A stretch of DNA of 64,000 nucleotides from Metabacillus litoralis (GTDB taxonomy: Bacteria; Bacillota; Bacilli; Bacillales; Bacillaceae). The translations under genes were made by a program, and so were the position numbers. The notes under the pieces were generated by a model. It was not told the origin of the DNA. It saw only the letters and a program-made list of their open reading frames with translations, and did not search any database. Of the stretch, positions 1 through 64,000 are shown in pieces (position 1 is the stretch's first letter; each line of letters begins with the position of its first letter). The DNA is taken from positions 310,001 through 374,000 of the forward strand of contig NZ_VOQF01000006.1 of the NCBI RefSeq assembly GCF_007994985.1, read 5' to 3'.

Positions 1-608
1 TGCTCCTCGTCTTGTTCAACAACAAGTTTGGGTTCTCTTAAATACTTCCATAAGATAAGACCAACGATGATCCCAGGAATGGCGATGATATAAAATGCTG
101 ATCTCCAGCCTAAGGCTACTGCTAGGGAAACGGTCAAAACTGGTGCCATTGCACCTCCAATTAAAGAGGAAGCGCTTTGGATGACACCCATATTAAATCC
201 CCTTCTTTTCTCAGAGGACTCCGCCATGACAATCGATTGAACTAACGGCATGACGGGCCCTTCAGCTAATCCCATGATGATTCTCGTCATAATTAAAGCA
301 AAAAACGAACCGACAAGTCCGGTTAGTAAGGTAGCAATTGAAAAAACAAAAACAAAGATAACGAGCATTACCTTCTTTTTCCCTATAAAATCGGAAAGAC
401 TAGCGAAGATTAACGTAGAGATTCCAAAGAATAAACTTGTAATCCCAACTGTTAAACCAAGCTGTGTATTTGATAGATTTAAATCCGGTCCCATGATAGG
501 AAAAACAAACCCTAAACTTAATCGATCTAAAAACACAAGCCCGACAACGAAAAACATAATGATGACAAGGAAATTCTCATAACGTTTGCTTTTGCTTAAT
601 TCATTCAT
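1..608 (-). CDS. MFS transporter, ACS-like (partial, N-terminal half)
   Basis: The gene runs off the left edge, so only the first 202 codons are seen, from the ATG at 608. The protein has an early membrane segment (FLVIIMFFVVGLVFLDR), the MFS loop-2/3 signature SDFIGKKK, and RIIMGLAEGP in helix 4, which fits the anion:cation symporter branch that imports aromatic acids, hexuronates and similar organic anions. It is the last gene seen of a run that starts at the dioxygenase (5777), 58 bp after the FAD monooxygenase stop. From that position I infer uptake of the aromatic substrate. A one-mismatch cre box lies at 639-652. The substrate cannot be decided from sequence. Confidence 0.85.
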   Translation of the reverse strand, partial: MNELSKSKRYENFLVIIMFFVVGLVFLDRLSLGFVFPIMGPDLNLSNTQLGLTVGITSLFFGISTLIFASLSDFIGKKKVMLVIFVFVFSIATLLTGLVGSFFALIMTRIIMGLAEGPVMPLVQSIVMAESSEKRRGFNMGVIQSASSLIGGAMAPVLTVSLAVALGWRSAFYIIAIPGIIVGLILWKYLREPKLVVEQDEE

Positions 609-638
609 TCAAATGCCCCCTTATATAATTATTCAAAT

Positions 639-652
639 TGAAAACGCATACA
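639..652. promoter_or_regulatory. cre-like CcpA site before MFS gene
   Basis: TGAAAACGCATACA matches the consensus TGWAARCGYTWNCW with one mismatch. It lies in the 58-bp gap between the FAD monooxygenase stop and the MFS start. Confidence 0.45.
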
Positions 653-666
653 TTTTTTATTATTCT

Positions 667-1821
667 TTAAACGTTTAACTCAGATAAGAAAGGTTCATTC
701 ATTTTTTCAAGAGTCATCTTTAAAAACTCTCCAACATTTACTTTTTCCGTCATTCTTCCAGCAGAGGTTAACAATTCCCATTCAACTAATTGGTCGGAAT
801 TCTCTACAATCATTTTGCAGCGTTCAAAACGTTTTTCCATAAATGCCTCCATTGTTTCTTGAACAGGGAGATTATGTTTTAAAATATCAGCTAAAACAAC
901 GACATCTTCAATCGCAATTGAAGCACCTTGACCTAGATGTGGAGCTGTACCATGTGCCGCATCACCGACTAGTAAAACATTTCCTTTATACCACGGACTT
1001 TTCATAAGATGCGTAAATATCGGCCGGTAAACCACTTCAGAGGGATCAACAATTTGCTTAGCTATACCAGCAATGATTCCTCCAAATTCAGTCATCCTTT
1101 CCTTTAATAAATTATGCAATTGATTATTAGGAAACTTAGGATTCCCTGGTTCATTTGTTGTAACAAGTAGGTACATTAAGTCATCGGACATAGGAACCAA
1201 CCCTGCTTTAGCGTCCTTTCCATAATAAAAAAGGCCTTTGTCAATTTCTTTTGGTCGTGGTAGATTATACCTCCAAACTCCTTGCCCACTATAACGTTGC
1301 TCAATTTCACCAAACAGTAATGTTCTAACCTTAGAGTTAGCACCGTCTGAGCCGATAACTAAATCGTAAGTGGCAGTTATTCCATTATTCAGCGCGACCT
1401 TAACACCGTTTTCTTTGTTTTCAATTGTATTAACAGTCGTCCCCATATAAATCTTTGTATCTGTTGATTCAACGGCTTCAAACAAAATATTGTGTAGCTG
1501 TCTTCTTGAGATACCATTAACACCAGGGTACCCTACAATGGTTGGGGAAGCTGTATGAAACAAGAAATGGCCTTGACCTGTATAATAATCAAAACCTGGA
1601 TATGAAGTGCCTTGTTCCATACAAGCATCTGCTAAGCCAATTTCATTGAGAGCTCTTAAAGCATTAGGTGGCTGAATAATTCCTACTCCATACACGTTCC
1701 ACTCTAATTCCTTTTCAGCTATTTCTACTTCGATCCCAATTTTATTTAAAGCAATAGCTGCTGACAAGCCACTAATTCCTCCACCAACAACCAGTACCTT
1801 TTTTACATATTGATTTGTCAT
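667..1821 (-). CDS. FAD-dependent aromatic ring monooxygenase
   Basis: The protein has 384 residues, the usual length of single-component flavin hydroxylases (salicylate, 3-hydroxybenzoate and 6-hydroxynicotinate hydroxylase type). Residues 9-18 hold the dinucleotide fold VLVVGGGISG. A mid-protein GSDGANSKVR matches the DG motif, and GDAAHGTAPHLGQGAS near residue 285 is the GD motif that contacts the FAD ribityl chain. It probably hydroxylates a phenolic or heteroaromatic acid using NAD(P)H and O2 to give the diol cleaved by the dioxygenase at 5777. It lies 61 bp downstream of the cyclase in the same run. The exact substrate is unknown. Confidence 0.85.
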   Translation of the reverse strand: MTNQYVKKVLVVGGGISGLSAAIALNKIGIEVEIAEKELEWNVYGVGIIQPPNALRALNEIGLADACMEQGTSYPGFDYYTGQGHFLFHTASPTIVGYPGVNGISRRQLHNILFEAVESTDTKIYMGTTVNTIENKENGVKVALNNGITATYDLVIGSDGANSKVRTLLFGEIEQRYSGQGVWRYNLPRPKEIDKGLFYYGKDAKAGLVPMSDDLMYLLVTTNEPGNPKFPNNQLHNLLKERMTEFGGIIAGIAKQIVDPSEVVYRPIFTHLMKSPWYKGNVLLVGDAAHGTAPHLGQGASIAIEDVVVLADILKHNLPVQETMEAFMEKRFERCKMIVENSDQLVEWELLTSAGRMTEKVNVGEFLKMTLEKMNEPFLSELNV

Positions 1822-1882
1822 GCTAGTACCTCCTCACATTTTTTGAAGTGCTTGCAAAACGCTAATTTTAGATTTAGTGCTT

Positions 1883-2635
1883 TTAATCAATGATCGCAAC
1901 TGCCCTCGTCCAGCCTGCGCTCGCTCCCTTTATTTTCACTGGAAACACAGATACTTTAAAGCCATAGGGTGGCAATTGATCTAAGTTTGCTAGTTTTTCA
2001 ATTTGACAGTATTCCTTTTCTTTTCCTGCATAATGAGCGGCCCATAGAACACCTTCACGTGGATTTTGTTTATAGTCTGCCGCTTGGACGGCGAGTGGTG
2101 TATCCCATCCCCATCCGTCCGTACCCATCACTTTTATTCCTTGATCAATTAACCAAAGTGTTGCTTCAGCTGAGACACCTACATGAATTTCACTATAGGT
2201 AGATTGGTATCTCTTTTTATCTGCATCACATCGGATCATGACGATATCGAAAGGCTTCAATTTGTAGTCCATACTATCAAGTTTTTCTTGAACATCCTCA
2301 ACAGTGATCGCATATCCTAAAGGTTTGTCTGTAAAATCAAGCACTACACCATCGTTAAAAAACCATTCCAGCGGCATTTCATCAATGGTACGAGCAGGCT
2401 TGCCTTCTGAAGTCGGCCAGTAATGCCAAGGGGCATCAACATGAGTTCCAGCATGACTAGTTAAAGTTAGAAATTCACCGGCCAGCCCTTTTCTCTCTGG
2501 AAAGTCATCAGGAGTCACTCCAACAAGCTTTGCACCAAACTCTGCTCCTTCTTCATGTGTTTCATAACGTATAGAAAAAGGAAGAGGATCCTTTAAATCC
2601 TCTTCAATTGATACACTAAGGTCCACAATTCTCAT
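1883..2635 (-). CDS. Cyclase / kynurenine formamidase-like metal hydrolase
   Basis: The 250-residue protein carries the cyclase-family metal site SHAGTHVDAPWHY near residues 60-75 (the HxGTHxDxPxH pattern) and no signal peptide. Members of this Pfam family hydrolyse N-formylkynurenine, isatin or lactone/amide bonds with Mn or Zn. Here it follows the FAH gene by 21 bp. In this operon it more likely opens a ring or amide intermediate of the aromatic pathway than acts in tryptophan breakdown, because no other kynurenine gene is present. That role is inference. Confidence 0.8.
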   Translation of the reverse strand: MRIVDLSVSIEEDLKDPLPFSIRYETHEEGAEFGAKLVGVTPDDFPERKGLAGEFLTLTSHAGTHVDAPWHYWPTSEGKPARTIDEMPLEWFFNDGVVLDFTDKPLGYAITVEDVQEKLDSMDYKLKPFDIVMIRCDADKKRYQSTYSEIHVGVSAEATLWLIDQGIKVMGTDGWGWDTPLAVQAADYKQNPREGVLWAAHYAGKEKEYCQIEKLANLDQLPPYGFKVSVFPVKIKGASAGWTRAVAIID

Positions 2636-2656
2636 CCTAGTCTTATCCCTTCTATA

Positions 2657-3565
2657 TTAAATAATCTTATTTTTTAGAGAGCCGAGTCCAGTAATCTTCA
2701 ATTCCACTTCGTCTCCAGGCTCTAACCAAGGATGCACTTCTGTTCCAAGCTCCATTAGGCAACCGAAACCAACTGTTCCTGATCCAATGATATCGCCTGG
2801 ATATAAGGTCACTTCTTCGGAAGCTCTTTCAATCATGTTGCCAAAGCTAAAGAAGATATCTTTAAAATTTCCTCTCGAAAGAACCTCTCCATTTACTGAT
2901 GCGGTCATTTCGAGATCAAAGACATGACCAATTTTATACGAATCTAGTTCATCTTTTGTTAGAATATAAGGCCCAATAGACGTAGCGAAATCCTTTCCTT
3001 TTGCAGGTCCTAGAAGCACTTTCATCTCTTTCATTTGTAGATCACGTGCAGACCAATCATTCAAAATGGTATAACCAAAGATATAATCTTCAGCTTCACT
3101 AGCTTTAATGTTTTTTCCTTCTTTTCCAATAACACATGCCAATTCGAGCTCATAATCAAGTCTCGAACACTTAGCAGGTCGCTTTACCTCTTCGTTTGGT
3201 CCCTTCATTGAATGAGGATTGGAAAAGTAGAAAATCGGCATTTCATACCATTCCGGTGCCACCGTATCACCGTTTCGCTTTGTTGCGTTTTTGACATGAG
3301 TTTCAAAGGCAACAAAGTCTCGAAAACTAGTTGGATTTGGTAAAGGTGGAGCAAGACGTACCTCTTCCAATGAATAGGATGGGACATCTTTATCACTAAC
3401 TAGCGATTGTACAATAGGTAGATATTTATCTTGATTCCTGATAAGTTCTACAATTGAATCAGGTAAATTCCCTTCAGATGCGAGATTCAAATCTATCACT
3501 CTATCATTTTCAAGACATCCTACACGCATATTTCCTTTCGAATCGTAAAATGTCACAAATTTCAT
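2657..3565 (-). CDS. Fumarylacetoacetate hydrolase (FAH) family protein
   Basis: 302 residues with a divergent N-terminal domain and the C-terminal FAH fold. DYELELACVIGKEG supplies the acidic metal ligands and LNDWSARDLQ is the second family motif. Relatives are fumarylpyruvate or acylpyruvate hydrolases, oxalocrotonate decarboxylases and 2-hydroxypentadienoate hydratases. Placed after an extradiol dioxygenase and an alpha/beta hydrolase, it would process the ring-fission product, as in meta-cleavage pathways. It follows the hydrolase stop (3584) by 18 bp. I cannot tell hydrolase from hydratase or decarboxylase activity. Confidence 0.85.
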   Translation of the reverse strand: MKFVTFYDSKGNMRVGCLENDRVIDLNLASEGNLPDSIVELIRNQDKYLPIVQSLVSDKDVPSYSLEEVRLAPPLPNPTSFRDFVAFETHVKNATKRNGDTVAPEWYEMPIFYFSNPHSMKGPNEEVKRPAKCSRLDYELELACVIGKEGKNIKASEAEDYIFGYTILNDWSARDLQMKEMKVLLGPAKGKDFATSIGPYILTKDELDSYKIGHVFDLEMTASVNGEVLSRGNFKDIFFSFGNMIERASEEVTLYPGDIIGSGTVGFGCLMELGTEVHPWLEPGDEVELKITGLGSLKNKII

Positions 3566-3583
3566 TTACTAAGGGCCCCCTTG

Positions 3584-4690
3584 TTAGTTCGTTAACTGTT
3601 CCTTGAGCCAATCATACATTTCGTACGTTTCTGTAATATTATCCACTTGGCAATGAGAAGAACCTGGACTGCTTTTCGAAACAATTTTTAACCATCTTGG
3701 GCAAGTTAAATCATTATATACGTTATAGGCATTATCCACTGTATTTTGGCGATCATCTTCACCATGGATAATATAAGTAGGCATTTGAATTTTTTCGGCA
3801 ACACCGCGAAGGTTATAATGCTCCAGTTTAGCTCTTGCAGCCGGCATGTCTTCCACACCGAAAATATGTTGTAATATCTTTGCTAAAGGGTGATTGTCAG
3901 GTCGTTTTCTCCAAACATCGTTGTAGTCATAAACAGCTCCCCAGATCGCACATGCTTTAAATCTTGGTTCAAATGCTGCACATCTTGCTGCCATATAACC
4001 ACCCATTGAAACAGCCATAATTCCAATACGTTCAGGATCGACATCTAAATTGTCAACGGCCCATTCATATGCAGCTGTTCCAGCTGTATTATAATCATGT
4101 CTTGAATGAATTTTGTGAAGTCGCAATGCCCCACCCTGACCAGGTCCATCAAGAGCTAAAAGGGAAATACCTCTTTGATTTAAGAACTGTGCAGGTCCAT
4201 AGTATAATTCTTCTGCTGTTGAATCTAAGCCACCGAACATCACCATTAAAGGTCCTCTTTTTTGACCGGGTGCTTCAAAGAAATACCCTGGAAGAGATGC
4301 ATGCTCAAATGGTACATTAACTGCCTTTGGTGGAATGTCTAGCAATTCTCCAGCTTTTCTAAAGGAATCAACTGACTTTAAATAGGTTGGCAGTTTTCGC
4401 TCATCATCTGGTTGAAGGAAAAATTCAGCGGTACGGAAGTAGTTTGCTGTACGTAAATAACCTGCTTTCGCCGTCTCCTTATGACCTTTATCCATTGCAT
4501 CATTTGCAGTTGATAATGACTTATGACCAGCATTCATCCATTCGTTATGAAAACTATCAAAATCACCAAGCTTCATTCGACTGGCAGCATCTAAAATCTC
4601 ATTTACTTCACCGCCTCCAAAATAAGATTGGCTAATCATTCGTACGATTTGATAAGACCACATATAGTTCTCAGGAAAAAAGTGCCACAT
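3584..4690 (-). CDS. Alpha/beta hydrolase, C-C hydrolase type
   Basis: The 368-residue protein has about 120 residues of helical N-terminal domain before the hydrolase core. The nucleophile elbow is AVSMGGY (Ser in SMGG), the acid is in HGEDDRQN and the catalytic His is in SSHCQVDN. This layout resembles 2,6-dihydroxypseudooxynicotine hydrolase and FrsA-like esterases, and the former cleaves C-C bonds. An AAAGGA site lies 10 nt before the ATG. With the dioxygenase upstream and the FAH enzyme downstream, hydrolysis of a ring-cleavage product is the likely role. Cytoplasmic. Confidence 0.8.
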   Translation of the reverse strand: MWHFFPENYMWSYQIVRMISQSYFGGGEVNEILDAASRMKLGDFDSFHNEWMNAGHKSLSTANDAMDKGHKETAKAGYLRTANYFRTAEFFLQPDDERKLPTYLKSVDSFRKAGELLDIPPKAVNVPFEHASLPGYFFEAPGQKRGPLMVMFGGLDSTAEELYYGPAQFLNQRGISLLALDGPGQGGALRLHKIHSRHDYNTAGTAAYEWAVDNLDVDPERIGIMAVSMGGYMAARCAAFEPRFKACAIWGAVYDYNDVWRKRPDNHPLAKILQHIFGVEDMPAARAKLEHYNLRGVAEKIQMPTYIIHGEDDRQNTVDNAYNVYNDLTCPRWLKIVSKSSPGSSHCQVDNITETYEMYDWLKEQLTN

Positions 4691-4829
4691 CTACAAAACA
4701 TCCTTTCTAACGATTCTGTATCTTAAACTTGGCTAGGGAGGTCACATTTGCGGAGGTCTGGGAGTCTCTACTTTTCCCCTACTATCTCTCCCATTGACTC
4801 ACACAATTACTTTAGACATAACCTGTAAA

Positions 4830-5777
4830 TTACTTAATAATTTTCCCGGATTTATCCCACGGCATTTCTCTACCCCAAGCATCATTTGGATTTTCTTCAA
4901 GACTCCATCTGTATGGACCAAAGTCAGGTGCGAAGACTAAATGTGCTCCAGCATACAACTCAAAACGATTTCCGCCTGGCTCATCAACATAGAAGAAAAA
5001 GCCTTCTGCAAGTGCATGACGAGTTGGTCCACCCATTGCTAACTCGTATCCGCTTTCAATAATATGGTCAGCTGCTAATAAAACCTCTTCTCTACTCTCA
5101 ACTGCATAGCAAACGTGGTTAAAGCCACCTGGTTTTCCATTATGAGACTTTAGAAAAGCAATATCATGAGAAAGGTTTGTCACAGAAAGCCAAGCACCGA
5201 TTTCAGGACTTCCTGGTTCATTTGCGTCTAAAAAGATTCCTTCATTATAGCGGAATCCGATATTTTGATAGAATTCACGATCTTTTGTCACATCGTTACT
5301 ATGTAGTGTAATGTGATCAATACGACGTGGAGAAATTCCGCGCCCAGGATTTTTTTGCGGACGATTTTTCCACTTACTTTGTAGTGCAACTGGCGCTTCA
5401 TAAACTTCTACATCCCAGAAGATTTCCTCTAAATGACCATCAGGTGATTGAAATTGATATGCACGACCATGACCTAGGTCACCTTCAATCCAACCAATTC
5501 CCTGTCCAAACTTTTCAATTTGTGCTGCGGCTTCTTCAAGGGCAGCTGGGCTGTCAGCTCTCCAGCCAATATGGCCAAGACCAGGTTCTTTTCCTTCTGT
5601 GATTTTTAAACTGTGGTGATAGTGTTCGCCCCATGCACGGAAATAGACCGAATTTCCTTTTCTCCCTGACTCCTCTAAACCAATGATATTTTTAAAGAAA
5701 TCGGCTGATTCTTCTAATTTTGGGCTGATTAATTCAACGTGTGCAAGATGTGAGAAATAATGTGGATTTTTATACAT
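4830..5777 (-). CDS. Extradiol (catechol 2,3-) dioxygenase, VOC family
   Basis: 315 residues from the ATG at 5777, which has GGAGGG 7 nt upstream; an ATG 15 nt earlier overlaps that ribosome site and is unlikely. Two tandem VOC domains occupy residues 8-120 and 145-270. The Fe(II) ligands in the second are the His of RRIDHITLH, the His of FNHVCYAV and the Glu of NRFELYAG, so the 2-His-1-Glu triad is intact. The enzyme should open a catechol-like ring next to the hydroxyls. It is the first gene of the aromatic operon, with a cre box and a TATAAT upstream. Confidence 0.88.
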   Translation of the reverse strand: MYKNPHYFSHLAHVELISPKLEESADFFKNIIGLEESGRKGNSVYFRAWGEHYHHSLKITEGKEPGLGHIGWRADSPAALEEAAAQIEKFGQGIGWIEGDLGHGRAYQFQSPDGHLEEIFWDVEVYEAPVALQSKWKNRPQKNPGRGISPRRIDHITLHSNDVTKDREFYQNIGFRYNEGIFLDANEPGSPEIGAWLSVTNLSHDIAFLKSHNGKPGGFNHVCYAVESREEVLLAADHIIESGYELAMGGPTRHALAEGFFFYVDEPGGNRFELYAGAHLVFAPDFGPYRWSLEENPNDAWGREMPWDKSGKIIK

Positions 5778-5861
5778 AAAGTTACCCTCCAATAATAAGC
5801 TTTTTTTTAAACAGCCATATAAAAGCTGTGTATTTAACTTAATTATAAGGAAGGAAACGTT

Positions 5862-5875
5862 TGAAAACGTTTACT
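5862..5875. promoter_or_regulatory. cre box (CcpA) before the aromatic operon
   Basis: TGAAAACGTTTACT matches TGWAARCGYTWNCW fully, and a second partly overlapping half (GGAAACGTTT) precedes it at 5853. On the minus strand a TATAAT lies at 5847-5842, so the site covers the expected -35 region of the dioxygenase promoter. Repression by CcpA is inferred. Confidence 0.7.
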
Positions 5876-5890
5876 TTTTTAAGATAAATC

Positions 5891-6826
5891 TTACCGATTT
5901 TTATCTTTTTCTAAATATTTGTATAAATAACGGAGGTCGCTTTCTTCAACAAATTCATACCCCTCAGTACCCTCCCTGTTCCTTCTAGGAGTTGGAAAAG
6001 ATTTTGTTTGATTCTTTCGATATTGATAAGGGGTCGTATGAAATGTGTCTTTGAATAATTTATGGAACGTATTTAAGTTTGTAAAACCACACTCCATTGC
6101 GATCTGAATGATAGGCAAATCAGTTTCTAATAAGTAATGAAGAGCATGTTCAAGGCGAATCCCATTTAAATATTTAAGAAAGGTTTGTCCCATATGCTGT
6201 TGAAAATATCTGGATAAGTATGGAGGAGTTAATTGTTCGGTTTCTGCAACCTCATCAAGGGTAAGAGGGTGCGTGTAATTTTTCTCTATGTAGTCAGTAA
6301 TTCTGTTCATTCTTTCGATATTCTTTTTGCTAGTTTGTTTTAATTCATGATGATTTTTCACTTTGAAGTTGGTAACAAGATGATAGATGATGTCCAACAG
6401 AAAGGAATGAACCTTTAAATCATAGCTTTCCTTTTTTTCTTTTACTGTCAGACATAACTGTGTGAGTAGAGTTCGAATTTCATCAAATTGCTGCTGGTTT
6501 TCATGGAGAAAAGATTGGCATTTAAATCGTTCTTGCTCAATTTTTTTGTAGCATTTTTTCATAAATGAAATAGGAATTTGAACAATCAATATCGTATTAT
6601 CTTCATCTGATTCAACTCCGTGAATTTCGTTACTATTTATAAGGAGGAGGTCATTTTCATGTAAGATATAATCTTCTCTTCCAACATAAACGCGAACCTT
6701 ACCTTTTAACACTAGTAGAAATTCAATTCGGTCATGCCAGTGCATGGCGACATATTTGACTGTTGTCATTAATAAGAATACGGGTACTTCTTCGTTTACG
6801 ACGACACTTTCGTATGGGTAGTTCAT
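5891..6826 (-). CDS. AraC-family transcriptional regulator
   Basis: 311 residues. The N-terminal half is a cupin-like ligand domain containing AMHWHDRIEFLLVLKG. The C-terminal half, about residues 170-270, has two helix-turn-helix units (TLDEVAETEQLTPPYLSRYF and the IAMECGFTNLNTFHKLFKD recognition region). GAGGTGA precedes the ATG. It lies 11 bp after the GPH symporter stop and so is co-transcribed with it. It may control the symporter and the aromatic operon. A 40-residue tail after the HTH is not typical. Confidence 0.88.
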   Translation of the reverse strand: MNYPYESVVVNEEVPVFLLMTTVKYVAMHWHDRIEFLLVLKGKVRVYVGREDYILHENDLLLINSNEIHGVESDEDNTILIVQIPISFMKKCYKKIEQERFKCQSFLHENQQQFDEIRTLLTQLCLTVKEKKESYDLKVHSFLLDIIYHLVTNFKVKNHHELKQTSKKNIERMNRITDYIEKNYTHPLTLDEVAETEQLTPPYLSRYFQQHMGQTFLKYLNGIRLEHALHYLLETDLPIIQIAMECGFTNLNTFHKLFKDTFHTTPYQYRKNQTKSFPTPRRNREGTEGYEFVEESDLRYLYKYLEKDKNR

Positions 6827-6837
6827 AAAAGTTCACC

Positions 6838-8223
6838 TCAGCTTTTAATAACTGTTTGTTTAGAATACATCTTTTTATACATATCATTATCGATTGGATA
6901 AAATTTCATTGCAAGTATGCTTACAATGTCACTTAACAGTGGTAAAACTAAATAAAGCACAAATACTGTCCAAAAGAGTGCGGTTGTTGGTTCAGCTCCA
7001 GCTACGTAACCCGCTGCTCCCAATGCTATTCCTATAATTGTACTTCCTAATGAACTAATCATTTTCTCAACAAAGGTAAAGGTAGCACCAACTGTACCAG
7101 GGATAAACTTTCCTGTTTTATAGGTATGATAATCAATAATATCAGCAATCATTGGATTAACATTTTGATCATTTAAACGCCGAAACAACAAATTCAAAGC
7201 CAGTAACACAATAAACACGATCTTCACGAATGGGTCATCTTCAAAAGGTCTGAAGATGATCAAAATAGCAGTTACTACAACACTCCCCCACGCACCTAAC
7301 ACAAATGTTTTTTTCACTCCCAATCGAATGGCTATTCCTCCGGCAATAAATACTCCAATAAACGCTACTGGAGTGGAAACTGCTTTTACGAAAGGAAGTA
7401 AATCCAAATTTTTCACAACATAAATGTAGAAATAAACCGTTGATGCACTAGTAACAGTACTGGCTAGTTTATCAGTTGATGCTGCGACCAAAAGCATTCG
7501 TAAGGCTCTATTTTCTTTAATCACTTCAAAATAATCTTTCACTTTCATTTTTGTCGATGCTTTTATATCCATATAGAATTGTGGTTTATCCACTCCAACA
7601 ATAGAAAAAAGGCCGAGAATAAATAATAGCAAATGAAGGTCTAAGATAAGCAAAAAGACCTTCATCCATCCTTCTTGAGAGCTCATTCCTCCACTTTCTT
7701 GTAATGTTGGAACAATAGCACTAAAAATGATTAATTGAATCCCAACTGAAAATAGCCCCCCTGTAATCCCCGAAATAGGTCTGTGTTTAGGATTCCTTGT
7801 TACTATTGAAAGGGCAGATTTATTAACTGTCGTCATACATGTATATCCTATCATCCAAATTGCATACCAACTAATAACCCAAACATAATGATATTGTTGA
7901 GGGATATAAAATGGAATAACGATTATCATATACAAGCTAATTGATAGAAGAATGGATCCTATTAGTAAAAATGGTGTAAACTTACCGATTCTTGTTTGTG
8001 TTCTATCTATCATTGATCCTACGATTGGGTCAGTTATACCATCCAATAACCTCATTACTGTCATGATAATCCCAACAAATACTGGATTTAAACTTAGTGC
8101 CTCAGTTGAAAAAATGAGAAAGAACCCCATAAAGAAATAGATTTGTATATTAGATGCTGCCGAACCTGATGGGAAAAGGATTACACGCCATGTATCCAAT
8201 AATAAGTTTTTAAAATTCCCCAT
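6838..8223 (-). CDS. GPH-family sugar:cation symporter
   Basis: 461 residues, about 12 membrane segments. The family signature LLDGITDPIVGSMIDRTQTR near residues 60-80 is intact, as is the central MIADIIDYHTYKTGK. GPH transporters (MelB, XynB, YicJ type) import glycosides, pentosides or hexuronides with Na+ or H+. It is the first gene of a two-gene unit with the AraC regulator. It is a paralogue of the transporter at 19663-21132, with the same motifs but clearly divergent. The substrate is unknown; a plant glycoside would link it with the aromatic genes downstream. Confidence 0.88.
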   Translation of the reverse strand: MGNFKNLLLDTWRVILFPSGSAASNIQIYFFMGFFLIFSTEALSLNPVFVGIIMTVMRLLDGITDPIVGSMIDRTQTRIGKFTPFLLIGSILLSISLYMIIVIPFYIPQQYHYVWVISWYAIWMIGYTCMTTVNKSALSIVTRNPKHRPISGITGGLFSVGIQLIIFSAIVPTLQESGGMSSQEGWMKVFLLILDLHLLLFILGLFSIVGVDKPQFYMDIKASTKMKVKDYFEVIKENRALRMLLVAASTDKLASTVTSASTVYFYIYVVKNLDLLPFVKAVSTPVAFIGVFIAGGIAIRLGVKKTFVLGAWGSVVVTAILIIFRPFEDDPFVKIVFIVLLALNLLFRRLNDQNVNPMIADIIDYHTYKTGKFIPGTVGATFTFVEKMISSLGSTIIGIALGAAGYVAGAEPTTALFWTVFVLYLVLPLLSDIVSILAMKFYPIDNDMYKKMYSKQTVIKS

Positions 8224-8403
8224 ACAATTTCCCCATTCCTAATCTTCATATTTTCTTACGTTAAAACAAAAATGGTGACTCTCTCAGTTTACCTTTTAGC
8301 ATAGTTTTAACAATTATAACAATTCAAACATACCTTTAAATCTATAGTTTACACATTGACTTATAATAAAATATGATACATATCAGATTAGAACTTCTAA
8401 TAG

Positions 8404-8431
8404 AAAAACCATCCGTCTTGGGATGGTTTTT
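8404..8431 (-). terminator. Terminator after the GH3 surface enzyme
   Basis: The stem AAAAACCATCC / GGATGGTTTTT is perfect over 11 bp with loop 8415-8420. It is flanked by T and A runs, so it can work on both strands. It lies about 70 bp past the GH3 stop (8502). The rest of the 8224-8501 gap shows no gene. Confidence 0.75.
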
Positions 8432-8501
8432 CATTTCATTTTATATAATAGCAGTTCTTTTCTTTATTTCTATGGAGCTACATTCGTTCAATTTTGATCT
8501 A

Positions 8502-11129
8502 TTACATACCTACTTTTTGCTTTCTCCTAATGACGAACACACCGCTACCAATTAATAGCAAAACTAGTCCAAATATTAAATAGTTGAATGAATTAGTAGC
8601 TGTTTTTGGCAACTCATTTCCTTGTTGATTTTCGTTCTCATCCCCTGGAGTTTCAACTGATCCTGAATCTGTTCCTGGATCTGTTCCTGGATCTGCTCCT
8701 GGATCTGTTCCTGGATCTGTTCCTGGATCTGCTCCTGGGTCTGTTCCTGGATCTGTTCCTGGATCTGCTCCTGGATCCGCTCCTGGATCTGCTCCTGGAT
8801 CTGCTCCTGGATCTGTTCCTGGATCTGTTCCTGGATCTGTTCCTGGGTCTGTTCCTGGATCTGTTCCTGGATCTGTTCCTGGATCTGTTCCTGGATCTGT
8901 TCCTGGATCTGTTTCACTATAAGAAAGGCCAAAGTTGTAAGCATATGCATCTCCTACAGCATTTACATAAGCAAAATCATCAATTTCTTCATCAGCAAAA
9001 CTAGGAACATCGCCAACTTCCCTTTCCACTGCATCCTCACTAGCTGGAATACCAAATGGAAGTTTTCCAACAGGATCAAATTTTCCAGTGATCACATCAA
9101 ATAATGCATCTTGTGAAGTACCAAAAGTAGCGACTAATGCTGCAGCATTTGGTTCAAGTTCATTAATTAGCCACTGATTTGTAAAGTTGATTGCTGTAAT
9201 GGTTGGAACTTTTTGCTGAATATCAACAATTTTCTCTGCATCGAAAATTGCCGTTTCAGGTCCAACAGTAATACGTGGATTATTATCCCAGTTAGATTGC
9301 ATGGGTTGAACAAAGACATAAGCATGAGTTGCTTCCTCAACAGTATCTACAAGTGTAATGTTAGGGAATTTTTCTTCAAGAGTTGCTTTTAAACTTGCTG
9401 TAAATGCAGCTGATTGTAATGGAGCTTTCTCTCGAATGTCTGCAGCTGGATCTGCTGCGCCTCTTCCTGCGATTGCTCCAACAAACCCTTCAACGTACAA
9501 CTTAACATTTTCTAATTTTTCTTCTGTTAACGGTAATAGATTTTCACCATCAACTTCATCATTACGCATTAGAACAACAGATTTACGGTGTGCTAATTCT
9601 GCAGCAGCAAAGACTTCTGGATTTTTATCACGATCTACCAGATCAAGAGCCGCTTGCGGATTTACATATGGATCTTCAAAAAGTCCTAAATTCATTTTTT
9701 CTGTTAACAATAATGTAACCGACTCATTAATTGTTTCTTCTGTTACTAAACCATCCTCAACCGCTTTAATTAAAGCGTCTGGATTATTGGAACCTGAAAC
9801 GATATCTGTTCCAGCATTAATTGCTTTTGCAAATTTTTCATGTAGTTCTAAATCTTCCGCACCCCATGCATTATCATTTACAGCACCAGTATCTGAGTTT
9901 ACATAACCTTTGAAGCCTAGTTCATCACGCAAAAACCCTAAGATTCCATTGTTAAGCGCGAAACCAACCTCTTCGAATTGCTGCGTTTCGTTGTACCAGT
10001 CCAACCCTTGGTCTGCACTTGTGTTGCTTGGGTAAGCATAATAAGGCATGACAGAAGATACATTTGCTTCAATTGCTTTTTCAAACGGAGGAATATGATA
10101 TTTTAATAGACTTCCAGGTGTAGGATATGGATTGAATTTTCCATCTTCGAAGTGTGGATCTAAACCTTCATCACGTGCGCCACCACCAGGGAAGTGCTTA
10201 ACTGTAATGGCAATGCTATCTTTTCCTAGCTTATCACCTTGAAAACCTTTAATTGCGTTATAAATCATTTCACCGGCAACTTCTGGATTTTCACCAAATG
10301 TGTCTTCAATTCTTGCCCAAAGTGGGTCTGTTCCAACATCCGCTGTGTAACCGTAAATTTTACGAATACCAACAGCTTCCCATTCTTTTCTGGCAATGTC
10401 AGCAAATTCGCGTACTGCTTCTGCATCACCACCTGCAGCAAATCCTAATGGCCCTGGCCAGAATGTATGTTGCCCTTCTGCTTCACCAATATTTGTGTAG
10501 TCCGTTGAAGCATGGTTACGAGCATTTGATATGATTGTAACTGGAATTCCTAAGTCAAGATTCTCTGCATATTTTTGAACTTGGTTGTTAAAATTTGCTA
10601 GAGTTCCTAAATTAGGTGTTGAGCGGAAAATGACATAACGCATATCTTGTTCAGAAAGTTGATTAATGCCCCCCTCAGTTAATAGATTTCCATCTTCCCC
10701 TGGATTATTATTTATCGAGAAGTTTACATTAATTTGCATTAAACCTGCTTTTTGGTGTAAATTCATACGCTCGACTAAATCGGCAACACGTTGATCGACT
10801 GGTTCTCTCCAGTCTTCATATAATTCTATTTCGCCATTTCTGTTTGCATCTCTAAAATACTTACCAGCTTCTTCAATAGCAAGCTCTGGAGAAGCAACTT
10901 CAATTTCTGGCTGAGTTTCTGTTGCTGTAATCTTGTATGTTTCAATTGCTCCAACACCTGTATATGCACTTGGTCCTGAGTTTTCAAACTGTCCAAGGTT
11001 ACCGCTATCTGCAGCTAGAGATGTTTGTGTCACCATTACTGGAGCGACTATTGATAGTGCAAGTGTACTAGCCAATACTTTTTTTCTTAACTTTGAAAAC
11101 TTTTTTATTTTCTTAGATACTGAAGCCAT
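8502..11129 (-). CDS. Secreted, wall-anchored GH3 glycosidase (LPKTA)
   Basis: 875 residues: a Sec signal peptide (residues 1-39, ending at SLAADS), the GH3 N domain with nucleophile Asp in GYVNSDTGAVN, and the GH3 C domain from about residue 500. A Pro/Gly/Thr linker of 21 four-residue units follows, then the sortase signal LPKTA, a hydrophobic segment and RRKQKVGM. The LPxTA variant suits class D sortases, but no sortase gene is in the window. This makes it a cell-surface beta-glycosidase that would trim oligosaccharides outside the cell for import. A cre box lies 18 bp before the start. It is monocistronic between two hairpins. Confidence 0.9.
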   Translation of the reverse strand: MASVSKKIKKFSKLRKKVLASTLALSIVAPVMVTQTSLAADSGNLGQFENSGPSAYTGVGAIETYKITATETQPEIEVASPELAIEEAGKYFRDANRNGEIELYEDWREPVDQRVADLVERMNLHQKAGLMQINVNFSINNNPGEDGNLLTEGGINQLSEQDMRYVIFRSTPNLGTLANFNNQVQKYAENLDLGIPVTIISNARNHASTDYTNIGEAEGQHTFWPGPLGFAAGGDAEAVREFADIARKEWEAVGIRKIYGYTADVGTDPLWARIEDTFGENPEVAGEMIYNAIKGFQGDKLGKDSIAITVKHFPGGGARDEGLDPHFEDGKFNPYPTPGSLLKYHIPPFEKAIEANVSSVMPYYAYPSNTSADQGLDWYNETQQFEEVGFALNNGILGFLRDELGFKGYVNSDTGAVNDNAWGAEDLELHEKFAKAINAGTDIVSGSNNPDALIKAVEDGLVTEETINESVTLLLTEKMNLGLFEDPYVNPQAALDLVDRDKNPEVFAAAELAHRKSVVLMRNDEVDGENLLPLTEEKLENVKLYVEGFVGAIAGRGAADPAADIREKAPLQSAAFTASLKATLEEKFPNITLVDTVEEATHAYVFVQPMQSNWDNNPRITVGPETAIFDAEKIVDIQQKVPTITAINFTNQWLINELEPNAAALVATFGTSQDALFDVITGKFDPVGKLPFGIPASEDAVEREVGDVPSFADEEIDDFAYVNAVGDAYAYNFGLSYSETDPGTDPGTDPGTDPGTDPGTDPGTDPGTDPGTDPGADPGADPGADPGADPGTDPGTDPGADPGTDPGTDPGADPGTDPGTDSGSVETPGDENENQQGNELPKTATNSFNYLIFGLVLLLIGSGVFVIRRKQKVGM
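8661..8912 (-). repeat. 12-bp coding tandem repeat (DPGT/DPGA linker)
   Basis: About 21 units of 12 bp encode T-D-P-G or A-D-P-G inside the GH3 surface protein. Units differ mainly at the Thr/Ala codon and at Gly wobble positions. It forms an extended wall-spanning linker. The array leaves several frames open on both strands, and those frames are artefacts. Confidence 0.95.
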
Positions 11130-11146
11130 GTTTTTCCTCCTTGTTT

Positions 11147-11160
11147 TTAAAGCGTTTTCA
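11147..11160. promoter_or_regulatory. cre-like site before surface GH3
   Basis: Read on the minus strand, TGAAAACGCTTTAA matches the cre consensus with one mismatch. It lies only 18 bp before the GH3 start codon, so it would act as a roadblock in the leader. Confidence 0.6.
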
Positions 11161-11249
11161 TTTTAGGCTAAAACTACGAAAAACGCTTGATATAATCATA
11201 GAGTATAGAGCTGTTGCTGCTGATTAGTGTAACTAGCTGTATCTTACAA

Positions 11250-11297
11250 GACCTGTTATGCCTATCTAGCGAAAGCTTTACTGCTTTAGGCATAACA
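11250..11297 (-). terminator. Inverted repeat after dctM (possible terminator)
   Basis: CTGTTATGCCTA and TAGGCATAACA face each other across about 24 nt, just past the dctM stop at 11310. There is no clear U-run, so this may be a weak terminator or an mRNA 3'-end stabiliser. Confidence 0.45.
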
Positions 11298-11309
11298 CAG
11301 TCTTCTAAT

Positions 11310-12590
11310 CTATTTTATTAATATTTCAGGCAAAGAAAGGGTCAGTTGTGGTATGAATGTAATCATTAATAAAACAATAATCATTGCTCCATAAAATGGA
11401 AGCATATTTTTTGCTGATTTTTCGATAGGGATTTTTCCTATTGCACATCCAACGAACATACAAGTACCCACAGGAGGAGTAACTAAACCAATTGCTAAAC
11501 TCAAGATAAGAACCACCCCAAATTGTACAGGATCCATCCCTACACTTGTTGCTACTGGTAGTAAGATAGGTGTTGCAATAAGAATGAGTGGTGCCATATC
11601 CATGAACATCCCTAATACTAATAAAATAAGAAGGATTAATAGTAATGTCACAACATCATTTGGCGAGATTGAAATTAATCCCTCTGTCACCATAGCTGGA
11701 ACTTTTAATAAAGCCAAAAGCCACCCAAATGCTGATGAAGCAGCAATTAAAAACATAACCATCGCTAACGTATTAAACGTTCTTTTCAAAATAATCCCCA
11801 TTCTCGAAATAGGAATATCTCGATAAACAAAGAATGTGATGATAAATGCATATAGGACCCCAATAGCAGCTGATTCAGTGGCTGTAAAAATACCACTTAC
11901 AATTCCTCCAATAATAATGACAGCTGTTAACAAGCCTAATAGACCCTCACGGATAATCTTCGGAACTTCTTCTCGCTTAATCGGTTCTCCTTTTGGATAC
12001 TTCCTCTTTACGGCAATCAAATACGTGATGATCATCAATACCAAACCTAATAATAAGCCAGGTACTAAACCACCCATAAAAAGTGAGCCAACTGATACAC
12101 CACCAGCAGCTGTTGAATAGATAATCATGTTGTGACTCGGTGGGATCATGACCCCTTGCGCTGCACTGGATATCGTTACGTTTACAGCATAATCAGAATC
12201 ATAGCCTTTCTTTTTCATCATCGGTATTAATACAGATCCAATTGAAGAAACATCTGCTACGGCTGACCCTGAAATTCCACCAAAAAAAGTACTTGCTAAC
12301 ACGTTTACCATAGCTAGTCCACCACGTACTTTTCCGATTATTACATTAGATAAGTTAATTAAGCGGCGAGAAATACCACCTTCATTCATGATCTCACCTG
12401 CTAATATAAAGAAAGGAATAGCTAGGAGAGAAAAGGAATTTAATCCACCAACCATTCGTTGAACTAAAGCTGCTAAGTCTATATCCAAGTACATTCCGGT
12501 TAGAAATGATGATACGACTAAACATAGGGCAACAGGAACACGCAAAAGTAATAGTAAAACAAAGCTCCCCATTAAAATAAGAATACCCAT
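11310..12590 (-). CDS. dctM: TRAP transporter large permease (DctM)
   Basis: 426 residues with roughly 12 membrane helices and the DctM pattern: GEIMNEGGISRRLINLSN near the N-terminus, FFGGISGSAVADVSSIGS, and IPPSHNMIIYSTAAGG. With DctQ and DctP it forms a Na+-driven importer of organic acids, often C4-dicarboxylates, uronates or sialic acid. It follows dctQ by 6 bp. A uronate is suggested by the nearby GH2 enzyme; this is inference. Confidence 0.92.
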   Translation of the reverse strand: MGILILMGSFVLLLLLRVPVALCLVVSSFLTGMYLDIDLAALVQRMVGGLNSFSLLAIPFFILAGEIMNEGGISRRLINLSNVIIGKVRGGLAMVNVLASTFFGGISGSAVADVSSIGSVLIPMMKKKGYDSDYAVNVTISSAAQGVMIPPSHNMIIYSTAAGGVSVGSLFMGGLVPGLLLGLVLMIITYLIAVKRKYPKGEPIKREEVPKIIREGLLGLLTAVIIIGGIVSGIFTATESAAIGVLYAFIITFFVYRDIPISRMGIILKRTFNTLAMVMFLIAASSAFGWLLALLKVPAMVTEGLISISPNDVVTLLLILLILLVLGMFMDMAPLILIATPILLPVATSVGMDPVQFGVVLILSLAIGLVTPPVGTCMFVGCAIGKIPIEKSAKNMLPFYGAMIIVLLMITFIPQLTLSLPEILIK

Positions 12591-12596
12591 TGTTCA

Positions 12597-13100
12597 TCAC
12601 TCCTCTGTATTTTCTTCCCATTCTTGATGCATACCTTTTTTAAAGAGCAATTCAATCCCATATATAACCATTAAAATACCTGATGCAGGAATTGCACCAT
12701 ATAAGACACTTTGAGGTAGTCCAGTTCCAGACATCGTTGAGTTCCCCATCAACATGGTGAATTTAATTCCAAAAAAAGTGAATATAATCCCTACTATAAT
12801 TACAATGATCTTTGTTATGAAATCCAAAAATGTTTGTGCTTTCTTTGGTAGCATCCCAACAAAGACACCTACACCAATATGAAGTTTTTCGCGAAATCCT
12901 ACAGCTATTCCAATGAAACTCACCCAAATTAGCAAGAGTAAGGAAACTTCTGCAGACCAACGAGGTGTGTAACTAAAGAAATATCGAGAAAATACAGTTG
13001 CTGAGACAATAATTGCCATTATAGCAATAAAAGTCATCGCAATTGCGTCTACCCCTTGGTCAAACCCATTTTTAACTTTTTTGTAAGCTTTCATATGCAA
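12597..13100 (-). CDS. dctQ: TRAP transporter small permease (DctQ)
   Basis: 167 residues with four predicted membrane segments. The family pattern SLLLLIWVSFIGIAVGFREK at about residues 53-72 is clear. It pairs with DctM in the membrane. A 261-bp gap rich in hairpins separates it from dctP, so the permeases may be made at lower level than the binding protein. Confidence 0.9.
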   Translation of the reverse strand: MHMKAYKKVKNGFDQGVDAIAMTFIAIMAIIVSATVFSRYFFSYTPRWSAEVSLLLLIWVSFIGIAVGFREKLHIGVGVFVGMLPKKAQTFLDFITKIIVIIVGIIFTFFGIKFTMLMGNSTMSGTGLPQSVLYGAIPASGILMVIYGIELLFKKGMHQEWEENTEE

Positions 13101-13361
13101 AGGGCCTCCTAACTATTCATGCACTAACACCTGCAATCCTTTTTATAAGACATTCATGAATAGGAGGTTATTTAACTTGCTATTCATGAATGCCTTATGT
13201 TAAAGAATTTAGGATTGTTGTTTGTAAATTAAGCTCTGGTATTTGAACGTTGATTTTTATATAAGTTCTAATTAGTCTGTTTGTAACGGCTATTTTGCCA
13301 TGTTCACTAATAGGAGGTATACTCCTACTAATGAACATGAACTATTTTTTAATTTTCTAGA
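13101..13361 (-). promoter_or_regulatory. Hairpin-rich dctP-dctQ intergenic region
   Basis: The region contains two strong hairpins and no gene. One pairs ATTCATGAATAG with CTATTCATGAAT (13149-13194); each arm also holds the palindrome ATTCATGAAT. The other pairs TGTTCATTAGTAGGAG with CTCCTATTAGTGAACA around 13301-13336. They probably attenuate transcription or stabilise the upstream dctP message. Confidence 0.6.
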
Positions 13362-14393
13362 TTACTCATTTTCAATTTTTTCGATCCACTCACTATAATC
13401 TCCACCGTGCTTATCATAAACAGACTGAACAGCTTCTCTCCATGGAGTTGTGTCGTCAATCACAACAACTTCATTACCAGCTTCCTCTATGGCTTTCTTT
13501 GATTCCTCTGTTAATTTATCCCATGCTTCACGTTGAGCAGTCTGGGACTCAATTGCTGCTTCTTTAAAAGCTGCTTTATCTTCGTCACTTAATTTATCCC
13601 ATAGTGATTTTGAAGCCATTAATAGTTCAGGTACTCCAGAGTGATTATCTAATGTGAAATACTTTGCCACCTCATAATGGTTAGAAGAATAATAACTAGG
13701 ATAGTTATTCTCAGCTCCATCAATAACACCTGTTTGTAGTGCTGAATACACTTCATCGTAAGCCATTGGTGTTGCTGATGCCCCTAAAGCCTCAACTAAG
13801 TCTACAAATAAAGCTGACTGTTGAACACGAATTTTAAGTCCTTCCATATCTTCTGGTGATTCAACAGGTTTTTTTGAATTATAGAAACTTCTGTTACCAG
13901 AATCATAATACGTTAAGCCCACAATATTCGCTGATTCTAGTGTTCCTAAAATTTCTTCTCCTACTTCACCATTAAGTACGTTCCATTTATGTTCTTCATC
14001 TCTAAAGATGTATGGCATTTGTAGAACACCAATCTCTTTTGAGAACTCAGCAAGAGGTACAGCATTCGTTCTCGCTAAATCCATTGTTCCAAGCTGCATT
14101 TGTTCAATTACACTTTTTTCATCACCAAGTTGACCGCCTGAGTAAACCTCTACCTTATAACGACCATCTGTTTTTTCCTCTACTAATTTAGCAAATTCTT
14201 TATCACCAATTGTTGTTGGATAATCATCTGGTTGATTCTCCGCTAGTTTTAGTACGATTGGTTCTTTATTATTACCTTCATTTCCTCCACTTTCTTCATT
14301 GGAAGTAGATTCAGAATTTCCACATGCAGCTAAGACACTTCCTGCTAATAACAATGACATTGATATCAAAGACAACTTTTTCTTTTTCACCAT
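13362..14393 (-). CDS. dctP: TRAP transporter solute-binding lipoprotein (DctP)
   Basis: 343 residues. The signal peptide ends in a lipobox (LLAGSVLAACGN), so the protein is anchored outside the membrane. DctP-family features include KIRVQQSALFVDLVEALGA and the YSALQTGVIDGAENNYPSYY segment that forms the carboxylate-binding region. It is the first gene of the dctP-Q-M unit. Upstream lie a cre box (14506-14519) and two 20-bp direct repeats (14549-14589) that are also found before the GH2 gene, so it is probably activated by one of the AraC paralogues. Confidence 0.92.
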   Translation of the reverse strand: MVKKKKLSLISMSLLLAGSVLAACGNSESTSNEESGGNEGNNKEPIVLKLAENQPDDYPTTIGDKEFAKLVEEKTDGRYKVEVYSGGQLGDEKSVIEQMQLGTMDLARTNAVPLAEFSKEIGVLQMPYIFRDEEHKWNVLNGEVGEEILGTLESANIVGLTYYDSGNRSFYNSKKPVESPEDMEGLKIRVQQSALFVDLVEALGASATPMAYDEVYSALQTGVIDGAENNYPSYYSSNHYEVAKYFTLDNHSGVPELLMASKSLWDKLSDEDKAAFKEAAIESQTAQREAWDKLTEESKKAIEEAGNEVVVIDDTTPWREAVQSVYDKHGGDYSEWIEKIENE

Positions 14394-14505
14394 AATTACC
14401 CCCTATAACATTTATTAGTTCACCAAACAAACTAATTTACTAAACTATTACTTTCAAGACTGTAAAGATTAAATGAAGATGTTTACTCACTCCCTCACAC
14501 CGAAT

Positions 14506-14519
14506 TAATAACGCTTACA
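14506..14519. promoter_or_regulatory. cre box before dctP
   Basis: On the minus strand TGTAAGCGTTATTA matches cre with one mismatch, 113 bp upstream of the dctP start and just downstream of the repeat pair. Confidence 0.6.
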
Positions 14520-14548
14520 TTTATAATTTACATGACTTAAGAGCATTT

Positions 14549-14589
14549 AGTAATGTTGTATCTTTAGGAGATTATATGTTTTCTTTAGG
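14549..14589 (-). promoter_or_regulatory. Direct-repeat operator candidate before dctP
   Basis: Two adjacent copies, CCTAAAGAAAACATATAAT and CCTAAAGATACAACATTACT on the minus strand, start 21 bp apart. The same pair occurs before the GH2 gene at 18286-18325. Direct repeats about two helical turns apart are typical AraC-family sites. Confidence 0.55.
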
Positions 14590-14633
14590 TGTATTTTTTA
14601 GATCTTTTTCTTCGTTTTTATTTGTAAACAGAG

Positions 14634-14660
14634 AAAAACCCGCTATTATAGTGGGTTTTT
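14634..14660 (-). terminator. Terminator after AraC regulator 1
   Basis: AAAAACCCGCTA pairs with TAGTGGGTTTTT (one G-U). The minus-strand T run gives an intrinsic terminator 30 bp past the stop at 14690. Confidence 0.8.
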
Positions 14661-14689
14661 GGCATCTAAATATGGCGTTCAATCAGACT

Positions 14690-15733
14690 TTAACTATCCT
14701 TTTTTATTACTCTTGTTTTATATTGGTTCGGAGTCAACCCGTAGGTTTTCTTAAATATATTATAAAAGTGACTAGAATTTGTATAACCGACTTCAGAAAC
14801 GATATTTTCTATTGTCATATCTGTGTTTTTTAGTAATTTACTTGCTTCTGTCATTCGAAGCTCAATTAGTAACTCTTTTAAATTCTTACCAAATTCTTTT
14901 TTTATAAGGCTGCTGAGATAACTTGGATGGAAATTAAAGTATTCTGCCATTTCATTAAGATTTATATCTTTATATCGATCTCTAATGTACGTTAGGATCT
15001 TTTCCCTTACCTTATTTTGTTCATCTTTAATATCTTCACCAGTTCTATCAGTAATTTCTCTAGATAGTTCTGTAAAAAGTATTAAAAAATAGCCGTTAAT
15101 GGCTGCTGAAGATCTATGTTCTATTGAATAGTATTCTAGCAGGAGATTCTCTAAAATTTTTTGTATCATAGTACCTTCTTTTATATGGTGTTTTAAGAAA
15201 TTTTGTGACTTACTTTTAGAGTAAAGACTATTGATGACAAAGTTCGAAATATAGTTATCATCGGACAATAAATACATAAAAATACCATCGAAAAATTTCG
15301 GAGTCAAGGTAATATTGACAACTACATCAGATTCACTTAAAGGTAAAGAACTATGCAAAACATTTCTATCTAAAATACATAAGTCCCCTTTATTCATTTG
15401 AATTTGCCTTCCTTTTATCTTCTGAATAAAACTACCTTGTAAAACATAGACGATTTCAATGTATTCATGTTTGTGTTCTAAAATAGGTATATATTTTGTT
15501 TTTCTCCTGATTGTAAAATTATTCAACTTGTCTACTTCATTGGGATAGGAAGTAACAATTCCATTTTCGTCTTTTTCCATAATAATTTTACCATCATTAT
15601 ACTTGTCTCTAAGAATTTCAAGTATTTGATTTATATCTTTTGGGAAATGATCAAGAGTCTGTAATATATTTTCTTCGATGTCAGTTCTTGTATTAATTCT
15701 CTCAAATAATTCTTCATAACTTTTGAGTCTCAT
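14690..15733 (-). CDS. AraC-family regulator, paralogue 1
   Basis: 347 residues. The N-terminal cupin-like domain includes EHKHEYIEIVYVLQGSFIQ; the C-terminal HTH pair includes NLNEMAEYFNFHPSYLSSLI and IVSEVGYTNSSHFYNIFKK. It is closely similar along its whole length to the regulator at 18455-19480 and shares the same opening (MRLKSYEELFERINTR). GGAGG lies 8 nt before the ATG. It is placed between the GH2 and dctP genes, and both of those have the same operator-like repeat. It is likely an activator of one or both, probably in response to a sugar. Confidence 0.9.
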   Translation of the reverse strand: MRLKSYEELFERINTRTDIEENILQTLDHFPKDINQILEILRDKYNDGKIIMEKDENGIVTSYPNEVDKLNNFTIRRKTKYIPILEHKHEYIEIVYVLQGSFIQKIKGRQIQMNKGDLCILDRNVLHSSLPLSESDVVVNITLTPKFFDGIFMYLLSDDNYISNFVINSLYSKSKSQNFLKHHIKEGTMIQKILENLLLEYYSIEHRSSAAINGYFLILFTELSREITDRTGEDIKDEQNKVREKILTYIRDRYKDINLNEMAEYFNFHPSYLSSLIKKEFGKNLKELLIELRMTEASKLLKNTDMTIENIVSEVGYTNSSHFYNIFKKTYGLTPNQYKTRVIKKDS

Positions 15734-15825
15734 TGATATATCCTCCTATCTTGGAAGGTAAAATGATAATGATTTCTTTTATCTTAACATTTGTTTTATC
15801 GTTTGACAGTGCCTTTAAATTTTCA

Positions 15826-15866
15826 CAAAAAAAGAACAAGCTTATTTTTGAAAATAAGCTTGTTCT
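15826..15866 (-). terminator. Terminator after GH2 gene
   Basis: A perfect 16-bp stem, AGAACAAGCTTATTTT with its complement, is followed by a 7-T run on the minus strand, 16 bp after the GH2 stop. Confidence 0.92.
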
Positions 15867-15881
15867 AATGAACTAGTATTG

Positions 15882-18170
15882 TTATTGAATAACTTCCCAA
15901 GATGTAACTGTATCTGTAACCTTCGTTCCATCTTCTTTTTCAGCTGTTGCCATTACTTCATTGCCACTTTCATTAAGCTCTACACCATCCCAAACAAATA
16001 CACCTGGTTGTTGCACTGTACCCTTACCGTAATCGATACCGTTTACAGTTAATGTCACATCTTCTAGGTTTGAATAAACTTTTACAGGTGTAGTACTTTC
16101 TTCTCTTTCAGAAAATCTGCTGCTTGTGATGTGGACAAATTGATCTTCTTTATTCCATTGTGCCTTATAAAAATAGAATGCATCTTTCTTAGTTTGCCGA
16201 TCATGTGATACAAGCCCTTTAGTATTAATACCTGGTGTTGAGGCCTCATTTTTCCCCGAAACACCAAAGTCGAACATATTCCATACATGAGTTGCCCATA
16301 ACCAAGGACGCTCGCTAATGATGCTCCATGCACTTTCATGAAGATAATTTTGATATTCTTCTGGTTGAATTGGACCACGAGAAGATAGCTTCTCTTCTTT
16401 ATTCCAGTTAGTAATAAAGTCTTCATCAATCACGTCATGCTGATAAGGGTTTGCTCCTCCACCATACTCGGAAATACCGAGTGGAACATTTGGATTTTCT
16501 TCATGTAATGTATCAAGATATTGAGCTAAATCTCCAGCTTTATTATAATACCAACCAAAATAGGTATTAAAAGAGGCAATATCGACACCTGCATTTTCAT
16601 TCCAAGCTACATGTCTATCCAAAATTTCCTTATATTCGGGATCACGTGATGAATTCCCCTGAATAGCGTGAGTAGTCGGTCTGTTAGGATCTAATTCTTC
16701 TGCCTTCGTTGCCAGGCGTTTAATCAATTCGGTTGCCGCAGCATACTGCTCTTCACGGCTCCCACTATTATCAGGAGTATAGTAGCCTCTTCCTCCAAAT
16801 TCGTTCTGAAGACCCCATGTTACAATCGAAGGATGATTATAGTTTTGTTTAATCATTTCAGTTAGTTGCTTTTCAGCATTGCTTGAAAATTCTTCTGTTC
16901 GTGTCATAAAATTTACTAGTGGAATTTCCGCCCAAACGACCAATCCCATTTCATCAGCCTTATCGTAAACATACTGTGAGTGTGGATAGTGAGAGACCCT
17001 CAGGGTGTTAGCACCAATTTCTTTAATAAGCTCAAAATCCTCTGCTCTGACTTCATTTGGAACTGCATTGCCAAAACCTTTTCTGTCTTGGTGGATGTTA
17101 ACACCATGGAGTGGATAAATTTCACCATTTAAGATGAATCCTTTATCAGGATCCACAGAAAAATAACGAAAACCTACTTTTTCATTTACCTGGTCAATTA
17201 CTTTACCTTTTCTTGTTACAGTAACTTCAACAATATATTGATAAGGATCTTTAGTACCATTCCAAAGGTGTGGATTATTTACTTTCAATGCACCTGTAAA
17301 TTCAGCACGATCTCCTGACACCTCTGCAGATTTTAACTTTTTCCCATCAATCTTTAATTCTGTTCTTGATCTGACTTTGCCCTCTGCATCTTTTATTTCA
17401 GCTCTAACTTCTATAGAGTTAGATTTACTTTTTGCATCATCACTACTTACTTTAACTGGCACTGCAAGGTTTACTTCGGCCTTTTTCTCAATCGATTTAT
17501 CGTTAGGAATGGTAACATATACACCAGTCGAACCATCATCTTCAACATCTATATGAGTTTTATCCGTAACGATTAGATTTACACTTCTGTAAATACCCCC
17601 AAAGAAGGTAAAGTCTCCTGATAGTGGAGCTGAATCTTTCACTTCATTGTTCACTCTTACAGCTACAATGTTTTTTTCTCCATAATTTACATAGTCTGAA
17701 ATATCAACTGTAAATGCAAGATAGCCACCTATATTTGTGTGCACCGACTTGCCATTAACAAAAACTTCAGCCTCTTTATTTGCAGCTTCAAATTGTAAGA
17801 ATACTTCTTTATCTTTATAACTATTAGGAATAGTCAATTCTTTTCTATACCATCCATCCCCTTGATAATATTCACCAAGATCAATACCGTCCTCTACGTT
17901 CCATGTGTGAGGAAGATTTATTTGTTGCCAACTTCTATCATTAAAATTGGTTGCACTAAAATTTTCATCTTCACTTTGATACCCCTTGTAAAATGTCCAA
18001 TCTTCATCAATATTTTCTACAAGTCTACCTGTATTAACTACTACATCTGTCTTATTATTCTTCCCACCTTGCTCGGCACTCACGCTTGGTAAAACAAGTG
18101 AAACTAGCAACAATAACACAGTCATAAACAATGCCGACTTTTTAAAATTAGTTGTTAATATTGACAACAC
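15882..18170 (-). CDS. Secreted GH2 beta-glucuronidase/beta-galactosidase
   Basis: 762 residues with a Sec signal peptide (cleavage near VSA at about 32). The order is a GH2 sugar-binding domain, an Ig-like domain, a TIM barrel, then a C-terminal Ig-like (DUF4982-type) domain. The acid/base Glu is in WGLQNEFGG and the nucleophile Glu in LGISEYGGG. GINTKGLVSHDR keeps an N-x-K pattern that binds carboxylate in glucuronidases, but some galactosidases also have it, so substrate is open. The start is GTG at 18170 or TTG at 18167, after GGGGAG. It may release uronate or galactose outside the cell for the TRAP or GPH transporter. Confidence 0.85.
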   Translation of the reverse strand: MLSILTTNFKKSALFMTVLLLLVSLVLPSVSAEQGGKNNKTDVVVNTGRLVENIDEDWTFYKGYQSEDENFSATNFNDRSWQQINLPHTWNVEDGIDLGEYYQGDGWYRKELTIPNSYKDKEVFLQFEAANKEAEVFVNGKSVHTNIGGYLAFTVDISDYVNYGEKNIVAVRVNNEVKDSAPLSGDFTFFGGIYRSVNLIVTDKTHIDVEDDGSTGVYVTIPNDKSIEKKAEVNLAVPVKVSSDDAKSKSNSIEVRAEIKDAEGKVRSRTELKIDGKKLKSAEVSGDRAEFTGALKVNNPHLWNGTKDPYQYIVEVTVTRKGKVIDQVNEKVGFRYFSVDPDKGFILNGEIYPLHGVNIHQDRKGFGNAVPNEVRAEDFELIKEIGANTLRVSHYPHSQYVYDKADEMGLVVWAEIPLVNFMTRTEEFSSNAEKQLTEMIKQNYNHPSIVTWGLQNEFGGRGYYTPDNSGSREEQYAAATELIKRLATKAEELDPNRPTTHAIQGNSSRDPEYKEILDRHVAWNENAGVDIASFNTYFGWYYNKAGDLAQYLDTLHEENPNVPLGISEYGGGANPYQHDVIDEDFITNWNKEEKLSSRGPIQPEEYQNYLHESAWSIISERPWLWATHVWNMFDFGVSGKNEASTPGINTKGLVSHDRQTKKDAFYFYKAQWNKEDQFVHITSSRFSEREESTTPVKVYSNLEDVTLTVNGIDYGKGTVQQPGVFVWDGVELNESGNEVMATAEKEDGTKVTDTVTSWEVIQ

Positions 18171-18240
18171 GCTCTCCCCTTTTCAGTATTATAATGATGA
18201 TCTTCAATGACGATGTTTTTTCAACCCCTTACCTCTTTAA

Positions 18241-18254
18241 TTAAAACGCTTACA
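18241..18254. promoter_or_regulatory. cre box before GH2 gene
   Basis: TGTAAGCGTTTTAA on the minus strand, one mismatch to consensus, 71 bp upstream of the GH2 start and directly downstream of the direct-repeat pair. Confidence 0.6.
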
Positions 18255-18285
18255 ATAAATGATTTTACAAGCTTAATAATTATTA

Positions 18286-18325
18286 AGTAATGTTATTTAT
18301 TTAGGAGAGTATATGTTTTTTTAGG
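18286..18325 (-). promoter_or_regulatory. Direct-repeat operator candidate before GH2 gene
   Basis: On the minus strand CCTAAAAAAACATATACTCT is followed directly by CCTAAATAAATAACATTACT, a 20-bp spaced pair. It is homologous in sequence and position to 14549-14589. Confidence 0.55.
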
Positions 18326-18369
18326 TTTATCTTTTAAAAATTAGATTCCCCCTTAAATTTTGTGAACAG

Positions 18370-18396
18370 AAAAAAAACCGCCATACTGGCAGGTTT
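18370..18396 (-). terminator. Terminator after AraC regulator 2
   Basis: AAAACCTGCC pairs with GGCGGTTTT around a 5-nt loop, followed by eight T on the minus strand. About 60 bp past the stop at 18455. Confidence 0.82.
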
Positions 18397-18454
18397 TAGT
18401 CAAATAATAATAGCTAACTATGATAACTTTTAATTAGCTTAGTTCATTCGGACT

Positions 18455-19480
18455 TTAAATCTCCCTTTTAATTATATTTGTTTTATATTGGTTTGGAGTC
18501 ATTCCATAGGTCTTCTTAAACACTTTATAAAAATGACTATAATTTGTATAACCAACTTCATGGACGATATTTTCAATTGTCATATCTGTATTTTTTAGTA
18601 ATTTACTTGCTTCTGTCATTCGAACCTCAAGCAGTAAATCTTTCAAGTTTTTTCCAAATTCTTTTTTAATAAGACTGCTTAGGTAACTCGGATGAAAATT
18701 AAAGGAATTTGCCATTTTATTAAGATTAGTATCTTTATACTGATCTCTAATGTACTTTAGAATTTTTTCCTTTACTTTATATTGTTCAACATTAATAAGT
18801 TCTCCAGTTCTATCACTTATTTCTCTTGATAATTCTGTAAATAGAATGAGGAAATAACCGTTAATAGCTGTCGAAGATCTAAGCTCTGTCGAATAATATT
18901 CTAGCAGGAGATTCTCTAAAATTTTCTGTACCATTGTACCTTCTTTTACATGATGTTTTAAGAAATTTTGTGACTTACTCTTAGAGTAAAGACTATTGAT
19001 GATAAAATTCGAAATATTGTTATCATCAGACAATAAATACATAAAAATACCATCGAAAAATTCCGGTGTTAAGATAATATTGACAACCACATCTGATTCA
19101 CCTAAAGGTATAGAACTATGTACGACATTTCTGTCAAAAATACATAAGTCCCCTTTACTCATTTGGATTTGCCTTCCCTTTATCTCTTGAATAAAACTAC
19201 CTTGTAAAACATATACGATTTCGATATATTCATGTTTGTGTTCATAAATTGGTATATATTTTAGTTTTCTTCTTATTGCAACCTTATCTATTCTAACCTC
19301 ATTATTGGGGTATGAAGTAACAATTCCATTCTCGTCTTTTTCCATAATAATTTTCCTAGGAATTTCAAGTGGTATCTTGTTATCGTTCTGGATATGATCA
19401 AGAGTCTGCAATATATTTTCTTCGATGTCATTTCTTGTATTAATTCTCTCAAATAATTCTTCATAACTTTTGAGTCTCAT
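18455..19480 (-). CDS. AraC-family regulator, paralogue 2
   Basis: 341 residues, near-duplicate of the regulator at 14690-15733. They share the opening MRLKSYEELFERINTR, the cupin segment EHKHEYIEIVYVLQGSFIQ and both HTH units; the main difference is a shortened stretch near residues 30-65. GGAGG precedes the ATG with similar flanks, so the duplication included the leader. It lies 183 bp downstream of the GPH symporter and upstream of the GH2 gene. Its own target is most likely the GH2 gene. Confidence 0.9.
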   Translation of the reverse strand: MRLKSYEELFERINTRNDIEENILQTLDHIQNDNKIPLEIPRKIIMEKDENGIVTSYPNNEVRIDKVAIRRKLKYIPIYEHKHEYIEIVYVLQGSFIQEIKGRQIQMSKGDLCIFDRNVVHSSIPLGESDVVVNIILTPEFFDGIFMYLLSDDNNISNFIINSLYSKSKSQNFLKHHVKEGTMVQKILENLLLEYYSTELRSSTAINGYFLILFTELSREISDRTGELINVEQYKVKEKILKYIRDQYKDTNLNKMANSFNFHPSYLSSLIKKEFGKNLKDLLLEVRMTEASKLLKNTDMTIENIVHEVGYTNYSHFYKVFKKTYGMTPNQYKTNIIKREI

Positions 19481-19662
19481 TGATTATATCCTCCTATCTT
19501 GGAAGGTAAAATTATAACGTTTATTTTATCTTTATATCTGTTGGTTTTATATTGTCTATAAATTTCCATATCTTGATCATACAGTGTTACTATTCTATGG
19601 AGAAATTAACGAAGGGTAAGGGTTTATTTATAGATTTTAGGTTTACTTACTGTTTGTTGAGA

Positions 19663-21132
19663 CTAAATAATTTTTTCTTCTCTTTTCTCTTTTTTTATGT
19701 TGAAAATAGTTCCTTGAATTTCCTTCATCTTCATATCATCTAGAGGGTAAAATTTCATGGCAATTATCGAAATGATATAGCCAATAATTGGAAAGCCAAA
19801 CTTTAGCAATAAAGCCAAAAACAATAAAGGAGTTGTTAATTCTTCCCCAACTTCTGGTAATGAGTCACTATATCCGATAAACACTACTGCAAAACCAACA
19901 ATTGCTGGTGCAAGCGATGAAATAAGTTTATCAACTAACGAGAAAATGGTTGAAATCATTCCGGGAACAAATCTACCTGTTCGATATGTTTCATAGTCAG
20001 AGACATCTGCAATCATTGGTATAACCAAGTTTCCTGTTAATTGTTGAAGACCCATTGAGATACTATATAAAACTAGGAATACAACGGTTAATAAACCAAT
20101 GTCTGTTAAAGAAATGATTGTTGAATCGACCACTAGTAAGAAAATTGCCGTTGTAGCAAAGGAAAAGAAACTTAGCCATGTCCCAAAAACAAAGGCACGT
20201 TTCAGACCTATTTTACGTGCTTTACCAATTCCGAAAAATACAATGAGAATCGTTGGAATAAATGTAATGAAACCAATTGTACCACTCAATGAATAATCTC
20301 CTAAGAGGATACCAAAGAACATCACCCCTACAGCAGCTTGCCTAGGCATCAGTATTGCTAGTTTATCTGTGGAAGCAGCTATAACTAACATTTGTAAGGC
20401 TCTATTTTCTTTTATAACAGGCCAATAATCACGAAATTTCAGCTTAACATTTTCATCTGCTAATCCATAATATTCTTTACGGTCCTTCCCTTTAATAGCC
20501 ATAGCCGCTAAACAAGTAAAAATAGCACTAAGAACAATAGCGTAATATTTTAACTCATTAAAAAGAGATAACGTAAAATCACCATGTTTTGCAACAAGGT
20601 AATTAGCTATGAACAATTGCCCACCCATAAATAAAACAGAATTAAATATAGCATTAAAAAGGGAAAAGAGCGGACGTTGTGTGGGATCATTAGTTAATAC
20701 TGTTTGAGCACCTTTTGTACAAGCTGTCTGGAAAGTATAACCAATAATATAAATGGCATGTACTGCTAAGAAAAAGAAAAATTGTAGTGGATCTGGTACT
20801 AAATGAGTGAAAGTAAACATCGAAAAAACAGTTATGGCTAAGATGATATTCCCTATTATCATTAATGGAACAAACTTACCAAATCTACTTTCAGTTTTAT
20901 CGATTATGTATCCGATAATTGGGTCGGTAATCCCGTCAAATATACGCATGAGAGATAAGATTGAACTCACAATAACAACTGTTAACCCTACAACACCTGT
21001 CCCATAATAAGAAATAAACATCATAATAAACAAATAAAGATTTGTAGCGGTGTCGTTCAATGCGAATAATCCTATTTGCCATCTCTTAGCAGTATGATAT
21101 TGTTCCTTATGATTTACTTTTAGTGTTATCAT
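19663..21132 (-). CDS. GPH-family sugar:cation symporter
   Basis: 489 residues from the ATG at 21132, preceded by AGGGAG at 6 nt; an upstream ATG overlaps that site. About 12 membrane helices. IFDGITDPIIGYIIDKTESR and MIADVSDYETYRTGRFVPG are the family signatures. It is a paralogue of the protein at 6838-8223. It probably imports the mono- or disaccharide released by the secreted GH2 or GH3 enzymes. A cre box lies 22 bp before the start. Confidence 0.88.
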   Translation of the reverse strand: MITLKVNHKEQYHTAKRWQIGLFALNDTATNLYLFIMMFISYYGTGVVGLTVVIVSSILSLMRIFDGITDPIIGYIIDKTESRFGKFVPLMIIGNIILAITVFSMFTFTHLVPDPLQFFFFLAVHAIYIIGYTFQTACTKGAQTVLTNDPTQRPLFSLFNAIFNSVLFMGGQLFIANYLVAKHGDFTLSLFNELKYYAIVLSAIFTCLAAMAIKGKDRKEYYGLADENVKLKFRDYWPVIKENRALQMLVIAASTDKLAILMPRQAAVGVMFFGILLGDYSLSGTIGFITFIPTILIVFFGIGKARKIGLKRAFVFGTWLSFFSFATTAIFLLVVDSTIISLTDIGLLTVVFLVLYSISMGLQQLTGNLVIPMIADVSDYETYRTGRFVPGMISTIFSLVDKLISSLAPAIVGFAVVFIGYSDSLPEVGEELTTPLLFLALLLKFGFPIIGYIISIIAMKFYPLDDMKMKEIQGTIFNIKKEKREEKII

Positions 21133-21153
21133 TTTGTTCTCCCTTATCATTTT

Positions 21154-21167
21154 ATTAAACGCTTACA
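21154..21167. promoter_or_regulatory. cre-like site before GPH symporter
   Basis: TGTAAGCGTTTAAT on the minus strand is a near-match to cre, 22 bp before the symporter start. This would again be a leader roadblock site. Confidence 0.5.
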
Positions 21168-21663
21168 ATTCTCTGTTTATAAATTGATATCTTTATGAAG
21201 TAACAAAACATAAAAATATATAATGTGTTTCCAATAATTCCTGATTTTACTTACGGAGCTGTAGAAGGATTAAAAAAGTAATTCTACCACTTTATAATTC
21301 TAGTTGTATTAATTCCAATTTTAGTTGATTATACATTAGGGGAAGGGCAATAACAACCACTGTAAATACATCTGCTTACTTATTTTAGAATACAATTAAG
21401 CCATTACGACATTGGCTTAATTGTATTAGAACTTAACGATTACTTTATATGATTTCCGCTACAACATCTTATAAATATAGACAGCAAAAGATATTGTTTT
21501 CTGATTGGATTTATTAAAAATCATGAACTTTCTATTGGATGAATTGTAATAGTAAATTAACCGATTAAGTAACTAAATAGAAATTATAACTAATGTACTA
21601 TCATTGTTTTGCACTATTAGCTAAATGTCTTTAAGGTAAAAATCATTCTCCTTTTTACAGAAA
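21168..21663. other. Long intergenic region between GH31 and GPH genes
   Basis: There is no convincing gene. A perfect 15-bp inverted repeat (AATACAATTAAGCCA, arms 21389-21403 and 21413-21427) without a U-run may be a second terminator. At about 21222-21350 a short hydrophobic reading frame is broken by one TAA; see findings. Confidence 0.5.
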
Positions 21664-21699
21664 AAGCTCCAATTTCTTATCTAAAAGAAATTGGAGCTT
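21657..21699 (-). terminator. Terminator after GH31 gene
   Basis: A perfect 15-bp stem (AAGCTCCAATTTCTT, arms 21664-21678 and 21685-21699) is followed by a T run on the minus strand. Confidence 0.88.
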
Positions 21700-21843
21700 A
21701 ACACTACGTTATTCAACAGGAGTTCGAATTCCCTATCCTGTATATAACTTGATCTAGTATTTAATTTACTAAATTCTTTAAAGATCGAATCAGTTTATCG
21801 GAAGATAGCATCAAAGATTTATTAACGCCAAAACAGTGCTCAA

Positions 21844-24171
21844 TTAAAGTACCACAGTAAAGCTTTCAGCATCTTTTTCTGGTAAGAGCTTAATTCCTAG
21901 TTCGGTTGATTCGATATTTGCATTAGTAGATTTGTTGATTTCTAAAATACCACGTAATAATAGAGACCATGACTTCCCAACTGTTTTAATAATCTTAACT
22001 GTGAGTACACTATTAGTCATTGTTACTGAAACTGCAAGTTCAACTTCTGATTTGGAATTACGAACGGTAGATATTGCTGTTTTACCTTCTTCAAGTTGGA
22101 AGAGATGTAAAACTACATCGTTTGCAAAGTCATAATCAGCTTCGTATTCATTTGAACCTACAGCAATGATAGAGTTAGGGCGAGCATATAGTGGAAGACT
22201 TAAATATCCATGATTTTCATTTCTCCATACTCCTCCATCAATCACTTCATTCGTAAATAGATGCGTCCATTTTCCTTTTGGAAGATAAAATGATACATCT
22301 CCTTCTTCGTTCAATATCGGTGCTACAAGTAATGAATCACCAAACATATATTGTCTTTCCAGTGTTTCGACAGCTGGATCGTCTTGAAACTCAAGAAGCA
22401 TTGCTCTCATCATTGGAAGCCCTAGTTTGGCTGAATCATTCGCTGAATTAAAGATATACGGCATTAATTTTGATTTTAACTTTGTAAAAAATCTCGTTAC
22501 TTCAACAGCTTCTTCATCATATGCCCATGGAACGCGGTATGATTTACTTCCATGTAACCGGCTATGACTTGAGAGAAGTCCAAATGCTACCCAACGTTTA
22601 AACAAATCAGCAGGTGCTGTACTTTCAAATCCACCGATATCATGACTCCAGAATCCAAATCCAGTTAAACCAAGTGATAATCCTCCCCTGATACTTTCTG
22701 CCATTGATTCGTATGTAGCATCACAATCACCACCCCAGTGTACTGGGAATTGTTGACCGCCAGCGGTTGCTGAACGCGCGAATAAGGTAACCTCTCCTTC
22801 ACCAAGCTGATCTTTTAGTACTTCAAATACAACCTTGTTATATAAGAATGTATAGTAATTATGCATTTTGTCAGGATCAGAGCCGTCAAAGTAAACTACA
22901 TCTGTTGGAATTCTTTCACCGAAATCGGTTTTAAAAGAATCAACCCCCATATCTACTAATCTTCTAAGATGATTAGCATACCATTCACATGCTGAAGGGT
23001 TTGTAAAATCAACAATCCCCATTCCAGGCTGCCATTTATCCCATTGCCAAACATCTCCATTAGGTCGTTTAATTAAGTAGCCATTTTGAACGGCCTCGTC
23101 AAAAAGCTTTGACTCTTGTGCAATATAAGGATTGATCCAAACACATATTTTCAAGCCCTTCTCTTTCATACGTTTTAGCATTCCATCAGGATCTGGAAAC
23201 ATGTTTCTATCCCATTCAAAATCTGTCCAATTTAACGCTTCCATCCAGAAACAATCATAATGGAAAACAGATAACGGAATATCTCTTTCACGCATTCCCT
23301 CTACGAAACTATTCACTGTTTCTTCATCATAGTTTGTTGTAAAAGAAGTTGATAACCATAAACCAAACGACCATGCAGGAGGCATAGCCGGTTTACCTGT
23401 TAAAGTCGTGTAGTTTGAGATAACCTCTTTTAATGTTTCTCCACCAAAAATCATGTAATCCAACGATTCACCTTTCACACTGAATTGAACCTTGGATACT
23501 TTTTCAGAAGCAACTTCAAGAGATACATTTTCCGGTTGATTGATAAAGACCCCATACCCTTTATTTGATACATAGAAAGGGATATTTTTATAAGATTGTT
23601 GTGATGCCGTACCTCCATCTTGATTCCAGATCTCGATTTCTTGTCCGTTCTTTACAAACGAAGTAAACCTTTCCCCAAGACCATAGATATTTTCACCAAC
23701 TCCTAAATTTAGTTCTTCGCGAACATAGGTAGTCTTAGTTGCTGTTTCAGTAATATGAGACATTGATTTTTGACCACTGCCAGTTATTTTTTTACCATCA
23801 TAAAGGTATTGGACTCCCCATGGTCCCTTTTTGTTAATAACTGCACTTGTTTTTCCACTGATAAATGTGATCGTTTCTTCCGTTTCTTCTATAGAAACTG
23901 GTGCTTGCTGGTGATCATAAAGTTGAAATTCTGGACCACGCTTTTTTGTTCCCTTATGATGAATGATTTTCACCCTAATGATATCTTTCATTGGAGATGA
24001 AAACTCCACTGTTAATAATGGTGTATCAAGTTGATATCCACGGTTTGAAATATCCTTCGGTGCCACTAATACTTTTAGTGTGTTTTCTGTTGAAGTAGCT
24101 TTAAAGAATTGCACTCCAGAAATTAATTCAAATCCTTCTCGTATAAGCCAATATCCATCTGTAAATTTCAT
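21844..24171 (-). CDS. yicI: GH31 alpha-xylosidase (YicI-like)
   Basis: 775 residues from the ATG at 24171, which has AAGGAG 7 nt upstream; the opening MKFTDGYWLIREG resembles YicI. The catalytic nucleophile Asp is in SFKTDFGERIPTD and the acid/base Asp in HWGGDCDATYESM, both with the YicI-type context (FKTDFGE) that marks alpha-xylosidases. No signal peptide, so cytoplasmic. It would remove alpha-1,6-xylose from the non-reducing glucose of xyloglucan oligosaccharides (isoprimeverose units). It follows the ABC binding-protein gene, from which a terminator at 24283-24311 partly separates it. Confidence 0.92.
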   Translation of the reverse strand: MKFTDGYWLIREGFELISGVQFFKATSTENTLKVLVAPKDISNRGYQLDTPLLTVEFSSPMKDIIRVKIIHHKGTKKRGPEFQLYDHQQAPVSIEETEETITFISGKTSAVINKKGPWGVQYLYDGKKITGSGQKSMSHITETATKTTYVREELNLGVGENIYGLGERFTSFVKNGQEIEIWNQDGGTASQQSYKNIPFYVSNKGYGVFINQPENVSLEVASEKVSKVQFSVKGESLDYMIFGGETLKEVISNYTTLTGKPAMPPAWSFGLWLSTSFTTNYDEETVNSFVEGMRERDIPLSVFHYDCFWMEALNWTDFEWDRNMFPDPDGMLKRMKEKGLKICVWINPYIAQESKLFDEAVQNGYLIKRPNGDVWQWDKWQPGMGIVDFTNPSACEWYANHLRRLVDMGVDSFKTDFGERIPTDVVYFDGSDPDKMHNYYTFLYNKVVFEVLKDQLGEGEVTLFARSATAGGQQFPVHWGGDCDATYESMAESIRGGLSLGLTGFGFWSHDIGGFESTAPADLFKRWVAFGLLSSHSRLHGSKSYRVPWAYDEEAVEVTRFFTKLKSKLMPYIFNSANDSAKLGLPMMRAMLLEFQDDPAVETLERQYMFGDSLLVAPILNEEGDVSFYLPKGKWTHLFTNEVIDGGVWRNENHGYLSLPLYARPNSIIAVGSNEYEADYDFANDVVLHLFQLEEGKTAISTVRNSKSEVELAVSVTMTNSVLTVKIIKTVGKSWSLLLRGILEINKSTNANIESTELGIKLLPEKDAESFTVVL

Positions 24172-24252
24172 CGTTACACTCCTTCTTATCATTAAGTCTA
24201 TCAATCAACAGAATACTTGTTAGATTGACGAACTTTGATTTTTAAAAATTAA

Positions 24253-24284
24253 TTAAAGATATTAAACATGTTTAATATCTTTAA
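24253..24284. repeat. 32-bp near-perfect palindrome
   Basis: TTAAAGATATTAAACATG and its complement form one continuous palindrome between the binding-protein gene and GH31. It could be a protein site or the base of the adjacent terminator. Confidence 0.5.
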
Positions 24285-24311
24285 AAAAGACCCAAAAGTG
24301 AATTCGGGTCT
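24283..24311 (-). terminator. Terminator after ABC binding-protein gene
   Basis: AGACCC pairs with GGGTCT across 12 nt, followed by six T on the minus strand, 33 bp after the stop at 24344. Partial readthrough would feed the GH31 gene. Confidence 0.75.
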
Positions 24312-24343
24312 CTTTTATAATTGTCTTGAAAACGACTTCATTA

Positions 24344-26005
24344 CTAGTTATTCCAAAGTTCTACTCTTTCTTTAATTAAATCAGTTCTCATTTTTTCTGC
24401 TTCTTTTGCACCAGCTTCATCAATTTCTTTCAAGAAATTATCATATAGCTTATCAAAGTCAGAAGGTTTTGCTAGAATTGCTTCAGGTATACGTTTCTTC
24501 ACGATATCTAGTACTTTTTGTTCAATAAGCACTAATTCTGAATCACCTGGAACTTGAATATTAAAGGATACACCCCAAGGTTTTACAGGGAACTCATCTT
24601 CCTGTGGATATAATTCCTTCCACATCTCAACACCATAGTTTGATAAAACCTCTTTTTCTACATCTGTATAAGCATCTTTAATTTGTTGTGGAGAAGCTAT
24701 TGTATATGTTTGACCGTTAGAATCAACGACACCATCTCCATATGCAGGTGCAAAACCTTTTAGTACACCAGTACCAGTTTCTTTCACATAGTTAGCATTG
24801 TTGTTTCTTTTATTCATTTCTTCATCAGAGATAACACGTTTACCATCTTCAATTGTATAGTGCTCTCCTTCAATTCCCCAGTTTTGAAGAATTTGACCTT
24901 CATCAGAAGCTAGATAATCTAAGAATTTAATTGCTGCTACCGGATCTTCACAATCAGTGGTAATACCAACACCCCAACCAGCTAAATAACCAGTACTCTG
25001 GAAGTTCGCATGCTTCATATCTGCTTCCAATGTCGCAGGATATAATCCATACATTCTCTCTTGTTGACCTTGTTCACGTAGTGCACGTTGTGCTTCATCG
25101 AATTCCCAATCATCATCAATAATCCCTAAAACACGTCCTGAAGATAATTTAGCTAAATATTGATCATATTTTTGAACAAAGCTTTCTGGATCAAGTAATC
25201 CTTCATCATTCATATGATTTAACCAACGGAAGTACTCTCTCTCCTCTGGACGCTTGTAATGGAATATTGCTTCATACGTTTCTGGATCAATATAGTATTC
25301 TCCATCATCAGATACTCCAGTTGACCAGAAAGCTGGATTTGTCGTCGAAATCATAATGCGCCAGTCATCTGCTAATAGTGATAAACCGATTGTAGATTGC
25401 CCATTTACTTCTGGAACCTTCTCTTTATATTCTTTAATAGCGCTTTCAAAATCCTTTAACGTATCAATTTCAGGATATCCAAGTTCTTTTACAACTGCAT
25501 GCTGTAATCCCACACCATGGCTAGGCTTAAAATACTCTGTGTCTACAGCAGATGTAGGTAAAATGTAAATTGACTGATCATCGTTGCCCCATTTCAAACG
25601 GTTCATATATTCGCCATAAATTTTTTTCAAGTTAGGAGCATGTTCTTCAATTAGATCAGTAAGATCAATAAGAGCACCAGCATCAACTAATTTTCCTGCT
25701 TCACCTTTTGGTGCAACAAGATCAGGATATTCTCCACTCGCAATCATTAAAGCAATTTTTTGAGTTCCACCGTTTACATCAAATTCAGGATTTAGAGTAA
25801 CACCCGTTTTTTCTTTCACAACCTTACTTACAGAGCTTTCCATATTATCCCATTGTGTATGTGGATCTGCACTAAATAGAGTTAGCTCTGTAAGCCCATC
25901 TTTATTCTTCTCAGCTTCATTTCCTGTCTTATTGCTACACCCTGATATGATTAGAACAAAACTTAATGCCATGAACAAAATAATTTTGCTAACATTCTTT
26001 TTCAT
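24344..26005 (-). CDS. ABC oligosaccharide-binding lipoprotein (LplA-like)
   Basis: 553 residues with a lipobox (LIISGCSN) and the long form typical of binding proteins that go with LplB/YtcP permeases. AGGGGG lies 8 nt before the ATG. Third gene of the importer operon (permease 28012, permease 27034, binding protein). It should capture an oligosaccharide outside the cell; the neighbours GH31, GH42 and GH95 make a xyloglucan oligosaccharide the best guess. No ATPase is encoded here, and such systems usually share a housekeeping MsmX-type ATPase. Confidence 0.9.
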   Translation of the reverse strand: MKKNVSKIILFMALSFVLIISGCSNKTGNEAEKNKDGLTELTLFSADPHTQWDNMESSVSKVVKEKTGVTLNPEFDVNGGTQKIALMIASGEYPDLVAPKGEAGKLVDAGALIDLTDLIEEHAPNLKKIYGEYMNRLKWGNDDQSIYILPTSAVDTEYFKPSHGVGLQHAVVKELGYPEIDTLKDFESAIKEYKEKVPEVNGQSTIGLSLLADDWRIMISTTNPAFWSTGVSDDGEYYIDPETYEAIFHYKRPEEREYFRWLNHMNDEGLLDPESFVQKYDQYLAKLSSGRVLGIIDDDWEFDEAQRALREQGQQERMYGLYPATLEADMKHANFQSTGYLAGWGVGITTDCEDPVAAIKFLDYLASDEGQILQNWGIEGEHYTIEDGKRVISDEEMNKRNNNANYVKETGTGVLKGFAPAYGDGVVDSNGQTYTIASPQQIKDAYTDVEKEVLSNYGVEMWKELYPQEDEFPVKPWGVSFNIQVPGDSELVLIEQKVLDIVKKRIPEAILAKPSDFDKLYDNFLKEIDEAGAKEAEKMRTDLIKERVELWNN

Positions 26006-26119
26006 GTTTTAATCCCCCTTGTATGAAATTGTTTACATAGAACAGAAGTCAAATCTACTAATCTCCCACCTAGCTAGTTAGATCACCTCCTACAAGTTTT
26101 AAAATGTGACATCAACTAA

Positions 26120-27034
26120 TTAACTTTTAACAGCTCCAAGTGTCATTCCTTGAACAAAATACTTTTGAACAAATGGATAGACGACTAAAATTGGAACAAT
26201 CGTTACAACTGATATAGCCATTTTAATTGATTCAGGAGAAACAAAGGTTTTTAATTGGTCTGCTGTCATTCCCTTCATCGCATTTGGATCTGTACTACCT
26301 ACTGATGTATTTTGTAAAATTTTCATTAACTCATATTGTAGAGTTGTTAAATTTTCATTCATGCTGTTATATAAATAAGTATCAAACCAAGAATTCCAAT
26401 GCATAACAGCAACAAAAAGGGCAATAGTCGCTAGAACTGGTTTACATAAAGGCATGATAATTTTCCAAAAAATCATGAAATCATTTGCTCCATCAATTTT
26501 CGCTGACTCTTGAAGTGCATATGGAATTCCATCAATAAACGAACGTACAATAATAATATTAAACGCATTTACAAGGCCTGGAAGAATGTAAACCATATAG
26601 CTATTAATTAACCCCAAATCTCTTATTAACATGTATCCTGGAATTAATCCACCAGAGAAATACATTGTTAGTACAATGATCGTTGAGAATAATTTACGAC
26701 CTTGAAAATCAGCTCTACTAAGCGTGTATGCTACCATTGCTGACGAGATAACACCTAGGATTGTTCCGATAATGGTTCGGGTAGTCGAGTTTATAAAACC
26801 TGTGATCAGGTTATCATATTTGAATATTTCCACATAATTGTCTAATGTAAATGATCTTGGCCAAATATGAATACCACCTCTTACTGTATCAATAGATTCA
26901 TTGAATGAAATGGCTAGTACGTTTAAAAAGGGATACAGAGTAACAATCGAGATAAGGATTAAATAAATATAGATAAACCAATCAAATAGGCGATCTGTTC
27001 CATTTGATTTACTAAGTGACTTATTTCTTCGCAT
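26120..27034 (-). CDS. ABC sugar permease (YtcP/LplC-like)
   Basis: 304 residues, six membrane segments. The EAA loop, which contacts the ATPase, is at ALQESAKIDGANDFMIFWKI near residue 190. AAGGAGG precedes the ATG. It lies 15 bp after the partner permease and 115 bp before the binding-protein gene. Confidence 0.92.
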   Translation of the reverse strand: MRRNKSLSKSNGTDRLFDWFIYIYLILISIVTLYPFLNVLAISFNESIDTVRGGIHIWPRSFTLDNYVEIFKYDNLITGFINSTTRTIIGTILGVISSAMVAYTLSRADFQGRKLFSTIIVLTMYFSGGLIPGYMLIRDLGLINSYMVYILPGLVNAFNIIIVRSFIDGIPYALQESAKIDGANDFMIFWKIIMPLCKPVLATIALFVAVMHWNSWFDTYLYNSMNENLTTLQYELMKILQNTSVGSTDPNAMKGMTADQLKTFVSPESIKMAISVVTIVPILVVYPFVQKYFVQGMTLGAVKS

Positions 27035-27049
27035 TTTTATCAGTCCTCC

Positions 27050-28012
27050 TTACATTACACTGGAGTTGGAATATTTCTTGAAAATTCCATTTGCCACAAA
27101 AAGTAGAATAATACTTACTACTGAATTAAATATGCCAATCGCTGTACCGTATGAGAAACGACCTAACCCAATTCCGTAATTCAATGCATATAAATCTAGT
27201 ACTTCTGCATAATCAACAACTAAGTTATTTCCGAGTAGCAATTGCTTCTCAAAACCAATGCTTGTTAAGTGCCCAATGTTTAAGATTAATAGAACGAGAA
27301 TGGTTGGTCGTATTCCAGGTAATGTGATATGCCATATCTGTCTTATCCGACCAGCACCGTCTACCTTTGCTGCTTCGTAGAGCTGAGAATCAATCCCTGA
27401 CATAGCAGCTAGGAAAATGATTGCGTTCCATCCCATTTCTTTCCAAATATCAGATGCTACAACAATTCCCCAGAAATAAGATCCTTCTGCCATGAATTGA
27501 AAAGGCTTGTCTACTACACCCATTCCTACTAACAAATCATTGATTACTCCACCGTCTGTTGAGAGCATTTTTGTCACAATACCAGCAACAACAACCCAAG
27601 ATACAAAATGGGGTAGATATGTTATTGTCTGGACTGTTCGTTTGAACAAATTTACTCGAACTTCATTTAAGAGGACAGCAAAAATGATTGGCATCACAAA
27701 ACCGATGGTTAATCCAAGAAGACTCATCGCTAATGTATTTCTTAGTGCCCGATAAAAACGATCATCTGAAAATAATTCAATAAAATGCTCAAATCCAACC
27801 CATTCTTGCTGAAAAAGGGATAGACCCGGCTTATAATTTTGAAATGCCATTGTCCATCCCCATAATGGAAGATAATTAAAAACAATGACTAAGATGACAA
27901 AAGGAACAGCCATCATATATAAGTATTTTTGCTGAACGAAAGTTTTCCAAAAGCTTTTTTTCTGAGTTTGAATAATTACAGCTTCTTTTTTACTGCTAGT
28001 AACTGTTTTCAT
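27050..28012 (-). CDS. ABC sugar permease (LplB/YteP-like)
   Basis: 320 residues with six membrane segments and the EAA loop QLYEAAKVDGAGRIRQIWHI near residue 212. First gene of the importer operon; GGGGGG precedes the ATG by 6 nt. Its upstream region (28197-28274) contains copy A of the three-copy promoter element shared with the GH95 operon and yesL. Confidence 0.92.
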   Translation of the reverse strand: MKTVTSSKKEAVIIQTQKKSFWKTFVQQKYLYMMAVPFVILVIVFNYLPLWGWTMAFQNYKPGLSLFQQEWVGFEHFIELFSDDRFYRALRNTLAMSLLGLTIGFVMPIIFAVLLNEVRVNLFKRTVQTITYLPHFVSWVVVAGIVTKMLSTDGGVINDLLVGMGVVDKPFQFMAEGSYFWGIVVASDIWKEMGWNAIIFLAAMSGIDSQLYEAAKVDGAGRIRQIWHITLPGIRPTILVLLILNIGHLTSIGFEKQLLLGNNLVVDYAEVLDLYALNYGIGLGRFSYGTAIGIFNSVVSIILLFVANGIFKKYSNSSVM

Positions 28013-28196
28013 GATGATCCCCCCTTCTTACTTATAAGCTAATGATAGCGCATACATAAAAGATAAAATACCTCATAAATTAACACAAAAATCATATAAA
28101 TTTTTCATATAATGTATCTTTAATTCAATGCTATTTTTTAAAAGATGTTACTAATTAACCTAAATTCCTGTTAGTAACAATGTTTTTATCAGTTAC

Positions 28197-28274
28197 TATT
28201 CTAAGAAGAAAAGATGTCACTAGACTTTATATAGTTCATATGACTAAAAGCAACAAAGTTTACGAAAACAACTC
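28197..28274 (-). promoter_or_regulatory. Shared promoter element, copy A (ABC importer)
   Basis: About 78 bp near-identical to 36253-36334 and 39541-39626. In gene sense it reads GTAAACTTTGTTGCTTTTAG, then a TATATAAAG-like -10, then TCTAGTG and CATCTTTTCTTCTTAGAAT. This copy lacks 10 bp between the upstream box and the -10 compared with copy C. A further TAGTAAC/GTTACTA hairpin follows. Likely YesN target; inferred. Confidence 0.7.
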
Positions 28275-28291
28275 TAGTCATCATGCGTAAA

Positions 28292-28322
28292 GAAACGTAC
28301 AACGAAAAAATCGTGTACGTTA
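28292..28322 (-). terminator. Terminator-like hairpin after yesN
   Basis: AACGTAC and GTACGTT pair around an A/T-rich loop right at the yesN stop. The U-run is poor. Confidence 0.45.
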
Positions 28323-29867
28323 AGGTGTTTTTCTTCTGAATTTACTAGGAGACATACCAACATATTTTTTGAATTTATTATGAAAATAATCGACATTAGA
28401 ATAGCCAACCTTGTCTGCTACTTGATAAACCTTCATACCTTCAGTTAATAATTTTTTTGCATTTTCCATTCGGACCTTATCTAGATAGGTGTTAAAATAT
28501 TCGCCAGTATGATTTTTAAAAATTTTCCCTAAATATGCACTATTATAATCAAATATCTTTGCTAGAGTCTCTAACTTTAATGTTTCATGATAATTGCGAT
28601 GGATGAAATCCACAAGCTTTACTAATTGACCTTCTTGGTCACCAATATTTTGACTTGATATTACTTTTAAAAATAAGTCATAAATATAATCTAACAGTAC
28701 ACTTATAGAAGTCTTGTCATTTATTTTATAAAGATCTGCTGTTATATCTGAAACCGTCTCACTTAGCTCTTGTTTATTCACCAAGCATTTATTAAGTACC
28801 ATTGATAGTAAGCGAATAAAACTTGTTTTTATTTGCTCTTCCGAATAGTTTCTATCAATCATTGTTTGAGCAGCTTCCATTAAAACATTCTTAAGTGCCT
28901 GATCATTAAATGCCTCAAGAGCAAAATATATCTTTTCAGTAAAGGAATGGATTGGAAATTCATGTGGTTGTATTTCATGGTTTGGTAGATTGTTAGGAAT
29001 AAGAAATCGCTCTGAATCTGTTCTAAGAAATTTAGAATCTTTATAATAAAATTGATTATCAAGTATCTTTTTTGTTTTCCTAAATTCCTCGCCTATCTCA
29101 CTAATTACTGTAAAAACCTTACTTACAGACATCACAATTTTAATATTCTTTATATGACTTTTTACTAAATCATACAACTCGTTATAATGAACAAGGTTAG
29201 GTCTTATGTCTTTTAATACAATACAAAGATATTGGTCTCTACTGAACAAATACCCCCAAGTTTCTTCAATCTCTTGCGTTAAGAGTAATCTAATCTCTTC
29301 AAGATCTAGATTTGTATGATCTAAAAATTTCATCAGTACTAACTGATAATTATTTGCTTGTAACTCTAGTTTTATTATGTCTTCATTTAAATTATGAACT
29401 GCGGCGTTTTCACAAGTTTCAATCATTTCCTTAAAAAAGGCATGTCTACCTTCTTGCAAGCTTTTATCTTGTTGTTCGGTAAAAGTTTGTTTTAGATCTA
29501 GATTTTTCTTGATTCCTTTAACATATCGAATCAATTCTTCTTCTTCTACTGGTTTTAATAAATAACCAGTCACATTTTGCCTGATTGCTTTTTGTGCATA
29601 GGAAAAATCGGCATACCCACTTAACACAAGGAATTGTACATGATCATCATCTTTTCTGATTGTTTCAATAAGTGTTATACCATCCATTCTTGGCATTCGA
29701 ATATCAGCAAGTATTAAATGAATTTCATTTTTTCTATATTTCTCCAAACCCTCTTGACCATCTTTTGCTGTATCTATTACCTGGTAACCTAAGTCTTCCC
29801 AAGGAATTAATGTTCTTAAACCTTCTCGAATCATCGGTTCATCATCAATAATTAACACGTTATACAT
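28320..29867 (-). CDS. yesN: Response regulator, YesN type (REC + AraC HTH)
   Basis: 515 residues. The receiver domain spans residues 1-120: acidic pair in LIIDDEPMIREG, phospho-acceptor Asp in LILADIRMPRMDG, and conserved Lys in GYLLKPVEEEE. A long linker precedes the AraC-type HTH pair at the C-terminus (KLETLAKIFDYNSAYLGKIF, VADKVGYSNVDYFHNKFKK). It overlaps the kinase gene by 8 bp. It should activate the importer and glycosidase operons marked by the three-copy element. Confidence 0.93.
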   Translation of the reverse strand: MYNVLIIDDEPMIREGLRTLIPWEDLGYQVIDTAKDGQEGLEKYRKNEIHLILADIRMPRMDGITLIETIRKDDDHVQFLVLSGYADFSYAQKAIRQNVTGYLLKPVEEEELIRYVKGIKKNLDLKQTFTEQQDKSLQEGRHAFFKEMIETCENAAVHNLNEDIIKLELQANNYQLVLMKFLDHTNLDLEEIRLLLTQEIEETWGYLFSRDQYLCIVLKDIRPNLVHYNELYDLVKSHIKNIKIVMSVSKVFTVISEIGEEFRKTKKILDNQFYYKDSKFLRTDSERFLIPNNLPNHEIQPHEFPIHSFTEKIYFALEAFNDQALKNVLMEAAQTMIDRNYSEEQIKTSFIRLLSMVLNKCLVNKQELSETVSDITADLYKINDKTSISVLLDYIYDLFLKVISSQNIGDQEGQLVKLVDFIHRNYHETLKLETLAKIFDYNSAYLGKIFKNHTGEYFNTYLDKVRMENAKKLLTEGMKVYQVADKVGYSNVDYFHNKFKKYVGMSPSKFRRKTP

Positions 29868-31647
29868 GTTCTCTCCCCCTTACTGGTATGACAAATGCAA
29901 CCTCTGTCCCAATATTAGGTTGGCTTTTTATTGTTAAGCCACTTCTCTTCCCAAACGTAAGTATAAGTCTTTGATGAACATTAACTAACCCAATTCTATT
30001 TGCTCTATTATCTTCTATATTTTCTAATGCATTATTTATTGATTGTAACTTTTCCTCAGCAATGCCATTTCCATTATCAGACACGCACACATGTAATTCA
30101 TCATCTATCACCTTTGTTATAATTTCTACTCGTCCCTCAAGTGATTTATCTTCGAGACCATGGAGAACACTATTTTCTACAAGAGGTTGAATGATAAGAG
30201 GATGAATATAAATCCCCTCAGACAAAGGATCAATAGTTAATGAGTAAGATAAACGATCACCATAACGGAATTTTTGAATTTCTAAATAACACGTAACCAA
30301 TTCAATTTCACTTTGTAGCGTGACCATTTCACCTGTAACAGAAATGCTTTTTCTCATTAATTTCCCTAGCAACTTAACAACACCTGCGATTTCTCTTTCA
30401 CCCTTCATATGAGCTTTCATTCTGATCGATTCTAGCGCATTAAAAAGAAAATGCGGGTTAATTTGACTCGCCATCATTTTCAACTTAATTTCCTGTTGAC
30501 GCTTTTCGAGGATATTATTTCTTCTATGAGCTTTATCTACTTCGTCGATTAACTCTTTAATGTTTTTAACCATATAATTTAATTGATAAGATAATAGTCC
30601 GATCTCATCTTCCCCATCAACTTGTATATATACGTTTAAATTTCCTTCAGATACAATATCAATTTGTTCCCCTAATTTAAGAATTCTTTTTGATAGAAGT
30701 TTTGAGAAAAAAGAGATTAATAGAATAGCAATAACTAAACTAATGACAATAACAATCAATCCAAGACCGAGAAATTTATTCGCATCCTCCATAATGACTT
30801 TCTGAGGTATAACAGAGACAAATCTAAGTTTATTTGAACTAATTTCAGGTAATAAAATATCAACAAGAACTTCAGATTCCTCTCCATCAACCATCCCAGT
30901 AATAGAACCTGACCATTCATTAGGAGGGAGATCAATATTTACAACTTCATTTAACTTTTTGCCAATAAATTCACTACGGTTTGAAACAGCAATATAGTTA
31001 TTATCATCGATAATCATAACCGGTGTTCGTTCTTGACTGAGCATATCGTATAGGTGATTATTGTTCACATTAATCACTAAAAGAGCATTGAGTTTATAAT
31101 CGGTATAATTTATATTTCTAACTAGACTTAAGTATTTTTTATTATATTTAGTTTCATCTTGTATATAATACCAGCCTATCAATCCATTAGTTTTTTGGGA
31201 TGAATGATACCAAAATTTATCTTCTATAAATGTCTCAGGAATAAATCTCCAATTATTTAACATTGTTTCATTCTTTGTGTAAACACGTATATTTGAAATT
31301 TCACTAAATGTCTCAAGATACTCTTCAAATTTATGATAGCTATTGTATGTAGAAACAACTTCTTGAATCGTTTTATATTCCGTATTAAGGATTTCTTTAA
31401 GTTCAGTATCTAATGTTAAATTATTTGATACATATATCGCCTTCTCTAACGTCTCGGCAGTACGCTTTTTCACTCTTTCTAAATCAGAAGATACTTGTTC
31501 TTTTGCATCGGTGAGGGCATTTGATCTTAATTCATGGGTTAAAAAGGTTCCAACTATAAGCAGCGGAATAATAACGGCTATGACAAAGGAAAATACTAGC
31601 TTTGAATGAAGCTTCATATTATTAAAATAATTTTTTAAACGATTCAT
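29860..31647 (-). CDS. yesM: Sensor histidine kinase, YesM type
   Basis: 595 residues: one membrane helix at 17-37, an extracellular sensor domain of about 250 residues, a second helix near 295-318, HAMP, then a His_kinase domain with the phospho-acceptor in ASQINPHFLFNALESIR and an ATPase domain (VSDNGNGIAEEK). It senses an extracellular sugar or a liganded binding protein and phosphorylates YesN. A cre box lies 26 bp before the start. It follows GH42 in the same orientation. Confidence 0.93.
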   Translation of the reverse strand: MNRLKNYFNNMKLHSKLVFSFVIAVIIPLLIVGTFLTHELRSNALTDAKEQVSSDLERVKKRTAETLEKAIYVSNNLTLDTELKEILNTEYKTIQEVVSTYNSYHKFEEYLETFSEISNIRVYTKNETMLNNWRFIPETFIEDKFWYHSSQKTNGLIGWYYIQDETKYNKKYLSLVRNINYTDYKLNALLVINVNNNHLYDMLSQERTPVMIIDDNNYIAVSNRSEFIGKKLNEVVNIDLPPNEWSGSITGMVDGEESEVLVDILLPEISSNKLRFVSVIPQKVIMEDANKFLGLGLIVIVISLVIAILLISFFSKLLSKRILKLGEQIDIVSEGNLNVYIQVDGEDEIGLLSYQLNYMVKNIKELIDEVDKAHRRNNILEKRQQEIKLKMMASQINPHFLFNALESIRMKAHMKGEREIAGVVKLLGKLMRKSISVTGEMVTLQSEIELVTCYLEIQKFRYGDRLSYSLTIDPLSEGIYIHPLIIQPLVENSVLHGLEDKSLEGRVEIITKVIDDELHVCVSDNGNGIAEEKLQSINNALENIEDNRANRIGLVNVHQRLILTFGKRSGLTIKSQPNIGTEVAFVIPVRGREHV

Positions 31648-31672
31648 AAAATACCACCGCCAAGATCCACAA

Positions 31673-31686
31673 TGTAAACGCTTTAA
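31673..31686. promoter_or_regulatory. cre box before yesM
   Basis: TGTAAACGCTTTAA matches cre with one mismatch. Its place between GH42 and yesM suggests the two-component genes have their own glucose-repressed promoter or roadblock. Confidence 0.6.
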
Positions 31687-31738
31687 TTTTTGTTTGTCAT
31701 TTAATATTTAGGAATAACGATAAAAAGTTTAGGAGATA

Positions 31739-31768
31739 AAGAGGCTTGAAAAAAATAGCCTCTTCATA
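31739..31768 (-). terminator. Hairpin after GH42 gene
   Basis: AAGAGGC pairs with GCCTCTT across an A/T-rich loop directly after the GH42 stop. The U-run is weak, so readthrough into yesMN is likely. Confidence 0.5.
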
Positions 31769-31769
31769 G

Positions 31770-33803
31770 TCATTTACTCTGCTCGATAATTGCTACATCA
31801 TAGGAAGCTAATTCAATTGATTGAAAGACCTCTTCTCCTGTTAACAAATTTAAACCAGTTACAGAAGAAAGCTCAATATGAACAGTATCACTATTATGGT
31901 TTAAAACAAATACGTAGGTTTTATCGCCTTTAATACGTTTTGTTATTTCAACACCAGGCTCATTCCCTGAGAAATCATTTCTTATTCCTTTTTCCTTAAT
32001 AATTTCGTTTATTAGTCCTTGTAAAAAAGCATCATCAGGACTTGATGCAACATACCATGCTTGCCCTTTACCAAATTTATTCTTCGTTACAACTGGACGG
32101 CCCTGATAAAAATCCTTTCCATAGGTAGCAATGACCTCTGCACCCTCTGAGTGAATAAGATCGAATAATAAAGAGCAAGAATACACATCCTTTAAGAGCC
32201 CATATTCTTTTTCCATGACAATTTTATTTGTATGCTCTGGAGCAAGTGCATCGATTTCCTCTGACCATATTCCAAGTACATGACGCAATTCACCAGGATA
32301 ACCGCCTAAAGTGACCAGATCATTTTCATCCACAATCCCGCTAAGGAAGGTGGTTAAAAATATCCCACCTTTTTCTACAAAATCTTCAATCTTCTTTGCA
32401 TATCCCGGCTTAACCATGTATAAAACAGGAGCGATCACAACTTCATATTGACTTAGATCCTCTTGAACACCGATCATATCTACCTGAATATTTTGATCAA
32501 ACAAAGCCTTATAGTATTTATGAACTTCATCTACATATTTCAAGGATATGGATGGACCTGACGAATATTCAACTGCCCACCAGTTATCCCAATCAAACAC
32601 AATCGCTACTTTTGATTGTACTCTTGAATTTAATAGAGTATCGGATAATTGGTCAAGTTCTTCTCCAAGCTCCGCTACCTCTTTGAAAACTCGTGTATTT
32701 TCATGGCCAACATGATCAATAACCGCACCATGGAATTTTTCACAAGCTCCACTTGAACGCCTCATTTGAAAAAACAATACGGTATCAGAGCCATGGGCAA
32801 CTGCTTGATAGCTCCACAACCGCATGACACCAGGACGTTTTAAGGCATTATATGGCTGCCAATTTTGCTGACTTGGTGTTTGCTCCATTAACATAAACGG
32901 TTCTCCATTTTTCAAGCCTCGCATCAAGTCATGCATCATCGCTGTATAGCTAGTAGGTGTTTCAATAGAAGGATAATTATCCCATGCGATAACATCCATA
33001 TATGGAGCCCACTTTTGATAGTCTAGTGGTTTATAAGCACCCATTATATTTGTTGTTACAATTGTATCTGGTAAAGATTTCTTAATAATATCATACTCCA
33101 TTTTATGGCATTCTAACATACTATCAGAATTAAAACGTGCATAATCTAGTGAAATCCCTTGGAACATGGTGTGTCTTTCACCAAAATGCTCACTAAGAAG
33201 GTTTGGTGTGACAATCTCGTCCCAATCATAAAACGTATGTCCCCAAAACGTTGTGTTCCAAGCTTTATTCACATGATCTAATGTACGGTATTTTTCTTTA
33301 AGCCAAACACGGAAGGCTTTCTCACAATTTTCACAATAGCAAGCCCCACCCCATTCATTCGAAATATTCCAAAGAAGTACAGCTGGATGCTTTTGATAGC
33401 GTTCAACAAGTTTCTTCACAAATAAAGAAGCATATTTTTGATAGGTGAGACTATTTGGACATGAATTATGTCTTCCTCCAAATTTACGTTTCTTTCCGTC
33501 AAATTCAGTTCGAAGAACATCAGGGTACTTCTTTGCAAGCCATGCTGGATGAGCGGCTGTACCTGTTCCAATTCCAACTTTGATTTCATTTTCATATAAG
33601 GTATCAATTACTTCATCTAGCCATTGAAAGTCATAAGAAACCTCATCCTTCTGAGATATTGCCCATGCAAAAATATTAACTCGAACAAAATCAATTTTTG
33701 CGCTTTTAAACATTCTTATATCTTCATTCATCGTTTCACGGTCATATTGTTCTGGGTTATAATCTCCACCATAAATCATTTTCGGGATTTTTGTACTAAT
33801 CAT
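31770..33803 (-). CDS. GH42 beta-galactosidase
   Basis: 677 residues, usual length for the family, no signal peptide. It has the TIM barrel with acid/base Glu in WNISNEWGG and nucleophile Glu in FMLMEQTPSQ, the Cys cluster for a structural Zn (NSCPNS and CYCENC), then the trimerisation and beta domains. GGAGG precedes the ATG by 7 nt, and the GH95 stop is 26 bp upstream. In a xyloglucan pathway it removes the beta-1,2-galactose exposed after defucosylation. Confidence 0.93.
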   Translation of the reverse strand: MISTKIPKMIYGGDYNPEQYDRETMNEDIRMFKSAKIDFVRVNIFAWAISQKDEVSYDFQWLDEVIDTLYENEIKVGIGTGTAAHPAWLAKKYPDVLRTEFDGKKRKFGGRHNSCPNSLTYQKYASLFVKKLVERYQKHPAVLLWNISNEWGGACYCENCEKAFRVWLKEKYRTLDHVNKAWNTTFWGHTFYDWDEIVTPNLLSEHFGERHTMFQGISLDYARFNSDSMLECHKMEYDIIKKSLPDTIVTTNIMGAYKPLDYQKWAPYMDVIAWDNYPSIETPTSYTAMMHDLMRGLKNGEPFMLMEQTPSQQNWQPYNALKRPGVMRLWSYQAVAHGSDTVLFFQMRRSSGACEKFHGAVIDHVGHENTRVFKEVAELGEELDQLSDTLLNSRVQSKVAIVFDWDNWWAVEYSSGPSISLKYVDEVHKYYKALFDQNIQVDMIGVQEDLSQYEVVIAPVLYMVKPGYAKKIEDFVEKGGIFLTTFLSGIVDENDLVTLGGYPGELRHVLGIWSEEIDALAPEHTNKIVMEKEYGLLKDVYSCSLLFDLIHSEGAEVIATYGKDFYQGRPVVTKNKFGKGQAWYVASSPDDAFLQGLINEIIKEKGIRNDFSGNEPGVEITKRIKGDKTYVFVLNHNSDTVHIELSSVTGLNLLTGEEVFQSIELASYDVAIIEQSK

Positions 33804-33829
33804 CCTATTTCCTCCTATTCACTTTAATT

Positions 33830-36181
33830 TTATTCATCAACTAATGAAACTTTTATTTTTGAATTATTTTCTACTTTTACTTGATTTGTCATAACAAAGG
33901 TCCCTTCTTGCGTTTCAATTTTTATTAATTTATTTTTATAGGAAACCCTTACATTACTTTGTTTAGTAGACATTATTTCTGCTAATTTTAGTTTTCCATC
34001 AGCCCATTCAATAGTTATTTCAAACCCACCTCTTGCTTTTAATCCGCTTACCCTGCCATTTTTCCAAGCAGCTGGTAATGCAGGTAGTAATTCAATTTCA
34101 CCTAAATGGCTCTGAACCAACAACTCAGCCATTCCAGATGTCCCACCAAAATTACCATCAATCTGGAAAGGTGGATGATCATCAAATAAATTAGGATGAG
34201 TAGATCGTGCTAATAGCGTTTGCAAATAGAAATGCGCATTGTGTTCATCCTGGAGGCGAGCAAATAAATTGATAAGCCATGCACAGCTCCAACCTGTATG
34301 TCCTCCACCATGTTCTAAGCGGTATGTTAAGGAATTTCTTGCAGCTTCAACTAAGTTCGGAGTTTGATTTCTATTAATTTGATTGCCTGGGTAAAGTCCA
34401 TATAAATGTGATACATGTCGATGACCAGGTTCATGCTCCGCGAAATTCTCTATCCATTCTTGCAATCGTCCATCTTTGTTTATTTTGAAAGGTACTAAGC
34501 GTTCTATAGCACCTGACAGTTCTTCAAGAAAGTCATCTTCAATATTTAATTGTTTGCAACTCTGTATGCAATTTTGAAATAACTCTTTAATTAACGTCAT
34601 ATCCATTGTGGAAGCATAAGATACAGCTGTTGGTTGACCATCATCGGTGAGAAATTTATTTTCCGGTGATGTGGAAGGGTTTGTTACAAGATATCCATCA
34701 GGTCCTTCTATTAACCAATCCAAGCAAAATTGTGCAGCATCTTTCATTAACGGATACGCTTTTTCTTCTAAGAATGCATGATCAAGTGTGAACAGATAAT
34801 GCTCCCATAAATGACTTGCCAGCCATACTCCTGCCAGTGGCCAAAAAGCCCAACAAGCCTGACCCGAAGATGGTGTAGACATCCTCCATAAATCAACATT
34901 ATGGTGAACGGCAAAGCCTCTCGCACCATATAATTCTTTCGCAGCACTTTTACCCGTAATGCTCAAATCTTCTAATAGATCAAAAAGAGGATCGTGGCAT
35001 TCTGTTAAGTTACAAACCTCTGCTATCCAATAATTCATTTCCGTATTTATATTCGTTGTATAATCACTATTCCATGGAGGCTGAATAAACGGATTCCAAA
35101 TTCCTTGAAGATTCGCTGCCTGAGTGCCAGGTCTTGATGAGGAAATTAATAAATAACGACCATATTGAAAATACATTGCTTCAAGTGAAAAATCATCTTG
35201 TCTGTTTTTATAAATTTCTAGCCTTTCATTTGTAGGAAGTTCTTCATAGTGGTGCTCCGTATCTAATGAGAGAGATACTCGATTAAACAAACTCTGGTAA
35301 TCATGTATATGGAAATTCTTTAATTTTTCATATCCCTTATTTTTTGCGTTGAAAAGGATATTCTGGCATTGAGTTTCAATAGATGATAAATCCGATTTTG
35401 GCACCTCATGAAAGTTTATAAAATTCGTTTTCGCTGTTAGCAGTAACATCACTTCATTTTCACCGGAAATCTCAAGAGCCTCATCTGAAATAGAGCTTCC
35501 CCCCTTTTCCGACTGCCCTTGTATATGAACTTGAAATTTTAAACCACGATGATCGTCATATAAAATTTCACCAGGATTTTTTACGGAAATAGGACTTTTC
35601 CCACTCAAAATGAGAGACTTATCTTTCCCTTCGTTAATCACATGAGGATGTAATGAATTCAGGTGAATTCTTAAACGAATTGGAGAAGATTCTTGACCTA
35701 AGGCCATTACCCTTACTACCAGAACCTGATCGGGGTAACTAACAAAGATTTCTCTTCTATACGTAACATCACATATCTTATATTCCGTTCGTGAAACAGC
35801 TGTTTTCAAATCTAGTTCACGCCGAAAATTTTCCACATCGCCTTCGTTTATATGTTCAATAATTACATCACCTAAAGGCTGATAAGCTTCACAATCTTCT
35901 CCAACCATCTTCTTTTCTATTAGCTGTTCAGCTTCAACATTTTTCCCTTTAAAGATAAGCTCTCTTGCTTTTTCCAAAGTATGTTTAGCTTCTTTATTGA
36001 TTTTTTGACCTGGTTCCCCCGACCACAACGTATCTTCATTCAATTGAATTTTTTCATATTTTGCATCTCCAAAAACCATTGCTCCTAATCGACCATTTCC
36101 TAAAGGTAGTGCTTCCTCCCACTTTGCTGCAGGAGCCTTATACCACAATTTCAAATCCTTTTTATTAGGATTCGTCATCAT
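33830..36181 (-). CDS. GH95 alpha-L-fucosidase
   Basis: 783 residues with the GH95 layout: N-terminal beta domain opening LWYKAPAAKWEEALPLGNGR, (alpha/alpha)6 barrel with the catalytic Asn pair in TTNINTEMNYW, and a C-terminal beta domain. The start is 36181 or, better spaced from GGGGTG, 36178. No signal peptide. GH95 enzymes are inverting alpha-1,2-L-fucosidases (some act on L-galactose), fitting the fucose-alpha-1,2-galactose cap of xyloglucan. It is the first gene of the GH95-GH42-yesMN run, with copy B of the shared promoter element upstream. Confidence 0.92.
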   Translation of the reverse strand: MMTNPNKKDLKLWYKAPAAKWEEALPLGNGRLGAMVFGDAKYEKIQLNEDTLWSGEPGQKINKEAKHTLEKARELIFKGKNVEAEQLIEKKMVGEDCEAYQPLGDVIIEHINEGDVENFRRELDLKTAVSRTEYKICDVTYRREIFVSYPDQVLVVRVMALGQESSPIRLRIHLNSLHPHVINEGKDKSLILSGKSPISVKNPGEILYDDHRGLKFQVHIQGQSEKGGSSISDEALEISGENEVMLLLTAKTNFINFHEVPKSDLSSIETQCQNILFNAKNKGYEKLKNFHIHDYQSLFNRVSLSLDTEHHYEELPTNERLEIYKNRQDDFSLEAMYFQYGRYLLISSSRPGTQAANLQGIWNPFIQPPWNSDYTTNINTEMNYWIAEVCNLTECHDPLFDLLEDLSITGKSAAKELYGARGFAVHHNVDLWRMSTPSSGQACWAFWPLAGVWLASHLWEHYLFTLDHAFLEEKAYPLMKDAAQFCLDWLIEGPDGYLVTNPSTSPENKFLTDDGQPTAVSYASTMDMTLIKELFQNCIQSCKQLNIEDDFLEELSGAIERLVPFKINKDGRLQEWIENFAEHEPGHRHVSHLYGLYPGNQINRNQTPNLVEAARNSLTYRLEHGGGHTGWSCAWLINLFARLQDEHNAHFYLQTLLARSTHPNLFDDHPPFQIDGNFGGTSGMAELLVQSHLGEIELLPALPAAWKNGRVSGLKARGGFEITIEWADGKLKLAEIMSTKQSNVRVSYKNKLIKIETQEGTFVMTNQVKVENNSKIKVSLVDE

Positions 36182-36252
36182 TTCACCCCATTTTCCAAAA
36201 GCTCTTTTCTGAAAGATTGTTACTAATTGAGTTTTTTCTCATAAAAAGAACG

Positions 36253-36334
36253 ATTCTAGAAGAAAAGATACCACTAGATTTATATAGTGTTGTTTCCTTC
36301 AGTTCCTAAAAACAACATAGTTTACGATAATAGC
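36253..36334 (-). promoter_or_regulatory. Shared promoter element, copy B (GH95 operon)
   Basis: About 82 bp homologous to copies A and C: GTAAACTATGTTGTTTTTAG, then AAACAACACTATATAAAT, then CTAGTGGTATCTTTTCTTCT. An inverted repeat GTTGTTT/AAACAAC lies just upstream of the -10. Oriented towards the GH95 start 72 bp away. Confidence 0.7.
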
Positions 36335-36340
36335 TTTTCT

Positions 36341-36381
36341 AAAAAAAGGTCAGTTAGCACCAACTGCCAGCCTGACCTTTT
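36341..36381 (-). terminator. Terminator after GH3-CBM gene
   Basis: AAAAGGTCAG pairs with CTGACCTTTT, followed by T on the minus strand, 30 bp after the stop at 36411. Confidence 0.82.
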
Positions 36382-36410
36382 CACGTTAATAGAAAACACC
36401 CTTACTATGA

Positions 36411-39254
36411 CTAAGCAATGAAACGGAAGTAACTTACTAATACTTCACCCTTACAAACAAAATAAACCTTAGTATGTTCAATAGATTCTTTGAGTTGAAC
36501 AGCTCCTGTTACGGTATGCCAATTTTGTTTGTCTCCCGTATTACTAACAACAATTTCACCGATTTTCTCCCCTTGAGGATGTTCAAGATAGATATCAATC
36601 TTCGTTTGTTCTGAGTTATTTGATACACGAGCTTCAATAGATTGTACACCTTTACTAAAATCTACATCGCTGTACATCACCCAGGATCCATCTTTTGTTT
36701 GAACAGAATGCCCACCTTCTTTGCACTCGTTGATCACTACATCTTGATAATCATCATAGTTTTCTGCTTTTGTATTCACATACAAATTACGTGGAGGAAT
36801 AACCTCACCATTAACCTTAAGTGTTTCTTGTAACATGATATCCGTTGATGATTGACCAATCATCAACTCATATTCTCCAGTTTCAACACAATACTTATCT
36901 CTAGTAACATCCCAAACTGCTAAATCACTTGCTTTTACTTTCAGTTCTACTTCTGTTGTTTCTCCTGCTTCAATAAAGATTCGTTTAAAACCAATTAATT
37001 GTTTAAGTGGTCTTTTGAATCGAGATTGTAATGAACGGAAGTATAGCTGGACAACCTCATCACCTGCATATGTGCTATTGTTTTTCAGCTTTACTATTAC
37101 AGTTACCTCACCATGCTCATTAATTTCATTTTCACTAACTCTAAAATCACTATATTCAAAATTGGCATAAGATTTCCCGTGACCAAATGGGTATAATTCT
37201 TCACCATCAAAATACATATACGTTCGTTTGCCTTTAATAATATCGTAGTCTAATATATCAGGTAATTGATCTACAGATCGATACCATGTCATATTTAAAC
37301 GGCCCGCAGGATTATAGTCTCCAAATAAAACATCACTTATCGCATTTCCTAACTCTTGACCTGCATGTGAGGTATAGAGAATGGCCGGAATATTTTCATC
37401 TACCCAATTAATCGCAAATGGATAGCTTCCAATAACGACAACAATTGTATTTGGATTCACTTTATAAACTTCTTTAATGAGTTGTTCCTGAGCTTGAGCT
37501 AAAGAAATATCTGGGCGATCCATTTCTTCCTTGCCATTAACTACAGGATTATTTCCGACAAATACAATGGCCACATCAGATTCCTTTGCCGCTTTAATGG
37601 CTTCTTCCATTCCATTTTCAATTATTTCTTTTTCTAGTAAAACAGAATTAGTAACATCTGTGTCTTCAGATATCTTAAGTTTTCCATCTTCGTCTTCAAC
37701 AACTGCTTGATTATTCCAAGTAGAAAGTTTAAATTCGTTTTGGCTTTCTGGTTGTAAGTGGAGAACTTCTTTTACAAACCATCCATATATTTCATCAGCA
37801 GAAGCTGTTATGTTTTTATCATCTGCACTTGTTACGTACTTACCATTATCTAGTGAACGAGCTGTATAGCTTCCCCATCCCCAATCCGAAAGCTCAAACC
37901 TTGCTGCTTCTTCTTTCTTCTGCTTATTTGCTAGTAGAGGACTATTTTCATCCATTCCTAAACCAATAAATTTACTAGCTTTCTTTAAAATAACCTTATC
38001 ATTTCCACTATGGAATGTTACCTGTTTACCTTCTAGCTTATTTTTTATACCATCATAAGGTGTAATAGAATATGGGAAATCTCCTGAATACCAATCTCGA
38101 TAGACAATATCTCCCAACGGTCCTATGACTGAGACCTTGTTTAACTTTTCCTTATTTAAAGGCAATAAATTGTTTTCATTTTTTAATAGTACAATAGATT
38201 CCTTAGCTGCTTGAGATGAAACCTCAGCGTGTTTCTGGTCACAAATAATTGATTCAGGTATAGCTGAGTATGGGTTATTCTCAATTGGATCAAATTCTCC
38301 TAAACGAAAACGAACCCTGAATGTATTTCGTAATGCACGGTCTAAATCATTTTCTTTTATTAAATTCTTTTCTAACGCTTCAAAAATTGCCTTGGTTGTT
38401 TCATCAAAATCATCTGTCATGCTGTCAATTCCGTTTTTAATCGCATCAGCCACAGATTGAGAATGGTGTTCATAATACCCATGATCACGAACAACTCCTA
38501 ATAAATCTGCTGCATCACTTACAACAAATCCATTCATTCCCCATTGCTCTTTAACGATTTCCTTTACATAAGGGTGAAGAATAGCTGGCGTACCATTGAT
38601 CGAATTATATGCTGTCATCATAGAGTGGGCACCACCTTCTTTAAAAGGCAGTTCAAAAGCTTTCAAATAATATTCATGCATATTTCTCGGATCAATACTC
38701 GCTGAACAGCTTCCACGATCAATTTCATTATTGTTTGCTAAGAAGTGCTTTAATGTTGCGACAGCTTTGAAGAAAAACGGATGGTCACCCTGAATACCTT
38801 TTACAAGAGATGAAGTTAGCTTTCCTGTTAAATAGGGATCCTCGCCATAAGCTTCTTCCGTTCTTCCCCAACGTGGATCTCTTTCCATATCAACTGTAGG
38901 AGCCCATAAAGTTAATCCATTTATCTCTGGATTTTTCTTATAAAAAGCTCTAGCCTCAGTACTTATGACATCTCCGATTTCTTTCATTAATTCCGGGTTC
39001 CATGTGCAAGCTAATCCAATTGTCTGCGGAAAAGTTGTTGCTTTACCTAACCAAGCCATGCCATGAGCAGCTTCAGTACCTTGTTTATGAGCATTTATTT
39101 CCAAGCGTTCAATAGCCGGCTGATATTGACACATTAAATGAACCTTTTCTTCTAATGTAAATCTTGAGGTAAGATCATTAACTCTTGTTTCTAATGGTAG
39201 GTTGGGATTTTGAAAAGGAAATTTGTAACTCTTTTTTTCGGCTATTTTTTCCAT
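36411..39254 (-). CDS. GH3 beta-glycosidase with C-terminal CBM6-like domain
   Basis: 947 residues, no signal peptide. GH3 N domain at about 25-330 with nucleophile Asp in GFVVSDAADLLG, GH3 C domain at about 355-690 with an insert, an Fn3-like domain, then about 110 residues (GHSVQTKDGSWVMYSDVDF onward) that look like a family 6 carbohydrate-binding module. In this cluster it would hydrolyse the beta-1,4-glucan backbone or xylosyl residues of imported oligosaccharides. A terminator separates it from GH95, and a cre-like box is upstream. An intracellular CBM6-type module is unusual. Confidence 0.88.
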   Translation of the reverse strand: MEKIAEKKSYKFPFQNPNLPLETRVNDLTSRFTLEEKVHLMCQYQPAIERLEINAHKQGTEAAHGMAWLGKATTFPQTIGLACTWNPELMKEIGDVISTEARAFYKKNPEINGLTLWAPTVDMERDPRWGRTEEAYGEDPYLTGKLTSSLVKGIQGDHPFFFKAVATLKHFLANNNEIDRGSCSASIDPRNMHEYYLKAFELPFKEGGAHSMMTAYNSINGTPAILHPYVKEIVKEQWGMNGFVVSDAADLLGVVRDHGYYEHHSQSVADAIKNGIDSMTDDFDETTKAIFEALEKNLIKENDLDRALRNTFRVRFRLGEFDPIENNPYSAIPESIICDQKHAEVSSQAAKESIVLLKNENNLLPLNKEKLNKVSVIGPLGDIVYRDWYSGDFPYSITPYDGIKNKLEGKQVTFHSGNDKVILKKASKFIGLGMDENSPLLANKQKKEEAARFELSDWGWGSYTARSLDNGKYVTSADDKNITASADEIYGWFVKEVLHLQPESQNEFKLSTWNNQAVVEDEDGKLKISEDTDVTNSVLLEKEIIENGMEEAIKAAKESDVAIVFVGNNPVVNGKEEMDRPDISLAQAQEQLIKEVYKVNPNTIVVVIGSYPFAINWVDENIPAILYTSHAGQELGNAISDVLFGDYNPAGRLNMTWYRSVDQLPDILDYDIIKGKRTYMYFDGEELYPFGHGKSYANFEYSDFRVSENEINEHGEVTVIVKLKNNSTYAGDEVVQLYFRSLQSRFKRPLKQLIGFKRIFIEAGETTEVELKVKASDLAVWDVTRDKYCVETGEYELMIGQSSTDIMLQETLKVNGEVIPPRNLYVNTKAENYDDYQDVVINECKEGGHSVQTKDGSWVMYSDVDFSKGVQSIEARVSNNSEQTKIDIYLEHPQGEKIGEIVVSNTGDKQNWHTVTGAVQLKESIEHTKVYFVCKGEVLVSYFRFIA

Positions 39255-39321
39255 ATAATTCTCATCCTCACTATGTATTTATTATGTAATACCTATTTAT
39301 GAAGCAATTACACAACACTAA

Positions 39322-39335
39322 TGTAAACGCTCTCT
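39322..39335. promoter_or_regulatory. cre-like site before GH3-CBM gene
   Basis: TGTAAACGCTCTCT on the plus strand has one mismatch to cre and lies 68 bp from the GH3 start. Confidence 0.55.
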
Positions 39336-39540
39336 TAACTTTATCATTCTTCCATTCTTCTTAAACACCCTAATTATTATAGAAATAATCCATTCTAATT
39401 TAGAGATAATTAATGGACTTTAAATCAACTTTGACACCTGTAATGTTTCTACTTTATTATGAGATAATAGCTCTATTTTATTGGAATTATTATGAAAATA
39501 GTTTTTTTATGCCGATCGACACTTTAATCTCTCTATAAAG

Positions 39541-39626
39541 AGCTGTTTATGTAAACTTTGTTGCTTTTAGTCATATGAAGAAAACAGCACTGTATAAAGT
39601 CTAGTGGCATCTTTTCTTCTTAGAAT
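39541..39626 (+). promoter_or_regulatory. Shared promoter element, copy C (yesL)
   Basis: About 86 bp, the fullest copy: GCTGTTTATGTAAACTTTGT, then GCTTTTAGTCATATGAAG, then AAAACAGCACTGTATAAAG, then TCTAGTGGCATCTTTTCTTC. GCTGTTT/AAACAGC forms an inverted repeat flanking the upstream box. It faces yesL, whose start is about 100 bp downstream. Confidence 0.7.
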
Positions 39627-39728
39627 ATTACCTTATGATAAAAACTTACTAACAAAAAATTAAGTTAATTAGAAACAATCAGAAAAGAGCCTTATAAAAA
39701 AGCAGAAGTAATAGAGGAGTTGAGGTAA

Positions 39729-40409
39729 TTGAATAATTTTCTTGGAAGAGTACAACCCGTTTTTGAATGGATTATTAATCTAGCAACACTGAATCTAACA
39801 TGGCTAGTCTTTATTTTACCTATTGCGTATTTGAGTTTACTTCTAGTTCTTGTTGAAGATTTTAGTCAGATGATACTGTTACTAATCTCCATTATTGTAT
39901 TATCTCCGGTTTTGTTATTTCCAGCTACGACAGCTTTATTTGGTGTTGTTAGAAAATGGTTCATGAAAGAAGATATAAAAATTATTCGTTCCTTTTGGAA
40001 GTTTTACAAAGAAAATTATAAACGGAGCTTTTTAGGCGGACTCTTTATCTCTTTTCTATGGCTAATAGGGAGTGTTGACTATCTTTACTTTAAGAATACT
40101 TCACCTTTTATAAATTTTTTATTTTTATTCATATTAGCTCTCTTGCTTCTTTATACACTATACTTTTTTTCTGATACTGTTCATACAGAATCTAAACTAT
40201 CTCAGAGCTTAAAGAACGTACTAATTATCAGCATCACAAACCCAGTATTTTCTTTCGGAATCATCATTCTTTGTATTTTTATTATTTATATAAGTTTCAC
40301 ATACTTTCCATTTTTGCTCCTCCTCTTTACTGGTGTCTTTGTCGCAATCCTTAGTTACTATGGCTACCATAAAATATTTACGACAATAACGCGTATGAAC
40401 AACAAATAG
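39729..40409 (+). CDS. yesL: YesL-like membrane protein (DUF624)
   Basis: 226 residues from a TTG start; AGAGGAG lies 9 nt upstream. The opening FEWIINLATLNLTWLVFILP and the later PATTALFGVVRKW are DUF624 features, with five to six membrane helices. YesL-like proteins recur beside YesMN and LplBC-type importers but their function is unknown. It is the only plus-strand gene in the glycan region, yet it carries the same promoter element as the importer and fucosidase operons, so it is likely part of the same regulon. Confidence 0.88.
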   Translation: MNNFLGRVQPVFEWIINLATLNLTWLVFILPIAYLSLLLVLVEDFSQMILLLISIIVLSPVLLFPATTALFGVVRKWFMKEDIKIIRSFWKFYKENYKRSFLGGLFISFLWLIGSVDYLYFKNTSPFINFLFLFILALLLLYTLYFFSDTVHTESKLSQSLKNVLIISITNPVFSFGIIILCIFIIYISFTYFPFLLLLFTGVFVAILSYYGYHKIFTTITRMNNK

Positions 40410-40430
40410 TCTATCTTTTTTCTTATTTTT

Positions 40431-40471
40431 AGACATTCATGAGAGGTTATTATTTCATGAATGTCTTTTTT
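40431..40471 (+). terminator. Terminator after yesL
   Basis: AGACATTCATGA pairs with TCATGAATGTCT, followed by six T, 21 bp after the yesL stop. Its sequence resembles a hairpin in the dctP-dctQ gap. Confidence 0.85.
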
Positions 40472-40650
40472 GCGCGCCAACCAGCCTTTTCCCGACCATC
40501 AAACACATTTTATCGACCATTCTCCTCTTCTACTCGACCATTCTTCCATTTTTGTGCGCCAACCAGCCTTTTCCCGATCATCAAACACATTTTATCGACC
40601 ATTCTCTTCTTCTTCTCGATCATTCTTCCACTTTTGCGCGCCAACCTAAC
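40471..40650. repeat. 82-bp tandem repeat, 2.2 copies, 21-bp sub-period
   Basis: The box GCGCCAACC recurs at 82-bp spacing (starting near 40474, 40556, 40638). Within each unit GACCAT or GATCAT recurs every 21 bp (40494, 40515, 40536; 40576, 40597, 40618). Low-complexity reading frames through it are artefacts. The remainder of 40651-40788 shows nothing recognisable. Confidence 0.85.
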
Positions 40651-40781
40651 CCCATTTTGTGTTTATTTTACAGTCAATTTATCGGCTACTTATTCTAAAA
40701 ATTCAAAAATTGTCCGCTCTTACACCGTATTAATGAAAACCACTGAATGACAATTATTCGATTTAATGATATCAGATTTCT

Positions 40782-40825
40782 AAAAAAACTCTTACACCAA
40801 AAACATGAATGCTTTTGGTGAAGAG
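40782..40825 (-). terminator. Terminator after GH3 gene
   Basis: CTCTTCACCAAAA pairs with TTTTGGTGtAAGAG (one bulge), then seven T on the minus strand, just after the stop at 40847. Confidence 0.88.
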
Positions 40826-40846
40826 TTTTACCGTTTCCTTGTTATC

Positions 40847-43183
40847 TTATCGATTAATCCATCGTAAAAGTTTCTCAACATTCTTTTTGCTAACTTTCCC
40901 ACCCGTAAAGCGGTCAATCTGTCTAAATGGCATGTTGATAACAAAGTATACATTATTTGCTGTTAACGGTTTTCCAATTTTTTTATAGAAATGATGGAAA
41001 AACATAATAGATTTATATAGCAGTTTTCCAAGCCAGTTTTTATACTGCGCTTGATTAATCGTGTCATTCATCCCTAAATCTTTTTGATAATCCCAATTTG
41101 TAGGTGGAAGCTTTCTACCTAATATTTTTTCGAATTCTGAATCAGGGATATGCTTAGCATTTGCCTGGGAATAGTGTGGATATTCATCCTTTAAGAAAAC
41201 AGTTGGAGTAACACCTGCCATTTCAATCGATTCCTCCAAATGAATTTCTTGAATTGAGCTACCTACTTGAATCTTATAAACTCCTGATTCGATTTCCCAA
41301 TCCTGTATTTCAGGATTATAGTAAGAGAAATCTCGTTTTGTTAACGTTATTGTCACTCGCTTCGTTTCACCAGGCTCCAAGTGAACCTTATCAAAGCCCT
41401 TTAATTCTTTTTGCGAACGGAAAATCTTTGAATCTACCTTTTCAATATACAATTGAGCAATTTCTGCTCCAGCAACTTCACCAGTATTTGTCAAATCAAA
41501 ACTAACATTTAAGCCGTCTACAAGAATATTACTATATTCATAAGTAGTATAAGATAGCCCATAACCAAATGGATAAAGCACTGGTACTTTTGCAGTTTCA
41601 AAGTATCTATACCCGATGAATACCCCCTCTTTATGCTCACTTGTTGCTTGCTGTCCAGGGTAGTATGCTGATGATGGTACATCAGTATAGTGAATTGGGA
41701 ATGTTTCACTTAATTTACCACTCGGATTATGTTTACCAAGTAATATATCACCTATGGCTTCACCCCCACCTTGTCCTGAAAGATACGTGTGTATAATTCC
41801 TTGAACGTCATTAGCAAATGGTAATTCAATTGCTCCACCACCAGATAAAACAACGATCACATTTTTATTAACCTTAGCTAAACCTTCAACAAGGTCTAGC
41901 TGATTTTGATCTAATTTTAAATTTTCTCTATCCACACCTTCTGCTTCTCTGCTTTCATCAAGACCAATAAATAGAAGCACCGTTTCAGCAGATTCTGCGA
42001 GACTTGTTGCCTCTTTCAATAATTTATTGCTTCTTCCTCCCATTCGCTTAAATCCTTGTGCATAGCCTGCAATCTTTAAAGAAGAATTTTGTAAGCTATC
42101 AAGTGGATTACTTAATTTATAAGGATTAATTAATGAGCTCCCTGCTCCTTGATATCTTGGATTTTTTGCAAAATCACCAATAACCGCTACTTTTGTTCCC
42201 TCTTTAAGTGGAAGAATACTATTTTCATTCTTAAGGAGTACAATAGACTGACGAGCAGCTTCAACTGCCTTTTTGTAGTGCTCTTCATAATCTACTTTTA
42301 CTGCTTCTTTATCATCTAAACGCACTTTAAATACTAGTGATAGTAATTGATCTACCGCTTCATCTAAAATTGATTCATCTAATGTTCCTGCTTGTATTGC
42401 ATAGACAATTTCTTTATCTGTAATTCCGTTAGTAGAAGGCATTTCTAACTGATTATGAGCTTTTAACCCAGCAATACGGTCATTATTTCCACCCCAGTCA
42501 GTTACAATAACACCGTCAAATCCCCATTCAGAATACAAAATGTCATTTGCTAAATGTTGATTTTCATTTGCAAATTCACCATTTACCATATTATAAGAAG
42601 ACATCATCGTAAGAGGCTTACTTTCTTTAACAACTTTCTCAAAGCCTGTTAAATAAATTTCTCTAAGCGAACGTTCATCGACAATTTCGTCAATTGTCAT
42701 TCGCATATGCTCCTGACTATTGACAGCATAATGCTTAGGACAAGCTGAAATGTCATTGGACTGAATTCCTTTTACCATTTCACTAGCTAGTTCACCAGTT
42801 AGATATGGATCTTCTGAGAAATATTCGAAATTACGTCCACATAACGGATTTCTTTTAATATTTAGACCTGGTCCAAGTAATACACTAACTCCCTCACTAC
42901 GAGCTTCCTTCCCAATATCTTGTCCTACATCATATAACAGTGACTTATCCCAGCTATTTGCTAATGTTGCTGCTGTTGGATAACAAGTTGCTGGTAAGCT
43001 TTTATTTAATCCAAGGTGATCTGCTTTCCCGCCTTGTTTGCGTAATCCATGTGGTCCATCAGTTAACATAATGGATGGAATTCCAAGTCTTTCAATTGCT
43101 TTCGTATTCCAAAAGTTTTGTCCAGACATGAGGGAAGCTTTCTCTTCCAAAGTCATTTGTTGAATTATATTTTTATGTTTCAT
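40847..43183 (-). CDS. GH3 beta-glucosidase, cytoplasmic
   Basis: 778 residues from the ATG at 43183 (MKHKNIIQQMTLEEK), with a GGTGGG-type ribosome site 5 nt upstream; an earlier GTG-type start would add 21 unlikely residues. The N domain has nucleophile Asp in DGVIVTDWGGNNDR and KHYAVNSQE; the C domain and Fn3-like domain follow, then about 100 residues of extension. No signal peptide. It lies 80 bp after the permuted GH3 and may be co-transcribed with it. Probable substrate: cellobiose-type or xyloglucan-derived gluco-oligosaccharides. Confidence 0.9.
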   Translation of the reverse strand: MKHKNIIQQMTLEEKASLMSGQNFWNTKAIERLGIPSIMLTDGPHGLRKQGGKADHLGLNKSLPATCYPTAATLANSWDKSLLYDVGQDIGKEARSEGVSVLLGPGLNIKRNPLCGRNFEYFSEDPYLTGELASEMVKGIQSNDISACPKHYAVNSQEHMRMTIDEIVDERSLREIYLTGFEKVVKESKPLTMMSSYNMVNGEFANENQHLANDILYSEWGFDGVIVTDWGGNNDRIAGLKAHNQLEMPSTNGITDKEIVYAIQAGTLDESILDEAVDQLLSLVFKVRLDDKEAVKVDYEEHYKKAVEAARQSIVLLKNENSILPLKEGTKVAVIGDFAKNPRYQGAGSSLINPYKLSNPLDSLQNSSLKIAGYAQGFKRMGGRSNKLLKEATSLAESAETVLLFIGLDESREAEGVDRENLKLDQNQLDLVEGLAKVNKNVIVVLSGGGAIELPFANDVQGIIHTYLSGQGGGEAIGDILLGKHNPSGKLSETFPIHYTDVPSSAYYPGQQATSEHKEGVFIGYRYFETAKVPVLYPFGYGLSYTTYEYSNILVDGLNVSFDLTNTGEVAGAEIAQLYIEKVDSKIFRSQKELKGFDKVHLEPGETKRVTITLTKRDFSYYNPEIQDWEIESGVYKIQVGSSIQEIHLEESIEMAGVTPTVFLKDEYPHYSQANAKHIPDSEFEKILGRKLPPTNWDYQKDLGMNDTINQAQYKNWLGKLLYKSIMFFHHFYKKIGKPLTANNVYFVINMPFRQIDRFTGGKVSKKNVEKLLRWINR

Positions 43184-43263
43184 TCTACCCACCGCCTCTA
43201 AGAAGTTGTTAATTGGTAAGAAGGCGGACATAGTCCGCCTTCTCACTTTATCAAGTAATATTT

Positions 43264-46014
43264 TTAGTTAAAAATGTACGTTTTCAGTGTTGCATATAGA
43301 GAATTATGCATGCTATTTCGCAGCCCAACTGCAACTGCTTCAGGATGCTTGTCATATGCTTCTTGTAATTGCTCCTTGTTCTTGGTAACCGATAAAATAT
43401 CTAACATTAAATCATTACCAGATGTAATGGCTATTTGTGGTTCCATGAAACCGAACACTGCATCTGAAGATACGACACCTTCAAAGCCCCATTCATCTCT
43501 TAGCATTCCATTTAATAATTCCGGATTTGCCCATTTTCCATCAATGTAAGTGAAACTAGACATTGCACCGGTTACACCAGCCTCTTTTACTGTCATTTCG
43601 AAAGGACGTAGGTGTAATTCACGCATAGCTTGTTCATTTGACCATACTAGAATCCCAGAGCGTGCATTTGTTTCTTGCTCATTCATGATAAAGTGTTTCA
43701 TAAACACCGTAATACCTTGGTCCCCTGCACCCTTCGACATGCTACCACCAATCATACCGTTCAATACAGGATCTTCTGACATATACTCAAAGTTTCTTCC
43801 GCCTAGTGGTGAACGGTGAATATTAAGAGCTGGAGCGTACCATCCGTGAACTCCGTATGCTTTAGCTTCTTTTCCAATTGATTCACCCATTTTGTAGGCT
43901 AAATCTTTATTCCACGTTGATGCAATAACGATTTCAGTTGGGTATGCTCCAGCTTCGAACTTCTTAAAGAAGAAATTAAGCCCAGCAGGTCCATCTAATA
44001 AAACTGTATTCGGTATTCCATGTTCTTCAATTGCTGTTGTGTGATAAGCAGCATCTGACACATAATCGATCATTTGATCAACAGTTAATTGATCTAAGAA
44101 TTTATCCCACTTAGCATCGTCATAATCTAATCCTTTTAAATCCTCTAATTTAAGGCCATTGTCAGCACCTGTTATAGGCATGTCAACATCGTTATTAAAC
44201 TCATGTCCTTGAACTCTTTCTATAACGAGATCTGATGCAACTTTTGAATTATCTTGATCTGATGGATATGTTCCTTCCCAATCGTTACGAGAAAGAACTG
44301 TTAGTTCGTTTTCTGATTGAGTAAAACGATTTTTATACTCTGTTCCTGTATCAGCGTCTGAGTTGTATACAATTTCTTCCGGTAATTCATAGCTCAATGA
44401 ACGATCAATATCATGAACATTTTTACCAAGTTTAATTTCGTATGTTCCCTTTTCTAAAACATAGCTCTCATTAGCCATATCGTATGAAGCCATATCCCTT
44501 GTATCATACGTAATTGTTAAAGTTTCAGATTCTCCTGGATTTAGAGACTTTGTTTTTGCAAAGGTTGCTAAGTTAATTGCAGACTTTTCAATTCCACCTG
44601 GTGTATATGGAGCAGAATAGTAAACTTGGACAACATCTTTTCCAGCAACTTCACCAGTATTTTTCACTTCTACTTTTAACTCGATCGATTCACTATTTAA
44701 TTGTTGACTAACAACATTCCAATCAAATGTTGTATAACTTAAACCAGAACCAAAAGGATATTGAACTGCTTGTTTATATCCCTCCTCATTTCCTTGATAG
44801 TACGTTTCATAAAATCTGTATCCTACATAAATTCCTTCTTCATAATTAAGGTAAGCTTTATCTAAATTCTCATATTTATAGTCTCCGAAATTCTCACTCG
44901 CTGGTGAAGATTCAAGATCATAAACATACGTATCAGTAATACGTCCTGAAGGATTTACTTCTCCTGATAGAACTTTAGCAAGTGAATTTGTTCCAAATGG
45001 TCCAGGAGTCCCAACCCAAAGTACGGATTGAATACTTGGAAATTCCTCAACAAATCCTAATTCAAAAGTATTACCAGCATTTACGATGATTGTCACATTG
45101 CTAAAGTTACTAGCTACTTTTTCAATTAAAGCACGCATATCATCTGTTAGCTGTAATTGATCCGCACTTACATCTGACGCCTCTACCGCATCACTTTGAA
45201 TAATAATCATTGCATTATCAGAGAATTCTTTCGCTTGAGCTAGTGCATCAGCTGTAACAGCTGGCTCACCAGATTCCTCGTCATCACCACCAAGCATTCC
45301 TTTAACTACTTGAACCGCACCAGTTTCACCCTTACCTGTTGCTTCTTCTAATTCTGGCAATCCCGCATAGTAATCATATAGTTCCTTATTGTACTCAATT
45401 CCTGCATTGTTAAGCGCATCAAATAAATTGACAGCACGAGATAAGTCTGAAGCACCAGAACCACCACCTGCATATTTAAAGCCAAATGCCGTAGAACCAA
45501 ATACATTGATTTTTTTATCTGCTAGAGGAAGTGAATTGTTTTCATTTTTTAATAAAACTAATCCTTCATCCGAAATTTCTTCAGCAATAACATCGGCAGC
45601 TTCTCTTGCTTTAACTGCTTCTTCGTTTGTTGTATCAATTGTAATGTGTTTACCAGTCATGTTCCCAAGAATACTTGAAACAGTCGGCCCTACCGTTACT
45701 ACAGCAAATAATACCACCGCACCAACAACCGACCAGCCCGCGATTCGTATTGGTCTATTTTTTATTTTTTTGTACCTTTTCGCTTCTTTTTTCGCTGCTC
45801 TTCTTTCTTTACGGCTTAAAGATCTCAATTCTTCTTTTCTTTGTTGTTTCTGTTCTTTCCTCAATTGTTTATCGCTTACAATTGCTGCCTTTCTATCAGC
45901 CTCTGGCATAGCAGCAATTTCCTGCTTTCTTTGTTTACGCTTTGCTTTATCTTCCTTCACTTGTTGCACTATTTCTTGTTTCTTAGCTTTTCTCTTTTTA
46001 AAGTACTCAGACAT
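43264..46014 (-). CDS. Membrane-anchored GH3 with permuted domain order
   Basis: 916 residues from the ATG at 46014 (GGAGGGG at 6 nt). Residues 1-85 are extremely Lys/Arg-rich and helical, then one membrane segment (IAGWSVVGAVVLFAVVTVG). The GH3 C domain and Fn3-like domain come first (about 120-560), and the N-terminal TIM-barrel domain comes last (about 610-900) with HFIMNEQETNAR and nucleophile Asp in GVVSSDAVFGF. Reversed GH3 order is known from a few beta-glucosidases such as that of Ruminococcus albus. The charge pattern predicts a cytoplasmic N-terminus and an external catalytic part. Confidence 0.88.
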   Translation of the reverse strand: MSEYFKKRKAKKQEIVQQVKEDKAKRKQRKQEIAAMPEADRKAAIVSDKQLRKEQKQQRKEELRSLSRKERRAAKKEAKRYKKIKNRPIRIAGWSVVGAVVLFAVVTVGPTVSSILGNMTGKHITIDTTNEEAVKAREAADVIAEEISDEGLVLLKNENNSLPLADKKINVFGSTAFGFKYAGGGSGASDLSRAVNLFDALNNAGIEYNKELYDYYAGLPELEEATGKGETGAVQVVKGMLGGDDEESGEPAVTADALAQAKEFSDNAMIIIQSDAVEASDVSADQLQLTDDMRALIEKVASNFSNVTIIVNAGNTFELGFVEEFPSIQSVLWVGTPGPFGTNSLAKVLSGEVNPSGRITDTYVYDLESSPASENFGDYKYENLDKAYLNYEEGIYVGYRFYETYYQGNEEGYKQAVQYPFGSGLSYTTFDWNVVSQQLNSESIELKVEVKNTGEVAGKDVVQVYYSAPYTPGGIEKSAINLATFAKTKSLNPGESETLTITYDTRDMASYDMANESYVLEKGTYEIKLGKNVHDIDRSLSYELPEEIVYNSDADTGTEYKNRFTQSENELTVLSRNDWEGTYPSDQDNSKVASDLVIERVQGHEFNNDVDMPITGADNGLKLEDLKGLDYDDAKWDKFLDQLTVDQMIDYVSDAAYHTTAIEEHGIPNTVLLDGPAGLNFFFKKFEAGAYPTEIVIASTWNKDLAYKMGESIGKEAKAYGVHGWYAPALNIHRSPLGGRNFEYMSEDPVLNGMIGGSMSKGAGDQGITVFMKHFIMNEQETNARSGILVWSNEQAMRELHLRPFEMTVKEAGVTGAMSSFTYIDGKWANPELLNGMLRDEWGFEGVVSSDAVFGFMEPQIAITSGNDLMLDILSVTKNKEQLQEAYDKHPEAVAVGLRNSMHNSLYATLKTYIFN

Positions 46015-46283
46015 GATGATCCCCTCCAACATTAACTTCTATTTTTAAATAAAATAATATCCTGCAACTACTCTGTCTTTCCTCTTTTGAAAGATTCTTT
46101 CTCTCTATCTTTGATTTCTTTACACATTCTTTAATCCAACCAGCAGGAATGTTACCAAATGAATCATTATATATATGTTTGCGCTTTCTTCCTGCAAAAC
46201 TGTTAAATCTACTATAAATTTATTTTGTATTTACTACATTCCAATAACATAGAAAAAGTATTCCGATTTTTGACTACATAAAA
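46015..46283. other. Intergenic region upstream of permuted GH3
   Basis: No gene, cre box or copy of the shared element is visible; only a terminator (next entry) borders it on the right. Confidence 0.5.
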
Positions 46284-46329
46284 AAACCAAGGCATTCCCC
46301 ATGTCAAATAAGGGAATACCTTGGTTTTG
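46281..46329 (-). terminator. Terminator after AraC-GH39 gene
   Basis: AAAACCAAGGTATTCCC pairs with GGGAATGCCTTGGTTTT (one G-U), followed by seven T on the minus strand, 40 bp after the stop at 46369. Confidence 0.92.
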
Positions 46330-46368
46330 TTTCATTTTATATGTATTTTGTTAATATTAGCTATTAAA

Positions 46369-48889
46369 TTAGTACCTTTTTTTAAATTCGATTAGCTGTA
46401 TCTCGTGTGGATGAAGAACTGTTTGCAAACTGAATTCATTATGAATGTTTATCTTCTGGATTTGAATTCCCGGTTCCGCTCTTCCTTTAAGAAATCTCAT
46501 CGTGTCTTGGTCAATGCTACTTGGTGCTCCAATGTCTACCCAAGCGTCGAAAGAAGAGCCTTGTTTTCTATTCACATATTGTTTTTTCAAGGTATATTCT
46601 CCCTGGATACCATCTAAATTTAAATTGTAGGATTTTTTAGAGTCATTCTCAAAAACCGTGTAGCGATTAATCAAAGACAACTGTGAAAAATCAAATGAAC
46701 TATAAAGTTTATTTGGATGAGAATAATTAAAAATTAAAATCTGGTAGTCTTCTCCTCTTTTCGTAACAATTGTATCTTCTTTTTTAAAAACAAGTTCATC
46801 TCCAAGCTTACTTAAAAAATAATAAGCATGATAACTAGCCTTTTTTATTCCATTGTATGTCATCAAGCCAAAGCCTCCATGAAATAAAGGCTGCTCAAAA
46901 TTAAATTCTTCAAAAATATCCGTGAATGTCCAAAATCCCATTCCTTTTACTTTCCAATAGTTTTCAATAACATTCTTGACAATAAAAGATGCCATATAGC
47001 ATGTATCATGTATTAAATCTCTGCTATTAACACTAGCGTTCCATTCAGTTATCCATAGCTCCTTATTCAGTTGAGGGTAACCTTTAATTATGTTTTTGAT
47101 ATTGTCAATTCTACGTGTGAAATTATGTTCATCACCAAACTTGATATTCTCTGCCTCTTCAAGCTTTTTGATAATATCGCCTGTGAGATACACATCACCA
47201 AAATCATTAATAGGATCAATTTTTTCCGGTGATTCCTTTGAAAGATTGTAAACATGGAAAGAGAAGAAATCCAATTCAACATTCTCCTTGTCCAAGTACT
47301 TACTGAAATCTTCTAACCAAGTCATATCAGATAAAAAATCAATATTACCAAAGCCACCTACTCTTAGCTGAGAATCAATATTTTTTATACATCTATAGCT
47401 TTTTGCAAACAATGTTATGAATTCTTCTCTTGTTCCAGACCAGAAATACTTAACTTCTGGTTCATTCCAAAATTCAAAATACCAAGCTCTTACTTCCTTC
47501 AGTCCATAACGATTAATAAGATGCCTGAAGAATGCTTCTAACATTTCTAACCAGCGATTGACATTTTTAGGTGGAGAAACATAAGCATTCCATCTGAAAA
47601 TTGTATCTGATGTACTTGCTAAATCCTTTGGCATAAACCCTATCTCTATAAATGGTTTTATCTTATTCATCAGTAGAGAATCTAGTAAAGAGTCTATATG
47701 GTTAAAATTTAAAAAATATGTGCCATCACCTTGCTCATTGTAAACAAGTAATTCATCCGAAAAAATCCCATGAAATCTAATATATTCAAACCCAATTTCT
47801 TGTTGTACAACCTGAAGCTGCTCATAAAATTCTTTTCTCAACGCATGTGGAGCATAACCAAAGGTTGTTAAGTTTTTAAAGGAATGACTTATAGTCTCTG
47901 TATATCGAGAGAGATTAATATCATATTTCTTATCTACTGTTATTTCATCTTGATTTTTCTGTTTACGTTCTAAATGTTTAAATAAATTCTTTAGTGATTC
48001 TCGACTATTAATACTTAAATAATCCTTCGGAATATTTTGCTCAACTTCTATCAAGTATTGTTCACGAAACTGAGAAGGAGTTATTCCCATCACTTCTTTA
48101 AAAACCCGATAATAGGCTTTACTATCTGGAAAACCATATTTAAAAGCGATATCGGTAACTGTTTCGTCTGTTGTTTGTAATGACATTAAAGATTTGTTCA
48201 AGCGCATGCTGTCTAATTTCTTTTTTAAAGACATACCTACTTTTGCTTTAAAATATCGAGATAAGTATTGTGGATTTAACGAAAATTCTTTTGCTATACC
48301 CTGTAAACCAAAGTTTGTTTCTGTACAATGATTATTCATGTACTTCAATATTTCTAATAGTCTTTGATCATTATCTATATCGTGACGTTCTTTTTCTAGT
48401 AATGGAACCTCAAAATGCTCCAGTAGAATAACAACTAGATCAAGTAAGAGTTTTTCTACTTTTAAATAATATAATTTTTTCCTATTCAGAATTAAATCCA
48501 TCATGTTTGCAAGAATATACTTCATTTCATTCACAATACTTATATTTGCCGGCCCAACTTCACTTGAGTTTAGATAGAACCTTTTGTTCTCAGTATGAAT
48601 ACGGTGCTTTTTTAAGTATTCACTTTCTATTTGAAGAGCCAACACCTGAGTTTTTCCAAAAGCTGTTCTTGCGTTAATAAAATGAAGTTCATTACTATTT
48701 ACAAGGAATAGTTCACCCTCTTCTAACTGATAGCTGTCTCGACCAACTCTTATTTCCAATGCACCTTTTAATACAAATAGAATCTCAATATCCTCATGCC
48801 AATGATATGGAAACCGTTCTAAAGTATGCGTGAAAAATATTAATTGGTAAATCCACTTGATAGTCTATTTGTTCATAATCATAACGCAT
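46369..48889 (-). pseudogene. AraC regulator-GH39 fusion, N-terminus frameshifted
   Basis: The ATG at 48889 has GGAGG 7 nt upstream and opens MRYDYEQIDYQVDLPINIF, but the frame ends after 31 codons. Dropping one base from the A5 run at 48833-48837 joins it to a frame giving THTLERFPYHWHEDIEILF, the usual cupin start of AraC proteins, and onward to 46369. The downstream frame encodes an AraC HTH (about residues 140-235) followed by a GH39-like barrel with acid/base Glu in YFEFWNEPEVK and nucleophile Glu in LWITEWNAS. Without the shift, translation could start only at TTG 48759. It is either a recent frameshift or a sequencing error in the homopolymer. Confidence 0.85.
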
Positions 48890-49352
48890 GACTCTTCCTC
48901 CACACATACATAGTAAATTACACTTTATCAAAAAATGAAGTGAGAGGAAAGGGGGACCTTTCTTTAGTTAGTAGTTAACCTAAGAGGATATTCAATACAT
49001 AGCAGAGACACTACATTTCTACTATCTAAGACAAGGCCAATTATGGGATTAGGTTCAGTAGGTATATAAATCTAGAGATTATAAGAGTGGTGAGAAGTAA
49101 TTGCATTATTTTTACTACAAAACAGGCTGCCCATAAACTTCTTCAGGGCAGCCTTCGTTATGATTTTATATTCACCATTTATTATAATTATAGTATTAGA
49201 AACATTTGTAGTTATTTAAACTGTGTTTTATTTAGTAATTGTTGTGATATTTACTTGATACTCACTTAAAGTAGATCTTAAGAAAATGTCTAGGATGACC
49301 GCTTTAATTAAGTAAGAATTTTGAGTCATATCTACTATCAAAGAAACTCGTT
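48890..49352. other. Intergenic region between AraC-GH39 and dedA
   Basis: Apart from a hairpin (GGCTGCCC with GGGCAGCC, 49125-49153) that can terminate minus-strand transcripts coming from dedA, nothing recognisable is present. Confidence 0.6.
49125..49153 (-). terminator. Probable terminator downstream of dedA
   Basis: An 8-bp GC-rich stem GGCTGCCC / GGGCAGCC with a 13-nt loop; on the minus strand it is followed by TGTTTTG. It is 200 bp after the dedA stop. Confidence 0.6.
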
Positions 49353-49967
49353 TTATGGTTTCTTTATTAACCTTTTTCGAATAAATAAAAATCCTGCAAC
49401 TATTACGATCACTACGAGGGTGATATAAATCACATTTGAATAAATATCCATTATACTAACGATCTCTTCCCAAGAAGCTCCAACTGTTGCTCCTAAATAT
49501 ACAAGTACAACGTTCCAAATTAATGTACCTAATGTAGTAAGAATAAAAAAGATCCCTATCTTCATATTGGACATCCCTGCTGGTATTGAAATTAAACTCC
49601 GGATTAAAGGGATAAAACGACAAAAGAATACTGTAAATGGACCGTATTTATCAAACCAAGCATCTGCTCTATGTATATCTTTCTTTGTCAATCGAAGAAC
49701 CTTTCCCCATTTATCAATAATTTTCTCTAATCTGCTTACATCAAGTTGCATGCCTATAAAATAGAGGATACCAGCCCCTATTACAGAGCCTATAGTAGAA
49801 GAAATAACAACTCCTAAGATTGACAAGTTTGTTTTTGTTGTCATAAATCCTGAAAAAGTTAAGATGACTTCTGATGGAATAGGTGGGAAGATGTTCTCTA
49901 TCGCTATCAATAGCATTACACCAACATACCCATACTCTTCAATGAATGTTGTTAAAAAATTTTCCAT
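49353..49967 (-). CDS. DedA-family membrane protein
   Basis: 204 residues. The opening IENIFPPIPSEVILTFSGF and the FFCRFIPLIRSLISIPAGM motif with its conserved Arg residues define the DedA/SNARE-associated family, with four to five membrane helices. Members flip lipid carriers such as undecaprenyl phosphate or phosphatidylethanolamine. It is a single gene with about 600 bp of non-coding DNA upstream. Confidence 0.92.
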   Translation of the reverse strand: MENFLTTFIEEYGYVGVMLLIAIENIFPPIPSEVILTFSGFMTTKTNLSILGVVISSTIGSVIGAGILYFIGMQLDVSRLEKIIDKWGKVLRLTKKDIHRADAWFDKYGPFTVFFCRFIPLIRSLISIPAGMSNMKIGIFFILTTLGTLIWNVVLVYLGATVGASWEEIVSIMDIYSNVIYITLVVIVIVAGFLFIRKRLIKKP

Positions 49968-50518
49968 ACTTACTCCCTTGAAATTTATTTAAACTAATCT
50001 TTTCATTTAAATCATTTAATAGTTAATTTCTATTATCAACACACTCTTTCATTAAGACTGCCATTGATATAATGAGTATTATCTTCTATTTTATCTAGTT
50101 TATCATCTCGTGGAAAGTAATTATTTATTGTTTTTCCCAATTCCTGATAGAACACAAAAAAATATCTCACCTTAACTTAAAATAATGACTACATTTTCAG
50201 TTTATCTATTAGCTTTTTTCATACCATGATGGTATGAAAAAAGCGTACACAGGACCAATTTTTCTAATGTACGATCGAGGAGTGAGTTATTGTCTTCACT
50301 ATATGGTAATGGAACTTATTAATCGCTACAGAAACAGCCTTAGATCTCTAATCAATATTCAATTTATTGTAGATATTCGTTATTTACTCTTGTCTTCAGG
50401 ATGAAGGCATCATAATGTCTCAAAAGGTCCGAGAAAAGTGTCTGAAACTGCTACTGCAGAAGGATTCGGAACATTGCTACTCAATCCACTTGTCAATAAG
50501 TAGTGATAGAGAAAAAGA
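49968..50518. other. Non-coding stretch with palindrome and possible gene relic
   Basis: A 31-bp palindrome (arms CTTTTTTCATACCAT, 50213-50243) sits mid-region. At about 50418-50510 a short plus-strand frame reads VSKGPRKVSETATAEGFG and continues to a stop; it could be the tail of a decayed gene, but I do not recognise it. Confidence 0.4.
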
Positions 50519-50554
50519 AAAAAGCTTCAACCCTATCCTCAAGGGTTGAAGCTT
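50519..50554 (-). terminator. Terminator after tRNA-Val
   Basis: A perfect 13-bp stem (AAGCTTCAACCCT, arms 50522-50534 and 50542-50554) is followed by T on the minus strand. Confidence 0.92.
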
Positions 50555-50564
50555 CTCACTTCTA

Positions 50565-50636
50565 TGATCCGAGAGGGATTCGAACCCCCGACCCCTACCC
50601 TGTCAAGGTAGTGTTCTCCCACTGAACTATCGGATC
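50565..50636 (-). tRNA. tRNA-Val (anticodon GAC)
   Basis: A full cloverleaf folds: acceptor GATCCGA/TCGGATC, D arm GTTC-AGTGGGA-GAAC, anticodon arm CTACC-TTGACAG-GGTAG with anticodon GAC, 5-nt variable loop, and T arm GGGGG-TTCGAAT-CCCTC. The discriminator is A and no CCA is encoded (ATAGA follows). It is a lone tRNA gene with its own terminator. Confidence 0.95.
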
Positions 50637-50776
50637 GCTATATAAATTTGTAAACTCTTAAAGATACATATTCTATTATATTCAGAACTAGAATTGAAGT
50701 CAATAAAACTTCCCATATGATCATGTAAAACAGCCTTCCATTCCCCACATCACTATTCGACTTATTTCCCGGAAAA

Positions 50777-50823
50777 TAACTTGAATCATGTCAAATGAGG
50801 CTGTATTAGCCTTCATCTGACAT
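50777..50823 (-). terminator. Hairpin after TRAP fused permease
   Basis: ATCATGTCAGATGAAGGCT pairs with AGCCTCATTTGACATGAT (G-U pairs), just after the stop at 50838. The U-run is weak. Confidence 0.6.
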
Positions 50824-50837
50824 GATCCTCGATAGAA

Positions 50838-52802
50838 TTAAGCCTTTAGCGACATTCCTTTGTCTCTTCGATTAAAGAACACTTGGCTTGCAAATACTCC
50901 TAAGAAGATGATTAACCCTACTGTATCTGATATTCCTTCTGGATAGATTAGTAGTAATCCACCGATTAGGGAAATAGCTCGTTCAAGTATGTTTAATTTT
51001 CTCATCCAGAAACCGATAATACTTGCACCGATTGCGATCATTCCTGAAAGGGCAGTGGCAATCACCCATAATAGCTCTGTCCATGTTGTATCAATCATTA
51101 ATAGCTGTGGTGAAAGAACAAATATATATGGAATGATAAAAGCTGCAATGGCTAGCTTTGCCGAATTGATTCCGGTTCGTAATGGTTCTCCACCAGCGAC
51201 ACCAGCTGCTGCGAATGCTGCGAGAGCTACAGGTGGTGTAATATCTGCGATGATGCCGAAATAGAAAACAAATAAATGTGCTGATAAATCTGGAACACCT
51301 AATAAAATAATCGCAGGTGCGGCAATAGTTGATGTGATAACATAATTTGCTGTTGTCGGTGATCCCATCCCTAGTACAATTGCTGCGACCATTGTTAGCA
51401 TGAGTGTAGGAATTAAATAACCACCAGCTAAATCAATTAACCCATTTGCCAATTTTAAGCCTAATCCAGTTTTTGTGACAATCCCAACAATAATACCAGC
51501 TGCTGCGGTTGCTGCTGCTACTCCTAGCGCTGAGCGTGCTCCATCTACTAAAGCAAGAACAAATTTCTTTGGTCCCATTCTAGTATCCTTATTTATAAAA
51601 CCAACAATGATCGCTAGTAAAATTGCATACAATGCAGCATGTGTTACGATCACACCTGACATTAGTAACACAATAACGGCAAGAATTGGTGATAATAAAT
51701 AGAGCTTTTTTAGAACTTCTTTTCTGTTAGGCATTTCTTCTTTTGTTAATCCTCTTAAACCAATGCGCTTTGCTTCAAAATGTGTCATGATCCATATACC
51801 TGTAAAATAGAGTAATGCTGGTATTGCCGCTGACTTCGCAATGTCCCAATAGGTAATTCCATTTCCGATGAATTCTACCATTAGAAATGCTGCTGCTCCC
51901 ATAATTGGTGGCATTAACTGTCCACCAGTAGATGCCGCTGCCTCTACTGCTCCTGCAAATTCCCGTTTATACCCTAGTTTTTTCATCATTGGAATGGTAA
52001 ATGATCCAGAAGTTACCACATTAGCAACAGAGCTGCCGCTAATGGTTCCTTGTAGCGCACTTGAGAATATCGCAACTTTTGCGGGACCACCTGTGCTTCG
52101 TCCTGCAATGGAAACAGCTAAATCATTAAAGTATTGCCCTACACCTGTTTTCACTAAGAATGCACCAAATAATAGAAATAAGAAGATAAATGTGGATGAG
52201 ACGGCGAGCGGTGTTCCAAGTATTCCTTCAGTTGTAAAGAACATTGTTTGAACAAGTCTTTCTAATGATAAACCTCGATGTGAGAGAAACCCTGGCATAT
52301 AAGGTCCAAAATACCCGTATAAAAGAAACACAATGGCGATAATCGTAATTGGTAGGCCGACAGCTCGTCTTGTTGCTTCTAACACAAGTAAAATCGCGAT
52401 TAATCCAACAATGAAGTCCAAAGTTGTCAATCGGCCAACACTCATCACTAGCTTTTCAAAAAAGATCGGCCAATATAATCCAACACCAATGCTTAGTAAA
52501 GCAAGTAAGCCATCATACCAAGTGACTTGGAGTTTATGGGTTTTCTTACTTTTTCGATTTGCCGGGAATAAGAGAAAGATTAATGTTAGGGCAAACCCTA
52601 AGTGAATTGTTCGTTGAATTTGTGCAGTGAAGATGCCAAAAATCGCTGTATAAAGCTGAAATAATGAAAAAGTTAGTAAGCCGATAAACACAATTTTGCC
52701 AACAATCCCCGTAAGTTTACGAGTTCCTGCTTCTGGATCATATTTTTCAAGAAGTTTCTGCTGTTCTTCTGCTGACAATGTATTAGATTGATTAGTTTCC
52801 AC
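50838..52802 (-). CDS. TRAP transporter fused permease (TAXI type, 4TM/12TM)
   Basis: 654 residues: a four-helix DctQ-like part (to about residue 150) fused to a DctM-like part with AIFSSALQGTISGSSVANVV and MPPIMGAAAFLMVEFIG, and a later MGSPTTANYVITSTIAAPA. It works with a TAXI-class binding protein (53358-54368). It overlaps the DUF1850 gene by 11 bp. TAXI systems are linked with glutamate, oxoglutarate or similar acids; the substrate here is unknown. Confidence 0.93.
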   Translation of the reverse strand: METNQSNTLSAEEQQKLLEKYDPEAGTRKLTGIVGKIVFIGLLTFSLFQLYTAIFGIFTAQIQRTIHLGFALTLIFLLFPANRKSKKTHKLQVTWYDGLLALLSIGVGLYWPIFFEKLVMSVGRLTTLDFIVGLIAILLVLEATRRAVGLPITIIAIVFLLYGYFGPYMPGFLSHRGLSLERLVQTMFFTTEGILGTPLAVSSTFIFLFLLFGAFLVKTGVGQYFNDLAVSIAGRSTGGPAKVAIFSSALQGTISGSSVANVVTSGSFTIPMMKKLGYKREFAGAVEAAASTGGQLMPPIMGAAAFLMVEFIGNGITYWDIAKSAAIPALLYFTGIWIMTHFEAKRIGLRGLTKEEMPNRKEVLKKLYLLSPILAVIVLLMSGVIVTHAALYAILLAIIVGFINKDTRMGPKKFVLALVDGARSALGVAAATAAAGIIVGIVTKTGLGLKLANGLIDLAGGYLIPTLMLTMVAAIVLGMGSPTTANYVITSTIAAPAIILLGVPDLSAHLFVFYFGIIADITPPVALAAFAAAGVAGGEPLRTGINSAKLAIAAFIIPYIFVLSPQLLMIDTTWTELLWVIATALSGMIAIGASIIGFWMRKLNILERAISLIGGLLLIYPEGISDTVGLIIFLGVFASQVFFNRRDKGMSLKA

Positions 52803-53310
52803 TTATTTTCACTCCTTTCAGTTGCTGCCATATCGATAGCTTTTGAATCGACAATCTTACCCACTCACCAGGTTTTATAAAATCTGTTAATTTATATGAA
52901 TTTGTATCTTGGAGTATCCTATGATTTGCCCTCACTTGTCCTACTCGTAAATCAAAAAAAGGAAATTCCCTCTTCATATTTGTTATAACATAGGTTCCAT
53001 CTCTGACTTCGAAAACTTCATTTCCTTCAGCATTTGCAGGCATTCCTACTGCGAAATCTTCGTAGGAAAGCTCATTCAAGATGATGTTTTTCTCTTTCAC
53101 GCTGTACGTTTCAATCACATCTGATAGATGAATAGAATGTGTGTATTGAATCTGAAATGTTTTAGATTTTGTTATAGGAAGATAAGCTAACATTTCATCA
53201 TTGTCTTGATAGCTAATTGAAAGAACTTGTTGATAGGGAATAAACAGAATGGAGAATAAAAGCAGGATTCCGCCTACTCCAAGGAGATATATGTGTTTTT
53301 TCATAGCCAA
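52792..53310 (-). CDS. DUF1850 protein, TAXI-TRAP accessory
   Basis: 172 residues with one N-terminal membrane segment (YLLGVGGILLLFSILFIP) and an external domain containing FQIQYTHSIHLSDVIETYSV, the DUF1850 core. This family lies regularly between TAXI binding protein and fused permease, as here. Its function is unknown. Confidence 0.85.
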   Translation of the reverse strand: MAMKKHIYLLGVGGILLLFSILFIPYQQVLSISYQDNDEMLAYLPITKSKTFQIQYTHSIHLSDVIETYSVKEKNIILNELSYEDFAVGMPANAEGNEVFEVRDGTYVITNMKREFPFFDLRVGQVRANHRILQDTNSYKLTDFIKPGEWVRLSIQKLSIWQQLKGVKISGN

Positions 53311-53323
53311 TCACCTAACAATA

Positions 53324-53352
53324 CAAACATAGGGGTCAGACCCCTATGTTTG
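53324..53352. repeat. Perfect palindromic hairpin between taxi SBP and DUF1850
   Basis: Arms CAAACATAGGGGTC and GACCCCTATGTTTG surround a single A. The T-run lies on the plus-strand side, so on the transcribed minus strand it acts more as a processing or stabilising hairpin that could raise binding-protein mRNA. Confidence 0.7.
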
Positions 53353-53357
53353 CTTTT

Positions 53358-54368
53358 TTATTGTAGACCTTTTTCTTCATAGTATTTTGCTGCGCCAGGA
53401 TGAATTTCTAAGTCTCCGATTCCTTCTAATGCTGATTCAGGTGTAATTAGTTCACCTTTAGCGTGTGTAATTTTATCTGTGTTTTCGAACATTGCCTTTG
53501 TCATTTCATACACTAAGTCTTCACTTTGATCATCTGTAACAACTAGCATTGCTTTTACAGCAACTGTATTCACATCTGCTTCAATTCCATAGGTTCCAGT
53601 TGCAATTGTATCTTTAGCATAATAAGGATATTTTTCAATTAATGCTGAAACCATATCCTCTTCAAGAGAAACAATCACAAGATCTTCTTGAGCTGATAAT
53701 GCCTCAACAGCTCCTGTTGGTGTACCAGCAGTAATAAATGCAGCATCTATTGTACCTGCTTGGATACCATCTGTTGATTCGTCAAATGATAGATTTTGCG
53801 GTTTAATATCTTTATCTGTTAATCCATGAACCTCAAGAACCTGCATAGCATTAATGTAAGCACCTGAACCAGGGGCACCAACTGAAACTGCTTTACCTTT
53901 TAAATCTTCAACACTTTCAATTCCGCTATCTTTAGTTGTTACCAACTGAATTGTTTCAGGATATAAAGAACCAATTGCTTGAATATTATCTATTGGATTT
54001 CCATCAAACATCTCTTTTCCGTCAATTGCATATGCCGCAATATCTGTTTGTGTAAATGCAAGCTCTGCTTCACCTGCACGAAGTGTTTCCATGTTTTCTG
54101 CTGAAGCACCAGAAGTTTGTGGAGTAATATTTGCGTTTGTATTATCTGTCATAACCTTTCCAATTTGCCCACCAAGTGGATAATATGTACCACCAGTTCC
54201 ACCTGTTAATAAACTTAGATCTTGGCTTTCCTCAGTGTTTTCTGTTTCATTTGTTCCTTCATTTTCCTCACTTGTACTTCCTGTATCAGATCCACCACCA
54301 CAAGCTGCAATGACCATAACAAATGCAAGCATCATGATAAACAACATACTATTACGCATTTTTTTCAT
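53358..54368 (-). CDS. TAXI-family TRAP solute-binding lipoprotein
   Basis: 336 residues from the ATG at 54368 (AAGGGGG upstream); longer reading lacks a ribosome site. The lipobox is VMVIAACGGG, followed by a Glu/Thr/Asn-rich linker and the TAXI domain with LLTGGTGGTYYPLGGQIGK near the start and VGAPGSGAYINAMQVLEVHG. First gene of the SBP-DUF1850-permease unit. A weak cre-like box (54458-54471) lies upstream. Confidence 0.92.
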   Translation of the reverse strand: MKKMRNSMLFIMMLAFVMVIAACGGGSDTGSTSEENEGTNETENTEESQDLSLLTGGTGGTYYPLGGQIGKVMTDNTNANITPQTSGASAENMETLRAGEAELAFTQTDIAAYAIDGKEMFDGNPIDNIQAIGSLYPETIQLVTTKDSGIESVEDLKGKAVSVGAPGSGAYINAMQVLEVHGLTDKDIKPQNLSFDESTDGIQAGTIDAAFITAGTPTGAVEALSAQEDLVIVSLEEDMVSALIEKYPYYAKDTIATGTYGIEADVNTVAVKAMLVVTDDQSEDLVYEMTKAMFENTDKITHAKGELITPESALEGIGDLEIHPGAAKYYEEKGLQ

Positions 54369-54475
54369 CTCTATTCCCCCTTGTAAAATTGTGTAAAAGC
54401 TATAGCTTACTTTTTTATATATGATAGAAACATACTGTACATGCATATAAATATCATTAAAACGCTTACTCACTG

Positions 54476-54515
54476 AAAAAAGGCCTATTCAGAATAATAC
54501 TGAATAGACCTTTTA
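54476..54515 (-). terminator. Terminator after DoxX-like gene
   Basis: AAAGGTCTATTCAG pairs with CTGAATAGGCCTTT, then T on the minus strand, 16 bp past the stop at 54531. Confidence 0.85.
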
Positions 54516-54530
54516 AATAGTAAGAACTAA

Positions 54531-55526
54531 TTAAGCAAAGCGATAGTAAATAAGCAAAATCGTACTTAACACAAATATAAAATTCAAGGAAACAAAGATC
54601 ATTTGATCAAGTCTTGTTTTATGAATTCTTATTGGAGGCTTGTAAAATGAAACACCTTCAATGATAAAAATAAGTAAAACAAAATGAATCATCGCATGTC
54701 CTACAACCTCTGTGTATCCAAAAATCGTCGTTGTCAAAATAAACAATACTGTCACAACAACGGATAACACGCGATTAAGGATTCCTACTACTAATAAGTA
54801 ACCAACAACAAATTCAATAAAAGCAGATAGTAAAACAAAAATATCAGCTGGAAAACCAAATGTCGGAACATGATGCTGTTGAATAATTTCTGTTGTCATC
54901 ACAGGATAAACCCATTTCTCAACAGCAACCCAACATAAACTTAATCCTGTACCTAAATATAAAAATGGAAATCCAATCGTTTCAAACTTTGTACGCCCTA
55001 CTAGCAGCACACCTATAACAGCTAAATAAAAGCCATAATCCAGCATATGAAACCAACCTGCTTGACCCCACACATTGATGAACAATCCTAACATAAAGAG
55101 CGCAGCAATTTTAGTGGAATAATGATGTGGTATTAATAGAAAAATAATGATGAGCCACATCACAACTGTTTGCCACAAATCTGTAATCGCAAATTCTGGA
55201 GCAAACATCGTTCCATATGATACTTGAAGAATAAACGATAAAGCTGTTCCATATTTTAAAAGATGTCTGGAATATTTTCGAAAACCATCCAATGTGATAT
55301 CCAGTTTAGCTGCTAACGGAATATCCATCAACTTCCCCATTACCTGAGACAACACAGCTAATATCACCGCACAAAGTAGGGTAATCGTAATGAATAATGG
55401 AGATAGTATTTGTTCGATACTAACCTTCTCCGGATCAACAGTTGCAAACCACTTTACATGTGCATGGGTAATAGCAGGAAGAATAAGACCTGTAAAAATG
55501 AGCAAAAACAAAATACCCTTTTTCAT
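54531..55526 (-). CDS. DoxX-like polytopic membrane protein
   Basis: 331 residues, about eight hydrophobic segments; the start has a signal-like helix followed by AHVKWFATVDPEK. The second half resembles DoxX/terminal-quinol-oxidase-subunit proteins (GLSLCWVAVEKWVYP, FGFPADIFVLLSAFIEFVVG). Function unknown. It is monocistronic, closed by its own terminator before the TAXI operon. Confidence 0.65.
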   Translation of the reverse strand: MKKGILFLLIFTGLILPAITHAHVKWFATVDPEKVSIEQILSPLFITITLLCAVILAVLSQVMGKLMDIPLAAKLDITLDGFRKYSRHLLKYGTALSFILQVSYGTMFAPEFAITDLWQTVVMWLIIIFLLIPHHYSTKIAALFMLGLFINVWGQAGWFHMLDYGFYLAVIGVLLVGRTKFETIGFPFLYLGTGLSLCWVAVEKWVYPVMTTEIIQQHHVPTFGFPADIFVLLSAFIEFVVGYLLVVGILNRVLSVVVTVLFILTTTIFGYTEVVGHAMIHFVLLIFIIEGVSFYKPPIRIHKTRLDQMIFVSLNFIFVLSTILLIYYRFA

Positions 55527-55626
55527 TTTAAAAACTCCTTGAATACAAATGAATTTACATTTAGTGTGTTAGTTTCTTGGTGAAATTATGTATTGTACAA
55601 GCTTAATATATAGTAGCAGGTATTGT

Positions 55627-56610
55627 CTAATAATTTTGAATTTTAGAGTCGAAATCTAAATGATACACTCGACCTTTGTTTTTTCCTGTGACATTTACCT
55701 TTAGAGAGGTGAGGATTTTGTTGGCTATATAAATGGAGGGGATTTTAAGGAAAGTTCTTATTTGAGCATTTGTAATTTCTTTACTTATTAACAAGAAATA
55801 GTCTTCTAGGGCAGAAAGGTGAGCATCCTTTGAGATGAAGTGACAGTAGTTACATATCCATCGACCTCTTCTAATTTCCATGGGCAACCTTGAACAATTG
55901 GAACAAATCACTCCCTTTTGTAGCTCCACATCTGATATATTATACAACTCAAGATAGTCAGTATTTCCTGGTGTATGTTTTTCGATCATAAGTTTACTTA
56001 ATTTGTTTAATTGATTTTCTGTGAGAAGGTTTTTCTCTTGAGATTCTTCGAAATATTTAATCTTAAAAGGAAGTTTTGCACTGTGAATCACTTTTTGATG
56101 GATTTTTTCATTATTAGGAAAAGTCTCAAGTATTGTGCGTGGAGAGCTTATAACAATAAGGTCTTTTATATGGAGGTTTTTGAATTTGTTTAGTTTCAAC
56201 CATTTGTTTAGCTGATTACATTGCCGTTCCACCTGTATTAACGGATCAGGAAAAGCTTCCTTAGTATTATTTTGTGTTCTTATTAATTGATTAAACTGAT
56301 TATCAAAGAATAGTGTCCCAGATATATTTTTCACTTCTAATAAATAAATGAACTTCCTTGATAGAATTAATGTATCAATATGAAAATAGTGTTTTCCATC
56401 AAATAGCCTAACATCATGCATGATATGGAATGTTTTTTCGTCAAGAAAACTCAAATGATAATCCAAACTTTTTTCTCCTTTATAACCTGCCAATCTTTTA
56501 GATATATTTTCACTAATAATCTCATATTTCGGGTGACTTTGTGCCAGACGACCTTGAATAGCTTTCAATTTTTTAATGGCGATGGGGTATTTGCGGGGTT
56601 TTACAATCAT
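55627..56610 (-). CDS. NERD-domain nuclease-related protein
   Basis: 327 residues. The NERD domain spans about 35-150 with YKGEKSLDYHLSFL and HIDTLILSRKFIYLLEVKN (Asp...Glu-x-Lys of the nuclease fold). A zinc ribbon follows at about 235-260 (CSNCSRL and CNYC). NERD proteins are thought to act in DNA processing or defence, without a settled role. Five ATTFGC-free but ATTTGC-bearing 21-bp units lie upstream (56686-56775). Confidence 0.85.
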   Translation of the reverse strand: MIVKPRKYPIAIKKLKAIQGRLAQSHPKYEIISENISKRLAGYKGEKSLDYHLSFLDEKTFHIMHDVRLFDGKHYFHIDTLILSRKFIYLLEVKNISGTLFFDNQFNQLIRTQNNTKEAFPDPLIQVERQCNQLNKWLKLNKFKNLHIKDLIVISSPRTILETFPNNEKIHQKVIHSAKLPFKIKYFEESQEKNLLTENQLNKLSKLMIEKHTPGNTDYLELYNISDVELQKGVICSNCSRLPMEIRRGRWICNYCHFISKDAHLSALEDYFLLISKEITNAQIRTFLKIPSIYIANKILTSLKVNVTGKNKGRVYHLDFDSKIQNY

Positions 56611-56685
56611 CTTATCATTCCTTTTCGTGTTTTATCACCATTTCGCCATCATACATCGTTATTCCTCTTATTCTAAAAATGACAT

Positions 56686-56790
56686 ATTTGCTTATTTCTT
56701 CATTTTATTTGCTGTTTAGTATGAGATATTTGCTTTTTCCGTGGATTTATTTGCTGTTTTGCTGATTTTATTTGCCGAAAACTAAATTAT
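56686..56790. repeat. Five ATTTGC boxes at exact 21-bp spacing
   Basis: ATTTGC starts at 56686, 56707, 56728, 56749 and 56770; the 15 bases between are T-rich but not conserved. The array precedes the NERD gene (start 56610). Positions two helical turns apart put every box on one DNA face. Confidence 0.85.
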
Positions 56791-56868
56791 ATTAGTTTTC
56801 CGACACAAATCGACACCTACATCCCCCTCCCCCGCTAGCCCAACTACTCTCCCTTCCCCCAACAATCA

Positions 56869-56898
56869 AAAAAGCTGACCCCGAAGAGTCAGCTTTTT
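56869..56898 (-). terminator. Terminator overlapping the metC stop
   Basis: AAAAAGCTGAC pairs with GTCAGCTTTTT; the metC stop codon TGA lies inside the first arm. Confidence 0.9.
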
Positions 56899-58064
56899 AC
56901 AGTCACAGCAGGCAATTTCGCAAATGCTGCTTCAAAATCTGCAATTAAGTCTTCAGCTTTTTCCAAGCCTACACTTAATCTTAACAATCCATCTGAAATG
57001 CCACGTTTTTCTCGTTCTTCTGCAGGCATTGCCGCATGTGACATTTTTGCCGGATAAGAAAGAATCGATTCCACAGCACCTAAACTTACTGCAAACACTG
57101 GTAATTTCACATGTTCAACTAACAGCTTTACTGCCTCAAAATCAGCAACTTTAAAGGATAATACAGCTCCAGGACCCTTTGCTTGATAGCGATGTGTGTC
57201 ATGACCTGGATGATAGCTTAAGCCTGGATAATAAACAGCTTCAACTTTAGGATGATCAGCTAAGTAGGCAGCAATTTTTTCAGCCGATTCTTGTGATTGC
57301 TTTAGTCGTACATGCAAAGTTTTCAATCCTCTTAAAACTAACCATGCGTCCTGAGCACCAAGTACAGCACCAAAGGCATTTTGTAGTTTGTATAAACGAT
57401 TACCCAATTCCTCATCCTTTACAACTGCTAGACCTGCTAATACATCACTATGTCCTGCTAAAAACTTCGTTGCACTGTGAAGGACAACATCAACACCTAA
57501 TTCGATTGGACGCTGAAGTTCTGGTGTTAAAAATGTATTATCTAAAAATGTAAGACAATTATTAGCTTTAGCCAGATTAACAATGCCTTTAATATCAGTT
57601 ACCTTCAACAAAGGATTTGATGGTGTTTCCATATAGATGACTTTTGTATTTGGGCGTATTTCTGAAGCTACTTGATGCAAATCTGTCATATCAACAAAAG
57701 TATGTTCAATACCGAATCTTGTTAAAACATCTGTGATAATACGGAAAGTTCCACCATACACATCTTCTGTCACAAGCACGTGATCACCTTGTGAAAGCAG
57801 CAAGAAGGAAGTTGAAATAGCTGCCATTCCTGAAGAAAAAGCTAATCCTCTTGCTCCACCTTCTAATTCAGCGATTGCCTGTTCTAATGCTTCACGTGTT
57901 GGATTTCCTGATCGTGCGTAATCATATTTACCAAATTCTTCAACATCAAATTGATGAAATGTTGAGGAATGATGAAGAGGAACACTTACCGCTCCTGTTC
58001 CTTTGTCAACCTTTGATTCATTATGCAACAGCTTTGTTTGAAAAGACCAATCATGATTGCTCAA
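56889..58064 (-). CDS. metC: Cystathionine beta-lyase
   Basis: 391 residues of the Cys/Met PLP family. The PLP lysine is in HSATKFLAGHSDVLAG near residue 200, with SGMAAISTSFLL and the phosphate-binding YGGTFRI upstream. It is close to B. subtilis MetC along its length (for example AVSLGAVESILSYPA). It converts cystathionine to homocysteine, the step after MetI. It overlaps metI by 14 bp, so the two are translated from one message under the SAM riboswitch. Confidence 0.95.
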   Translation of the reverse strand: MSNHDWSFQTKLLHNESKVDKGTGAVSVPLHHSSTFHQFDVEEFGKYDYARSGNPTREALEQAIAELEGGARGLAFSSGMAAISTSFLLLSQGDHVLVTEDVYGGTFRIITDVLTRFGIEHTFVDMTDLHQVASEIRPNTKVIYMETPSNPLLKVTDIKGIVNLAKANNCLTFLDNTFLTPELQRPIELGVDVVLHSATKFLAGHSDVLAGLAVVKDEELGNRLYKLQNAFGAVLGAQDAWLVLRGLKTLHVRLKQSQESAEKIAAYLADHPKVEAVYYPGLSYHPGHDTHRYQAKGPGAVLSFKVADFEAVKLLVEHVKLPVFAVSLGAVESILSYPAKMSHAAMPAEEREKRGISDGLLRLSVGLEKAEDLIADFEAAFAKLPAVTVKS

Positions 58065-59175
58065 CTGCTTCAGCTCCCTTCATTTGTTTAAATGCTTGTG
58101 CTAAATCTGACGTAATATCTTCTGCATGTTCAATTCCTACTGAAAAGCGCAACAGCTTATTACAGACACCATTTGCGATTCTAATTTCTTCTGGAATATC
58201 CATATGAGTTTGTGTGGCTGGATATGTGATAAAGCTTTCAATACCACCAAGACTTTCAGCAAATGTAACCATTTTTAGATTTTTTAAGAATGGATTGATC
58301 CAAGCTTCGTCTTTTAACCTGAAGGAAAGCATTCCACCTTTTCCTGGATATAACACATCTTGAACATCTTCATGATTCTCTAAAAATTCCGCAACTTGCC
58401 TAGCATTTTGCTCATGCTGCTTCATGCGTAGAGATAATGTTTTCATACCTCTCATTAACAGCCATGAATCAAATGGAGCCAAAACTGCTCCGATTGCATT
58501 TTGATGCATGAAAAACTCTTCACTAAGCTTCTCACCTTTAGTAACAACAAGACCTGCAAGAACATCATTATGTCCGCCTAAGTATTTTGTTGCACTATGG
58601 ATGACAATGTCAGCTCCATCTACTATCGGTGTTTGAATCACTGGAGTATAAAACGTATTATCAACAATCACTAAAATGTTATGTTTTTTTGCGACTGCAA
58701 CAAGTGCTTTTATGTCCGCTTCTTGCATTAATGGATTTGTTGGTGTTTCGATAAATAATGCTTTCGTATTTTCATTTATTAGCTTTTCTGTTTCAGCTGG
58801 TTTTGTAAAATCATCATATTGGAAATTTAGACCGTATTTTCTCCATTCTCTTTCAAAAAGACGGTATGTTCCACCATATAAATCAGAGGATACAATCAAT
58901 TCATCTCCACTTTGAAATAATGCCATGATCGTTTGAATTGCAGCCATTCCAGAGCTAAAAGCAAACCCTCTATCTCCATACTCTAAATCTGCGATTGCAT
59001 TTTCAACTAGTAATCTAGTTGGATTACCTGTGCGGATATAATCAAAGCCAGTTGACTCGCCAATACCTGCATGACGATATGCAGTAGAAAAATAGACAGG
59101 TGGATTAACCGTTCCCGTTACATTTTCACTTCTATTTCCAATTTGCGCTAATTTCGTTTCAATACGTTGATTCAT
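58051..59175 (-). CDS. metI: Cystathionine gamma-synthase / O-acetylhomoserine thiolyase
   Basis: 374 residues from the ATG at 59175, opening MNQRIETKLAQIGNRSENVT like B. subtilis MetI; longer starts run into the leader. PLP lysine in HSATKYLGGHNDVLAG, and ESFITYPATQTHMDIPEEIR near the C-terminus. It joins activated homoserine with cysteine or sulfide. Upstream lie an intrinsic terminator and a SAM-I riboswitch. Confidence 0.95.
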   Translation of the reverse strand: MNQRIETKLAQIGNRSENVTGTVNPPVYFSTAYRHAGIGESTGFDYIRTGNPTRLLVENAIADLEYGDRGFAFSSGMAAIQTIMALFQSGDELIVSSDLYGGTYRLFEREWRKYGLNFQYDDFTKPAETEKLINENTKALFIETPTNPLMQEADIKALVAVAKKHNILVIVDNTFYTPVIQTPIVDGADIVIHSATKYLGGHNDVLAGLVVTKGEKLSEEFFMHQNAIGAVLAPFDSWLLMRGMKTLSLRMKQHEQNARQVAEFLENHEDVQDVLYPGKGGMLSFRLKDEAWINPFLKNLKMVTFAESLGGIESFITYPATQTHMDIPEEIRIANGVCNKLLRFSVGIEHAEDITSDLAQAFKQMKGAEAVEQS

Positions 59176-59243
59176 TATCTTCACCATCCTAATTAGAAAA
59201 GTATGTAATTGAGAGGAAGGATTATGTTGTTTAAACACAAAAT

Positions 59244-59272
59244 AAAAAGTCTCCCTCGTTAAGAAGAAGACT
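59244..59272 (-). terminator. Riboswitch-controlled terminator of metI-metC
   Basis: AGTCTTCTTC pairs with GAGGGAGACT (two G-U pairs) around TTAAC, followed by TTTTT. The 5' arm can also pair with AAGAAG of the riboswitch P1 3' strand, giving the antiterminator. Confidence 0.85.
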
Positions 59273-59289
59273 GTGATTATAAGTGTGCT

Positions 59290-59682
59290 CCTTCTTATCT
59301 CTCAAGCATAAAAATGCTGATGTTGGCTTGCTGGATTTAGCACCTTGGCACTCGTGGAAGTTTTTGTTTGGTTTTAGAGATTGTTGATACTGTATTTTGT
59401 TATAGAAACATCAAATTTAGTATTGTGTTAGTTTTTTTCAGCAAGCAAGCTATCGCTTGCTTACGGCTTGCTTTTGCAAGCCTTCGACTGATAATGAAAA
59501 ATGCTTCGAACAAACAAGAACTCTTTGTTCGCTTCATTTTTCATTATCAGTCGTGCTGTAAAAAACATACTAAATTTAATTTTCCGAACGTAGCAATATC
59601 AACGGTACCAAATCTTCACTCGTTTTGAACCGGTTGCTGAGGCTTCATAGGGCCAGTCCCTCTGCCTCTCTTGATAAGAAAA
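59290..59682 (-). promoter_or_regulatory. SAM-I (S-box) riboswitch with giant P3 arm
   Basis: The 5' core reads TTCTTATCAAGAGAGGCAGA, then GGGACTGGCCCTATGAAGCC, then TCAGCAACC (59682-59632). The 3' core reads AAGGTGCTAAATCCAGC (from 59346 down), then P4 CAAGC...GCTTG, then TGAGAGATAAGAAG (to 59290). P1, the k-turn motif and the SAM-binding strands match the S-box consensus. Between the halves, at P3, lie 285 nt (59347-59631) of nested inverted repeats instead of about 20-30 nt. It senses S-adenosylmethionine and ends transcription before metI when SAM is high. Confidence 0.92.
59485..59553. repeat. Long hairpin inside the riboswitch P3 arm
   Basis: Arms CGACTGATAATGAAAAATG (59485-59503) and its exact complement (59535-59553) enclose further pairing GAACAAA/TTTGTTC. 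Flanking pairs are GGCTTGC/GCAAGCC (59465-59482), ATACTAAATTT (59567-59577 with 59413-59423) and TATCAAC (59597-59603 with 59383-59389). Confidence 0.9.
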
Positions 59683-59712
59683 TATATGAAGTTGTTAAAG
59701 TACTATTTCACT

Positions 59713-59741
59713 ACTTTACCTCATTGTAGTAGAGAATGCAA
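59713..59741 (-). promoter_or_regulatory. Candidate metI promoter
   Basis: TTGCAT, 17 bp, TAAAGT on the minus strand. The start site would fall near 59706, about 24 nt before the riboswitch. The -10 is a poor match. Confidence 0.4.
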
Positions 59742-59745
59742 TGAA

Positions 59746-60324
59746 TTATTTCAATAGTTTGATATCTTTGATAATTTTTTCATAAGGTACCTCTGATACA
59801 GCATCATATTGTTCAAGTATCTTATTACCCTTCATAAGGTAGATCGATGTACTATGAACAAATTGATTTGATCCTTCCAATTTTGCTGCAGGAGCAATAT
59901 AGCTTTTATTTGTGAAGTATTCGATTTCAGGTTGACTATATCCAGTTAAAAAGCTCCAATTTTTATAATCTGCACCAAATTGATCTCCAAAGGCTTTTAG
60001 CACTTCGGGGGAATCATATTCTGGATCAATTGTGAAACTAACAAGTTTTGCATCGAGTTTTTCGTCTTGCAATCTCTTTTGCAATGTGGCAATATGTGCT
60101 GTCATTGGTGAACAAACGGTATCACAATTAGTGAAAATAAACGTAGAGAGCCAAACCTGATCTTTGTAATCTTCTATAAGTTCAACAGCTTCACCATCTT
60201 GATTGACTGCTTTCAGTGACTCAACTGTCCCATTTAATGAAAAATGCTCTTCTAGATTGATAGACTGTGAACAGCCTATCAATGCTAGAACAGCAATGAT
60301 CATGATAAGTGATTTTTTTATCAT
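59746..60324 (-). CDS. SCO1/SenC-family lipoprotein
   Basis: 192 residues. The lipobox is AVLALIGCSQ. The thioredoxin-fold metal site is TNCDTVCSPM (CxxxC) with the conserved downstream His in NQFVHSTSIYL. SCO proteins deliver copper to the CuA site of cytochrome oxidase or act as thiol reductases. It is the last gene of the ABC operon, 9 bp after the binding-protein stop, which is an unusual partnership. Confidence 0.9.
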   Translation of the reverse strand: MIKKSLIMIIAVLALIGCSQSINLEEHFSLNGTVESLKAVNQDGEAVELIEDYKDQVWLSTFIFTNCDTVCSPMTAHIATLQKRLQDEKLDAKLVSFTIDPEYDSPEVLKAFGDQFGADYKNWSFLTGYSQPEIEYFTNKSYIAPAAKLEGSNQFVHSTSIYLMKGNKILEQYDAVSEVPYEKIIKDIKLLK

Positions 60325-60333
60325 TCTTAAAAC

Positions 60334-61338
60334 CTATTTCGTTAAGAATTGAGTGTCGATAAGATCACTGAATTCTGGTTTTTCTTTAAGAAATTTTAAT
60401 TCAAAAGATGAATTTGCAAATTCTTGAACAACATCAGCATTCACTTCTGTTGTATAGCTTACACGCTCCCAAGCACTTTCAACAATCTTTGGATCTAAAT
60501 CTTGATCTGTAATATCTTTAATAGAGTTAATCGCAATTTCACGAGCTTCTTCTGGATTTTCATTAATGAATGAAACTGATTTTTCATGAGCTTTCACAAT
60601 ATTTGCTACTAATTCTTTGTTTTCATCAATTAATTTACCACTTGTAACTAATACAGTATTAGGAAGAGTTGTTCCATACGAAATTTCATCTGTATCGACA
60701 ATAATCTTAGCACCATCGTTTACAAGCTGAGATGCCCAAGGCTCTGGAACAGCTGCAAGATCAACTTTTCCTGATTCAAACATAGCACCATACTGAGCTG
60801 GATTACCTGTTACATGCTTCAACGTTCCACCAATACGTGCTGAAGTAATACCTAGTTCTTGAAGAAATGTTTCCATTTGAACATCATGTGTGCAGCCTAC
60901 GCCAGGCGTAATAAATGTTCTTCCTGTTAAATCATTAACAGACTCAATACCACTTTTTTCAGATGCTACGACAACTGTTCCACCTGAAGATGCTCCTGCA
61001 ACAATTTTTACATCTGCTCCATTTGCAAAGTTGTTCATAACAGGTCCTGGGCCTACAAGACCAGCATGGATATCACCAGTTTTTAATGCTGTCATAAATG
61101 CAGCACCGTCTGGAAATGTTTTATAAGTTACTTTTACGTTTTCTCCTAATACTTCTTCAAAATATCCTTTTTCTTTTGCAATCATTGCTGGAACATGGTC
61201 AATATTTGGGAAGTAGCCAATAATAACCTCTTCTTTTCCACCAGTACCATTAGAACTCGCTGATTCTTTTGTTCCACATGCCGCTAAAACTCCTACAAAT
61301 AATATTGAAACTAAGCTTAATAATAATCCTTTTTTCAT
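60334..61338 (-). CDS. NitT/TauT-type ABC substrate-binding lipoprotein
   Basis: 334 residues with lipobox LFVGVLAACGT and the family opening IIGYFPNIDHVPAMIAKEKG. GRTFITPGVGCTHDVQME contains a Cys and His near the ligand site. It resembles aliphatic sulfonate/taurine or YtlA-type binding proteins. It lies 18 bp after the permease. The ligand is likely a sulfur- or nitrogen-containing small molecule, but no sulfonate monooxygenase is nearby. Confidence 0.88.
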   Translation of the reverse strand: MKKGLLLSLVSILFVGVLAACGTKESASSNGTGGKEEVIIGYFPNIDHVPAMIAKEKGYFEEVLGENVKVTYKTFPDGAAFMTALKTGDIHAGLVGPGPVMNNFANGADVKIVAGASSGGTVVVASEKSGIESVNDLTGRTFITPGVGCTHDVQMETFLQELGITSARIGGTLKHVTGNPAQYGAMFESGKVDLAAVPEPWASQLVNDGAKIIVDTDEISYGTTLPNTVLVTSGKLIDENKELVANIVKAHEKSVSFINENPEEAREIAINSIKDITDQDLDPKIVESAWERVSYTTEVNADVVQEFANSSFELKFLKEKPEFSDLIDTQFLTK

Positions 61339-61356
61339 CTGTAAAACCCTCCGTTG

Positions 61357-62112
61357 TTAGGTATCTAAACCCCATTTTTTCATTACATTTTTTTCAATTC
61401 GTTGGAAAAATAATAAATCCACAATAACTCCAATAACCATGATCATCATCATAATCGCGATAACTAAACTCATATCTCCAAAGTCAGAAGCGAATTTTAG
61501 TTTATATCCAAGTCCTGGTCCAGTACTTAATAGTTCACCGGCCATTAAAGCTCTCCAAGCAAATGCCCAAGCAAGTCTTGTTCCAGTTACTATATAAGGA
61601 ATTGATGCTGGAAACATTACCTTCCAAAATAAACGTAATCCTTTATAATCCATTGTTTGTGCTGCTTTTATAAAAAGAGGTGGAACATTTTTCATACCTG
61701 TTCTTACATTAATCGTCATAACTAATGTAGCACCTAAAACAACAATGAACGTAACTGCTGCTTCGTTTAAGCCAAACCACATTATCGCAAGAGGCAACCA
61801 CACAATACTTGGAACAGATTGCAACGCAATGATTAATGATCCTAATGTTTCATCAGCAGTTTTTGATTTTGCTAAAAAGACTCCTAAAATAAGTCCTAAA
61901 ACTAATGCAATTAATAAACCAATTACCAATCTTTTAAAACTGGCAACTAAATCATAAACAAGTGTTAAATCAAGAAATCCAGTATATAGTGATGAAAAAA
62001 CATCTGTTGGAGCAGGCAGTAAAGATACTGAAACATCAAGTACTGTTACAGCAACCTGCCAAACAGCTAGCAGAATTCCATAAAAAAGTATTCGTTTAAC
62101 GACGGGTTGCAT
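61357..62112 (-). CDS. NitT/TauT-type ABC permease
   Basis: 251 residues, six membrane segments, with the SsuC/TauC-type ATPase-contact loop FIKAAQTMDYKGLRLFWKV near residue 150 and PSIVWLPLAIMWFGLNE. Its start overlaps the end of the ATPase gene by 17 bp. Confidence 0.92.
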   Translation of the reverse strand: MQPVVKRILFYGILLAVWQVAVTVLDVSVSLLPAPTDVFSSLYTGFLDLTLVYDLVASFKRLVIGLLIALVLGLILGVFLAKSKTADETLGSLIIALQSVPSIVWLPLAIMWFGLNEAAVTFIVVLGATLVMTINVRTGMKNVPPLFIKAAQTMDYKGLRLFWKVMFPASIPYIVTGTRLAWAFAWRALMAGELLSTGPGLGYKLKFASDFGDMSLVIAIMMMIMVIGVIVDLLFFQRIEKNVMKKWGLDT

Positions 62113-62884
62113 ACTGTTGCTCCTTTTCTATCACTTTATCAATCTCTGTTTTTAATAAAGCTTTAATTCTTTCTTCATAACCTAATAGTTCTTCACCAGC
62201 TTTTTCACGCGGTCTTGGAAAATTCAATTCGATAATATCGACAATTCTTCCAGGCTGAGTTCCCATCACAACAATTCGATCAGATAACTTCAATGCTTCA
62301 TGAATACTATGTGTAACAAACAAAATAGTTTTTTTCGTTTCTAAAAAAACATCCTCTAACACTTCATGTAATCTTGAACGTGTTTGTTCATCTAGAGCAC
62401 CAAACGGTTCGTCCATTAATAACAAAGCAGGATCCATAGCAAGTGCTCTGGCAATGGATACACGCTGCTGCATTCCTCCTGATAATTCATGTGGAGAATG
62501 CTTTGCATAAGGACTTAATTGCACAAGAGATAAATATTTACTCGCTCTTTCTTGTGCTTCTTTTTTTGAAAGCTCTTTGCGTAGTGGAAACATGACATTT
62601 TCTTCAACAGTTAACCAAGGAAATAATGCTGCCTGTTGAAAAACCATTCCACGTTCTTTTCCAGGACCTTTTAGTGTTTTTCCTTGTAAAACAAGTTCTC
62701 CTGATGTTTGTGGTGTTAAACCTGCAACAATGGAAAGTAATGTAGATTTTCCACAACCTGATGGTCCTAAGATCGATACAAACTCTCCTTCTTTTACCTG
62801 CAAATCTATATTGGTCAAAACCGTTTCTTCTTTGTTATCACGGTTTTTAAATTGCTTGTTTACATTGTTAATAGATAAAAACAT
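62096..62884 (-). CDS. NitT/TauT-type ABC ATPase
   Basis: 262 residues from the ATG at 62884. Walker A GPSGCGKSTLL, Q-loop MVFQQAALFPW, signature LSGGMQQRVSIARAL, Walker B LLLMDEPFGALDE, and switch His in VTHSIHEA. First gene of ATPase-permease-binding protein-SCO. A strong sigma-A promoter lies 55 bp upstream. Confidence 0.94.
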   Translation of the reverse strand: MFLSINNVNKQFKNRDNKEETVLTNIDLQVKEGEFVSILGPSGCGKSTLLSIVAGLTPQTSGELVLQGKTLKGPGKERGMVFQQAALFPWLTVEENVMFPLRKELSKKEAQERASKYLSLVQLSPYAKHSPHELSGGMQQRVSIARALAMDPALLLMDEPFGALDEQTRSRLHEVLEDVFLETKKTILFVTHSIHEALKLSDRIVVMGTQPGRIVDIIELNFPRPREKAGEELLGYEERIKALLKTEIDKVIEKEQQYATRR

Positions 62885-62938
62885 TGCTCTCACCCGCTTT
62901 TGTATAATTCATATCTTTTTTATCGGATTAATAAGATT

Positions 62939-62966
62939 ATTATATAAAGTATTAGAAAAAAGTCAA
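62939..62966 (-). promoter_or_regulatory. Sigma-A promoter of the NitT/TauT-type operon
   Basis: TTGACT, 16 bp, TATAAT on the minus strand, leaving a leader of about 50 nt before the ATPase start. Confidence 0.7.
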
Positions 62967-63022
62967 TGGTTTTGTTTATTGTTCGAATATTCATTATGGG
63001 TTTTTTGTGATCACAAAAACAA

Positions 63023-63055
63023 CGCTCAGAGAAAAATCCTCTGAGCGTCTATAAT
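63023..63055 (-). terminator. Terminator after the small gene at 63103
   Basis: ACGCTCAGAG pairs with CTCTGAGCGT around GATTTTT; then TGTTTTTG on the minus strand. Confidence 0.85.
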
Positions 63056-63102
63056 AAGCAATTGATATATACTGCTTTTTTACCCTAGTTAAACTTCATT
63101 TA

Positions 63103-63378
63103 TTATTTTTCTTTTTCGTCATAATAATTTACTGAAAATGCTGCACCTTCTGAAACCATTTTATTATCTTCAATATCATGTGGATGAGGATGTCCTGCTT
63201 TTTCTATTACTTCTTTGTCTCTATCTCGGAACATATTTTGGATTTTGTTTCTTACTGCTTTCAATGTTTCTACTAGTTTATCTTTTCTGGATTGATCTTT
63301 AAGTACGTATGAAGTAACACCTATCGTTGATAAAGCAACTCCGGATGCAACCACTTTCTTTTTAGTATTTTGTTTCAT
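63103..63378 (-). CDS. Small protein of unknown function
   Basis: 91 residues from the ATG at 63378, with GGAG 9 nt upstream. It has an N-terminal hydrophobic segment (VVASGVALSTIGVTSYVL) and a charged helical remainder with GHPHPHD, a possible metal-binding His cluster. It looks like a small membrane-anchored protein, loosely YtxH-like. I do not recognise the family. It is monocistronic with its own terminator. Confidence 0.7.
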   Translation of the reverse strand: MKQNTKKKVVASGVALSTIGVTSYVLKDQSRKDKLVETLKAVRNKIQNMFRDRDKEVIEKAGHPHPHDIEDNKMVSEGAAFSVNYYDEKEK

Positions 63379-63396
63379 TTGTGATTCTCCTCTCAC

Positions 63397-63654
63397 TTTT
63401 TAATAGGTTTACTAGACTATTCCCTTTTTCTACTATATTAAAACGTTTAGAATTATGATAATGATTGTACTGTCTATAATAAAGATAGTTTCTGGTTTTT
63501 CATTTAGATTTAGTTAGTAACGAGTTCGTTTCATTTCGCTCCACTATGGGGGAATTAATTAGCATAACCTTTTAAAAAAAATTCAAAAGATGAAACAATA
63601 AACCAAGTTATGTTCATTAATTTTTAGGAAAAGGATATAAATTCAAAAAGTCAT
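63397..63654. other. Intergenic, nothing recognised
   Basis: A/T-rich with no gene, RNA or repeat that I can support. Confidence 0.4.
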
Positions 63655-63846
63655 TTATAAAATAATTAATTCTAAATCTAATAAAATAGATTCAAGATGA
63701 ACTAAATGTGATTTACGAAAATAGCTAATTTCTTTTGCAATCAATACCATTTTTAAGCCATTTAATGAAATAACCGCGTATGGTTTTACTGTCAGTTGAT
63801 AATCGGATAAAATAGAAAGGGATTTCATTTTAGTTATGATATCCAC
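63655..63846 (-). CDS. Doubtful short reading frame
   Basis: 63 codons from GTG 63846. There is no ribosome site before the GTG; an internal ATG (63828) is also weakly placed. Composition is normal for the region and it diverges from the esterase, so a small regulator is possible, but the support is thin. Confidence 0.2.
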   Translation of the reverse strand: MDIITKMKSLSILSDYQLTVKPYAVISLNGLKMVLIAKEISYFRKSHLVHLESILLDLELIIL

Positions 63847-63878
63847 TGCATTGGCGCTTACTTCTAAGGAGGTTTATC

Positions 63879-64000
63879 ATGAGCAAACAAACAGGTATTG
63901 TAAAAGAGCATACTTTTTATTCGAATTCATTACAGGAAGAGTTAACATTGCTTGTTTATCTTCCAGAGAATTATTCTCCTCTATATAAATACAGTTTGCT
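63879..64000 (+). CDS. Esterase, alpha/beta hydrolase (partial, N-terminus)
   Basis: Starts at ATG 63879 after AAGGAGG with 6-nt spacing and runs off the right edge (40 codons seen). The opening NSLQEELTLLVYLPENYSPL is the start of a D-like esterase fold (enterochelin esterase/YbbA/YjcH type). The catalytic residues lie outside the window. Confidence 0.75.
   Translation, partial: MSKQTGIVKEHTFYSNSLQEELTLLVYLPENYSPLYKYSL

Follow-up and report, generated by a model that had tools for sequence, protein, structure and literature searches.

The window analysed here, a stretch of 64,000 nt from Metabacillus litoralis (NZ_VOQF01000006.1, positions 310,001 to 374,000), lies on contig 56 of an assembly of 75 contigs and 4.9 Mb. 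On its minus strand it carries a metI-type gene (58051-59175; methionine biosynthesis PLP-dependent protein, NF006095) and a metC-type gene (56889-58064, start codon provisional; cystathionine beta-lyase, NF005976), both identified by gene-family match. Among named species, the closest in MetI were Metabacillus litoralis SaN21-6, with a best segment at 100%, and M. crassostreae, at 98%. Upstream of metI-metC, on the same strand, lies a SAM-I (S-box) riboswitch (59680-59292), and between this and metI an intrinsic terminator was found (59238-59272), with a 10-bp stem (stem part 59272-59248) and a T-rich tail. A promoter-like sequence, TTGAGA-18-TATAAT (59305-59276, minus strand, 11/12), was also observed between aptamer and terminator, three such sites being counted against 3.4 in shuffled sequences; it was set aside, as by eye the relatives do not keep the site.

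A covariance-model search, which had been proposed as a check in a previous reading made from the sequence only, was carried out with the Rfam SAM model (RF00162) and gave a match of 50.3 bits on the minus strand, above the gathering score of 44.4. The match ended at 59541, within the long hairpin of the P3 arm, and thus misplaced the 3′ half, because the true 3′ half lies 287 nt away. The 5′ half of the aptamer (59632-59680; P1 5′ strand, P2 with its loop, and the GCAACC of P3) was aligned by Rfam and showed a between-species difference of about 0.01. The 3′ half (59292-59344; GGTGC of P3, P4 region and the P1 3′ strand GATAAG) was read directly and could be aligned in relatives, in agreement with the earlier claim that both S-box halves are intact. 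Between GCAACC (59637-59632) and GGTGC (59344-59340) 287 nt were measured, close to the 285 nt given by the sequence-only reading, and these constitute the P3 arm (59345-59631). The CTGG of the P2 loop appeared by eye to be complementary to a CCAG in the 3′ half, and the two may form the P2-loop to J3/4 pseudoknot which, with a kink-turn, belongs to the SAM-I class. As the gathering score was passed, both halves with P1, P2 and the base of P3 were present and an expression platform precedes methionine genes, the element is, by its sequence, a SAM-I (S-box) riboswitch with a giant P3 arm. It has in common with RF00162 both conserved halves, the P1-P4 layout, the terminator and the site before methionine genes; it differs in a P3 of 287 nt that ends in a conserved four-way junction, whereas the P3 of the family is a short hairpin, and in the misplacement of its 3′ half by the Rfam model. 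Besides SAM, Rfam families matched the arm only below the gathering score, and most of these matches were to microRNA precursors.

Folding of the window leader yielded -139 kcal/mol, compared with -79.2 ± 4.6 kcal/mol for 100 dinucleotide shuffles (z -13.2), none of which was as low. Concentric inverted repeats that pair from the outside in and lead to a perfect 19-bp hairpin had been described before; these nested repeats were recovered in the predicted fold, and the 19-bp stem was indeed perfect (59553-59535 with 59503-59485). Each strand of the outer layers comprises about 50-100 nt; these layers pair from the outside in, and the tip of the arm is a conserved four-way junction (59427-59568; alignment A2, model R1). 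R1 matched the window at 59428-59568 with 130.3 bits, a score that is high by construction, the window copy being part of the model. The closing stem of the junction has the 5′ strand GTTTTTTACAGCA (59554-59566) and the 3′ strand TGCTGAAAAAAAC (59431-59443); an example of such a stem is GUUUUUUACAGCAC/GUGCUGUAAAAAAC. It is followed by the long hairpin H1 (59485-59553), which has the 19-bp stem as its lower part, and by the two short hairpins H2 (GGCTTGC/GCAAGCC, 59465-59482) and H3 (AAGCAAGC-GATA-GCTTGCTT, 59443-59462). The base of the arm is flanked by a direct repeat ACGAGTG, with copies at 59617-59623 and 59349-59355. A frame of 86 aa runs over the arm on the plus strand; the core alignment, however, has gaps 1, 8 and 11 columns long, which argue against a conserved frame.

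In an energy model that comprises neither SAM nor tertiary contacts, forcing P1 and the base of P3 placed the window RNA 4.1 kcal/mol above its unconstrained minimum, and 23 of 29 long-arm leaders of the genus had the canonical core itself as their energy minimum. The earlier view that the arm extends P3 rather than breaks it, leaving a foldable aptamer core, is borne out by these predictions. In the unforced ensemble with downstream sequence, the P3-base probability of the window RNA was 0.00, and 12 of the 29 leaders, the window included, stayed below 0.5. Cross-pairing in the window RNA was 0.05, no lower than the 0.04 obtained with shuffled arms; rounded per-nucleotide values were 0.00 in 17 of the 29 leaders.

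MetI was matched in 20 of 21 genomes of the genus, and all 20 carry a SAM-I leader before metI. The P3 insert measured 176-287 nt in 17 of these leaders, whereas the remaining three had 105, 76 and 21 nt; among named genomes, the arm was present at 287 nt in Metabacillus crassostreae and at 276 nt in M. litoralis. H1 was absent from three leaders (L080, L084 and L088). In the family outside the genus, 58 genomes had MetI, and all 51 metI leaders read among them showed a short P3 of about 13-40 nt. Two findings had been named in advance as speaking against the element, a normal P3 in close relatives together with loss of SAM binding, and an assembly artefact; close relatives turned out to be long-armed as well, and occurrence of the arm in independent genomes ruled out an artefact. 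A recent insertion was likewise ruled out, by presence throughout the genus. The spacer between aptamer and metI was 227-296 nt long in L072, L076, L077 and L078, compared with about 115-130 nt in the other ten core species.

Ten SAM riboswitches were detected by Rfam in the genome of the window itself. Six of these have a short P3 (14-24 nt in the four measured; L004 is also short, and L006 is short by Rfam alignment), three have an intermediate one (about 52 nt in L005, 83 nt in L008 and 88 nt in L009), and the tenth is the window copy. L005 and L007 lie on opposite strands of contig 34 with about 2.3 kb between them, and similar pairs of SAM-I riboswitches were seen in other genomes of the genus; one riboswitch of the pair has a longer P3 and precedes an mtnK-like gene.

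A class-wide survey for long P3 arms was carried out with exact motifs separated by gaps of 161-221 and 222-282 nt, ranges that both fall short of the 287 nt of the window, in 398 genomes per pattern. As a positive control, the 222-282 pattern matched 14 of the 21 genus genomes. A lone aptamer with a P3 of this length was found at none of 40 loci taken from the 76 matches listed. The script flagged 21 loci with an inner 3′ half (tandem) and two candidates, of which L202 proved by its sequence to be a tandem riboswitch and L212 a chance match before a tandem pair. Tandem SAM-I riboswitches of other Bacilli accounted for 21 of the 40 loci (L199-L201, L203-L213, L215, L219, L221, L224, L225, L227 and L229, but not L214).

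When 80 genomes of the family were searched with the junction model R1, 19 of the 21 genus genomes were matched, G020 only at E 0.22; outside the genus a single place was found, at E 0.82. In 12 genus genomes a second junction locus was detected, in the P3 of a SAM-I riboswitch belonging to a yitJ-type gene (by family match a bifunctional homocysteine S-methyltransferase/methylenetetrahydrofolate reductase, MTHFR, gene), where the inserts measure 244-366 nt; the arm of L179, for instance, is 289 nt long. The yitJ junction was divergent in G009 and G018, and most of H2 and H3 was missing in G017. In the remaining 8 of 20 yitJ leaders the insert measures 36-177 nt (83 nt in the own-genome copy), indicating, together with the 3 of 20 reduced metI leaders, that some species can do without the arm. 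The base of the arm and the junction are common to metI and yitJ, and the junctions of the two loci fell mostly into separate tree groups, with weak deep support. The longest insert seen, 366 nt in the yitJ-type leader L183 of G010, owes its length to further hairpins nested inside H1. The H3 motif AAGCAAGCGANAGCTTGC yielded five matches in the 21 genomes, two in metI arms and three in the arms of metK SAM-I riboswitches, and was restricted to these. The metK arms with the motif measure 180-246 nt, and two of the three adopt their own cross-shaped fold; metK is thus linked to the module in part, through a single motif shared by three closely related genomes.

Co-variation was determined in 14 aligned junctions, an alignment comprising the core species and omitting L080, L084, L088 and the three short-arm genomes. 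Of all cells 96.9% were paired, and changes on both sides were found in 15 of 51 pairs, where shuffles gave 4.9 and slid partners 1-2. The lower stem of H1 contributed 10 of its 19 pairs, while in H2 no co-variation could be counted because there was little variation. When metI and yitJ junctions were counted jointly (further omitting L070, L077 and L183-L186), 97.2% were paired and 17 of 54 pairs had changed on both sides, against 10.0 in shuffles. Over both loci, 5 of 13 pairs co-vary in the closing stem and 11 of 18 in the H1 lower stem; the letters of H2 and H3 are unchanged. Applied to the full-length leader, RNAalifold missed the arm owing to misalignment of the 3′ layers. As the outer layers align poorly, a cognate-strand test was used for them, and the mean pairing energy of outer strands with their own partners was below that of all 10000 permutations, both in 14 metI and in 11 yitJ leaders. 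In single leaders the own partner was strictly best in 4 of 14 (metI) and 4 of 11 (yitJ) cases, a foreign partner being equal or better in 10 of 14 and 7 of 11, since near relatives share strands.

Divergence was compared in 64 distant species pairs, defined by a fourfold-site divergence of at least 0.5 and involving 13 of the 14 core species. The junction differed by 0.16, fourfold sites by 0.57 on average, the spacer behind the aptamer by 0.30 and the 150 nt upstream by 0.33; all these values are lowered by the alignment, and the flanks are partly functional themselves, so that the contrast between junction and flanks is real but moderate. Within the junction, H3 (0.10) and H2 (0.13) diverged least, followed by the closing stem (0.15), the H1 lower stem (0.18) and the H1 tip (0.19). 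In a similar set of comparisons, the outer 5′ layer diverged by about 0.48 and the aptamer 5′ half by 0.01; no coding frame was found for L082, L085 and L087 in this set. Selection quite probably acts on the arm.

As a fairly probable reading, we propose that a SAM-I riboswitch controls the metI-metC operon by transcription termination and that its P3 is a largely self-contained folded domain with an independent task. The core and the terminator look intact, as in a SAM-dependent terminator. With SAM present, the ligand would bind the ordinary P1-P4 core, P1 would retain its own 3′ strand and the terminator would form; with SAM absent, the P1 3′ strand would pair with the 5′ strand of the terminator and metI-metC would be read. 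The concentric outer layers would carry the tip junction with its three hairpins, and the arm, folded in both states, would take no part in the choice of the switch and would be retained for a task independent of it. Since related species keep the arm, it probably has a job. Tentatively, this task might be to govern the fate of the leader RNA, through turnover by RNase Y, J1 or III or through docking of a protein. A role as timer is not favoured, because an arm between the aptamer halves adds no time from completion of the aptamer to the terminator; leader fate is preferred because the domain would stay folded in both states. In B. subtilis the leaders of SAM riboswitches are degraded by RNase Y (PMC3542257), which makes leader turnover a real control point. 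With the same caution it may be suggested that a genus-specific P3-cross module in several SAM-I riboswitches (metI, yitJ-type and partly metK) was selected for a sequence-specific function other than the sensing of SAM, e.g. docking of a protein or RNase for the fate of the terminated leader and the mRNA. If so, the P3 cross would be an add-on domain marking a class of transcripts.

The arm could instead be a variable insert that is merely tolerated. P3 faces away from the SAM pocket, any self-folding sequence would be harmless there, and the arm would have grown by hairpin duplication and template switching and be folded only to leave the aptamer unspoiled. In long palindromes, template switching can produce paired changes without selection, so the co-variation might have arisen in this way, and the range of 21-287 nt at one locus, the gain and loss of hairpins and the nested insert in L183 all suit such an origin. 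Stem-loop insertions at set sites are also a general property of riboswitches, the long ones being described as nonconserved in the available text of PMC2258182, and the P3 stems of TPP riboswitches, according to the accessible part of PMC4260697, vary from 7 bases to the 115 reached in algae and relatives with function apparently unimpaired. However, the junction diverged by only 0.16 where fourfold sites and the outer 5′ layer reached 0.57 and about 0.48, it is kept at two loci with the letters of H2 and H3 fixed beside co-varying stems, and such arms were missing from the 51 other metI leaders read in the family; we consider mere tolerance rather unlikely. The arm might also lengthen and stabilise the terminated leader, which would then pair with other mRNAs in the manner of Listeria SreA, a 229-nt terminated SAM riboswitch transcript that has a second role in trans (PMC8079631). 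The conserved letters of the Metabacillus leader lie mostly in stems and not in loops, and a trans-acting RNA is improbable here. The unformed P3 base in the unforced ensemble of the window RNA would be expected if the arm blocked formation of the aptamer and the element were decaying, but decay across the genus would then be expected too, whereas the 5′ half is near-invariant between species, neither half of the aptamer is missing, nor is the terminator, and forcing the core adds just 4.1 kcal/mol. A broken riboswitch is therefore the least probable of these explanations, and a very improbable one.

As to the origin of the arm, the sequence-only reading had thought of a MITE-like insertion. 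This was not supported for a dispersed element, as the own genome held no second copy and a search in relatives matched the junction only at SAM-I P3 arms. Besides itself and its own inverse, the best match of the arm in its own genome covered 42 bases (E 0.0145), phage and plasmid collections were not matched, and a joint model over 299 genomes of the order found the own genome and two weak partial H1 matches only (E 0.002 and 0.006). A direct repeat of 6-7 nt would fit a single ancient insertion. Most metI and yitJ arms carry this repeat, (A)CGAGTG, at either end, and its collapse would leave a P3 of 19 nt; in the window, a repeat of 7 nt was reached in 4 of 300 shuffles. Inverted GAAG(ATC) ends lie just inside the repeat, and both features also fit a base-paired arm. 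Another longest repeat was found in L073 and L081 and only 4 nt in L088, and metK arms, L185 and L186 have no repeat of this type. In a MetI tree calculated without G004, G017 and two outgroups, long arms occurred on almost every branch, G020 (212 nt, no H1) being deepest and the G008/G009 group shortened. The direct repeat suggests one old insertion that was later copied between two riboswitches. One ancient mobile element that entered P3 at the root of the genus, was recombined between riboswitches and is now functionless would account for the direct repeat with its 19-nt remnant, the inverted ends, and the arm base and junction that metI and yitJ have in common. Against it, a free copy was found neither in the own genome and the genus nor, the two partial H1 matches aside, in the 299 order genomes, phages and plasmids; most species retain the repeat, as would be expected of a structural role more than of a scar, and it deviates or is lacking in the leaders named above; and any helix is expected to have inverted ends. 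A functionless relic is rather improbable; ancient insertion as such is a question of origin and may be compatible with the independent P3 domain favoured here.

P3 of SAM-I riboswitches is usually regarded as a spacer of free length. In the giant arm described here the conserved part is the tip, found at two loci and with one hairpin at a third. The open literature, a scope outside which most subscription journals lie, yielded no account of SAM riboswitch arms in Metabacillus, and as far as it shows, the size of the arm, the conserved junction and the presence in two, partly three, riboswitches of the same pathway are new. With the riboswitch insertions covered in the accessible text of PMC2258182 the arm shares a stable fold and a permissive site outside the core, but its tip is conserved in the genus and at two loci. 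Extended P3 stems of TPP riboswitches resemble it in their very variable and apparently harmless length; they belong to another aptamer class and reach up to 115 bases, and the parts of PMC4260697 and PMC5882874 available mention no common conserved tip domain. Because a conserved tip occurs at two loci, the purpose of peripheral domains of riboswitches becomes testable by removal of the arm. A metK leader of G003 (L190, 1938-2004) scored 33.2 bits with Rfam, under the threshold of 44.4, apparently due to its long arm; together with the misplaced 3′ end of the window copy, this indicates that long-arm riboswitches may be under-annotated.
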